A stretch of DNA of 39,680 bases from Betaproteobacteria bacterium (lineage in GTDB: Bacteria > Pseudomonadota > Gammaproteobacteria > Burkholderiales > SG8-41), in NCBI GenBank assembly GCA_947467315.1, contig CANIID010000013.1, positions 1-39,680 of the forward strand, given 5' to 3'. This document shows positions 1 to 39,680 of this stretch, one piece after another. Position 1 is the first letter of the stretch. Every line of letters starts with the position of its first letter. The notes under the pieces are model-generated. The model made no database searches and was not told the DNA's origin. It saw nothing but the letters and a program-made list of their open reading frames with translations. The translations under genes were made by a program, and so were the position numbers.

Positions 1-1
1 C

Positions 2-1231
2 TGGCTCTGGCCTACTGACGGTAACAACGCGCCGCGCGCCGTCGCCGAGACGGTACCGGTGGTCGCGGTGCTGCCGTTGACCAACCAGAGTGGAGACCCC
101 CAGCGCGAATTCTTCAGCGACGGCGTCACCGAAGACATCATCCATGCGCTGGGGCGCTATTCCGGTTTGCGCGTGATCTCAAGCAACTCGGTTCAACAGT
201 TCAAGCAGCGCAAGTTGACACCGCAGATCGTCAGGGACGAACTCCGGGCGCGCTATGTGGTTACGGGCAGCGTGCGCGAGGCCGGCGGACAGGTGCGCGT
301 CACGGTTGAGCTGAGCGACGCCGAGACCGCGCGCGTGTTGTGGTCGGAGCGCTTCGACCGTCAGGGCGGTGGAGTGTTCGAGATACAGGACAGCATCGTG
401 CAAAGCATCGTCGGCGCACTGGCCGTCAAGGTCACGAAACTCGAGCGCGACCGCGCTGCCACGCGGCCCCCCAGCCGGCTGGAGGCCTACGACCTTGTGT
501 TGCTGGCGCGTTCCCTCGAAGCCCGCGCCGAGCGTGCCGCCAACCGCCAGGGCCGCGCGTTGATCGCCAAGGCGCGCGAACTGGCGCCCGACTACGCGAT
601 GGTCTACGTTGTCGATAGCAAGCTCGAGTATCAGCGCGGCGACATGGGTTGGTTCGAAAACCCCGCGCTGAGTCTGACAATGGCCGAGCGCGTGGCGCGA
701 CACGCACTTACCATCGACGATCCGGGTGCTAACGCGCACGCGCATGCGCTGTTATCCCGCATCCACTCCCAGCGGGGAGAATTCGATCAGGCGCTGGCCG
801 AAGCAGACCGGGCCATCGCCCTGAATCCCAGCGACGCCTTCGTCGCGGAAGCGCGCGCCGAGACGCTGCTCATGCTCGGCCGAACCGACGAAGCCATCGT
901 TCTGGCGGAACGCGCGTTGCGACTGGATCCGGCCGGGCGCTATTCTCCGGTCAAGCACCACCTGCCGCTTGCGTATTTCGTTGCCGGGCGGTATGGGCAG
1001 GCACTGGCGGCTTGCGAGGCGTCGCTCGCGAATTACCCCGGCATTCCTTTTCTGCACGCAATGCGGGCCGTGACCCTGGTCCAGACGGGCCGCGTAGAGG
1101 ATGCACGCCGGTCAGCCGCCGAAGTGCGACGACTGCAACCGAACTTTCCAGTTGCCGAATTCGGGAACCGCTTCGTCAACCCGGCAACCCGAGAGCGATT
1201 GCACACGGCGCTGCGTCAGGCCGGGCTGTGA
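2..1231 (+). CDS. TolB-like/TPR protein, 3' part (5' end outside window)
   Basis: The reading frame is open from base 2, so the gene begins before the window and the GTG at 59 is not its start. The visible part opens with a proline/alanine linker, then a TolB-N/FlgO-like domain (VVAVLPLTNQSGDP, then FSDGVTEDIIHAL and YVVTGSVREAGGQVRV), about residues 20-140. At least four tetratricopeptide repeats follow, for example in GEFDQALAEADRAIALNPSD and GRTDEAIVLAERALRLDPAG. In known families this C-terminal arrangement follows a class III adenylate/guanylate cyclase domain or a winged-helix DNA-binding domain plus one membrane helix. The linker just before TolB-N fits a protein anchored in the inner membrane with this part in the periplasm. 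Which N-terminal domain is present cannot be told here. It ends with TGA at 1229. Confidence 0.8.
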   Translation, partial: WLWPTDGNNAPRAVAETVPVVAVLPLTNQSGDPQREFFSDGVTEDIIHALGRYSGLRVISSNSVQQFKQRKLTPQIVRDELRARYVVTGSVREAGGQVRVTVELSDAETARVLWSERFDRQGGGVFEIQDSIVQSIVGALAVKVTKLERDRAATRPPSRLEAYDLVLLARSLEARAERAANRQGRALIAKARELAPDYAMVYVVDSKLEYQRGDMGWFENPALSLTMAERVARHALTIDDPGANAHAHALLSRIHSQRGEFDQALAEADRAIALNPSDAFVAEARAETLLMLGRTDEAIVLAERALRLDPAGRYSPVKHHLPLAYFVAGRYGQALAACEASLANYPGIPFLHAMRAVTLVQTGRVEDARRSAAEVRRLQPNFPVAEFGNRFVNPATRERLHTALRQAGL

Positions 1232-1238
1232 GCCTGCT

Positions 1239-1670
1239 TTACTTGCGAGCCGCCCAGTTCTTGTGCGCGCGGGCAAGGGTGGCCGGGTCACCCTCGCCCC
1301 TGGCGCGCACGGCGTCGGAGTAGTAGAGATACAACTTGCCGTCGACGATCTTCCACGTGTTCGGGTCGCCTTTGAACTCCTTGCCAACGGCGATGCCGGT
1401 CGCGCACAGACCGCTGAACTGCGGCAGGTAACGATCGGGGGCGGCGGTGAAAGCCGCCCTGTTCTGCGCATTTGAAAACAGGTAGCGGGCGCCATCGAAG
1501 TCAACGCGCAACGCCGCTTGGCCTTTCACGGGGCCACCGTCCTTGAAATAGCTGACGACATCCATGCCCTGCAACGCCACCGCAGGCTCGGCGGCGACTT
1601 GCGCGTGCGCCGACAGGCAGGTGAGCAAGGCCAGGAAGACGAATGCGAGGAAGTGGCGGACCGACGACAT
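1239..1670 (-). CDS. Secreted YHS-domain protein
   Basis: 143 residues with an N-terminal signal peptide (hydrophobic FLAFVFLALLTCLSAHAQ, cleavage probably after AHA). The mature part is a YHS-type domain: VALQGMDVVSYF, then RYLFSNAQNRAAFTAAPDRY and LPQFSGLCATGIA. YHS domains are small, often linked to metal handling, and secreted stand-alone versions are common in Proteobacteria; the substrate is unknown. I chose the ATG at 1670 because GGAG sits six bases upstream of it, inside the codons of an alternative start at 1682. It converges on the TolB/TPR gene with a 7-base gap. Confidence 0.8.
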   Translation of the reverse strand: MSSVRHFLAFVFLALLTCLSAHAQVAAEPAVALQGMDVVSYFKDGGPVKGQAALRVDFDGARYLFSNAQNRAAFTAAPDRYLPQFSGLCATGIAVGKEFKGDPNTWKIVDGKLYLYYSDAVRARGEGDPATLARAHKNWAARK

Positions 1671-1870
1671 GATGCGCTCCATTGCTTTGAAGACTAAAGT
1701 AATCCAGTGCAGGCCGTATCATTGGCTCCAAGCTCTGAAAAGGCAAGCTTCCACGCGCGCCTAAGCCGAACGCTAAGCGCCACAACCGATGCACGCCGAC
1801 GCCGTTAGCATCGGAACGCCATCTGGCGGCGGCGACCGCTGCCCGCTAATATGCTTTTCCCCAATCAAGA

Positions 1871-1896
1871 AATTATATTTAAAAACAGACACTTAT
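1871..1896 (-). repeat. AT-rich dispersed repeat, copy 1
   Basis: Read on the minus strand it begins ATAAGTGTCTG and continues TTTTTAAATATAATT, matching the window-wide consensus (RTAAGYATWTG then TTTWTAAAGGAATWTTT). It overlaps the first two bases of the DUF486 start codon on the plus strand, in the opposite orientation, so it does not supply that gene's ribosome binding site. Confidence 0.6.
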
Positions 1897-2251
1897 GAAC
1901 CTTATTGCCCAACACCCCATTGCCGTCAGCGCCTTGATGCTGACCGCTTCGAACGTGTTCATGACCTTCGCCTGGTACGGGCACCTCAAACATTTGAACA
2001 GCAAGCCGTGGTGGATCGCGGCGTTTGTGAGTTGGGGCATCGCGCTGTTTGAATATCTGCTTCAAGTGCCCGCAAACCGCATCGGCGTCGAGCAGATGAA
2101 TCTCGCGCAACTGAAAATCATGCAGGAGGTGATTACGCTGGCGTTGTTTGTGCCGTTCGCGGTGTTCTACATGGGGCAGGAAGTGCGGATGAATTATTTG
2201 TACGCGGCGGTGTGCTTGATGGGGGCGGTGTATTTCATCTTTAAAGCGTGA
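1895..2251 (+). CDS. DMT-family protein (DUF486)
   Basis: 118 residues with four predicted membrane helices: residues about 10-27, 37-55, 75-95 and 100-117. The pattern FAWYGHLKHLNSKPWWIAA followed by VSWGIALFEYLLQVPANRIG is that of the DUF486 family, small four-helix relatives of drug/metabolite transporters that probably act as dimers in the inner membrane. No substrate is known. No Shine-Dalgarno is visible before ATG 1895; the upstream bases are an AT-rich repeat copy. The TTG/ATG choice is not in doubt because the protein begins at the family's usual place. Confidence 0.8.
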   Translation: MNLIAQHPIAVSALMLTASNVFMTFAWYGHLKHLNSKPWWIAAFVSWGIALFEYLLQVPANRIGVEQMNLAQLKIMQEVITLALFVPFAVFYMGQEVRMNYLYAAVCLMGAVYFIFKA

Positions 2252-2256
2252 GGGGG

Positions 2257-2326
2257 GAAACGTGAAAAGTGAAATGTGAAACGAATTTCGCGGAATGCCA
2301 CGGACACATATCACTTTTCACGTTTC
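2257..2326. repeat. 16-bp perfect inverted repeat with GTGAAAN heptamers
   Basis: The arm GAAACGTGAAAAGTGA (2257-2272) is repeated in reverse complement at 2311-2326, with a 38-base spacer. The left arm runs into tandem heptamers of the form GTGAAAA, GTGAAAT, GTGAAAC. It lies between the DUF486 gene and mpl. It could form a long hairpin in RNA, but no U-run follows, so it is not a standard terminator. Confidence 0.75.
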
Positions 2327-2353
2327 AGGGTAGTAAGGTATTCTCCCCGCATC

Positions 2354-3721
2354 ATGCACATTCACATCCTCGGCATTTGCGGTACTTTCATGGGCGGCAT
2401 CGCGGCGATTGCGCGGGCTGCCGGGCACAAAGTCACGGGGTGCGATGCCAACGTGTATCCGCCGATGAGCACGCAGCTTGAGGCGCAGGGCATCGCGCTC
2501 ATCGAGGGTTTTGGTGTTGATCAGATAAAACTCGAACCGGATTTGTTCGTCACCGGCAACGTGGTGGCGCGCGGCAATGCGTTGATGGAAGAAATTCTCA
2601 ATCGCGGTTTGCCGTATACCTCCGGCCCGCAGTGGTTGGCTGAAAACGTGTTGCGCGACAAATGGGTGCTGGCGGTGGCGGGCACGCACGGCAAAACCAC
2701 CACCAGCGCAATGCTGGCATGGATGCTCGAACACGGCGGGTTGAATCCCGGCTTTCTTGTCGGCGGCGTGCCGGAGAATTTCGGCATTTCGGCGCGGCTT
2801 ACCGATGCGCCGTTTTTTGTCATTGAGGCCGATGAATACGACACGGCGTTTTCCGACAAGCGTTCCAAGTTTGTGCATTACCATCCGCGCACGGCGATCT
2901 TGAACAATCTTGAATTCGATCACGCGGATATTTTTGCCGATCTCGCGGCGATAGAGACGCAGTTTCATCATTTGGTGCGCACCGTGCCGGGCAATGGCTT
3001 GATTGTCAGCAACGGCGTTGATGCGAATCTGGAGCGCGTGTTGAAACGCGGCTGCTGGACGCCCATCGAGCGCTTTGGCGTCACCGGCGGTTGGCAGGCG
3101 GGCGCCCGTTACGCGGATGGTTTCGACGTGTTATTCAACGGTGCATTGCAGGGCCGAATACAGTGGGATCTGCTCGGCGAACACAACGTGGCGAATGCGC
3201 TGGCGGCGATTGCCGCTGCGCGCCACGCGGGCGTGCCGGCCAGGATGGCCATCGAAGCGATGGCGACCTTCAAAAACGTCAAGCGCCGCATGGAGATCAA
3301 AGGCGTCGCCGGTGGCGTCACTGTTTACGATGATTTCGCGCATCACCCCACGGCGATTGCCACCACCATCGCCGGCTTGCGCGCCAAAATCGGCGGCGCG
3401 CGCCTGATTGCCGTGCTGGAGCCGCGTTCCAACACCATGAAGCAGGGCGCATTGAAAGATTTGCTCGCGGGCAGCCTTGCGGGGGCAGACCGGGTGTTTT
3501 GCTACAGCGCCGGGCTGGGCTGGGATGCGGGCGCGGTGCTCGCGCCGCTGGGCGCGAAAGTCAGCGTGAACGAACAATTTGACGGCTTGCTCGCGCAGGT
3601 GGCCGCCGCCGCGCGCGCCGGCGACCATGTGCTGGTGATGAGCAACGGCGGCTTTGGCGGCATACACGACAAGCTGCTATCGCGCCTTGCAGATAACGCA
3701 GTGAAGGGCGCCGGGTCATGA
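2354..3721 (+). CDS. mpl: UDP-N-acetylmuramate:tripeptide ligase Mpl
   Basis: 455 residues, the usual Mpl length. Mpl is the cytoplasmic peptidoglycan-recycling ligase that joins the recovered tripeptide L-Ala-gamma-D-Glu-meso-DAP to UDP-MurNAc. The start MHIHILGICGTFMGG is the Mpl-type N-terminus with a nucleotide-binding loop. The ATP-binding loop is VAGTHGKTTTSAM (about residues 114-126), and EADEYDTAFSDKRSKF and NLEFDHADIF are Mur-ligase motifs. YDDFAHHPTAI and LEPRSNTMKQG are the C-terminal Mpl motifs that separate it from MurC. I chose ATG 2354, since the longer frame from 2276 adds unrelated residues from the inverted repeat. Its TGA overlaps the ATG of the next gene (ATGA). Confidence 0.95.
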   Translation: MHIHILGICGTFMGGIAAIARAAGHKVTGCDANVYPPMSTQLEAQGIALIEGFGVDQIKLEPDLFVTGNVVARGNALMEEILNRGLPYTSGPQWLAENVLRDKWVLAVAGTHGKTTTSAMLAWMLEHGGLNPGFLVGGVPENFGISARLTDAPFFVIEADEYDTAFSDKRSKFVHYHPRTAILNNLEFDHADIFADLAAIETQFHHLVRTVPGNGLIVSNGVDANLERVLKRGCWTPIERFGVTGGWQAGARYADGFDVLFNGALQGRIQWDLLGEHNVANALAAIAAARHAGVPARMAIEAMATFKNVKRRMEIKGVAGGVTVYDDFAHHPTAIATTIAGLRAKIGGARLIAVLEPRSNTMKQGALKDLLAGSLAGADRVFCYSAGLGWDAGAVLAPLGAKVSVNEQFDGLLAQVAAAARAGDHVLVMSNGGFGGIHDKLLSRLADNAVKGAGS

Positions 3722-5253
3722 ACGATCAACGCGATCTGGCGTTGATTATCTGCTCGCGCTTTCCCATCGTGCTGATCGAGACGCACGAGGAGGCGCGCGT
3801 GATGGCGCTGCTGGAGCAGGTGGCGCGGCTCGAAGGACAGGGCATCTTTGTGTGGACCGCGGCGGACGGCTTGCAGCGCCGCGACAATCCGCTCGCCGCG
3901 TCACCCGGCAATTACAGCGTCAGCAGCGTGCAGAAAGGCCCCTATGGCAAAGGCCCGATCGCCGACACGATGAACATCGTGGGCGCGTTGAAGCACATAC
4001 ACGCCACCAGCTTCAGTGGCATCTACGTGCTGGTGGATGTGCATCCGTATCTCGACGACCCGGTGAATCAGCGGCACATCAAGAGCATCGCGCAGGACTA
4101 CGAAAAGAATCCGCGCACGCTGGTGCTGGTCGGTCCGAAGATTGCGCTGGCGGACGACTTGCAGCGGCTGTCTGCGCGTTTCGAGCTGAAGCTGCCCGAT
4201 GCGGCGCAGATGCGCGAGTTGATCGAAAGCGAGTCGAAGAACGCGATTCGCTTCAGCGTGATCTCGCCCGCGGATGAGGCCGAGGCCGTGTCGGTGATCA
4301 GCCAGCATCTGGTGGGCTTGTGCATCGAGGATGCGCGCCGCCTGGTGCGCCAGTGCCTCACCGACGACGGCCAGATCACCACGCAGGACGTGTCGCGCAT
4401 ACTGAAAGCCAAGCAGGACAAACTCGGCGCGAACGGCGTGGTGCAAATGGAATTGGGCGTCACGCAACTGCCCGAGGTGGCGGGGCTCGCCAACCTCAAG
4501 CGCTGGCTCGCGCAGCGGCGCGCGGCGTTTATCGGGGACGCGGCGGCGATGGGGCTCGATGCGCCCAAGGGCATGTTGTTGCTGGGCGTGCAAGGCGGCG
4601 GCAAAAGTCTGGCCGCCAAGGCGGTGGCGGGCGCGTGGCATTTGCCGCTGTTGCGGCTGGATTTCGGCGCGCTCTACGACAAGTGGCTGGGCGAAACCGA
4701 ACGCAAGCTGCGCGAGGCGCTGAAGTTCGCCGACACCATGGCGCCCTGCGTGTTGTGGATGGACGAAATTGAAAAGGGCGTGGCTGTTGGCGGCGCGGGC
4801 GACGGCGGCGAATCACGGCGCCTGCTCGGCACGCTGCTCACGTGGATGGCCGAGCGCAAGAGCAAGGTGTTCATGGTCGCCACCGCCAATGACATCGAAC
4901 ACCTGCCGCCTGAGTTGATACGCAAGGGCCGCTTCGACGAAATATTTTTTGTGGATTTGCCCGATGCCGAAACGCGCGTCGAAATTTTCAGACTGCATCT
5001 GGCGCGCCGCAAACTCGATGCCTCGACATTCGATCTCGCCAAGTTGGCGGAAGCGTCCGAAGGATTTTCCGGCGCGGAAATCGAGCAGGCGATTGTGTCC
5101 GGGCTCTACGAAGCGCATGCAACCGCCCGCCCGCTGAACACGGTTCATGTGCTCACCGAAACCGTGCGCACGCGTCCGCTGTCGGTGGTGATGGCGGAAA
5201 AAATAGAAGCCTTGCGCGAGTGGGCGGCGGCACGTACGGTAGCAGCGAATTAG
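3718..5253 (+). CDS. Ycf46-like AAA+ ATPase
   Basis: 511 residues. An N-terminal domain (about 1-250) has the pattern of Ycf46 relatives (FPIVLIETHEEARV, then a helical region). The AAA+ module follows: Walker A LLGVQGGGKSLAAKA near residue 290, LRLDFGALYDKWLGETE, Walker B CVLWMDEIEKG near 345, sensor/arginine-finger region FMVATANDIEHLPPELIRKG with RFDEIFF, and a C-terminal lid. This matches Ycf46-type ATPases of plastids, cyanobacteria and Proteobacteria, whose client is unknown. It overlaps mpl by four bases, so the two are translated together, which hints at a cell-envelope role; that is inference only. An AT-rich repeat copy starts two bases after its stop. Confidence 0.85.
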   Translation: MNDQRDLALIICSRFPIVLIETHEEARVMALLEQVARLEGQGIFVWTAADGLQRRDNPLAASPGNYSVSSVQKGPYGKGPIADTMNIVGALKHIHATSFSGIYVLVDVHPYLDDPVNQRHIKSIAQDYEKNPRTLVLVGPKIALADDLQRLSARFELKLPDAAQMRELIESESKNAIRFSVISPADEAEAVSVISQHLVGLCIEDARRLVRQCLTDDGQITTQDVSRILKAKQDKLGANGVVQMELGVTQLPEVAGLANLKRWLAQRRAAFIGDAAAMGLDAPKGMLLLGVQGGGKSLAAKAVAGAWHLPLLRLDFGALYDKWLGETERKLREALKFADTMAPCVLWMDEIEKGVAVGGAGDGGESRRLLGTLLTWMAERKSKVFMVATANDIEHLPPELIRKGRFDEIFFVDLPDAETRVEIFRLHLARRKLDASTFDLAKLAEASEGFSGAEIEQAIVSGLYEAHATARPLNTVHVLTETVRTRPLSVVMAEKIEALREWAAARTVAAN

Positions 5254-5255
5254 TC

Positions 5256-5284
5256 ATAAGTATTTGTTTTTAAAGGAATTTTTA
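5256..5284 (+). repeat. AT-rich dispersed repeat, copy 2
   Basis: Begins ATAAGTATTTG and continues TTTTTAAAGGAATTTTTA, close to consensus. It sits directly after the stop codon of the AAA ATPase and about 70 bases before the start of the interrupted Bug gene, in the same orientation. The 7-codon frame seen in other copies is open here but does not stop at a gene start. Confidence 0.75.
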
Positions 5285-5352
5285 TACCGCCTTGCGCGGT
5301 CTCATGCGTCGAGCTTTTTTTGTATCGCAACCAGAAACAAGGATACCTGTCG

Positions 5353-6351
5353 ATGGACGCAATCCCGATGTGTGAAGGCCGTTTCAAAACGCTTGCCCGC
5401 ACCCTGTGCGCCGGGGCGCTGTTCGCGGCGCCATACGCACCTGTGTTTGCGCAAAACTATCCGGTGAAGCCCGTGCGCGTGGTGCAGGCGGGTGCGCCCG
5501 GCTCGTTGGGCGATACCGTCACGCGGCTGGTGTTTTCCAGGGTCAGTGAGGCGACGGGCTAGCAATTCGTTGTCGACAACCGGTCGGCTGCCGGCGGCAG
5601 CATCGCGGCGGACGTGGTCGCCAAGGCGCCGGCGGACGGTTACACGCTGTTATCGTCGGTCAACTCCATCATGGCCGTCAATCCGCTGGTGTATTCGAAG
5701 ATCAGCTACGATCCGCTGCGCGATTTCGATGCCGTGTCGATGATCGTGAAATACAGCGAAGTGCTGATCGCGCATCCGTCGCTGGGGGCGAAATCGGTTG
5801 CCGAGCTGGTGGCGCTGGCGAAGGCGCGCCCGAAGCAGATTACCTACGCCAGCGGCGGCAACGGCCATACCACGCACCTGATGATGGAGCTTTTCCAGCG
5901 CAAGGCCGGCATTGCGCTCGTCCATGTTCCCTATAAAGGCATGAGCCCTGCGGTGCAGGCCGTGGCCGGGGCGGAGACAGCTATCGTCAACGTGGGATTG
6001 GGGCTTGCCCGTCCGCACATCACCAGCGGCCGGGTGATTGCGCTGGCGAAAACGGGCTTTCCGTCGAAAGAGGCGCTGTCCGGCGTGCCTGCGTTAACGG
6101 CTTCCTACCCGGATGCCGAATATATTCCGTGGACGGCGGTGTTCGCGCCCAAGGGCGCACCGCGCGCTATTGTGGCCAGACTCAACGCCGAGACCAATAA
6201 AGCCCTGGCCGCGCCAGAGTTCCTGAAGCGCATGGCGGAACTCGATATTGCGGTGATCGGCGGTTCGCCCGCAGACCTCGACAAGACACTGCGCGTAGAT
6301 GTCGCCGTTAACCGCGAGCTGGTGAAAAGCATCGGGCTCAAACTCGACTGA
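5353..6351 (+). pseudogene. Bug/TctC-type receptor with in-frame amber stop
   Basis: Start ATG 5353 has AAGGA upstream and encodes a signal peptide (CAGALFAAPYAPVFAQ). The mature start YPVKPVRVVQAGAPGSLGDT is that of Bug periplasmic solute-binding proteins. TAG at 5560-5562 falls exactly where the family has a codon before QFVVDNRSAAGGS; a CAG-to-TAG change would explain it. Downstream the frame continues unbroken to TGA 6351: ADGYTLLSSVNSIMAVNP, then VHVPYKGMSPAVQAVAG. Repaired, the protein would be 332 residues, normal for the family. Bug proteins bind carboxylates or other small organic molecules, usually for tripartite tricarboxylate transporters; no TctA/TctB is here. A sequencing error or amber readthrough are alternatives. 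Confidence 0.85.
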
Positions 6352-6399
6352 GACTTGACTGAACCCACCCGCGAACGTCGCGGAGATTAGGTGGACGGG

Positions 6400-6897
6400 T
6401 CAGACACCGCTTGACCCCGGCGCAAGGTGCGCATCCCACGGGCCGGGGAACAAACCGCGCGGCCGGTCGCTGTGCATAAACAGCTTGTCCTCGCGAAACC
6501 ACTCGCTGCGCGGCAACTCATAGAACGCCTCGACACCGTTGCCGTCCGGATCGCGCAGGTAAACGCCGAGGCAAATGCCATGATCGGTGACGCGGTCGAG
6601 CGGAATTTTTTTCTGCACGATCCGCTCGTAGAATTCGCGCAGATCGTCGAGACTTTGCATCTTCCAGGCGAGGTGGTTCAGCCCGACCTGTTTTTTCTGT
6701 GCAACAGGCGCATTTTCGCCGACCTCGATCAGCGCGATCTCGTGAGATTCTTCGCGATTGGCGGACAGGAACGCCCCGCGGCCTGGCACGAAATCGTGCG
6801 TGTGCAGTCCCAGCACGTCTTCATACCATTGCCGCGAGCGCGCCGCATTGCGCACCCAGAGGTTCACATGTCCCAGGTAAAGTGGTGTGTAACTCAT
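6400..6897 (-). CDS. VOC-family (glyoxalase/extradiol dioxygenase-like) protein
   Basis: 165 residues, a single VOC unit of two beta-alpha-beta modules. Putative metal ligands: His in YLGHVNLWV near residue 10, His in VGLNHLAWKM near 75, and Glu in GNGVEAFYELP near 125. RDPDGNGVE is the hallmark of type I extradiol dioxygenase-like VOC proteins. This suggests a metal-dependent enzyme acting on an aromatic or carbonyl compound, but the substrate cannot be named. GGAGGCAGG lies before ATG 6897. It converges with the interrupted Bug gene and diverges from the amidase; the 216-base region 6898-7113 between it and the amidase shows no feature beyond an AT-rich repeat at its end. Confidence 0.8.
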   Translation of the reverse strand: MSYTPLYLGHVNLWVRNAARSRQWYEDVLGLHTHDFVPGRGAFLSANREESHEIALIEVGENAPVAQKKQVGLNHLAWKMQSLDDLREFYERIVQKKIPLDRVTDHGICLGVYLRDPDGNGVEAFYELPRSEWFREDKLFMHSDRPRGLFPGPWDAHLAPGSSGV

Positions 6898-7085
6898 GAT
6901 GCCTGCCTCCGCGCGTAGGAGTGAACGGGCAGGCAGTGTAGCGCAGGCCGGGCGGGCGGGATTGGCTCTGCTCGCGATGCACGGTTATCATCAATGCCGC
7001 AATGTTTGAAGTGTGATTGCAATCGCCACTGAAAAACCGGCGAACAGTTCCGATATTACAGTAGGCGGATTGCCGACGATTACAA

Positions 7086-7113
7086 ATAAGTATATGTTTA
7101 TAAAGGAGTTTTT
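7086..7113 (+). repeat. AT-rich dispersed repeat, copy 3; provides amidase RBS
   Basis: Begins ATAAGTATATG and continues TTTATAAAGGAGTTTTT, ending exactly before the GTG start of the amidase. The AAAGGAG inside the repeat is the Shine-Dalgarno. The frame ATG-TTT-ATA-AAG-GAG-TTT-TTG-TGA lies wholly in this copy and its stop overlaps the amidase GTG (GTGA). Confidence 0.85.
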
Positions 7114-8286
7114 GTGAGTATTCTGGATCGCGATCTACTCGGCGCTTTTTGCCGCCACACGCACGTTGAATTGCCCGGCGCGCCCAGCGGGCCGCTTGCG
7201 GGCCTCACCTTCGGCCTGAAAGATATCTTCGACGTGGCTGGACACAAAACCGGTTTCGGTTGTCCAGATTGGCTGCGCACGCACGATGCGGCAAAGGTGC
7301 ATTCGGTCGTGGCGAAAAAATTGCTCGATGCCGGCGCCACGCTTGCGGGCAAAACCCACACCGAAGAAATGGCGTTCAGCCTCACCGGTGAAAACGCGCA
7401 CTACGGTACGCCGACCAACCTGCGCGCGCCGGATCGCGTGCCGGGCGGATCATCCAGCGGCTCGGCGGCGGCGGTGGCGGGCGAGCTGGTGGATTTTGCG
7501 ATAGGCAGCGACACCGGCGGTTCGGTGCGCGGGCCGGCGAGTTTTTGCGGCATCTATGGCATACGCCCGACGCATGGCCGCATCTCGCTCGAAGGCGTAT
7601 GCCCGCTGGCACCGGGCTTTGACACCTGCGGCTGGTTCGCGCGTGATGCGGCTTTGCTTGCGCGCGTGGGTGATGTGCTACTTGGCGGCAAGCCCGCAAC
7701 GCCCGGACGTGTATTGCTCGCGCAGGATGCGTTTGCTCTTGCCATGCCCGAAGCGCAGCAGGCATTGCAGCCCGCGCTGGCGCGCGTCGCCAAGGTGTTG
7801 GGTCAGCCCGAAGCGGTCACCGTCAGCGCCGAAGGTTTGAACGAATGGTTTGAAGTGTTTCGCGTACTGCAGTTCGCCGAAATCTGGGCGACGCATCGCG
7901 AGTGGGTGACGCGCGTGAAGCCGAATTTCGGCCCCGCGATAGGCAAGCGTTTTGAGGCGGTGGCCAAGGTGACGCCGGCCGAGGTCGCGCAGATGGTTCC
8001 GCAGCGCGAGGAAATCGCCGAACGTCTCGACAAACTGCTGGCGGGCAATGCGATTCTGCTGCTGCCCAGCGTGCCGGATGTCGCGCCGTTACTCAATTGC
8101 CCGCACGAGCAGACCACCGCGTTCCGCGAACGCGCGATGGGCATGTTGTGTATCTCCGGCATCGGACGTTTGCCGCAGGTGAGCCTGCCGCTGGCGACGG
8201 TGAATGGCCTGCCGCTGGGTTTGTCGATGGTGGCGGCGCGGGGTAATGATGAAATGCTGCTGGCGGTGGCGCGGCAGATTGCCTGA
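7114..8286 (+). CDS. Amidase-signature family hydrolase
   Basis: 390 residues. Amidase-signature enzymes hydrolyse C-N bonds with a Ser-cisSer-Lys triad. All three are visible: Lys in LTFGLKDIFDVAG (near residue 35), the Ser-rich loop PGGSSSGSAAAVAGELV (near 112), and the nucleophile region GSDTGGSVRGPASFCGIYG (near 135). The C-terminal part is short compared with 450-500-residue amidases, as in the AtzE/AMI1-like subgroup. GTG start at 7114 is set by the AAAGGAG in the preceding repeat. It is monocistronic and is followed by another AT-rich repeat copy in opposite orientation. The substrate is unknown. Confidence 0.88.
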   Translation: MSILDRDLLGAFCRHTHVELPGAPSGPLAGLTFGLKDIFDVAGHKTGFGCPDWLRTHDAAKVHSVVAKKLLDAGATLAGKTHTEEMAFSLTGENAHYGTPTNLRAPDRVPGGSSSGSAAAVAGELVDFAIGSDTGGSVRGPASFCGIYGIRPTHGRISLEGVCPLAPGFDTCGWFARDAALLARVGDVLLGGKPATPGRVLLAQDAFALAMPEAQQALQPALARVAKVLGQPEAVTVSAEGLNEWFEVFRVLQFAEIWATHREWVTRVKPNFGPAIGKRFEAVAKVTPAEVAQMVPQREEIAERLDKLLAGNAILLLPSVPDVAPLLNCPHEQTTAFRERAMGMLCISGIGRLPQVSLPLATVNGLPLGLSMVAARGNDEMLLAVARQIA

Positions 8287-8355
8287 TTGGCGTCGCGTCC
8301 CCACCCACAAGGGCAGCGGTCGATAACGTGCCACACATTCAACGCGGCATATTGA

Positions 8356-8383
8356 TAAAATATATTTATAAACAATTACTTAC
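8356..8383 (-). repeat. AT-rich dispersed repeat, copy 4
   Basis: Read on the minus strand: GTAAGTAATTG then TTTATAAATATATTTTAT. It lies 70 bases after the amidase stop and is inverted relative to the copy in front of the amidase, so the gene is flanked by inverted copies. The rest of the 8287-8542 intergenic region shows nothing recognisable. Confidence 0.6.
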
Positions 8384-8542
8384 GGGGTGATGTGGTTCCC
8401 GCTCTGCCCGTAAAACTCGTTAGAAAAGCGCGCCGAATCACGCCGAGACACGCCCCCTATCGAAGCCGACGTTAAATAGTTCCTGCGCGTTTCGTGGCGC
8501 GCCATGTCATGGTTGGCGCTATTCACTATTCACCAGCGCGAG

Positions 8543-9004
8543 ATGGCGATGTTTGCGGCGAACCTGATTCGATGGATTTTTCTGGCCCTGCTGTTCTGCT
8601 CTGTTTCCGCATCTGCGGAGCACGTCACCATGGCCAAGGATCTCGAACTGCGCGAAGAACCCAGCTTGGGTTCAGTTGCACATTCGCCGGTAAAGCAAGG
8701 CGCCATCGGAAAAATTCTTACCAAGAACAGCCCTTGGGTTCGTGTGGATGTGAACGGCAAGCGGGGCTGGTTGTTGACCACGAATATCCGCTACACGCAG
8801 GATGGAAACCTTCAATCGCCGCCGCGGCTGGTGACAACGGGAACGAGTACCATTGGAATCAGGGTCTGTTTTGACCCAATGGAAGTGTTCCCGGGCGACG
8901 TAAGTGAAAAGCAGTTGCAACTCCTCGACAGCTACGCGGTTTCGGCAATGGATGCCGCGCGCCCCGACGAGCCGCTGCCTGCGATTGCGCCCCGCCGCGA
9001 ATAA
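8543..9004 (+). CDS. Secreted SH3-like domain protein
   Basis: 153 residues. ATG 8543 gives a clean signal peptide (ANLIRWIFLALLFCSVSASA). After it comes a bacterial SH3-like domain: MAKDLELREEPSLGSVAHS and a closing GKRGWLLTTNIRYT. The C-terminal third (from about residue 85) is of unknown type, with a single Cys (GIRVCFDP) and DVSEKQLQLLDSYA. SH3-like modules usually bind cell-wall or protein ligands in the periplasm. A longer start at 8504 would add 13 residues before the signal peptide. It converges with the Bug gene that follows. Confidence 0.65.
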   Translation: MAMFAANLIRWIFLALLFCSVSASAEHVTMAKDLELREEPSLGSVAHSPVKQGAIGKILTKNSPWVRVDVNGKRGWLLTTNIRYTQDGNLQSPPRLVTTGTSTIGIRVCFDPMEVFPGDVSEKQLQLLDSYAVSAMDAARPDEPLPAIAPRRE

Positions 9005-9038
9005 CGCCATCACATCCGCAATCGAGCACTGTCTTGGT

Positions 9039-9055
9039 GATGGGTTGCACCCATC
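9039..9055. terminator. Weak hairpin between convergent genes
   Basis: GATGGGT, loop TGC, ACCCATC: a 7-bp perfect stem midway between the stops of two converging genes. No T-run follows on either strand, so intrinsic termination is uncertain. Confidence 0.3.
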
Positions 9056-9063
9056 CTGCGGTA

Positions 9064-10074
9064 TCAGTCCGCCGTAGCGCCCGACTCGCGCACAACCTTC
9101 GCCCAGAACGGAATTTCCTTGCGGATGAACGCGGCGAAATCCGCCGGTGACGGAGACGTTTCGATTTCCAGTCCTTCGCGCGCGAGGCGCTCGCGGATGT
9201 GCGGCGCGCTGAACACTTTTTGTGTGGTGTCGTACAGCTTGTTGACGACGGCGTGCGGCGTGCGTGCGGGCGTCCATAATCCCCACCAGCCGCCGACATC
9301 GTAGCTAGGCAGCCCGGCTTCTTCGGTGCCGGGTATTCCCGGAATAATCGGTGAGTTCTTGCGCGTGGTGAGCGACAGCGCGCGCAGGCGGCCAGCGCGC
9401 ACCTGCGGCAGCGCCACCGGCGGCGTGGCGATGATGACCGGCACTTCGCCCGCAAGGGTCGCCACCAGCGACGGCCCGCCGCCTTTGAACGGCACATGCA
9501 CGAGATTGATGCCGGCGATGCTGTTGAGCATCACCCCCGCCAGATGCGAGGGCGTGCCCGCGCCCGGCGTGCCGTAGCTCAGTTTGCCCGGCTCGGCCTT
9601 GGCGCGCGCGATCAGTTCCTTGAGGGTATTGACCGGCAACTTCGGGAACACCGCGACGATGGTGGTGAAGTTCGCCACCTTGCTGATCGGCGAAAAATCT
9701 TTCTCCGGGTCGAACGGCAGTTTTTTGTAGAGCGTGGGATTCACTGCGTGGCTAAAACTGCCGCCGAGCAATACCGTGTAGCCATCCGGGTTGGCGCGCG
9801 AGACGATTTCGGAGGCGATGTTTGATCCCGCGCCGGGTCGGTTGTCGATGATGATTTGCTGGCCGAGCAGGCGGTTCATCTCTTCGCCCATGTTGCGCGC
9901 GATGAAGTCCCCCGAGCCGCCCGGCGGGAAACCCACCACCAGCCGAATGGGCTTTTCGGGCCATGATTGCGCCAACGTTGATGCCGATGCCAGCAGCAGC
10001 GCGACGCCAGCGGCATTCCCTGCGTGCCTGCGTATCTTGCAGGCAAGGGGTTCCCGAAGCGCCGTGTATTTCAT
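9064..10074 (-). CDS. Bug/TctC-type periplasmic solute-binding receptor
   Basis: 336 residues. A rather long leader (25-36 residues, hydrophobic GVALLLASASTLAQ) is followed by the family start WPEKPIRLVVGFPPGGSGD. Other family marks are QQIIIDNRPGAGSNIASE, ANPDGYTVLLGGSFSHAVNP, INLVHVPFKGGGPSLVA and the C-terminal FAAFIRKEIPFWAKVV. These periplasmic proteins capture small organic molecules; ligand unknown and no cognate transporter is in the window. Its ATG overlaps the RIO-kinase stop by one base (TAATG), so the two are co-transcribed. Confidence 0.92.
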   Translation of the reverse strand: MKYTALREPLACKIRRHAGNAAGVALLLASASTLAQSWPEKPIRLVVGFPPGGSGDFIARNMGEEMNRLLGQQIIIDNRPGAGSNIASEIVSRANPDGYTVLLGGSFSHAVNPTLYKKLPFDPEKDFSPISKVANFTTIVAVFPKLPVNTLKELIARAKAEPGKLSYGTPGAGTPSHLAGVMLNSIAGINLVHVPFKGGGPSLVATLAGEVPVIIATPPVALPQVRAGRLRALSLTTRKNSPIIPGIPGTEEAGLPSYDVGGWWGLWTPARTPHAVVNKLYDTTQKVFSAPHIRERLAREGLEIETSPSPADFAAFIRKEIPFWAKVVRESGATAD

Positions 10075-10922
10075 TATGCCTCCGTCTGCATACGCAACAG
10101 CCGCGCGGCTTCCGCCATGCGTGCGTCCTCGATCTCCAGCAGCACGCTCGCCAAATCCACCTCGCCGGCCTCGCGCTCGAACGTGCCGGTGAGCACTGTT
10201 TCAGTCGTGAGTTCGCCGCGCTGATAACAATCCCAGATCTCCGGGCCAAAATCGGTGTGCAGCAACTCGGGCGCAAAGCGGCCGAAAAAATCACGCAGGT
10301 TCACCACGTCGCGCAGCAACATGCGTTGTGCGTGGTTGTTGCCGGCGGCATCCACCGCCTGCGGCAGATCGATAATCACCGGGCCGTGCGCACTCAGCAA
10401 AATATTAAACTCCGAAAGATCGCCGTGCACCACGCCCGCGCACAGCATGCGCACCACCTGCAACAACAGCATGGCGTGATGCGCGCGCGCTTGCTCGGGG
10501 GTGAACAGCACATCGTTCAGACGGGGCGCGGCCTCGCCGGTTTCATCGGTGACCAGTTCCATCAACAGCACACCGTCGAGAAAGTTGTGCGGTGCCGGCA
10601 CCCGCACGCCGGCGGCGGCCAGGCGATACAGCGCATCGACTTCGGCGCTTTGCCACGCGGCCTCCTGCGACTCGCGGCCGAACTTGGTGCCCTTGGCCAT
10701 CGCGCGCGCCTGGCGGCTGTTTTTGGTTTTGCGATTCTCGGTGTAATCGACGGCTTGGCGGAAGCTGCGGTGCGTGGCTTCTTTGTAGACCTTGGCGCAC
10801 AGCGTGTCGTCACCGCAGCGCACCACGTAGACTTCAGCTTCCTTGCCGCTCATCAGTTGCAGTACTACCGTATCGATCAGACCTTCGTCAATCAGGGTTT
10901 GCAGGCGTTTGGGTGGTTTCAT
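10074..10922 (-). CDS. RIO-type protein kinase
   Basis: 282 residues from the ATG at 10922 (a longer start at 10949 is possible). RIO kinases are atypical Ser/Thr kinases or ATPases. Visible motifs: nucleotide loop MSGKEAEVYVV, the Lys of LCAKVYKEA, RIO-typical FRQAVDYTENRKTKNSRQ, hinge VLLMELVTDE, catalytic loop VVHGDLSEFNILLS and the metal-binding segment VIIDLPQAVD. The family's eukaryotic members act in ribosome maturation; bacterial roles are not established. It overlaps the Bug gene downstream and follows the AtuA pair by 88 bases. Confidence 0.88.
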   Translation of the reverse strand: MKPPKRLQTLIDEGLIDTVVLQLMSGKEAEVYVVRCGDDTLCAKVYKEATHRSFRQAVDYTENRKTKNSRQARAMAKGTKFGRESQEAAWQSAEVDALYRLAAAGVRVPAPHNFLDGVLLMELVTDETGEAAPRLNDVLFTPEQARAHHAMLLLQVVRMLCAGVVHGDLSEFNILLSAHGPVIIDLPQAVDAAGNNHAQRMLLRDVVNLRDFFGRFAPELLHTDFGPEIWDCYQRGELTTETVLTGTFEREAGEVDLASVLLEIEDARMAEAARLLRMQTEA

Positions 10923-11010
10923 CGCGGCATTGTACGCCACAGTCCGCATGTGAACGGACAGGGCCGCACGGTAAGTCGCATACCTCCGCCAAACACGCCC
11001 GTTATGGCCG

Positions 11011-11322
11011 CTATCCGTTTAATTCGACATCGAGCATCAGAAACGACAGGCTCTTGCCGTGCATATCCTGCGCCAGCGACACGGTGACACCGCCGCCCAG
11101 CGCATTTTCGATGACGAAATTGAGTGCCTTGAGTTTCGGCAGTTCGTAGCGCGTGACTGGCCCCTTGGCAATCTCGGCATACGCCTGCATGACACGTTCC
11201 GCCGTCAGTTGGCTGCGCAGAATACGCCAGGCCTCGTCGCTGTAAGCAGTCACCGATACATTGGACGTGTTGCCCTTGTCGCCCGCGCGCGCGTGACCCA
11301 GCTCATAAACTTTGATGCTCAT
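11011..11322 (-). CDS. AtuA C-terminal-like small subunit
   Basis: 103 residues. The pattern VYELGHARAGDKGNTSNVSV and the ending GGGVTVSLAQDMHGKSL is that of the short domain that forms the C-terminal part of full-length AtuA-type proteins. Here it is a separate gene whose ATG overlaps the AtuA stop (ATGA), so the two products probably form one enzyme. The reaction is not characterised. Confidence 0.8.
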   Translation of the reverse strand: MSIKVYELGHARAGDKGNTSNVSVTAYSDEAWRILRSQLTAERVMQAYAEIAKGPVTRYELPKLKALNFVIENALGGGVTVSLAQDMHGKSLSFLMLDVELNG

Positions 11323-12680
11323 AGCGTGCCCTCCACCGTGACCGCAGTTTTTACCAGCGCCCGCGGAATCAAGATCGATTTAACCGCCAGCACCTCGCGG
11401 ATCGCGTTCGATCCGCCGCCGCCGCCCGAGGGGCCATTGACGTGCAGCGTGCGCACTTCAAAACCCACCGCCAGCGCGGCCTTGCGGTCCGGGCTGCGCG
11501 CGGCGATGCGCAGGCGCACTTCGTATGGTTCGGGGCGGCCCTTACCCGAGACACCCATGCCATGCAGGCTAGACATGCCGATGTAGTCAACGCGAATCTC
11601 GGGGTAGGTAAAGCCGCGTGCGCGCAGGCGTTCGCGCACGATTTTCTCGGCGAGTTTCGCGCGCGCCAGCGCATTGGGTCCGGCGTAGCCGACTTCGCCT
11701 TCGCCGATGTAGCCGTCGTGATAACCGACCACCACTTTGTAGGTAGGCGTGCGCGGCCGCGCTTTCGCGCCCGTCACGCGCACGCGGTGTTTGCTCTCTT
11801 GAGCGAATTCCACGTCGGTGATGTCGAGTATGCAGTCGGGCGTGATGTAGCTCGTGGGGTCGTGCATCTCGTAGAGAATTTGCTCGGTGCAGGTCATCAC
11901 GTCGAGCCGGCCGCCGGAGTCTTCAAGCTTGCCCAGCGTGAGGTGCCCGTCCGCGCGGATGTCGGCGTACGGGAAGCCGATGTTGACGGGATCGTCGCAA
12001 TCTTTTTTGCCGGGGTCGATGAAGCAACCGCCGGTAACTTGTGCTGCGCACTCCATCAAATGGCCCGCCAGTGTGCCGGTTGCGAGCTTGGCGTAATCAT
12101 CGTAGCTCCAACCGAGTCCGTGGAGCATGGTGCCAAGGAACAACGACGGATCAGAAACGCGCCCGGTCATTACCACGGGCGCGCCGGTGGCGAGGCCATC
12201 GCGGATGACATCGGCGCCCAGATAGACATTGGCCGATGCCATGTGCGGTAGCAGTGACTCCACCGGCGTGCCGTTTTCCATCAGCGGCAGTTGCGGATTT
12301 TTGCGCACGATATCGGCCACGTCGTCGCCGGTGACGACCGCCACCGGCAGATCGGCGATGCCGAGCGCCTTGGCCTCGCGCCGCACCGCGCGCGCCGCGC
12401 CCAGCGGATTGGCCGCACCCATGTTGGTGACGATGCGCACACCGTTTCTAACGCACGCCGGCAACACGGCCTGGAAGCGTTCGACGAGGTACGGCGTGTA
12501 GCCGCGCTCGGGGTCTTTGAGGCGGGTGAGGTTCTCGCGCGCGATGGTGCGTTCGGCGAGACACTCAAACACCAGGTAATCCAGCGCGCCGCGTTCGGCC
12601 AGATCAACGGCCGGCTCGATGCGGTCATCGGAAAATCCCGCGCCGGTGCCGACGCGGATGCTATTTTTGGGTGTGTGCAT
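11319..12680 (-). CDS. AtuA-family protein (DUF1446), large subunit
   Basis: 453 residues from the ATG at 12680. Family marks: VGTGAGFSDDRIEPAVDLAE, DYLVFECLAERTIA, TNMGAANPLGAARA, VVMTGRVSDPSLFLG, AAQVTGGCFIDPG and GPSGGGGGSNAIREVL. AtuA is the first gene of the acyclic terpene utilisation cluster of Pseudomonas, where its biochemical step is not settled. The wider family also sits in acyl-CoA and aromatic degradation operons. The neighbours here (MhpA-type hydroxylase upstream, small AtuA partner overlapping downstream) support a catabolic role. The start at 12680 gives MHTPKNSIRVGTG; 12707 is an alternative. Confidence 0.88.
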   Translation of the reverse strand: MHTPKNSIRVGTGAGFSDDRIEPAVDLAERGALDYLVFECLAERTIARENLTRLKDPERGYTPYLVERFQAVLPACVRNGVRIVTNMGAANPLGAARAVRREAKALGIADLPVAVVTGDDVADIVRKNPQLPLMENGTPVESLLPHMASANVYLGADVIRDGLATGAPVVMTGRVSDPSLFLGTMLHGLGWSYDDYAKLATGTLAGHLMECAAQVTGGCFIDPGKKDCDDPVNIGFPYADIRADGHLTLGKLEDSGGRLDVMTCTEQILYEMHDPTSYITPDCILDITDVEFAQESKHRVRVTGAKARPRTPTYKVVVGYHDGYIGEGEVGYAGPNALARAKLAEKIVRERLRARGFTYPEIRVDYIGMSSLHGMGVSGKGRPEPYEVRLRIAARSPDRKAALAVGFEVRTLHVNGPSGGGGGSNAIREVLAVKSILIPRALVKTAVTVEGTL

Positions 12681-12739
12681 GGAAGGGTTCTTTTCTTTTG
12701 AGTTCAAAAGCTGAGTGCGAGTTTACCCATATTGTGCCG

Positions 12740-14341
12740 TTAGGACTTCCGCGTTTGCGCAATGAGCGCTCGCGCCTGCGCAAGCTCATCCACAAAGCCG
12801 TCTGAACGCAGGAACGCGAGCACATAACGGTCCGGGCGCAGCAGTAGCGCCTGCGCGCGCATGTCGTGAAGCAGGTGTTCCAGCACGCCCTCGCAATCGC
12901 GCACGACGAGGCTATCTTGCGGCGCATCCAATGGAAACGGCTGTTGCTGGCGCACAATCAATATCACGCGCACGGGCACGCCCGTGAAAGCGTTGTGTAA
13001 AGCCGCAGGCACGTTCCAACCGATAAAAACAAAACCGTGACCCAGCACGTCGTCGAGTGGTACGCGCTCGCCGCCAGGTAATTCCACCCGTGGCTGCCCC
13101 AGCAACTGGCCGGCGCGCATCGCTGCCCCCGGCGCCGCGTCCGCGACGAAAAAGCCGTCGACGAAGCGCGGCTTGGGTTTGAATTTCAGTTGCAGCACGT
13201 AGTCGCGCGCTGGCGGATAAAGGCTTGCCATCCGCAGCGCGCCTTGCATCAGCCGCGCCGAGAAGCGTGATTTCGGCTGCATGAAGGCGCCGATGCGCAG
13301 CGCCATGCGGATCAAGGCCCAGGCGTGGGGCGCGCGCTCGACTTCGTAGGTGTCGAGCAGGCGCGGGCCGAGCTCGCCGCGCACCACGGCGGCGAGTTTC
13401 CACGCCAGATTACACGCATCGCGCACGCCGCTGTTCATGCCCTGCCCGGCGAAGGGCGGCGACAGGTGCGCGGCATCCCCGGCAAGGAACACGCGGCCCT
13501 TGCGCCACGCGTGGGCCATGCGCGCATGAAAGGTGTAGACCACCTTGCGCACAATAGGCAGCGCGGCGTCCCCTGCCACGCGCTCGCGCATCCACGTCCG
13601 GATGCGGGCTTCATCGAGCATCGCTTCCGCGTCTTCATCGGCATGCAGCATGAATTCATAGCGCAGCGTGCCGTGCGGGCCGGGCAGCCGTATCGTCGGA
13701 CGCAGCGGGTCGCAATACGTGCGCGTGTGGATGAAGGCATCCTGACGATCCGCAAGGTCAACGATCAGCCAGCGTTCGGCAAACGTGGCGCCGCGCATCG
13801 CGATGCCGAGTGTCTCGCGCACCGTGCTGCGGCCGCCGTCGCAGGCGATCAGCCAGTCGCAGGTGGCTTTGTGCGTGCCGCCTTGGTGTTGGAGCGTGAG
13901 TTCAACCTTGCCGTCTGCCTCGGCAAAGTCAATCAGCTCATGGCCCATGCGCACGCCCACGTGCGGAAAGCGCGCGAGTGCATCAAACAACGCCGCTTCA
14001 AACAGCGGCTGGCGAAATGCATTGCGTTTGGCGTGACCGTATTCGCGCGAGGTGGGCAGCACCTGCGCGAACACCTCTCCCGTCAGCGCGTGGTAATGCA
14101 CGCCGTAGCCCTGCACGATGTCGGGCAACACGCGCCCCAGCACTCCGGCGTTTTGCACGGCGCGCAGACTTTCATCGTCGATCGACACCGCGCGCGGCTC
14201 GCCCACCGTCGCGGCATGGCGCTCGACTAGCAGCGTCTCGACACCGTAGACGCCCAGCAGATTGGCCAGCATCAATCCGGTGGGGCCGGCGCCGATGATG
14301 ACGACGGGGGTGTGGACCGGGATGTGATTCGCGGGATTCAT
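12740..14341 (-). CDS. FAD-dependent aromatic hydroxylase (MhpA-like)
   Basis: 533 residues, a class A flavoprotein monooxygenase. The FAD/NADPH motifs are present: dinucleotide fold VVIIGAGPTGLMLANLL at residues 13-29, the DG motif IACDGGRSTVRETLG near 170, and the GD motif RVFLAGDAAHLSPPFAGQG near 285. The long C-terminal thioredoxin-like region (about 400-533) and the ERHAATVGEPRAVSIDDES segment match 3-(3-hydroxyphenyl)propionate hydroxylases and related ring hydroxylases. The true substrate cannot be read from sequence, and no ring-cleavage gene follows. It heads the minus-strand set that continues with the AtuA pair (59-base gap) and diverges from a Bug gene across 140 bases. Confidence 0.88.
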   Translation of the reverse strand: MNPANHIPVHTPVVIIGAGPTGLMLANLLGVYGVETLLVERHAATVGEPRAVSIDDESLRAVQNAGVLGRVLPDIVQGYGVHYHALTGEVFAQVLPTSREYGHAKRNAFRQPLFEAALFDALARFPHVGVRMGHELIDFAEADGKVELTLQHQGGTHKATCDWLIACDGGRSTVRETLGIAMRGATFAERWLIVDLADRQDAFIHTRTYCDPLRPTIRLPGPHGTLRYEFMLHADEDAEAMLDEARIRTWMRERVAGDAALPIVRKVVYTFHARMAHAWRKGRVFLAGDAAHLSPPFAGQGMNSGVRDACNLAWKLAAVVRGELGPRLLDTYEVERAPHAWALIRMALRIGAFMQPKSRFSARLMQGALRMASLYPPARDYVLQLKFKPKPRFVDGFFVADAAPGAAMRAGQLLGQPRVELPGGERVPLDDVLGHGFVFIGWNVPAALHNAFTGVPVRVILIVRQQQPFPLDAPQDSLVVRDCEGVLEHLLHDMRAQALLLRPDRYVLAFLRSDGFVDELAQARALIAQTRKS

Positions 14342-14481
14342 TTTTTTGTCGTCAATGGCGCAGGCGTGCGGTGATCAGGACTGGCTGTTCTTGACGGCCT
14401 CAACGCGTGGGGGCACATTGGCATGGTTGAAGGATAATAGAAAGATAGCGGTATTCAATCGGGCGTTAAATGTAAGGACGC

Positions 14482-15450
14482 ATGACAAAATCGTCGCTGC
14501 TCACCATATCAGGTATGGCATGGCTGGCCTATGCCAGTCACGCGCTGGCGCAACACTTTCCCAGCAAGCCGCTGCGCATCATCGTCCCCGCCATCGCCGG
14601 CAGTGCGCCCGATGTGCGCGCGCGCCAGATTGCGCCTAAACTCGCCGAGGCGCTGGGGCAACATGTTATCGTTGATAATCGTCCCGGCGCCAATGGGCGC
14701 ATCGCCGCGCAGCAGGCGGCAGCCGCGCAACCCGATGGCCATACGCTGATGTCCGCGCTGATCAACAACGCCATCAACGACCTGCTGCACCCGAATTCAG
14801 CCGCACGGCTCAACCATGAACTCGCCCCCGTCGTGCAGTTCAGCCTGTCGCCGCTGGTGATGGTGGTGCATCCCGGCGTGGGCGCCAACTCGCTGCAAGA
14901 ATACCTGCAACTCGCCAAAGGCAAACCCGGCGCACTCACCTATGCCTCCGCCGGCCCCGGCAGCATCACGCAGTTGCTCGGCGAATGGATCAAGTTAAAA
15001 AGCGGCACGAACATACTCGACGTGCCGTACAAATCCGTGGGCGCGGAAATGCCGGATTTGCTCGGCGGCCAGATCACCACCGGTTACCTGGTGGCCACGG
15101 TCATCATGGCACATGTGAAATCGGGCAAGCTGCGCGGGCTGGCCGTCTCGGGCCGCAATCGCCTGCCGCTGCTGCGCGACGTGCCCACCATGACGGAAGG
15201 CGGGCTGCCCGGCGTCGAGGCCAGTGCGTGGAGCGGTTATTTTGTGCCGGCGGGTGTGCCGCAGCCGATGATTCACAGGTTAAACGCAGAGCTGGTGCGT
15301 GTGTTCAAGTCTCCTGACATTCGCGACGTGGCCACTGCGACCGGTACGGAAGTGGTGGGCGGGCGACCGGATGAATTCGCTGCGTTTATTCGCGCGGAAA
15401 TCACCAAGTGGGGCGGCATCATCAAGGAAGCGGGGATCAAGCCGCAGTGA
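14482..15450 (+). CDS. Bug/TctC-type periplasmic solute-binding receptor
   Basis: 322 residues. AAGGA lies before ATG 14482. The signal peptide ends near SHALAQ, and the mature protein starts HFPSKPLRIIVPAIAGSAPD. Family motifs: QHVIVDNRPGANGRIAAQQA, LTYASAGPGSITQLLGEW, ILDVPYKSVGAEMPDLLGG and FAAFIRAEITKWGGIIKEAG. Divergent from the MhpA-like hydroxylase, so it may bind a compound handled by that gene set. No TctAB permease is nearby, which is common for Bug genes. Confidence 0.92.
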   Translation: MTKSSLLTISGMAWLAYASHALAQHFPSKPLRIIVPAIAGSAPDVRARQIAPKLAEALGQHVIVDNRPGANGRIAAQQAAAAQPDGHTLMSALINNAINDLLHPNSAARLNHELAPVVQFSLSPLVMVVHPGVGANSLQEYLQLAKGKPGALTYASAGPGSITQLLGEWIKLKSGTNILDVPYKSVGAEMPDLLGGQITTGYLVATVIMAHVKSGKLRGLAVSGRNRLPLLRDVPTMTEGGLPGVEASAWSGYFVPAGVPQPMIHRLNAELVRVFKSPDIRDVATATGTEVVGGRPDEFAAFIRAEITKWGGIIKEAGIKPQ

Positions 15451-15518
15451 TTCGCGCACAAGATATTTAAAGCAGCGGCGATGCCGCACTACGCGCTACG
15501 CCGTGATGAACTCCATGA

Positions 15519-15545
15519 TTGACGTCGTTGAGACGTAGCTATAGT
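15519..15545 (+). promoter_or_regulatory. Possible sigma70-type promoter before the PQQ-dehydrogenase stub
   Basis: TTGACG (15519-15524) and TATAGT (15540-15545) are separated by 15 bases, a little short. They lie about 120 bases before ATG 15663. Judged by eye only. Confidence 0.25.
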
Positions 15546-15662
15546 CTGCTTGACAGTAACAAGGTGATCTATTCGAAAGACGTGATTTCTTGCAGGGTTC
15601 GAAATTCAGTCGCGGCAAGTCCAACAATCACGCTAGCAATGGCTTTCAAAGGGGGAAACATC

Positions 15663-16046
15663 ATGCGCATGTTCGACGCTGTTCGAAAATATGGCTTCAT
15701 TGGGCGTTTGTGGAAACAGGGCGGGCTCGCAGCCGTGCTGGGCGGCGCCGTGCTGGCGGGCGGACCGTCCGCATCACTGGCCGCTGATGTCACGTTTGAA
15801 CGCCTGCTAAATCCTGAACCGCACAATTGGCTCATGGTGAATCGCGATTTCACCGCGCAGCGCCATTCAACGCTCGATCAGATCAACAAGTCGAACATCA
15901 AAAACCTGAAACTGCAGTTCGCGGTGGCGATCGGCGTCACCTCGCCCAACGAGGGCTTGCAGGTCACGCCGCTGGTGGATGATGGGTTTATGTATGTCAT
16001 CGACGGCTGGGGCGTGGTTTACAAAATCGATGTGCGTTCGGTCTGA
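15663..16046 (+). pseudogene. PQQ-dependent dehydrogenase, N-terminal stub
   Basis: 127 codons. AAAGGGGG precedes ATG 15663, and a signal peptide ends at SASLAAD. The mature start VTFERLLNPEPHNWLMVNRD, then QRHSTLDQINKSNIKNLKLQ and LQVTPLVDDGFMYVIDGWG, is the first propeller blade of quinoprotein alcohol/methanol dehydrogenases, which are normally about 550-700 residues. Homology stops at KIDVRS, where IS3-like sequence begins; the rest of the gene is missing from the window. It was probably cut by an insertion followed by deletion. Confidence 0.85.
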
Positions 16047-16485
16047 GCGAGGCCCGATTTTATGGACGGGCACGTTGATGTTAATTTATCAATTTGTCAG
16101 GAGAACCCATGAAACGCATACCGCGTCGTATTTTTACGGAAGAATTCAAACGAGAAGCAATCAAGCTGGTAACCGAGCAAGGTCTGACAATGGCAGAAGC
16201 CGGCCGGAAGCTCGACATTGCGACCAAATCGTTACGCACCTGGGTCGGGCAGCGTGAGCGTGGTCAACTCAAGGCCAGCTTGGGTGCGTCAAAGCTCACA
16301 GCCGATCAGCAGCGCATACGTGAGTTGGAACGAGAGTTAGCCATAGCGAAGATGGAACGCGACAGCGGCGCGCGTGGTTCGCTGGGCTATGGAGTGCCAC
16401 GATTGATCCCCCGCGTATCCTGGATTTGGCGACAAATACTTCCTAATGAATAATCTCGGTTAAATCTGGGGTCCACTATATTGCC
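16047..16485 (+). mobile_element. IS3-family remnant
   Basis: Contains an OrfA-type reading frame that loses homology at about 16366, then unrelated or degraded sequence, then TCTGGGGTCCACTA near 16466-16479, which resembles the terminus of some IS3-group elements. The left boundary is placed where the PQQ-dehydrogenase homology stops. OrfB is missing apart from a possible trace (SLGY), so the element cannot move by itself. Ends are approximate and no target duplication was found. Confidence 0.6.
16109..16453 (+). pseudogene. IS3-family OrfA, 3' end replaced
   Basis: AGGAG lies six bases before ATG 16109. Residues 1-86 are a normal IS3 OrfA: helix-turn-helix TEEFKREAIKLVTEQGLTMA and AGRKLDIATKSLRTWVGQ, then a leucine-zipper segment QRIRELERELAIAKMERD. 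The usual continuation (a short tail and the frameshift site into OrfB) is absent. Instead about 28 residues follow (SGARGSLGYGVPRLIPRV and on). The SLGY there recalls the OrfB C-terminus, so an internal deletion joining OrfA to the end of OrfB is possible. Confidence 0.75.
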
Positions 16486-16495
16486 GATTTAACCG
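16457..16495. repeat. 10-bp perfect inverted repeat before the Sel1 gene
   Basis: CGGTTAAATC at 16457-16466 pairs with GATTTAACCG at 16486-16495 over a 19-base loop that contains GGGGTCCAC. It ends 7 bases before the Shine-Dalgarno of the Sel1 gene. It may be two IS ends facing each other, or an operator. Confidence 0.55.
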
Positions 16496-16512
16496 GCGCA
16501 CGGAGTTTGATA

Positions 16513-17550
16513 ATGAGCAAGATGGAAGATCTCCTAAAGCAGAAAGAGGAAATCGAATCCGCCATTCAGGCCGAGTTTATTCGTGAACGTGACGCTGCGA
16601 CCATGGGTGATGCGGCCGCGGAATACAACCTCGGCGTGATGTATCACCAAGGTCAGGGAGTGAAAATTAACTATCCAGAAGCGCTGCGATTCTTCAAGCT
16701 GTCCGCAAGCAAAACTTTTTCTGAGGCTCAATTCAAGCTTGGGTTAATGTTTGAAAATGGACAGGGCGTTACCGCTGCTGACGAAGAAGCGCTATCTTGG
16801 TACAAGCTTGCAGCAGAGCAAGGTCATGTTGAAGCGCATTTAAATAGTGGCGTGATCTACGAAAGACTTAAGGGTGCGAAGCAAGACTACGCGCAAGCCA
16901 TGCGGTCGTATAAATTTTCGGCTGAGCATGGCAATACTGATGCGAAGTTTCACATTGGTTGCATGTATGAAAATCACCATGGTGTCGAGCAGGATTACGC
17001 GGAGGCAGTTCGCTGGTTCAGGCAAGCATCTGAATTGGGGCATACCGAGGCGTACTTCAGACTGGGTGTGATTTATAGCGACGGTCTTGAGGTCAAGCAA
17101 GATTACGCCGAGGCGATACGGTGCTACCGGTTAGCTGCTGCACAGGGACATGCGGGGGCGCAGGTGAATCTTGGTCTGATGTATGACAATGGCGAAGGTG
17201 TATCTCAAAGTTATTCTGAGGCCATGCGCTATTACAAGGTGGCGGCATTGCGTGGAAATGCTGATGCGCAATCAAAGGTCGGCATTATGTTTAGTAATGG
17301 TAAGGGTGTTAAGCAAGATGATGCCGAAGCTTTGCGCTGGTACAAGCTGGCAGCAGCGCAGGATCATGCGGCAGCACTTTCAAATCTGGGTTTCATGTAT
17401 GAGCATGGCCGTGGCGTTGAAGCCGATGATCGACAAGCGCTCATGTGGTTCAACAAGGCTGCAAAAAAAGGTGATCTCAATGCAGCCAAAATTCGGGACA
17501 TGATTGAGGCTAGATTGGCTGCGCAAGAAAGACCGAAAGGCGCCAAGTAG
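16513..17550 (+). CDS. Cytoplasmic Sel1-repeat protein
   Basis: 345 residues. GGAG at 16502-16505 places the start at ATG 16513 (TTG 16507 is too close). A charged N-terminal helix (residues 1-30, KMEDLLKQKEEIESAIQAEF) is followed by eight 36-residue Sel1 repeats (about 32-319) of the type AQFKLGLMFENGQGV and EALSWYKLAAEQGH, and a short helical tail. Sel1 repeats form alpha/alpha superhelices that bind other proteins. There is no signal peptide, unlike most bacterial Sel1 proteins. Its base composition is visibly lower in GC than the neighbours, and it lies between an IS3 remnant and a 95-bp inverted-repeat element, which suggests it was acquired horizontally. Confidence 0.85.
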   Translation: MSKMEDLLKQKEEIESAIQAEFIRERDAATMGDAAAEYNLGVMYHQGQGVKINYPEALRFFKLSASKTFSEAQFKLGLMFENGQGVTAADEEALSWYKLAAEQGHVEAHLNSGVIYERLKGAKQDYAQAMRSYKFSAEHGNTDAKFHIGCMYENHHGVEQDYAEAVRWFRQASELGHTEAYFRLGVIYSDGLEVKQDYAEAIRCYRLAAAQGHAGAQVNLGLMYDNGEGVSQSYSEAMRYYKVAALRGNADAQSKVGIMFSNGKGVKQDDAEALRWYKLAAAQDHAAALSNLGFMYEHGRGVEADDRQALMWFNKAAKKGDLNAAKIRDMIEARLAAQERPKGAK

Positions 17551-17582
17551 CCCCCGCTGCAGGCTGCGACATTGCGCGCCAC

Positions 17583-17677
17583 GAGGGTGTAAATAGTTTT
17601 GTGTAATCGGTCATTAGGCAGGAAACTGCCTTTCCACAAGGAGCCCAATGACCAAACGCAAAACTATTTACACCCTC
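17583..17677. mobile_element. 95-bp MITE-like element with long terminal inverted repeats
   Basis: The left end starts GAGGGTGTAAATAGTTTTG at 17583 and the right end, in reverse complement, is identical for those 19 bases. Pairing continues with mismatches (GGTCATTAGGC against GGTCATTGGGC) for about 38 bp per arm. Only about 19 bases of centre remain, with no transposase. The ends look like those of IS256-group elements, by general resemblance. The flanks both contain TTGCGC, but no exact target duplication is adjacent. Confidence 0.7.
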
Positions 17678-17685
17678 TTGCGCCC

Positions 17686-17811
17686 ATGATAACCACCAGC
17701 ACGATACGCACTCCAGGAGACCTGAAGGCCCGCGTCGTCGCTGCCGCCGAGCGCGCAGGACGACCCGCTACGCCAACGGTCAGTGATGCGCGTTGTGGCG
17801 CTCACCCGTGA
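17686..17811 (+). pseudogene. Ribbon-helix-helix antitoxin, N-terminal fragment
   Basis: ATG 17686 opens a 41-codon frame. Its first ~26 residues (TSTIRTPGDLKARVVAAAER and AG) look like the beta strand and first helix of CopG/ParD-like antitoxins. Similarity ends at about 17760, and the rest of the frame is antisense to the end of the PCuAC gene. It directly follows the 95-bp inverted-repeat element. No toxin gene remains. Confidence 0.5.
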
Positions 17812-18253
17812 TATCACGCACTTCCGCCGACAGCTCCAGCGATTCACGCTTTTTGTCCGCGAGTTCAAAGGTGAGCTTCAACGCCACGCGCTCGCCCGGC
17901 TTCATCTGCTGTTTGAGCCCCATCATCATGACGTGATAGCCGCCGGACGCGAGCTTGACGGTTTTGCCGGCGGGGATATCGATGCCGTCCACCGGGAACA
18001 TTTTCATCACGCCGTTTTGCATGGTCATGTTGTGAATTTCGACGGATGTCGCCACCGGGCTTTCCACGCTCAACAAGCGCACGGTGCTTTTGGCGGTAAT
18101 CTCCATGAACGCGCCAGTGCCTTTTTGTGCGGCCACCGTGCCGCGCACCCAGGCCTCTTTCACCTCAACCGATTGCGCGTGTGCGGCAACCGGCAGCGCC
18201 ATGGCGGCGCTGGACACCATGATAGTCAGTGCTAACCTTAATCCGTGAATCAC
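17780..18253 (-). CDS. Periplasmic copper chaperone PCu(A)C
   Basis: 157 residues with a signal peptide ending VAAHAQS. The copper site HNMTMQNGVMKM (near residue 93) plus GGYHVMMMGLKQ (near 125) supplies the His and Met ligands of the H(M)X10MX21HXM pattern of the PCuAC family, which delivers Cu(I) to cytochrome oxidase subunits. VKEAWVRGTV and GTGAFMEI are also typical. A His-rich tail (GERHNAHH) could add metal binding. The GTG start at 18253 is set by AAAGGA inside an AT-rich repeat copy. It lies 56 bases after hslU in the same direction. Confidence 0.92.
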   Translation of the reverse strand: MIHGLRLALTIMVSSAAMALPVAAHAQSVEVKEAWVRGTVAAQKGTGAFMEITAKSTVRLLSVESPVATSVEIHNMTMQNGVMKMFPVDGIDIPAGKTVKLASGGYHVMMMGLKQQMKPGERVALKLTFELADKKRESLELSAEVRDITGERHNAHH

Positions 18254-18281
18254 AAATATTCCTTTAAAAACATATACTTAT
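18254..18281 (-). repeat. AT-rich dispersed repeat, copy 5; provides PCuAC RBS
   Basis: Minus strand: ATAAGTATATG then TTTTTAAAGGAATATTT, ending exactly at the GTG start of the PCuAC gene. AAAGGA is the Shine-Dalgarno. The frame ATG-TTT-TTA-AAG-GAA-TAT-TTG-TGA stops on the GTG start codon (GTGA). Confidence 0.85.
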
Positions 18282-18309
18282 ATATTATCCCTTGCTGTGG
18301 GGCCGCCCC

Positions 18310-19635
18310 TTACAGCACGTAACGCGCGAGGTCCTCGCTTTGTGCCAGGTCTTTTAAGCGCGCATCCACGTAAGCACCGTCGATGGCCACTGTCTCGCCG
18401 CTGTGTTTGCCGGCGTTGAAGGATATGTCCTCCAGCAGTTTTTCCATCACGGTATAAAGCCGGCGCGCGCCGATGTTTTCGGTTTTTTCATTCACCTGCC
18501 ACGCGATCTCGGCGAGGCGTTTGATTGCGTCCGCACCGAACGCGAGTTTCACTTCTTCGGTGGCGAGCAAGGCTTCGTATTGCTTGACCAGGCTGGCGTG
18601 GGTGTTGGTGAGTATCTGCTCAAAATCGGACACTGACAGACTGCTCAACTCAACACGGATCGGAAAGCGCCCCTGCAATTCGGGTATCAAATCCGACGGT
18701 TTTGAAAAATGAAACGCGCCGCTGGCGATGAATAAAATATGATCGGTCTTGATCATGCCGTATTTGGTGGTGACAGTCGTGCCTTCGACCAGCGGCAACA
18801 AATCGCGCTGCACGCCCTGGCGCGACACATCGGCGCCGGAGGATTCCTGCCGCCCGGCGATCTTGTCGATTTCATCGAGGAACACGATACCGTTTTGCTC
18901 GACGCTGTTGACCGCCTGCTGTTTCAAATCTTCGTCGTTGACCAGCTTGCCAGCCTCTTCATCGGTCAACAGTTTCATCGCGTCGCGCACTTTCATCTTG
19001 CGCGTGCGTTTTTTGCCGGTTCCGATGTTCTGGAACATGCCCTGTATCTGCGAGGTTAAGTCTTCCATGCCGGGCGGGGCCATGATCTCCATGTGCGCCT
19101 GCATGCCCGCGACTTCGATCTCGATTTCCTTGTCGTCGAATTCGCCTTCGCGCAGTTTTTTTCGGAATTTCTGCCGCGTGGGGTTTTCGCCTTCTTCTGC
19201 GGTTGCCCCGAAATCCGGCGGCGGCGGCAACAGCACATCGAGCACGCGCTCTTCCGCCATATCTTCGGCCTGACGCCGCACCTTGCGCGTGGCTTCTGTG
19301 CGGATGTCCTTGATCGCGGTTTCCACCAGATCGCGGATGATGGTATCGACATCGCGTCCGACGTAGCCCACCTCGGTGAATTTCGTCGCTTCGATCTTAA
19401 TAAACGGCGCGTCGGCCAACCGCGCCAGCCGGCGCGCGATTTCCGTTTTGCCCACGCCGGTGGGCCCAATCATCAAAATATTCTTCGGCGTGATTTCCTG
19501 ACGCAGCGGCTCGGCCACCTGCTGCCGCCGCCAGCGATTGCGCAGCGCAATCGCGACCGCGCGCTTGGCGTCATCCTGACCGATGATATGGCGGTCGAGC
19601 TCGTGTACGATTTCCTGGGGGGTCATGTGTGACAT
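18310..19635 (-). CDS. hslU: HslU, ATPase subunit of the HslVU protease
   Basis: 441 residues, like E. coli HslU (443). HslU is the cytoplasmic hexameric AAA+ unfoldase that feeds substrates to HslV. ATG 19635 gives the family N-terminus [20 protein letters not shown]; the longer frame from 19668 only adds residues read from a repeat. Walker A is [13 protein letters not shown]. The I-domain (about 110-240) carries the substrate loop [16 protein letters not shown] just before it. Walker B is [14 protein letters not shown], and the sensor/C-domain segment is [19 protein letters not shown]. The C-terminal tail DLARYVL, which docks into HslV, is intact. It follows hslV by 79 bases that hold an inverted repeat. 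Confidence 0.97.
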
Positions 19636-19638
19636 AGC

Positions 19639-19720
19639 GTGAGGCGTTAGGTGTGAGGCGTGGGACATCAGGAGCGAGGCATCATGCGACAGCGGCGGGG
19701 TTACCCCTCACGCCTCACTC
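19639..19720. repeat. Inverted repeat built from GTGAGGC heptamers, between hslV and hslU
   Basis: The left part reads GTGAGGC, GTTAGGT, GTGAGGC, GTGGGAC in tandem (19639-19666). The right arm CCCCTCACGCCTCACTC at 19704-19720 is its reverse complement in large part and overlaps the hslV stop codon. It could fold into a hairpin in the hslVU messenger. The design matches the GTGAAAN inverted repeat at 2257-2326. Confidence 0.65.
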
Positions 19721-20257
19721 CAAAACCTCGATCGTATGCTGCTGATTAGTATAAATACAAAGATCACCCGCGATTTCGAGCGATTTTTTTACGATATCAC
19801 GCGGCGCAAGATCGGTATTTCCCAGCAGCGCGCGTGCCGCCGATTGCGCGAACGACCCGCCGCTGCCAATGGCGACGATGCCGTGCTCTGGCTCCAACAC
19901 GTCGCCCACGCCCGTGATAATCAGCGAATGATCGCGATCCGCCACCGCGAGCATCGCTTCCAGGCGGCGCAACATGCGGTCGGTGCGCCAGTCTTTGGCG
20001 AGTTCCACCGCCGAGCGCATCAAATTGCCTTGATGCTTTTCCAGCTTGGCCTCAAAACGCTCAAACAGGGTGAATGCATCCGAAGTGCCGCCGGCAAATC
20101 CCGCGAGTATCTTTTCGTGATACAGGCGGCGGATTTTGCGCGCGGTGGATTTCACCACCACATTGCCGAGCGTCACTTGTCCGTCGCCGCCGAGCGCGAC
20201 GATGTTGCCGCGACGCACCGACAGGATGGTGGTGCCGTGAAAGACTTCAGGGTTCAT
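19715..20257 (-). CDS. hslV: HslV, peptidase subunit of the HslVU protease
   Basis: 180 residues. HslV is the cytoplasmic dodecameric threonine peptidase. A short propeptide (MNPEVFHG) precedes TTILSVRRG, so the catalytic Thr is residue 9, exposed after self-cleavage. [30 protein letters not shown] and [20 protein letters not shown] are nearly invariant HslV motifs, and [15 protein letters not shown] is the metal-binding turn. It is upstream of hslU in the usual order. Confidence 0.97.
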
Positions 20258-20307
20258 GCGCAGGCCATCAAGGAAGGGTTTGCCATAGGCGGGGCACCAT
20301 ACACAGG

Positions 20308-20334
20308 TAATGTCGTTTTAGCGTTTTTCAAGGG
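20308..20334 (-). promoter_or_regulatory. Candidate sigma32 (heat-shock) promoter of hslVU
   Basis: On the minus strand CCCTTGAAA (20334-20326), 10 bases, then CGACATTA (20315-20308). This resembles the heat-shock promoter pattern CTTGAAA and CCCCATNT, with a somewhat short spacer. It lies about 50 bases before the hslV ATG. HslVU is heat-shock controlled in other Proteobacteria. Confidence 0.4.
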
Positions 20335-20352
20335 CTGATTATAGCCGCGATA

Positions 20353-21045
20353 TCAATCCAGCTTGAACACCACCGGCACTACATACGGCGACTCAATGGC
20401 TTGTGCGCCCTGCCGCGCCGGCACAAACCGCCACGCTTTTACCGCCGCGAGCGCGGCTTCGTCGAGTGACGCATGGCCGCTGGTTTTTTCGAGGCCCACA
20501 CTGGCTGCAAGTCCTTCGGCAGTGACCAGCACGCGGATCAACACTGTGCCTTGATCGCCACGGCGCCGCGCCGCGAGCGGATACACCGGTCGTGGATTGT
20601 TCAGGTACGCCGCATCGGAACGCGGCGGCGTTGCCGGTGCCGGTGCGGCGACAGGCGCAAGCGCCGGACGCTGCACGTCAGGCGGCGGCGCGGGACGCTG
20701 TTCTGGGACCACAATCGACGACGGCGGCGCCTCGGGCGCCGCCATCAGTATCGTATCTTGTTGCGCACGCGGTTCCGTTGTTTGCGCAACCGCAGGCTTC
20801 AGTGGCTGGGGCGCTGGACGCTCCCGTGGCACATCCAGCGGCAACGGTTTCGGCGGGACGATCTGCGGCGACGTTTCCGGCGAAATCAGTTCGACCGTGA
20901 GCGGGTGCGGCAAATCGTCACGCAGTGCCTTCCATTGCGGCAGCAGCGTCAGCACTATCGCGTGCGTCGCCACGCTGCCCGCTAGACACAGCATCAGCAG
21001 CGCATGATTGTGCGCCTTGACGGTCGAAATTGAATCTGCAGCCAT
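20353..21045 (-). CDS. tonB: TonB-family energy transducer
   Basis: 230 residues. One N-terminal membrane helix (about 14-33, LMLCLAGSVATHAIVLTLLP) is followed by a long Pro-rich periplasmic spacer (PPKPLPLDVPRERPAPQPLK and on to 145). The C-terminal TonB domain follows: NNPRPVYPLAARRRGDQGTV, SVGLEKTSGHASLDEAALAA and VKAWRFVPARQG. It passes proton-motive force to outer-membrane receptors. It follows the receptor gene by 122 bases in the same direction, so it probably serves that receptor. No exbB/exbD is in the window. The start region (TTTAAAGATTATTTAATA before ATG) is an AT-rich repeat copy with a weak Shine-Dalgarno. Confidence 0.9.
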   Translation of the reverse strand: MAADSISTVKAHNHALLMLCLAGSVATHAIVLTLLPQWKALRDDLPHPLTVELISPETSPQIVPPKPLPLDVPRERPAPQPLKPAVAQTTEPRAQQDTILMAAPEAPPSSIVVPEQRPAPPPDVQRPALAPVAAPAPATPPRSDAAYLNNPRPVYPLAARRRGDQGTVLIRVLVTAEGLAASVGLEKTSGHASLDEAALAAVKAWRFVPARQGAQAIESPYVVPVVFKLD

Positions 21046-21076
21046 TATTAAATAATCTTTAAAAACAAATGCTTAT
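21046..21076 (-). repeat. AT-rich dispersed repeat, copy 6, at the tonB start
   Basis: Minus strand: ATAAGCATTTG then TTTTTAAAGATTATTTAATA, ending just before the tonB ATG. The mini-frame TTG-TTT-TTA-AAG-ATT-ATT-TAA closes two bases before that ATG. Confidence 0.75.
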
Positions 21077-21167
21077 ACATAAATACTACTACCCGTAACA
21101 CCGCGCGAGGCGTGATTATCGTCCGCTTTACCCGGCGCGACAAACACGCTCAACGCCGCACGGTGGC

Positions 21168-23282
21168 TTAGAACTGCACGCGCATACCCACCTGCCCGCT
21201 CCGCTTGCCCATTGGCGCGATATCTTTCAAAAACGACACGTGATTGCGCGCATCCGCGTTAAGCAAGTTCACGCCGCGCAGAAAAAGCTCCGCGCTGCCG
21301 TGTGGTGTCGGCGACTTCATGCGGTAGGTCAAAGCCGCATTGAGCATGGTGTAACTGTCGGTAGGCAATTCATTGGCCGACACACGATTTTGCGCAGACA
21401 CCCACGTTGCATCCACCCGCGCGCCGAACTGGCCCCAGCGATAATCAAGGCCCGCACCGAATCGTCGCGGCGCAATGCGCGGCAGCGGCAGGCCGGTGTA
21501 GCGATCATCGGCGCGCACGTAGTCGAACTTCAGCAGTAAATCGAGCGTGTTCGCCCGATCCAGCAATCTGAGTTTTCCTTCGGCCTCCATGCCGCGAAAG
21601 CGCGCGGGCACGGCGCGATAGGCGAGTTCGGGCAACACTTCTTCGCCCGTGTTATCCGAAACGCCGGGCGTAATCGTCTCAGGCGGATTCAGCTCGCCAT
21701 CCGCGCCACGTGTGTTACCACTATTGAACACGCCGATGTAGTTCTTGAAACGGCTGTGGAACACACTGATGCTGCCCGAGTGCGCGCCGGAACGCATACG
21801 CAATGCGGCATCGAAGGCCCGTGATTTTTCTCTGGCGAATGTGCTGTCACCCACCTCGTAAGAGCCCGTCGCGGCGTGCGGGCCGTTGGCATACAACTCA
21901 TAATAAGTCGGCGCGCGCTCGGTCATCGTGCCGTTAAGCGCCAGCGCCAGTCCCGGTGTAAAACGATAGACGCCGCCAATGGCACCGCTGTTGCCGCTGA
22001 AGGATCGAGCCTGCGTTGGATCGAAGCGCGGCCCTGCGCCGCCAAACGGCGTGGGGCCGCCGCCTTGCGAGCTGACTTCGGTTCGCTCGTGACGTCCGCC
22101 AAAGGTGAGCTTCAATTTTCCTATCGGCAGCTCTTCATAAATAAACAGTGCCTTGCTGTCGGTTTTCGTCGTCGGCACAAACGCTTCGGCGCCGAGCGCG
22201 GAAAAATCAACGCTGTTGAACTGCACGCCAACCGCGCCTTTCAGCGGGCCGAGATTGCCATGCACCAGTTCCAGCCTGCCTTCGTGTCCTCTGCTTTTGA
22301 AATCGGTGGCCGGCACGCCGGCGTCAAGCTCGGTGTGTTTGTAGTCGGTCTTGCCCAGTTTGAATTTAACGCCGGTGATAAATGACCCGATGTCGCGCAT
22401 TTCACCCGCAAGATCCCAGCGCTTGCTCTCCATGTCGATGGTCACTTCCGGCTCGGCTACCGTACCGTATCGGCTCTCGAACGAGGAGAACGACAAGCCA
22501 ACATAGCCCTTGTCCCACGTGGCGGAGCCGCCTATCGATCCGCCGCTGGAACGCGACGCGCTGTTGGGCAGGGTGCCGTAGGTTACGGCTCGCGCCGGAT
22601 CAGTGGCTTGCAGACGTGGCGAAATAGTCGGGCCTTTAATTTTCAAATCATCGGTGTCGCGGGTGTACACGTCGGTATGCAGCGCAAAGCGCCCGTTGCC
22701 GGCTTCCAGCATGGCGCCGAAGGCCTTCTCGGATTCGGCGCCGCCGAGACGCCCCTCGGCTCTGCCGCGCACGCCCTGCAGCGGCTCCTGCGGAATACGG
22801 TTGTCGATCACGTTGACCACACCGCCCACCGCGTTGCCGCCATAGAAAAGTGCCGCCGGTCCGCGCACCACTTCGACACGCTCGACCACCAGCGGATCAA
22901 TCGGCACCGCGTGATCGTTGCTCAATGAAGAAGCATCGAGCACGCCGGTGCCATTGCTAAGAATGCGTATGCGATCGCCTTCAAGACCGCGGATCACCGG
23001 GCGGCTGGCGTTGGGGCCGAAGTACGTGGAGCTCACACCAGGCATTTCGTTCAGGGTTTCCCCCAGCGTCGAGCGGCGCTGCAAAAAAAGGTTGGTTCCT
23101 TCCAACACGGACGTCGGCGACACCAGGCTGAACAGTTCACTGCCCAGCGGATTGCCAGTGACGATCACCGGCGACAATTGAGTCGGTGTCCCCGTAGTGG
23201 CGGGGGGCTTAGCAGCAGGGGTCTGCGCGTGCGCGGAAACCGCGAACGCAGCAGCGACCGCATAGGCGATGCGACTGAACAT
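21168..23282 (-). CDS. TonB-dependent outer-membrane receptor, ZnuD-like
   Basis: 704 residues from ATG 23282, which has AGGAG seven bases upstream. A signal peptide (AVAAAFAVSAHAQ) is followed by a plug domain: LGETLNEMPGVSSTYFGPNA, SRPVIRGLEGDRIRILSNG, VLDASSLSNDHAVPIDPLVV and ERVEVVRGPAALFYGGNAVG. A 22-strand barrel follows, ending in an aromatic C-terminus (GQVGMRVQF). The NDHAVPIDP and GGVVNVIDNRIP segments are those of the ZnuD zinc-receptor group. Zinc specificity is inferred from this group and from the His-rich and DUF3299 neighbours. The long Gly/Ser/Pro loop (about 415-435) may be a variable surface loop. tonB follows downstream. Confidence 0.9.
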   Translation of the reverse strand: MFSRIAYAVAAAFAVSAHAQTPAAKPPATTGTPTQLSPVIVTGNPLGSELFSLVSPTSVLEGTNLFLQRRSTLGETLNEMPGVSSTYFGPNASRPVIRGLEGDRIRILSNGTGVLDASSLSNDHAVPIDPLVVERVEVVRGPAALFYGGNAVGGVVNVIDNRIPQEPLQGVRGRAEGRLGGAESEKAFGAMLEAGNGRFALHTDVYTRDTDDLKIKGPTISPRLQATDPARAVTYGTLPNSASRSSGGSIGGSATWDKGYVGLSFSSFESRYGTVAEPEVTIDMESKRWDLAGEMRDIGSFITGVKFKLGKTDYKHTELDAGVPATDFKSRGHEGRLELVHGNLGPLKGAVGVQFNSVDFSALGAEAFVPTTKTDSKALFIYEELPIGKLKLTFGGRHERTEVSSQGGGPTPFGGAGPRFDPTQARSFSGNSGAIGGVYRFTPGLALALNGTMTERAPTYYELYANGPHAATGSYEVGDSTFAREKSRAFDAALRMRSGAHSGSISVFHSRFKNYIGVFNSGNTRGADGELNPPETITPGVSDNTGEEVLPELAYRAVPARFRGMEAEGKLRLLDRANTLDLLLKFDYVRADDRYTGLPLPRIAPRRFGAGLDYRWGQFGARVDATWVSAQNRVSANELPTDSYTMLNAALTYRMKSPTPHGSAELFLRGVNLLNADARNHVSFLKDIAPMGKRSGQVGMRVQF

Positions 23283-23392
23283 GAATTTCTCCTGTGGAAT
23301 GCACGAATACACGGCACGCAGACTCGAGCGATGCTCAAGCCGCGCGGGGTTTCAGAACTATGCGGCCGGGGCGTTACCCAAGCCGCAGCACA

Positions 23393-23761
23393 TCACAGGA
23401 AAAGGGGTGGACCGCGCGAGAGCGCAGGAACGGCTTCGGAACCGAGCCGCGGGTTAAACGTGTAGATTGCAACAGCCGCTGGAAGATCAGCGGCAACGAA
23501 AGCGGCACAAACACCATGCACTCCGCCCAGCACTTGGCCGAACGCGAGGTCGAAAGCGCACAAGCTGCGTTCCCCGGATGGGGATTCGTGGCCATCATCG
23601 CGACCATCCGCGTGCCCCTCGGTCTCGGCTTCATGGTCATGCGCGAGCGTGCCTTGTGCTCGTGCATCGCTGCCCGCATGCCATGTGGCATGCGCGATAG
23701 CGCCCTGCTGCGCCACGAGCAGCAGGACGACACAGAGATAATGGAATAACCGGCGAGACAA
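23393..23761 (-). CDS. Small exported His-rich protein (DUF2946-like)
   Basis: 122 residues, TTG start at 23761. An N-terminal signal/membrane segment (FHYLCVVLLLVAQQGAIAHA) is followed by a His/Asp/Glu-rich stretch (HDHEAETEGHADGRDDGHE) that could hold metal. A short conserved-looking part follows (LCAFDLAFGQVLGGVHG), and the tail is ALSRGPPLFL. The ending RGPP and the hydrophobic CAFDLAFGQ resemble DUF2946-type proteins, often found beside TonB-dependent receptors for metals. It lies 110 bases before the receptor gene in the same direction. The start codon is the weakest part of this call. Confidence 0.65.
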   Translation of the reverse strand: MSRRLFHYLCVVLLLVAQQGAIAHATWHAGSDARAQGTLAHDHEAETEGHADGRDDGHESPSGERSLCAFDLAFGQVLGGVHGVCAAFVAADLPAAVAIYTFNPRLGSEAVPALSRGPPLFL

Positions 23762-23770
23762 TTCAGAACT

Positions 23771-23792
23771 CAGTCCGCGTTCAACGCGACTG
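23771..23792. repeat. 10-bp hairpin within the metal gene set
   Basis: CAGTC-CGCGTT pairs with AACGCG-ACTG around a central C, with one bulged base. It lies between the DUF3299 stop and the start of the His-rich gene. No U-run follows, so it may slow or stabilise transcript ends rather than terminate. Confidence 0.35.
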
Positions 23793-23816
23793 AAGCAGCC
23801 CGAGGCAAGACGCGCA

Positions 23817-24344
23817 TTACTTCGCCACCGTCACCACGGCATCCGTGAGCCGATAGTAGAGCCCCATCGGATCATCCTTCAGTACGGCGAGTTTACCGGT
23901 GAGCAATATCGGCTCAAAGCCGTATTTCACTGGCGTCTTGGCCTGCACTTCGACCATTTGCTCCGGCCCGCCGGGCAAACAGAACGAGCACGACGGCGGC
24001 AGCGCGGCGAGTATGAAGCGCGCCTGCTTTTCACCCATGTCGAGCGGCATCATGAAACCCTGAATTTTGACTTCTTTTTTGTCGAGCGCGCTCACTTCTT
24101 TGGCGAACTCCGGCACAAACTTGTCTTTTTGTTTGACCGGCTTCACTTCGCCCAGCGTTTTCCACGACAGCACGCCTTTCATTTCCGGCAACGGCTTGTC
24201 GTTCCACTGCGACGCCGACGCATCGGCTGCGGGATTCTTGGCCATCAGGTCTTTACCGGCCGCCGGGCCTTTCTGCGGCTGCTGCGCCCACGCGCTGGCG
24301 CACACACCCATTAACACTGCGAAACATACGCTCGAAAATTTCAT
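23817..24344 (-). CDS. Periplasmic DUF3299 protein
   Basis: 175 residues with a signal peptide ending SAWAQ. The core VKIQGFMMPLDMGEKQARFI, LAALPPSCSFCLPGGPEQMV and YRLTDAVV is DUF3299. The CSFC pair and nearby acidic residues could bind metal. In several Proteobacteria, DUF3299 proteins are encoded with an FtsX-type ABC transporter in zinc-responsive operons. The same linkage is seen here: permease and ATPase upstream, ZnuD-like receptor downstream. Confidence 0.85.
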   Translation of the reverse strand: MKFSSVCFAVLMGVCASAWAQQPQKGPAAGKDLMAKNPAADASASQWNDKPLPEMKGVLSWKTLGEVKPVKQKDKFVPEFAKEVSALDKKEVKIQGFMMPLDMGEKQARFILAALPPSCSFCLPGGPEQMVEVQAKTPVKYGFEPILLTGKLAVLKDDPMGLYYRLTDAVVTVAK

Positions 24345-24408
24345 CGCAACCTCCAGAAGGTCAAACCCGTCAATAGCGAACTAGTCTACTCCACTCCGCA
24401 AACTATCA

Positions 24409-24438
24409 GTAAGTATATGTTTCTATTGATAATTTTAT
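24409..24438 (+). repeat. AT-rich dispersed repeat, copy 7
   Basis: Plus strand: GTAAGTATATG then TTTCTATTGATAATTTTAT. It abuts the stop codon of the small periplasmic protein gene and faces against the direction of the surrounding minus-strand genes, so it cannot act as their ribosome binding site. Confidence 0.6.
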
Positions 24439-24439
24439 A

Positions 24440-24709
24440 TCAGTGCTTGTGTTTCATGCCACACAGCGTGCCGATGCCCAGCCCCTTGCAGTCCTTCGCC
24501 AACTGCGCATGACAGGCTTTCTCGCCCTTGCCGCTCTCCAGACATTTCGCGGCGGTGAGATGCGCGTCCGCCATCGCGCGATGATCGAGGATGTCTTTTT
24601 GCACCTCGGCGGCGCCGTGCGCTTTGTCGCTTTTTGGCGTCTTGTCCTGCGCCCACGCGGGCGTAGCCATCAGAACAACGGCCAGCGTTGAAATCCAAAC
24701 TTTGTTCAT
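24440..24709 (-). CDS. Small periplasmic Cys/His protein
   Basis: 89 residues. AGGAG precedes ATG 24709. A signal peptide (STLAVVLMATPAWAQ) is followed by DHRAMADAHLTAAKCLESG, EKACHAQLAKDCKGLGIG and the ending TLCGMKHKH. Four Cys and several His in a short mature protein suggest metal binding or disulphides. I do not recognise a named family. It lies 26 bases after the ABC permease gene and 95 before DUF3299, so it belongs to the same transcript. Confidence 0.75.
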   Translation of the reverse strand: MNKVWISTLAVVLMATPAWAQDKTPKSDKAHGAAEVQKDILDHRAMADAHLTAAKCLESGKGEKACHAQLAKDCKGLGIGTLCGMKHKH

Positions 24710-24735
24710 GTGCTCTCCTATACTGTTGATAGACA

Positions 24736-25947
24736 TTAGCCGCGCGCCAAAGTGCCCGCGATGTCGGTGCGATACGCGCGCCACGCGGGGATCAGCGCGG
24801 CCAGCACGCCCACGCCCGCTGCCAGCGCCAGCACCCACCATTCCGTTTGCACCCAGATCCAGCCAGTGACCGAGACCTGTTGCGCGGCCTTCAACGCGTG
24901 ACCGAGCACCTCCGTCAGCCCATGCCCCAGCGCGATGCCCAACACACCGCCGATCAGCGCCAGCAGCAGCCCTTCGAACAGCAGCAACAGCATCAGCGTC
25001 CGTGGACGCGCGCCAAGCGTGCGCATTACCGCCAGATCGTAGCGCCGTTCGTTCAGCGCGTTGTAGAGCGCGATGAACACGGAGAGGCCGGCGCTGAACA
25101 CCAGCACCAGCGCAAAGCCGCGCAGTACATCCACCCCCACGCCGATGATGCTGAACAACCGCGCCGTCTCATACGCGGGCGAGGCCGCCTGCATCGCGGA
25201 ATTGTTATTCACATAACGCGGCAACATCGCGGCGGCTATCGGCGAGGCGTATTGAATCAGCAGCGCGGTGTATTCTTTTTCTTCTTCCTTCATCTGGTTG
25301 GCGATATCGTTGATGTCCTTGATCTCGTGATGATCGGCGTGCATCGCCCACACGCTTTCGACACTGCAAATCACCAGCCGGTCGAGCACCGTGCCGCTGC
25401 GTGCGAGAACGCCCGCCACCACATACGGATGCGCCTCGTGCGCATCACCCGCGTCACCCAGGCCGTGCGAGCCATGAAATTTATCGCCGAGTTTCAGCCC
25501 CGTGCGCGCGGCAACTTCCGCGCCGATCACCACTTCCAGCACTTTCTCCCAACGCTTGCCAGATGCAAATTTGGCGTCGTAATGCGTGAGGTAATCGTGC
25601 GTGGTACCGACGATGCGCGCGCCTTTGTAACTGTCGCCCAGCGCCAGCGGCATCGCCTTCTTCACCATGCGATGCTTCGATATCTCAAGCGCTTGTTTAT
25701 AAGGGATATTTCCCGTCGGCACATCCAGATGATAAATGCTCGACAAAATCACCTGCATCGGGCTGCCCTTGGCGCCGATCACCAGATCGATGCCCTGCGC
25801 ATCACGCCGCATGCGTTGGTCGAGCTGCGTGGTGGCGAGCAACAGCAGCACGATGGTCGCCACGCCCAGTGCCAGCAACAGGATATTCAGCAGCGTGTTG
25901 AGGCGGCGCGCTTTGAGATAGGCAAAGCTGATGGTGGCGAGGTTCAT
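24736..25947 (-). CDS. FtsX/MacB-type ABC transporter permease
   Basis: 403 residues from ATG 25947. Four membrane helices: about 17-38 (LLNILLLALGVATIVLLLLA) and three in the last 140 residues. Between the first two is a periplasmic MacB-type domain (DLVIGAKGSPMQVILSSIYH, DVPTGNIPYKQALEI). This is the permease of type VII ABC systems, which move molecules within the periplasm or couple ATP to periplasmic events. His-rich segments occur in that domain (KFHGSHGLGDAGDAHEAHP and MHADHHEIKD). They are unusual and fit a metal-related role. It overlaps the ATPase gene by four bases. Confidence 0.9.
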   Translation of the reverse strand: MNLATISFAYLKARRLNTLLNILLLALGVATIVLLLLATTQLDQRMRRDAQGIDLVIGAKGSPMQVILSSIYHLDVPTGNIPYKQALEISKHRMVKKAMPLALGDSYKGARIVGTTHDYLTHYDAKFASGKRWEKVLEVVIGAEVAARTGLKLGDKFHGSHGLGDAGDAHEAHPYVVAGVLARSGTVLDRLVICSVESVWAMHADHHEIKDINDIANQMKEEEKEYTALLIQYASPIAAAMLPRYVNNNSAMQAASPAYETARLFSIIGVGVDVLRGFALVLVFSAGLSVFIALYNALNERRYDLAVMRTLGARPRTLMLLLLFEGLLLALIGGVLGIALGHGLTEVLGHALKAAQQVSVTGWIWVQTEWWVLALAAGVGVLAALIPAWRAYRTDIAGTLARG

Positions 25948-26585
25948 GCGGCCACCCCAGTCAGTTCGTAGTGATTCGGCACACGCGACTTGATGCGCTG
26001 ATCGTGGGTAGCGATCACCAGTGTCGCGCCGCATGCGTGGGCCTGCGCCAGCAACAAATCCAGCACCTGCACGCAACGTGCATCGTCAAGGTTCGACGTC
26101 GGCTCATCGGCCAGCAGCAGCTTCGGCTTATTCACCACCGCGCGCGCCACCGCCACGCGCTGCGCCTGCCCGTGCGAGAGTTCATGCGGATGTGCGTGGG
26201 CTTTGTCGTCTAAATCAAGACTTGCCAGCACCTCGCACACGCGGGCCGCATCCTGCGCTTCGCCCGCCAAGTATTGTGCCAGCAGCAAATTATTCAGCAC
26301 CGTCAGGCTGTCGATGAGATGCAAGCGTTGCAACACGATGCCGATATGTTTGCCGCGAAACCGATCCAGCGCCGACGGCGACAATGCCATCATATCCTGA
26401 TCCGCCACCGTCACCTGCCCGGCGCTGGGCCGCAAGATGCCGGCCAGCACATGCAGCAAGGTGGTTTTGCCGCTGCCCGACGGCCCCAGCATCAGCCACT
26501 GCGCGCCCTGTTCGGCCTGCCACGCGTCGACGCGCAGCACGTCTTTTCCGTCATAGGCATGCGCAAGTTGGCGAACGGAGAACAT
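25944..26585 (-). CDS. ABC transporter ATP-binding protein (LolD/MacB class)
   Basis: 213 residues from ATG 26585 (a TTG at 26600 is possible). Walker A LGPSGSGKTTLLHVLAG at about 33-49, Q-loop IVLQRLHLIDSLTVLNN, signature LSHGQAQRVAVARAVV, Walker B KLLLADEPTSNLDD, and the switch His in LVIATHDQRIK. The signature LSHGQ is a small variation on LSGGQ. It energises the permease whose ATG overlaps its TGA. It is the first gene of the seven-gene minus-strand set running to tonB. Confidence 0.93.
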   Translation of the reverse strand: MFSVRQLAHAYDGKDVLRVDAWQAEQGAQWLMLGPSGSGKTTLLHVLAGILRPSAGQVTVADQDMMALSPSALDRFRGKHIGIVLQRLHLIDSLTVLNNLLLAQYLAGEAQDAARVCEVLASLDLDDKAHAHPHELSHGQAQRVAVARAVVNKPKLLLADEPTSNLDDARCVQVLDLLLAQAHACGATLVIATHDQRIKSRVPNHYELTGVAA

Positions 26586-26800
26586 GATTTTGGTTTCCAA
26601 AGTTGGGCTGGCATTTTACCGCCACCGCGTCGCGCTTGCGGCGCGTCGCTCCAAACGTCTGGTGTCGCGTCCAAACACAAGCTGTTGCGCGCAGCACACA
26701 CCGACACATCACAAACGGTTGAATATATGGGGGAATTTCTCTTTTCACCCCTCATTTGATATCCTCTCGCTACGATAACCATGCCCACTGGGAACCCCTT

Positions 26801-27591
26801 ATGTTGACGACTTCGCTACGCACACTGGCTTTGGCCGCCCTGGTCGGCCTCGGCGCCGGCGCTTACGTTCCCGCCGTGACTGCTGCTCCCGACGAAATTG
26901 TGGTGTTTACCGACGAGTTCGAGAAAAAAGGCGCGGTCGGCTACGAGTTGCACCTGAACTACGCCGCGCGCGCGCAAAACGCCGGATTACCCCGGCGAGC
27001 AAGCGCCGCATCATGTTTTCCGCGTCATGCCTGAAATCGTCTGGGGCTTGTCAGAGAAGTGGAACCTCGGTCTGCATTTTCCGCTGTCGTACGACCCCGC
27101 CACAAAATCCGCCAAGCTCGACGGCGCGAAAGTGCGTTTGCATTATCTGAACGTCAACGAGCACAGCCCCGACAGCGCGACCTTTTATGGCGTCAATTAC
27201 GAGGTCTCGGCCTATAGCAAGCGCATCACCGAATCACGCTACAACGCGGAGCTGCGCGGCATTGTGGGTGTGCGCGCCGGCGACTGGAAATTTACCGTCA
27301 ATCCGATCCTCACCAAGGCGCTCAGCGACAACCCCAATGGCAAGCATCTGGAGTTCGAGGTATTCGGCCAGGCGCTGCGTTCATTCGACGAAGATTTCGC
27401 CGTGGGCATCGAACATTATTCGTCACTCGGTCGGCTACCCGACGTTTGGCTCGCAATCGGAGCAAATCACCTACTTGGTAACCGATTTCAAGACCAAGCA
27501 TCACTTCGACATTCATCTGGGTATCGGACATGGCTGGACCAGCCCGACCGACAAACTGGTATTCAAAGCGCTGATCGGCATACCGTTTTAA
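26801..27591 (+). pseudogene. Secreted/outer-membrane protein with two frameshifts
   Basis: Three overlapping frames together make one protein of about 260 residues. Frame A, from ATG 26801, has a signal peptide (LAALVGLGAGAYVPAVTAA) and EIVVFTDEFEKKGAVGYELH, LNYAARA. It shifts inside a run of alternating G and C at about 26970-26980 to frame B: KTPDYPGEQAPHHVFRVMPE, WGLSEKWNLGLHFPLSYDP. Frame B shifts near 27425-27445 to frame C: GYPTFGSQSEQITYLVTDFK, ending WTSPTDKLVFKALIGIPF and TAA 27591. Beta-rich sequence with an aromatic C-terminus suggests an outer-membrane barrel. Adding one GC unit would repair the first break. True decay, sequencing error or slippage are all possible. Confidence 0.7.
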
Positions 27592-27624
27592 CTGCGGCGC
27601 GGCGGTAGCAAAGGTATCGACGCC

Positions 27625-29337
27625 ATGAAAATCAAAACACAGTTGATGGTACTTGGCATCACCGGCATTGCGTTGGTCTTGGCCATAGGCGCACTCAGCG
27701 TTCACTCCAAGCGCAAAGTGGATGTGGCGCTCGAAGCGAATACTCTCCTCACGACTGCACTGCGCAACCACGGCGAGGCCGACATGATGCACGATTCGCT
27801 GCGCGACGACGTGTACGAGGCAGTACTCTCGGGCATCCGTGGTGATGCCGAACATATCAAGGAAGTACAAAAGGAATTTGCCGCACACGCCGCGAATTTC
27901 AAAAAAAGCCTAGCCGCCAACGGCAACCTCGCACTCGACGCAGACATGAGTGCACGCCTGAAAGCGCTGCAGGGGCCGCTGGAAGCTTACATACGCGCGT
28001 CGGAAGAGCTGATCGCGATCGCGGGCGATAACGAAAAAGCCACTCCCAAAATCAAGGGGTTTCAGGATTCATTCGAAGCCCTCGAAAAGCCCATGGCCGC
28101 CATGAGCGACAGGATCGAGGAGCTGGTCAAGCAGCGCAAACAAGCGGTTGATGAAGCCACACGACTGTCCGAACTGCTCGCCGTCGTGGTAACGCTGGTG
28201 GGTGTCGTGGTGATGGCTGTATTAGGATTTCTGGTGTATCGCAGTGTGACCGGCTCGATCCATGGCGTGCAACGCGCGGTGGACGATCTGCGTGCGGGCT
28301 CCAGCGATCTGACGTACCGGCTGCCGGCCATGAAGGGCGAGTTTAACCACCTGAGCACATCGCTCAACCAGTTTATCGGCGGGCTGCACGACATTGTGTC
28401 GCGGGTGCGCGACAGCGCATCCACGATTGGCGAAACCTCGCAGCACGTCGCGCAGGGCAATCAGAGTCTGTCGGCGCGCACCGAAGAGCAGGCCGCTGGT
28501 CTGGAAGAAACCGCGTCGAGCATGGAGCAATTGACCGCTACCGTGAAACGTAACACGGATAGCGCACAGCGCGCCAACGAACTGGCGCAAAGCGCGTCGC
28601 AGGTGGCGTCGCGTGGCGGCGAAACGGTGCGCGGCGTGGTCACCACTATGGAAGGTATTTCCGAGTTATCCCGCAAAATCGCCGATATTATCGGCGTGAT
28701 CGACAGCATCGCGTTTCAGACCAATATCCTCGCGCTCAACGCGGCCGTCGAAGCCGCGCGCGCCCGCGAACAGGGCCGTGGTTTCGCGGTGGTTGCCACT
28801 GAAGTGCGGGCGCTGGCGCAGCGCTCGGCGCAAGCCGCCAAGGAAATCAAAGGCCTGATTCAAGCGTCGGCCGATCAAGTCGAAAGCGGCACACGGTTCG
28901 TGGGCGATGCCGGCAAAACCATGGACGACATTGTCGCGTCGGTAAGAGAAGTCACCGACATCATCGCCGATATTTCAGGGGCCAGCCGTGAGCAACTCAG
29001 CGGTATCGAGCAAGTCAACCGCGCGGTGACCGATATGGATACCTCGACCCAGCAAAATGCCGCCATGGTCGAACAATCGGCGGCGGCGGCGGAACACATG
29101 GCTCAACAGGCGCAGGATCTGATCGCAGCCTTCGCACGCTTCAAACTGCATGCATCGGCGGCAGCCGACACGCGATTGCATGCCCGTCAGGCAACACCCG
29201 CGCCTGATCCCATGGCCCACTATGACCCTGCCGCACAGCAGCCGCGCCCGCAGGCGTTGCCGCCCTCACGCACGCGCACCGCGTTACCGCACCAGCAACG
29301 TGCCAACGAAGCGGGCGGCGACTGGAAAGAGTTTTAG
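27625..29337 (+). CDS. Methyl-accepting chemotaxis protein
   Basis: 570 residues. TM1 is about 7-28 ([20 protein letters not shown]), then a four-helix-type periplasmic sensor (about 29-180), TM2 ([20 protein letters not shown], near 190-208), a HAMP domain and the cytoplasmic signalling domain. The hairpin tip carries the receptor hallmark [20 protein letters not shown], then [20 protein letters not shown]. Methylation helices flank it ([19 protein letters not shown]). The protein ends with a Pro-rich linker and DWKEF, which fits the CheR/CheB-tethering pentapeptide xWxxF. The ligand is unknown. No che genes are near. Confidence 0.95.
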
Positions 29338-29407
29338 CGCCGCCGTTGATTGCAGAACATCGGTTTAAAGCTATTTTTCAGTCATTTTTGTCACGCTGCG
29401 CGTCACC

Positions 29408-29641
29408 ATGAAACGCCTCTTCATTTTCCTGATCGACGCCTACAAGCTGCTGCTGTCGCCATTTTTTGGCCAGCAATGCCGCTTCTATCCGACGTGTTCA
29501 AGCTACGCCAAAGAAGCGATTGAAGTCCACGGCGCGTTGTGCGGCGGGTGGCTCGGCGTGAAACGCATTGTGCGCTGTAATCCGTGGTGCAAAGGCGGTG
29601 TGGACGAAGTGCCGCCGCTCACTTCCGCAACTAAGCGCTAA
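29408..29641 (+). CDS. yidD: YidD, membrane protein insertion factor
   Basis: 77 residues. YidD is a small amphipathic-helix protein at the inner membrane that helps YidC insert proteins. [40 protein letters not shown] and [19 protein letters not shown] contain the family's Cys set. It is usually between rnpA and yidC; here it stands alone after a chemotaxis receptor and its stop overlaps that of rlmI on the other strand. Confidence 0.92.
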
Positions 29642-30837
29642 GTGGAGAGGCGGCACACCAACCCTTTCAGATATTCGCCTTCCGGAAAGCTCAGTAACAC
29701 GGGATGATCGCCCGCCGCGTGATGCCATGCCTCCACACGCGCATTCACACCTGCATCCAGCGCAGCGCCGGCGACGATTTTCTGGAACAGATCCGCGCTC
29801 ACGCCGCCGGAACACGAGTACGTCATCAACACACCGCCGGGGTTCAGCAGTTTGAAGCCCAGCAGGTTCGCATCCTTGTACGCCCGCGCGGCTTTTTCGG
29901 CATGCGCGGCGGTGGGCGCGAGTTTGGGCGGATCGAGCACGACGATATCGAAACGCCGGTTCTGATCGCGAAATAGCCGCAGCGTTTGAAACACATCGCC
30001 TTCGATCCATTCGGTTTTCGGCAGATGGTTACGCGTGGCGTTCGCGCGAGCCGTCGCCAGCGCAGGGTCGGAGCTGTCGATGGCAGTGACCGATTGCGCG
30101 CCGCCGGCCAGCGCGTGCAACGCAAAACCGCCGCTGTAGCAAAAGCAATCCAGCACGGCTTTGTCTTTAGCAATTTCCTTTAAAAACATATGGTTATCTC
30201 GTTGATCGAGATAGTAGCCGGTCTTGTGTCCCGCCTCGATTGCGACCTGGAATTGCAGGCCGTATTCGTGAACGATGAGTGGGCCGGTGAGCGCATCACC
30301 ACGCAATAAACCGCTGCGCGGCGGCAAGCCTTCGAGCTCGCGCACATCGGCATCGGAACGCTCCCACACGCGCGCGATGTTGAATGGCGCGGGCAGCGCC
30401 ATCAACGCATCGGCGATGACGTCGCGCCAACGCTCGCCGCCTGCCGCGAGTAATTGCACGACGACAGTATCGCCGTATAGATCGGCGATCACGCCGGGCA
30501 AGCCATCGGATTCGCCATGTACCAGGCGCGCCGCGTTGGTAAGCCCGCTCGCCAGCAGGCTGGCGCGCGCCTGTGCAGCGGTAGCAATCCGGTCTTTGAA
30601 AAAAGTGTCGTCGATGGCGCGCCCGGCATACGGCGGCCAATCCCACACGCGCGCGCAGATTTGGGATTTCGGGCTGTAGGCCGCAACGGCGAGCATCGCG
30701 CCCTCGGCCGAGCGCACGTCTACCGTGTCACCCGATTGCGGCGCGCCCTCGATGCGTGCAACGGCGCCGGAAAAAACCCACGGATGCCGGCGCTTGAGGG
30801 ATTTGTCGCGACCGGGTTTGAGGATCAGGCAGGTCAA
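29638..30837 (-). CDS. rlmI: RlmI-like 23S rRNA (cytosine-5) methyltransferase
   Basis: 399 residues, TTG start at 30837 overlapping the previous stop (TTGA). RlmI methylates C1962 of 23S rRNA using S-adenosylmethionine. An N-terminal PUA-like domain ([20 protein letters not shown]) is followed by a central domain, then [20 protein letters not shown], the SAM-binding motif [32 protein letters not shown] and the catalytic-Cys region [15 protein letters not shown]. The stretch HMFLKEIAK is encoded by a copy of the AT-rich repeat; protein length at that place is the same as in E. coli RlmI. It is the last gene of a nine-gene run. Confidence 0.9.
30171..30197 (-). repeat. AT-rich dispersed repeat, copy 8, inside rlmI
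   Basis: Minus strand: ATAACCATATG then TTTTTAAAGGAAATTG. It shares 17 consecutive bases (ATATGTTTTTAAAGGAA) with the copy before the PCuAC gene. It is read by rlmI in the same frame as the mini-ORF of the intergenic copies (M-F-L-K-E). Confidence 0.8.
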
Positions 30838-31130
30838 TCACCACCGCCGCCACCGCCACTATCGGAACCGCCGGAACTGCTCGACGAGTCAGAACTGCTG
30901 CTCCAATCGCTGCCTGAACTGCTGGAGCCGCTATCACCGGAAGCACTGCTGCCGAAGGTGCTGCTGTCCGAATCGCTGCTGCCGCCGAGACCGCCGCCCA
31001 TGATCGCGGCAATCATCACTGCGGCCACCACCGCCACGCCCACGGCAACCGCAAGGCCGGCGCCGGCCATCAACAGTCCGCCCGCCGCGAGCACGCCCGC
31101 GCCGCCACCCATCATCATTTTGCTTGCCAT
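30834..31130 (-). CDS. Small membrane protein with Gly/Ser-rich tail
   Basis: 98 residues. AGGGAG lies nine bases before ATG 31130. A hydrophobic Gly/Ala/Val region (about 8-46, one or two membrane passes) is followed by a Ser/Gly/Asp low-complexity tail (GSSSSGSDWSSSSDSSSSSG and beyond) ending in GGGGGGD. No family recognised; similar tails end TPM-domain proteins. Evidence that it is real: a good ribosome site, a position 22 bases after xerC, and a stop overlapping the rlmI start. Low complexity makes the coding call less sure. Confidence 0.6.
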   Translation of the reverse strand: MASKMMMGGGAGVLAAGGLLMAGAGLAVAVGVAVVAAVMIAAIMGGGLGGSSDSDSSTFGSSASGDSGSSSSGSDWSSSSDSSSSSGGSDSGGGGGGD

Positions 31131-31152
31131 GCTGAAGTCTCCCTATCCGTCC

Positions 31153-32112
31153 TTATGATTTGGTCTTGCGTTTTGCCCGAGGATGCGCCTGGTCATACAC
31201 CTTCGCCAGGTGTTGAAAATCCAGTTGCGTATACACCTGCGTGGAAGAAATACTCGCGTGCCCGAGCATCTCCTGTACCGCACGCAAATCACCGCTCGAT
31301 TGCAACACGTGCGAAGCAAACGAATGCCGCAACATATGCGGATGCACCGACGCATCCAGCCCTGATTTTATCGCCCATTGCTTGAGCCGCAACTGCACCG
31401 CGCGCGGGCCGAGCCTGCCACCGTTGCGATTGACAAACAGCGCGGTTTCACCCTGGCTCGCGATCTCGCCGCGCGGCGCGAGCCATGCGTTTACCGCAGC
31501 CAGCGCTTGTCGCCCCACCGGCACCACGCGCGTTTTGCCGCCCTTGCCAGTAACGCGCACCGTGCCGTCGGCGCTGTCGATGTCGTCCGGCGCGAGGCTG
31601 GTCAGTTCCGACAAGCGCAGTCCCGACGAATAGAACAATTCAAACATCGCCTTGTCGCGCAGCGCGAGCGCGCTATCATCGTCCATCGCCAGCAAACGGC
31701 TGCTCTCATCGGGCGACAGCGCGTGCGGCAGGCGCTTCACGGCTTTCGGCGCGCGTATCCCCAGGCACGGGTTGGCGCCAAAGCCGCGGTCACGCGCGAG
31801 ATAGCGATAGAAACCGCGCCACGCCGACAACATGCGCGCAATGGAACGGCCATCGAGCCCGCGCGCGTGCAACTGCGCGGCGTAGCGGCGTATCTGATGC
31901 ACTTGCAGGGTGTCGAGCGGGCTGGCGCCGGCGAGTTGTATCAGCGCCGTGATATCGCGCGCGTAGCTCGACACGGTGTTGACCGCCAAGCGGCGCTCGT
32001 GTGTGAGATGCGCGAGAAAATCTGTCAGGTGTTGCTGGGCAGGCGTTCGCGGCGCGGGTCCACCCGAGGTCGATTCCGATGCGGTTGCCGCGGCGGTCAC
32101 GCCCGCCGTCAC
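31153..32112 (-). CDS. xerC: Tyrosine recombinase XerC
   Basis: 319 residues, GTG start at 32112 overlapping the DUF484 stop (GTGA). XerC works with XerD at dif to resolve chromosome dimers. An extra Ser/Thr/Ala-rich lead of about 25 residues precedes the core-binding domain (HLTDFLAHLTHERRLAVNTV). Catalytic residues: Arg in SSGLRLSELTSLAPDDI, Lys in VTGKGGKTRVVPV, HxxR in HPHMLRHSFASHVLQSSGD, His in MLGHASISSTQ and the nucleophile Tyr in TQVYTQLDF. The dapF-DUF484-xerC order is the usual proteobacterial one, which supports XerC rather than a phage integrase. Confidence 0.94.
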   Translation of the reverse strand: MTAGVTAAATASESTSGGPAPRTPAQQHLTDFLAHLTHERRLAVNTVSSYARDITALIQLAGASPLDTLQVHQIRRYAAQLHARGLDGRSIARMLSAWRGFYRYLARDRGFGANPCLGIRAPKAVKRLPHALSPDESSRLLAMDDDSALALRDKAMFELFYSSGLRLSELTSLAPDDIDSADGTVRVTGKGGKTRVVPVGRQALAAVNAWLAPRGEIASQGETALFVNRNGGRLGPRAVQLRLKQWAIKSGLDASVHPHMLRHSFASHVLQSSGDLRAVQEMLGHASISSTQVYTQLDFQHLAKVYDQAHPRAKRKTKS

Positions 32113-32750
32113 ACCAAATGCCGCGCCAGCGCCGCGGCAACAATGTCGCCCAGCCGCGACAGGAAGATGGTGCCCATTTCGGGGTAAAAGCGATGCGGAT
32201 CTTCGCTCGCCAGCGCGAGCAGGCCAAACCCATCACTGTCGCGCAACCCGATGTAGGCAAATGATTTCAGCAGCGGAGCGGATTCACCGAACAATTGCGC
32301 CGTGTCTGCGGCGGCCTGCGCGCAGCAGTGCGGATGCGCAAGGCCCGCAGCAAAGGCGCGTGTCGCGTCGCTGGTCGTCTGAAATGCCGGCAGATCATCG
32401 GCCCCGCGCCACACGCGCAGCACCACGTGCGGCACGGAAAAATCTTCCCGCAGATTGAATTCCGCCGCATGCACGGCGGCGGCGATATCTTTCGCGCCCA
32501 GCAGCGCCAGCGTGATGCGATGCATCTTCTCGCCGATGGCGTCGTTGTCTTCGCCGAACTGGATGATTTCGCGCAGCTTGCCTTCGAGCTGCTTGCTTTT
32601 TTCGCGCAGCGTCAGAATCTGCCGCTCGCTGATGGGGATGGTGCGCCCGCCGTGCGGATGCGGAATATGCATCTCCGACATCATTTCGGCATATTGCTCG
32701 AAAAACTCCGGATGCTCTTTTAGATAGGCAGCTACGTCTTCTGAATTCAT
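32109..32750 (-). CDS. DUF484 family protein
   Basis: 213 residues. The N-terminus (VAAYLKEHPEFFEQYAEMM, then HGGRTIPISERQILTLREK) is the DUF484 signature, followed by a coiled segment and a GAF-like domain. The function is unknown; it is almost always encoded between dapF and xerC in Proteobacteria, as here. It ends inside the xerC start codon. Confidence 0.9.
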   Translation of the reverse strand: MNSEDVAAYLKEHPEFFEQYAEMMSEMHIPHPHGGRTIPISERQILTLREKSKQLEGKLREIIQFGEDNDAIGEKMHRITLALLGAKDIAAAVHAAEFNLREDFSVPHVVLRVWRGADDLPAFQTTSDATRAFAAGLAHPHCCAQAAADTAQLFGESAPLLKSFAYIGLRDSDGFGLLALASEDPHRFYPEMGTIFLSRLGDIVAAALARHLV

Positions 32751-32800
32751 TATTTTCCCTGAGTGATTGGCGGTGCGCAGTTCATGGTACCGCGTGACGC

Positions 32801-33631
32801 TTACAAATCTATTTCGCCTTCATACACGGTGACGGCGGGCCCGGTCATCAACACCGGCTGGCCTTCACCCGCCCATGATATACCGAGGTCTCCGCCGCGC
32901 GTGGTGACGCGCACGCGCGCATCGAGCAGGCCGCGCTGGATGCCCGCCACCACCGCCGCGCACGCACCGGTGCCGCACGCCAGGGTTTCGCCCGCGCCGC
33001 GCTCATACACGCGCAGTTTGATATGGCTGCGGTCGATGATCTGCATAAAACCGGCGTTGACGCGATTGGGGAAGCACGGATGCGCTTCGATCAACGGCCC
33101 CTCGGTTTCCACCGCCGCGGCCAGAATATCGGGAACAATCTGCACCGCGTGCGGATTCCCCATGGATAAGATATTGAAATTTATGGTTTTTTTATCAATG
33201 GCCAACTCATACGTGAGCGCCCGCTGACGCACCACAAAAGGAACCAACGCCGGCTCGAATATGGGCGCGCCCATATTCACCGTAACCTCGCCGTTGGCCT
33301 CCAGCGTGGGTTCAATGGTGCCGGACAGCGTGCCCACGCGAATGCAGGTTTTTTGCGTCAGCCCTTTGTCGTGTACGTAGCGCACGAAGCAGCGCGCACC
33401 GTTGCCGCATTGCTCCACTTCGCCACCGTCGGCATTGAAGATGCGGTAGTAAAAATCGGTGTCTGCGGAGCGCGCCTTTTCCACCTGCAAGATTTGATCG
33501 CAACCCACGCCGAAATGGCGGTCGGCCAGGGCGCGCAAATGATCGGTATCCAGCGCCAGCGGCTGGCGGGTGGCATCGAGCACGACGAAGTCGTTGCCCA
33601 ATCCATGCATTTTGGTGAATTTTAGACGCAT
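32801..33631 (-). CDS. dapF: Diaminopimelate epimerase DapF
   Basis: 276 residues. DapF converts LL-DAP to meso-DAP for lysine and peptidoglycan synthesis. Both catalytic Cys regions are present: [16 protein letters not shown] (near 76) and [16 protein letters not shown] (near 220). [11 protein letters not shown] and [13 protein letters not shown] are further family motifs. A short AT-rich stretch near 33166-33195 encodes KKTINFNIL and weakly resembles the dispersed repeat. It starts 10 bases after the CoA-binding protein gene. Confidence 0.96.
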
Positions 33632-33641
33632 TTAAATGATT

Positions 33642-34055
33642 TTAACGACAATAGTCACGATAATCGCGGTATATGCAGCGGTCCATCATCACCGTCATGC
33701 CACCCGCCAGCGCCCGCGCCGCCGCCAGCTCATTGACGATACCCTCTTGTATCCAAAGTCTTTTCAGGCCCAGCTTCAGGCACTCATCAACGATCTCATC
33801 AATGAACTCGGCGCTGCGAAAGACGTTCACCAGATCGATCGGCTCCGGCACTGACGCCAGGTTTGGATAAACCTTTTCGCCCAGTATCTCCTTCGCCGCC
33901 GGATGCACCGGTATCACGCGAAAGCCGAACCCCTGCATCGCCGCCGAAACGCCATAACTGGGCCGCGAGGCGTTAGGCGACAGGCCAACCACGGCGATGG
34001 TTTTCACCTCTTTGAGCATCGCGCAGCAAGCCTGCGGATCAGGATTTACAAACAT
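33642..34055 (-). CDS. CoA-binding (YccU-like) protein
   Basis: 137 residues, a single Rossmann CoA-binding domain: KTIAVVGLSPNASRPSYGVS, FRVIPVHPAAKEILGEKVY, IDLVNVFRSAEFIDEIVDEC and LWIQEGIVNELAAA. This is the small stand-alone YccU type, related to the CoA-binding domain of succinyl-CoA ligases. Its cell role is not established. It sits 12 bases after the GNAT gene and 10 before dapF. Confidence 0.9.
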   Translation of the reverse strand: MFVNPDPQACCAMLKEVKTIAVVGLSPNASRPSYGVSAAMQGFGFRVIPVHPAAKEILGEKVYPNLASVPEPIDLVNVFRSAEFIDEIVDECLKLGLKRLWIQEGIVNELAAARALAGGMTVMMDRCIYRDYRDYCR

Positions 34056-34067
34056 GGTTTTCCCCGC

Positions 34068-34580
34068 TCACTCGTTCACGCCTTTAGTCATGATGTAATC
34101 GTCCATCAAAAACCCGCCGCCAATCTGCCGCACCGAGGTCTCGGCGATTTGAAACCCATGTTTATGATACGCGGCAATCGCGCTCGTGTTGTGCCGGTTC
34201 ACCGCCAGCGTCAGGCGTTTGCAGCCGCACGCCATGGCGAACGCCGTCACATGCGCGATCAGTTGGCCACCATACCCCTTGCGCTGCGCGTCCGGGTGCA
34301 GATAGAGTTTGTCGATTTTCATCACACCGGGTGTGTCGGTCAAAAAATACGACGTGTAGCCCGTCATTTTCCCGTGCAGCAGCAACACGTCCCACCACAA
34401 ATCATGCCGCGTGAGCTCGGTGCGAATCACCGCCTCGTCATAGCGCTCGGCCAGCATGTAGTCTATCTGCGCCACGCTGATGATGCCCGGATAGTGCGCG
34501 CGCCAGATATCGCGCGCCAACGCGCACAACGCCGGAACCTCGGCCTCCTCCAGCGCGCGGATCGACACCGGCTCAGTCAT
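34068..34580 (-). CDS. GNAT-family N-acetyltransferase
   Basis: 170 residues from ATG 34580 (GTG 34586 is possible). GNAT fold with the acetyl-CoA loop HPDAQRKGYGGQLIAHV near residue 100, preceded by MKIDKLYLHP and followed by LAVNRHNTSAIAAYHKHGF. Substrate unknown. Its ATG overlaps the end of the upstream acyltransferase gene by eight bases, so it is co-translated with it. Confidence 0.88.
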   Translation of the reverse strand: MTEPVSIRALEEAEVPALCALARDIWRAHYPGIISVAQIDYMLAERYDEAVIRTELTRHDLWWDVLLLHGKMTGYTSYFLTDTPGVMKIDKLYLHPDAQRKGYGGQLIAHVTAFAMACGCKRLTLAVNRHNTSAIAAYHKHGFQIAETSVRQIGGGFLMDDYIMTKGVNE

Positions 34581-35442
34581 AGACACTGTGTTCCCCCGGC
34601 GGCCGCGTCTTGAAGCGCTTGTGTACCCAGTAGTACTGCTCGGGCATTTCGCGCACGCGATCTTCGATGAAGGCGTTCATGCGTCGCGTGTCGGCCGCCA
34701 CGTCGCCGCTGGGATAGTTTTCCCACGCCGGATAGAAGCGCAACTCGTAGCCCTGTGCGCCGGGAAGTTGGCGGGTCACCGCCGGCACTACGACGGCGTG
34801 TGCCAGACGCGCTAGTCGTGACAAGCCGGTGATTGTGGCTGCCTGCACCCCAAAAAAAGGCACGAAAATGGAATCGCGCTCACCAAAATCCATGTCGGGC
34901 AGATAATAAAATGGCAAGCCCTCGCGTATCGCTTTCACCACGGGCCGGATGCCGTCCTGCCGCGAAAACAATAGCGGCTTGATAAACCGGGTTCTGCCGT
35001 GCAACAGCGCCTGGTCAAACACGGGGTTTTTCTGCCGGCTGTAGACGGACACCACGCGCGTATCGAGGCTGGTGCGTATGCCGCCCATGTCCAGCCCGAT
35101 GAAATGCGGCGCCAGCCAGATCACCGGTTTGCCTTCGACCGCCCTCCAATGTTCCAGTCCCTCGATCCGCACCAGCTTTTGCACACGCGCCGCGGACGAC
35201 CACCACAACAAGCCGTGCTCTAGCACACTGCGCGCTAGTGCATGAAAATGCGCGCGAGCGATGCGCCGCCGCTCGCCGTCGCTGCGTTCCGGAAAACAAC
35301 ATTTCAGGTTGGTCAGCACAACATGCCGCCGTTCGCGCGCGAGCCCATACAACAGCCATCCGGCGACACGACCGAACGGCGCCAGCACGCACAGCGGCAG
35401 CAGATGGAGCAGCCAAACAAGGCCAAGACCCAGACGCGTCAC
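34573..35442 (-). CDS. LpxL/HtrB-type lipid A acyltransferase, second copy
   Basis: 289 residues from GTG 35442, which overlaps the stop of the preceding gene (GTGA); the longer frame to 35505 would run far into that gene. An N-terminal membrane helix (GLVWLLHLLPLCVLAPFG) is followed by RHVVLTNLKCCFPERSDGER and the HX4D catalytic motif in WLAPHFIGLDMGG. Late motifs are KPLLFSRQDGIRPVVKAIRE and FYYLPDMDFGERDSIFVPFF. These inner-membrane enzymes add secondary acyl chains to lipid A. Chain choice cannot be told from sequence. Confidence 0.92.
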   Translation of the reverse strand: MTRLGLGLVWLLHLLPLCVLAPFGRVAGWLLYGLARERRHVVLTNLKCCFPERSDGERRRIARAHFHALARSVLEHGLLWWSSAARVQKLVRIEGLEHWRAVEGKPVIWLAPHFIGLDMGGIRTSLDTRVVSVYSRQKNPVFDQALLHGRTRFIKPLLFSRQDGIRPVVKAIREGLPFYYLPDMDFGERDSIFVPFFGVQAATITGLSRLARLAHAVVVPAVTRQLPGAQGYELRFYPAWENYPSGDVAADTRRMNAFIEDRVREMPEQYYWVHKRFKTRPPGEHSVYD

Positions 35443-36293
35443 GAGGATTGCACCGGTGGTGGGGGCGCTACGCCGTCGGGCGTCTTGTAGCGGTTGTATC
35501 CCCACAGATATTGCGCGGGGCAGCGTCGCACCAACGTTTCCATCGCCCGATTCAGCGCGGCTTCGTCAAAATTTTCCGCCGCCAACTCCTCGAATCGCAC
35601 CTGATAGCCTCGTCCGTCGGGCAATCGCTCCACGCCCAAGCCCACCAGCGCAGCGCCCGTGGCCTGCTGCAATTTGGTAATCAGCGTCATGGTGTAAGCG
35701 GGTCGCCCGAAAAAATCCGCCCACTTGCCCTCACCCTCGCCCGGCACCTGGTCCGGCACCAGCGCAATGGTTTCGCCGCGGTGCAAAGCGCGCAGCAACA
35801 TGCGCACGCCTTTCATGTTGGCGGGCGCCACGGCGGTGCCCCAACGGCTGCGGCCCGCGATCATCAGCGGCTCCAGCCAGCGCATTTTGGGTGGCCGGTA
35901 CATCACGGTCAGCGGCATTTTTTGCACCATGCACGGGGCGCCGATTTCAAATCCGCCGAGATGCGGCGTCAGCACGATGACACTCTTCCCGCGGCTACGC
36001 AGTTGTTCGATGACGTGCAGACTGTCGCAATGCACCCAGCTTTGAATGCGTGCGTCCGAGGCAAACCAGATCGCGATCAGTTCCAGCGCGCCCTTGCCGG
36101 TCTCAGCGATTACTTGCTGCACCAGTTGAGCGCACGCCTGCGCCGGACACACGCCGCTGGCCAGCAGGTTTTCCCGCAGACGGCGCGCGTAGGCGGGCGA
36201 TAGCCCATAGGTCAGCCAGCCTAGCGCCGCGCCGGCGGCATGCAGCCAGGAAAGCGGCAGCCGGGCGGTGAGTCGAAACAGGGTTTGCAGCAC
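35439..36293 (-). CDS. LpxL/HtrB-type lipid A acyltransferase, first copy
   Basis: 284 residues. N-terminal membrane segment (LPLSWLHAAGAALGWLTYGL), then YARRLRENLLASGVCPAQAC and a catalytic HX4E motif in VLTPHLGGFEIGAP. Also VPDQVPGEGEGKWADFFGRP and the ending LWGYNRYKTPDG. It has Glu where the second copy has Asp, which is allowed in the family. Two tandem acyltransferases fit two late acylation steps of lipid A. It is the first gene of the nine-gene minus-strand run and diverges from metK across 77 bases. Confidence 0.92.
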   Translation of the reverse strand: MLQTLFRLTARLPLSWLHAAGAALGWLTYGLSPAYARRLRENLLASGVCPAQACAQLVQQVIAETGKGALELIAIWFASDARIQSWVHCDSLHVIEQLRSRGKSVIVLTPHLGGFEIGAPCMVQKMPLTVMYRPPKMRWLEPLMIAGRSRWGTAVAPANMKGVRMLLRALHRGETIALVPDQVPGEGEGKWADFFGRPAYTMTLITKLQQATGAALVGLGVERLPDGRGYQVRFEELAAENFDEAALNRAMETLVRRCPAQYLWGYNRYKTPDGVAPPPPVQSS

Positions 36294-36370
36294 GCTTTGT
36301 CTTATAAATTAAACACTTCCGTGCTATTCTAAGCGCTTTTTTACACTCGACGAAGCCCAAAACTACGCTT
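36294..36370. promoter_or_regulatory. Divergent promoter region, lpxL operon and metK
   Basis: This 77-base AT-rich region must drive both the acyltransferase operon (minus) and metK (plus). A possible metK -10 is TATTCT at 36326-36331. On the minus strand TATAAG (36307-36302) is a possible -10. No riboswitch fold is evident before metK. Confidence 0.4.
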
Positions 36371-37534
36371 ATGAGCAACTTCCTGTTTACCTCCGAATCC
36401 GTTTCCGAAGGCCATCCCGATAAAATCGCGGATGCCATTTCCGATGCCGTACTCGATGCCATTCTCGCGCAAGACAAAAACGGTCGCGTCGCCGCTGAGA
36501 CGCTAACCCACACCGGCCTCGTGGTGATGGCCGGTCAGATCACCACCAGCGCGCGCGTCGATTACGCGCAAGTCGCGCGGAAGGTCATCAAGCGTATCGG
36601 CTATACCGATTCCGATATCGGCTTTGATTACAAGAGCTGCGGCGTGATGGTGGCTTACGACCAGCAATCGCCGGACATCGCGCAGGGCGTCGATGAAGGC
36701 AAGGGCCTCGATCTCGATCAAGGCGCGGGCGATCAAGGTTTGATGTTCGGCTTTGCCTGCGACGAAACGCCGCAACTGATGCCGATGCCGATTTATTACG
36801 CGCACCGTCTGATGGAGCGCCACGCTGAACTGCGTCGCGATGGCCGCCTGCCGTGGGCGCGCCCGGATGCCAAATCACAAGTGTCGGTGCAATACATCGA
36901 CGGCAAACCGCATCACATCGACACCGTGGTGATTTCCACGCAGCACACCGAGGACATCTCGCACGAACCGCTGACCGAAAGCGTGATCGAGCAAATCTGC
37001 AAGCCGGTGCTACCGAAGAACATGATCACCAAGGACACCAAGTATCTGATCAACCCCACCGGCCGTTTCGTCATCGGCGGCCCGCAAGGCGACACCGGCT
37101 TGACCGGTCGCAAGATCATCGTTGACACCTACGGCGGCTATTCACGCCACGGCGGCGGTGCGTTCTCCGGCAAAGACCCATCGAAGGTTGATCGTTCGGC
37201 TGCGTATGCCGCACGTTACGTGGCAAAAAACATTGTTGCCGCCGGGTTGGCGAGCAAGTGCGAAATTCAGGTGGCTTACGCCATCGGTGTTGCGCGTCCG
37301 GTCAGCGTACTGGTTGAAACCTTCGGCACCGGTAAAATCTCCGACGAGAAAATCGCCGCGCTGGTCGAGAAACATTTCGACCTGCGTCCGAAGGGCATCA
37401 TTCAATCACTCAACCTGCTGCGGCCCATCTACGAGAAAACCGCCGCGCATGGGCACTTCGGGCGGGATGAACCGGAGTTCACTTGGGAAGCTACCGACAA
37501 AGTGGCTGCGCTGAAAGCCGACGCCGGTATCTGA
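36371..37534 (+). CDS. metK: S-adenosylmethionine synthetase
   Basis: 387 residues, normal length. MetK makes S-adenosylmethionine from ATP and methionine in the cytoplasm. Motifs: [20 protein letters not shown] at the start, [17 protein letters not shown] near 120, [20 protein letters not shown] near 230 and [20 protein letters not shown] near 260. No strong Shine-Dalgarno precedes ATG 36371. It is followed by a clear terminator. Confidence 0.97.
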
Positions 37535-37553
37535 TAAGTTCGTCCGTGATCCA

Positions 37554-37578
37554 GGGGCCGCACAAGCGGCCCCTTTTT
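37554..37578 (+). terminator. Rho-independent terminator of metK
   Basis: GGGGCCGC, loop ACAA, GCGGCCCC, then TTTTT: an 8-bp perfect stem and U-run, 20 bases after the metK stop. Confidence 0.9.
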
Positions 37579-37596
37579 ATTTGTGGCCGACGCCGC

Positions 37597-37818
37597 TCAA
37601 TCGATATTTACGCCGGCCGGAAGCACGATCTTCGCAAAACGAACGGGGTCGACTTGCAATAGCGAGACAAATTCCTCAGGCGTGCCCGGCTTCGCGCTCG
37701 CACCCAATGCGGTGAATAGCTCGCGCACCAACTCGGCATTCAGACAGGTAATCGCGCCGGACAGCGTTGCGCCGGGGACAACTAACCCCGCCCAGTGGGT
37801 CATCATCAGGCCTGCCAT
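37597..37818 (-). pseudogene. C-terminal remnant of a Bug/TctC receptor
   Basis: The 73-codon frame reads THWAGLVVPGATLSGAITCL, NAELVRE, then FTALGASAKPGTPEEFVSLL and FAKIVLPAGVNID. These align in order with the last third of Bug proteins (W-x-G-L-x-x-P-A-G, L-N-A-E-L, G-x-T-P-E-E-F, W/F-x-K-x-V). About ten residues are missing in the middle and the N-terminal two thirds are absent. A stop lies right before the first ATG. Confidence 0.65.
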
Positions 37819-37829
37819 TTAGCTGCCAG

Positions 37830-37973
37830 CTACTTCCAGCGGGCGCTTACGAATTCATCATCGTCGAATTCGTCGTCGTCTTCGTCCGGCAGATCATCCG
37901 GTTCGTTGAATTCGCACCACAGCGGAAAAGCGCTTGTGCGCGTATCGGGCATGTCCGAGATTTGCGTTTGCAT
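37830..37973 (-). CDS. Possible 47-residue acidic protein
   Basis: ATG 37973 to TAG 37830. The sequence has a plain N-terminal half (QTQISDMPDTRTSAFPLWCE), then an acidic run (EPDDLPDEDDDEFDDDEF) and the tail VSARWK. The acidic run is made of repeated GAC/GAA/GAT codons. No Shine-Dalgarno was found. No family recognised. It lies just upstream of the Bug remnant and could also be decayed coding sequence. Confidence 0.4.
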   Translation of the reverse strand: MQTQISDMPDTRTSAFPLWCEFNEPDDLPDEDDDEFDDDEFVSARWK

Positions 37974-38294
37974 GGCATGCACACTGTAGCGGCGCTTTGT
38001 TACAGCGCGATGTCACGCCACTCCGATGGGTTCAACCCCCGCACCCGAAAGCCGGACAGGTGTTGCATTACCGCTGCTCGCTGATACCGAATGCTTGGCG
38101 ATGGTCATATGGTTGCAACATTTCCCGGACACAATTAGACCAAATAGATCGGCGCTCCATTCTTCAACTGTCATGAATTTTCGCTGTCGCTTGGAGACAA
38201 GGCGGCGAACACGCAGAGACGGATGCTGAATTCCGCGCAGCCTGTCGCCGCACCTCCGTTCACAATCCCTTTGGCCTAAAAAGGAGAATATCGC
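37974..38294. other. Intergenic region without a recognised gene
   Basis: 321 bases before the last gene. It holds a small hairpin GCGCT-TTGTTAC-AGCGC (near 37992) and the Shine-Dalgarno AAGGAG at 38281-38286. I see no RNA gene or repeat copy. The short frames on the plus strand have no coding features. Confidence 0.5.
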
Positions 38295-39680
38295 ATGTCG
38301 CTCTCAAACGTGGATCTGTCCAGCTATGTCCTGATCGGGCAATACGACCTGCCCGAACCCACGCGCACCTCTGCGCCCGTCAACAGCCTGCTGGCGCAGG
38401 AGGTCTCCGCGGTGACTTACAACTGGAACACCGACACGCTGTTCGTCGTCGGTGACGGCGGCACATCGATTGTTCAGGTGACCAAGACAGGGGAACTGAT
38501 TAGTTCGATGACCTTGGCTGTCGGCAGCAGCCCGCAAGGAACGGAGTTCTTCGACCCGGAAGGGTTGACCTATATCGGCAACGGCCAGTTTGTGATGGTC
38601 GAAGAGCGGGATCGCCAAGCGGTCTTGTTCACCTACGAAGCCGGCGGCACGCTAACCCGAAGTGCCACGCTCACCGTTGATCTCGGTACATTCGTGCAAA
38701 ACATAGGCATCGAAGGCATTTCCTATGACCCGTTGAGCGGCGGATTCATCGCCGTCAAAGAGACGCTACCTGAAGGAATCTTTCAAACGTCCATCAATTT
38801 TGCCGCAGGCACTGCAACCAATGGATCGCCCACAACCGAGAACTCGGTCAACCTTTTCAACCCGACCCTGCTGAACTTGTCGGACTTTGCCGATGTATTC
38901 GCGCTGTCGAATCTGGCGACACTGAGCGGGCAGGCCGATTACAGCCACCTGCTGGTGTTGAGTCAGGAATCGGGGACGATTGTCAATGTTGACCGCTCCG
39001 GCGTCATCTACAGTTCACTGTCGATAGTGCCTCCGCCGGGTAATCCGTTGACGGTTCCCGCGCAGCAGCATGAAGGGCTGACCATGGACAGCAATGGTTA
39101 CCTGTATGTAGTCAGCGAAAATGGCGGTGGCGATTTTGATCACCCGCAAATGTGGGTATACGCGCCGTCGACGGTACCGAATCAAGCGCCCACTGCGCTT
39201 GCGCTGACCAATCAGATCAATACGATCGCGGAGAACATCAGCACGGCCACGCGGCTCAAGGTGGCGGACGTTGCGATCAGCGATGACGGACTCGGCAAAA
39301 ATAATCTGACGGTATCGGGAACTGACGCCGCCTTCTTTGAAGTTGACCGCAATGGCTTGTACATCAAGGCCGGCACCGTCCTCGATTTTGAGACCAGGAC
39401 CGGCTACAGCGTCATCGTCAATGTCGATGTCGATGATCCGGCGCTGGGCGGCACCCCGGATGCGACCGCGAACTTTGTGTTCACGCTAACCGACGTGGCG
39501 GTAGAAACGCCGCCCGTGCCCACGCTCATCATCTCCGAGGTCGCCCCTTGGTCCAGCGGCAACAGTCCGATCGGCGCTGACTGGTTCGAGATCACCAACA
39601 CCGGCCAGACCGCCGTGAACATTAGCGGCTGGAAGATGGACGACAACTCGAACGCCTTCGGCTCGGCGGTAACCTTGAAC
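38295..39680 (+). CDS. SdiA-regulated/cadherin-like/lamin-tail protein, 5' part
   Basis: Open for 462 codons from ATG 38295 (AAGGAG eight bases upstream) to the window end, with no stop. Residues about 15-295 form a beta-propeller-like SdiA-regulated domain (YNWNTDTLFVVGDGGTSIVQ, EFFDPEGLTYIGNGQFVMVE, GIEGISYDPLSGGFIAVKE, HEGLTMDSNGYLYVVSENGG). Residues about 300-405 are a cadherin-like repeat (IAENISTATRLKVADVAISD, FEVDRNGLYIKAGTVLDFET). From about 412 a lamin-tail domain starts (IISEVAPWSSGNSPIGADWF, EITNTGQTAVNISGWKMDDN). There is no N-terminal signal peptide, so export by a type I system using a C-terminal signal is likely but not seen. Such mosaics are large surface or secreted proteins, sometimes with phosphatase or nuclease domains further on. 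Confidence 0.85.
   Translation, partial: MSLSNVDLSSYVLIGQYDLPEPTRTSAPVNSLLAQEVSAVTYNWNTDTLFVVGDGGTSIVQVTKTGELISSMTLAVGSSPQGTEFFDPEGLTYIGNGQFVMVEERDRQAVLFTYEAGGTLTRSATLTVDLGTFVQNIGIEGISYDPLSGGFIAVKETLPEGIFQTSINFAAGTATNGSPTTENSVNLFNPTLLNLSDFADVFALSNLATLSGQADYSHLLVLSQESGTIVNVDRSGVIYSSLSIVPPPGNPLTVPAQQHEGLTMDSNGYLYVVSENGGGDFDHPQMWVYAPSTVPNQAPTALALTNQINTIAENISTATRLKVADVAISDDGLGKNNLTVSGTDAAFFEVDRNGLYIKAGTVLDFETRTGYSVIVNVDVDDPALGGTPDATANFVFTLTDVAVETPPVPTLIISEVAPWSSGNSPIGADWFEITNTGQTAVNISGWKMDDNSNAFGSAVTLN

Follow-up and report, generated by a model that had tools for sequence, protein, structure and literature searches.

Control of zinc uptake in Gram-negative bacteria is usually ascribed to Zur. 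Expression of the outer-membrane receptor ZnuD of Neisseria meningitidis (structure 4rdr) is Zur-controlled, and its four high-affinity zinc ligands are Asp99, His100, Glu340, and His499 (PMC4557270). A second kind of system, represented by ZrgABCDE of Vibrio and PA4063-PA4066 of Pseudomonas aeruginosa, keeps an ATPase, an FtsX/MacB-like permease, and a DUF3299 protein in one run together with ZrgA (DUF2796). Two further systems involve exported nascent sensors of a single family: CruR of Bordetella pertussis, a DUF2946-type ORF with a RAPP-like tail, lies 162 nt ahead of the TonB-dependent receptor BfrG (CrtA), and CutF of Rhodobacter capsulatus, which has a proline-rich end, raises copper oxidase expression upon copper.

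The locus compared with them here lies in the window, by which we mean the whole 39,680-nucleotide stretch analyzed from a Betaproteobacteria bacterium of the Burkholderiales. The original prediction of a seven-gene run is confirmed: all ORFs lie on the minus strand, from 26585 to 20353, with successive gaps of -4, 26, 95, 55, 110, and 122 nt. Our favored reading, likely though well short of certain, is that of a zinc-scavenging set in which a zinc-responsive nascent-peptide switch precedes the receptor and shares or replaces the job of Zur.

Gene content and the ABC core

The run opens with an ABC ATPase of the LolD/FtsE/MacB-like type (25944..26585; PF00005, 110.8 bits), whose best NCBIfam models, FtsE (172.3 bits) and LolD (160.2 bits), both score under their cut-offs. 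The ORF of the FtsX-type permease with its MacB-like periplasmic domain (24736..25947; PF02687, 61.3 bits; PF12704, 40.3 bits) shares 4 nt with the end of the ATPase ORF, and its histidines H121, H160, H169, and H202 are invariant in an alignment of 14 relatives. Next comes a small exported Cys/His protein of 89 aa (24440..24709), which belongs to no known family (no Pfam or NCBIfam match) and in which C56, C66, C74, C83, H43, H50, and H87 are invariant across 29 sequences, L094 having been left out of the alignment for its stop codon. It is predicted to form a helical hairpin, and its model matched nothing in the PDB at E 0.001; on a Polaromonas plasmid, a homologue is flanked by a ZnuD-like receptor and a binding protein of zinc type, which also speaks for zinc as the metal. 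The fourth gene encodes a divergent DUF3299 protein (23817..24344; PF11736, 33.8 bits against a cut-off of 22) with a C-x-x-C pair, C119 and C122, that is invariant across 39 sequences, and its structure model, an OB-like fold, matches PA4066 (4hsp) at E 1.6e-5.

The ATPase, FtsX-type permease, and DUF3299 protein occur together here as they do in the Zrg and PA4063-PA4066 systems, and the kinship with Zrg proposed earlier, extending also to PA4064-PA4066, is borne out by this gene set and by the DUF3299 model match. The likeness stops short of a full Zrg system: ZrgA (DUF2796, PF10986) is matched by none of the seven proteins, whereas the canonical locus L056 encodes a ZrgA scoring 160 bits, and the window set has the small Cys/His protein instead. 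Canonical Zrg DUF3299 proteins score about 150 bits, far above the window copy, and the window ATPase and permease are 30-42% identical to canonical Zrg-type copies in the same bacterial family. Among 23 fetched relatives with a divergent DUF3299, all encode the permease and the small Cys/His protein, and the ATPase was seen in 22, the contig of the remaining one (L033) beginning inside FtsX; because of this recurrence, the grouping of ATPase, FtsX, small Cys/His protein, and DUF3299 is not chance.

A role in export must also be weighed for this core. A MacB-type export function, with a pyochelin-cobalt complex as cargo, has been ascribed to PA4063-PA4066 (PMC11481552), and the window permease has MacB_PCD and FtsX domains; that the ATPase-FtsX pair pumps out a metallophore complex, the role argued for PA4064/PA4065, with no direct part in zinc handling, is plausible, if not what we would expect. 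Such export would be compatible with zinc control of the set. MacA-MacB-TolC, however, is built on a fused ATPase-permease with partner proteins, whereas the window encodes ATPase and permease in separate genes and none of its seven proteins matches MacA or TolC; the conserved small Cys/His partner and the receptor, moreover, suggest uptake.

The run closes with a TonB gene (20353..21045; PF03544, 71.7 bits) upstream of hslV (20257-19715) and hslU. This TonB had been taken as dedicated to the set, a claim that the relatives do not favor: it is retained in seven of seven loci without the receptor, and it adjoins hslV in 4/10 hslV loci of genomes lacking any DUF3299 match (the other 6/10 have no TonB match). 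Since it stays by hslVU where receptor or ABC core is missing, it is not clearly dedicated, and the genome holds four TonB_C genes, this one included.

The receptor and the case for zinc

The penultimate gene encodes a ZnuD-like TonB-dependent receptor (21168..23282), whose best solved relative is ZnuD itself (4rdr_A, E 4.8e-57), a member of the same receptor fold family. The ZnuD ligands Asp99/His100/Glu340/His499 align with D123/H124/E318/H469, all identical, provided that the chain numbering is shifted by 14 from that of the paper, as we infer, and these residues are conserved in all but one (L074) of 33 aligned receptors. The best-scoring NCBIfam model, NF038289, gives 298.9 bits, under the curated cut-off of 950 bits for the piracy receptor. 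The receptor is an optional member of the set: where the contig is long enough to judge, it is present in 14/21 loci (the L049 copy is broken) and absent from 7/21.

The relatives add their own evidence on the metal. Zur, identified by sequence, occurs in 9/23 fetched relatives, and in all nine it is no more than about 5 kb away from the ATPase; the L034 locus also holds ZIP and CobW genes by Pfam. In the distant relative L107 the order is Zur, ATPase, FtsX, DUF3299, box, and a receptor homologue (44%), the last directly behind the Zur-box dyad. Given the retained ZnuD ligands and the Zur, Zur boxes, ZIP, and CobW near the locus in relatives, it is well supported by sequence comparison that the seven genes form a zinc-scavenging set, and zinc as the metal, as originally predicted, is borne out further by the same genes standing under Zur in L107. 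That the set might instead import nickel, cobalt, or haem has some precedent, since ZnuD was initially annotated, wrongly, as a receptor for haem (PMC4557270) and His-only CutF-like clusters sit before HupE/UreJ genes (PMC9973294), but with all four zinc ligands kept and Zur, ZIP, and CobW as neighbors, we consider this very improbable. ZnuD-like genes of Burkholderia and Caballeronia (L229, L231) have neither a box nor a RAPP-like ORF just upstream, and the arrangement is therefore not universal.

The ORF upstream of the receptor

What looks new at this locus is the fifth gene (23393..23761; 122 aa, TTG start), formerly described as a His-rich exported protein. It is better read as a divergent DUF2946 protein (PF11162, 16.0 bits, below the 23.7 cut-off) with an arrest-type tail, SRGPP, set before the receptor. 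A hydrophobic N-terminus is followed by AQQGAxxHAxxH, a His-rich loop, C68-A-F-D71, and R116-G-P-P, this RAPP-like motif ending three residues before the C-terminus. RGPP is reported to give the most stable arrest among RAPP-like motifs and to be the most excluded four-residue motif of bacterial proteomes, and arrest in vitro is also reported for CruR itself (PMC12992588). Because it joins a divergent DUF2946 sequence to the SRGPP tail, this ORF probably encodes a regulatory arrest peptide rather than a protein that binds metal in the periplasm.

The latter reading would make the product an ordinary zinc binder of the periplasm, with tail and position incidental, and it draws on a His-rich sequence, apparent export as judged by eye, and a place inside a zinc locus. 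Purifying selection acts on the ORF (dN/dS 0.19-0.26 in five pairs), which favors the switch. Against the ordinary binder, the variable part is the His-rich loop, while the Cys, the R, and both prolines never vary. The distance to RGPP is also fixed, at 47 residues from Cys to Arg in 34 of 34 rows, with the following gene 81-126 nt away; a tail so rare among bacterial proteins, and the shifting of similar ORFs among three kinds of target gene, are further reasons to think an ordinary binder unlikely.

These targets were identified behind related ORFs in 50/53 loci, as 30 porins, 19 ZnuD-like receptors, and one ZrgA, in a count for which 9/39 and 4/34 rows of the source lists carried no locus and were not read. 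The porin is an unannotated coiled-coil outer-membrane porin; no convincing Zur box was found near the porin ORFs, and plasmids yielded just two distant matches to it. The ORF preceding ZrgA heads a ZrgA-ATPase-FtsX-DUF3299 operon (L056), and L050 has two copies, one ahead of the ATPase and the other ahead of the receptor.

The same comparison bears on whether the ORF is a CruR-like copper sensor, with the receptor or the whole set serving copper. The studied family members, CruR and CutF, sense copper, CruR heads a receptor operon (PMC9426467, PMC9973294), and class members outside the window's family, in other families of the Burkholderiales, retain C-x-x-C. The window ORF, with its spacing inside the tolerance reported for CruR, differs in having C-x-x-D and an extra conserved N-terminal His: its C-A-F-D stands 47/44 residues before the motif, not C-x-x-C at about 45. 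The 47/44 spacing was rejected as a class mark, since a CruR-like ORF in L047 shares the 47-residue spacing. Residue Cys+3 is D, C, or H in all 55 distinct tails tabulated, although three fall outside the class (L043 is the Zur protein itself, whereas L064 and one row from L047 resemble CruR), and in 32/55 this second ligand is Asp (23) or His (9), not Cys. The same genome also has a distinct C-x-x-C/RAPP ORF, spaced 48/45, before a different receptor (L120). Since, in addition, the genes downstream are ZnuD-like, ZrgA, or porin, the receptor retains the ZnuD ligands, and Zur adjoins the locus in relatives, copper sensing seems to us a doubtful account of this ORF.

Between ORF and receptor lies a leader of 110 nt (23283..23392), shorter than the 162 nt of CruR-BfrG, with a weak, GC-rich hairpin directly 3' of the ORF stop. 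Terminator calling returned none in this leader, its DNA alignment is poor, and the hairpin is modest (mean z -1.28 vs -1.47 behind the receptor gene); a conserved RNA switch was rejected on these grounds. The C/G ratio at the ORF end is 1.18-1.45 vs 0.57-1.00 over 14 DUF3299 windows, a C-over-G stretch that fits Rho, though it proves nothing. We propose that the leader may be a conditional termination site, and because of the poor alignment and modest z-scores we leave this as an analogy with CruR.

Zur and its apparent absence

Neither Zur nor a box was found for the window locus, unlike ZnuD and the Zrg/PA4063-PA4066 systems. The gamma-type Zur box is TGTTATANTATAACA, and its best matches upstream of the locus have four mismatches, so that a dyad derived from the Zur-bearing relatives, ATTGCAACNNNGTTGCAAT, was used instead. 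This dyad occurs in 9/9 Zur-bearing loci and upstream in 0/14 others, a test that is partly circular, as 8/9 of the Zur-bearing loci served to find it. No Zur box lies within the window, and the genome-wide count is at chance level. The genome's two FUR-family genes include no Zur, one being Fur and the other, tried as a candidate, Irr-like instead (NF045678, 129.9 bits, cut-off 150). The bacterium thus seems to have lost this repressor, and Zur control of these genes is supported for relatives and not for this genome. The original prediction had named missing Zur control as its own refutation; such control was not found here, though it is supported in relatives.

Its statement that no classical ZnuABC permease is included holds genome-wide, as there are 0 PF00950 (ABC-3 permease) matches, and ZnuABC was accordingly rejected as the system. 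A single ZIP permease is encoded away from the locus.

It is tempting to see the upstream ORF as replacing Zur. It occurs in 29/46 Zur-less vs 5/14 Zur-bearing genomes, a difference that is not significant (Fisher p 0.12), is phylogenetically confounded, and leaves out an L037 box match (four mismatches, downstream side) and a weak G031 ORF match (E 0.086). A gain of the ORF matching the loss of Zur is not claimed at this p value; with coexistence in 5/14 Zur-bearing genomes and the confounding, the case for replacement is weak.

Proposed mechanism and implications

The mechanism that we propose builds on what can be read from sequence, namely gene content, ligands, Zur synteny, selective constraint on the ORF, motifs that never vary, and their spacing. 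The ZnuD-type receptor, powered by TonB, would carry zinc through the outer membrane, and periplasmic zinc would be handled by an FtsX complex that resembles Zrg and is driven by ATP, together with the DUF3299 protein and the small Cys/His protein; entry to the cytoplasm would probably be via the single ZIP permease, as the genome lacks ZnuB. For control, we infer that arrest occurs, that zinc is the metal sensed, which way the response runs, and how termination comes about. The RGPP tail would arrest the ribosome, and at low zinc the stalled ribosome would, by analogy with CruR, prevent early termination by RNA polymerase, so that the receptor is made. Zinc binding to the emerging chain (Cys68/Asp71 plus His) would relieve the arrest and turn expression off. 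The receptor would thus be repressed by its own substrate, unlike the response of CutF to copper, and its predicted metal would be zinc and not the copper of CruR-BfrG. In a genus mostly without Zur, this switch may take part or all of the control that Zur has in relatives.

A broader proposal, which we put forward tentatively and with rather less confidence, is that a DUF2946-like arrest-peptide class in the Burkholderiales senses zinc and not copper, through C-x-x-C/H/D and the N-terminal His, turns on expression of ZnuD-type receptors, of Zrg operons, and of the coiled-coil porin, and let lineages such as the window's genus lose Zur. Some family members have been proposed as nickel or cobalt sensors (Öztürk et al., PMC9973294), and the word "zinc" is absent from the main text of that paper and of the CruR paper (PMC9426467). 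If true, zinc sensing by a nascent peptide would be an undescribed mode of sensing and would place a second route, acting post-transcriptionally, beside Zur; the copper-sensing CruR/CutF family would have changed its metal by a one-ligand swap; and all genes that follow an ORF of this kind, the porin and the small Cys/His protein among them, would become candidate zinc genes.

Conservation of the Locus

All seven genes of the predicted set were found on the minus strand (26585-20353) at exactly the coordinates originally proposed: ATPase, FtsX, small Cys/His protein, DUF3299, a 122-residue upstream ORF (23761-23393), receptor, and TonB. The original prediction also stated that no ZnuABC permease was included; indeed, an ABC-3 permease is absent from the window's entire draft genome (5.2 Mb, 412 contigs, 98.1% complete), which holds one ZIP gene and four TonB_C genes. 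The window corresponds to contig C13 of this draft.

A DUF3299 search recovered matches in 32 of 60 genomes of the family, divided between strong (~143-156 bits) and weak (~31-42 bits) groups, the latter including the window; one intermediate match (59.8 bits) lies in L062, a locus matched by none of ten query proteins. Across the 23 weak-type loci fetched from family genomes, on which the conservation counts rest, FtsX, the small Cys/His protein, and DUF3299 are universal, and the ATPase was seen in 22. Twenty-one loci show whether the receptor is present: 14 have it, and all seven without it keep TonB. The upstream ORF is intact in 13 of the 14 receptor-bearing loci, L049 holding a broken copy, and the seven receptor-less ones yielded none. 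L049 retains an intact ABC core, but at 702-2035 its receptor is broken as well as its ORF. L037 (10517-10786) and L039 (10384-10653) carry the small Cys/His gene a second time, between receptor and TonB. At 26756-27608 of the window, a divergent upstream gene is split over two frames (92 and 193 aa), corresponding to a single 275-aa ORF in L035 (2423-3250); this may be either a frameshift or an assembly error.

In a scan with the FtsX alignment, the best-matching named records were uncultured Betaproteobacteria/Burkholderiales MAGs. The scan yielded 56 loci, 34 titled beta-proteobacteria or Burkholderiales and 22 Bacteroidota-type; of the 21 Bacteroidota-type loci read (all except L119), 14 had a recognisable DUF3299 next to FtsX. 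Four Saprospiraceae loci (L103, L106, L117, L118) carry two tandem DUF3299 genes 3' of FtsX. The MAG records L066-L070, L075, and L080 are titled Bordetella parapertussis yet carry close relatives of the window's uncultured genus, and look mislabelled.

Receptor and Zur Association

The best solved relative of the receptor is ZnuD (E 4.8e-57), whose zinc ligands are given as Asp99, His100, Glu340, and His499, with D90 in one methods passage (PMC4557270). Once the numbering is shifted by 14, a value deduced from matching residues, these four coincide with D123, H124, E318, and H469, and the ligands are kept in 32 of 33 aligned receptor rows (many being the same contigs under two identifiers; L074 is the outlier).

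Screening the 60 family genomes with the E. coli Zur model and then reading the sequences identified Zur in 14. Nine of these carry a weak-type locus, and in all nine Zur and the ATPase are no more than ~5 kb apart. L034, a locus from the genus of the window, reads Zur, ZIP, CobW, ATPase (ZIP and CobW by Pfam); ZIP- or CobW-like neighbours were seen by eye in L047, L051, L053, and L054. In Cupriavidus metallidurans, Zur is known to control zupT and cobW genes as well as a TonB receptor (PMC6103462). The putative Zur-binding dyad ATTGCAACNNNGTTGCAAT, recognised by visual inspection ahead of Zur in eight loci, is also present in the ninth Zur-bearing locus; on the upstream side it occurs in no Zur-less locus, and L037 has a downstream match with four mismatches. 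The clearest link is the distant Burkholderiales locus L107, which reads Zur, ATPase, FtsX, DUF3299, dyad (one mismatch), and a receptor sharing 44% identity with that of the window. Plasmid pE19SP1 of Polaromonas encodes a small Cys/His protein homologue (49% over 57 residues, E 2e-10) flanked by an annotated zinc ABC substrate-binding protein gene and a ZnuD-like receptor, with a box-like dyad (three mismatches) ~600 nt upstream. Burkholderia and Caballeronia receptors have neither a Zur-type box nor a RAPP-type ORF just upstream.

FUR-family matches in the window's genome number two, one being Fur and the other Irr-like, and neither is Zur; the Irr-like gene (L002, 1224-1673, on contig C138) scores slightly below the curated cut-off. 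The Zur boxes that the original prediction proposed seeking genome-wide did not emerge: the dyad core occurs at chance (10 versus 12 for the reversed pattern), and the window contains no dyad at three or fewer mismatches (expected 0.24). Of the 12 genomes searched in the genus, this one among them, two show Zur, a count in which a miss is possible because the model gave no FUR-type gene at all in genome G046.

An Upstream ORF Resembling DUF2946

The upstream ORF, originally described as a His-rich exported protein, begins 55 nt past DUF3299, ends 110 nt before the receptor, and resembles DUF2946 below the cut-off (16.0 bits). CruR and CutF are DUF2946 proteins that act as nascent-chain copper sensors. 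CruR precedes the Bordetella pertussis receptor gene bfrG and carries C-x-x-C with a C-terminal RAPP 45 residues on, and copper relieves its arrest, allowing Rho-dependent termination (PMC9426467). According to PMC12992588, CruR arrests in vitro, and among motifs of this type none is more prone to arrest than RAPP and RGPP, with arrest at RGPP the most stable. The window ORF ends S-R-G-P-P-L-F-L, with a Cys-to-Arg spacing of 47. This spacing holds in 34 of 34 rows (several contigs twice); Q18, A21, H24, H28, C68, F70, L78, R116, P118, and P119 are invariant among 15 aligned copies. In five comparisons dN/dS is 0.19-0.26, indicating that the peptide itself matters.

At E 0.1, a search with the ORF alignment matched 35 of the 60 genomes of the family, or 34 once one weak match is set aside; across the order it matched 32 of 300 at E 1e-4, the window family included. 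In 53 loci read, the next same-strand gene was porin-like (30), a ZnuD-like receptor (19), ZrgA (one), or without query match (three: L120, L211, L217). In the ZrgA case (L056/L137), the ORF leads a genuine ZrgA-ATPase-FtsX-DUF3299 operon, in a genome where the E. coli model search revealed no Zur; L050 has two copies, one before the ATPase and one before the receptor. The porin-like protein, with a coiled coil and a barrel-like part, is an unannotated outer-membrane protein found across Burkholderiales, matching no Pfam family above cut-off; its gene lies 55-277 nt 3' of the ORF in L142, L213 (P0001), and 28 other loci. It is a candidate zinc porin.

Among 55 distinct tails, the residue three past the Cys is, at the 47 spacing, Asp in 23, Cys in 21 (one being the CruR-like ORF of L047), and His in nine; the remaining two are a chance match in the L043 Zur protein and a CruR-like ORF of L064. 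Replacement of Cys by His or Asp would be expected for a shift from copper towards zinc. At L120, the window's genome also has an ordinary C-x-x-C/RAPP ORF (48/45 spacing) before a different receptor. L064 has two CruR-like C-x-x-C ORFs with RAPP/RDPP tails (17716-18114 and 18730-19194) a few kb past its locus. In L110 (9489-9911) and L111 (10785-11201), from Saprospiraceae/Bacteroidota, a His-rich C-x-x-C ORF with CruR spacing and an RGPP end directly precedes a TonB-dependent receptor; the arrangement may therefore be older or convergent.

Proposed Mechanism

Zinc would enter the periplasm via the receptor and TonB, and there be handled by the FtsX pair, DUF3299, and the small Cys/His protein. 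No FtsX-type pair is known to act as an importer. The Pseudomonas aeruginosa pair was argued in PMC11481552 to be a MacB-type exporter. The ZIP permease would be the likeliest route into the cytoplasm.

At low zinc, the ribosome would stall at the RGPP of the upstream ORF, sparing the receptor mRNA early termination. Leader evidence for such control is thin: the hairpin past the ORF stop has a mean z of -1.28 over 19 leaders; the corresponding stretches after two internal genes give -0.51 and +0.40, that after the receptor gene gives -1.47, and no terminator was called in the ORF-receptor leader. Literature searches of an open-licence collection found no description of a zinc-sensing arrest peptide. 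The ORF occurs in 29 of 46 Zur-less and 5 of 14 Zur-bearing genomes (p 0.12, not significant). Given this lack of a significant link to Zur loss, and the presence of Zur and the ORF together in five genomes, the ORF may add to Zur rather than replace it.
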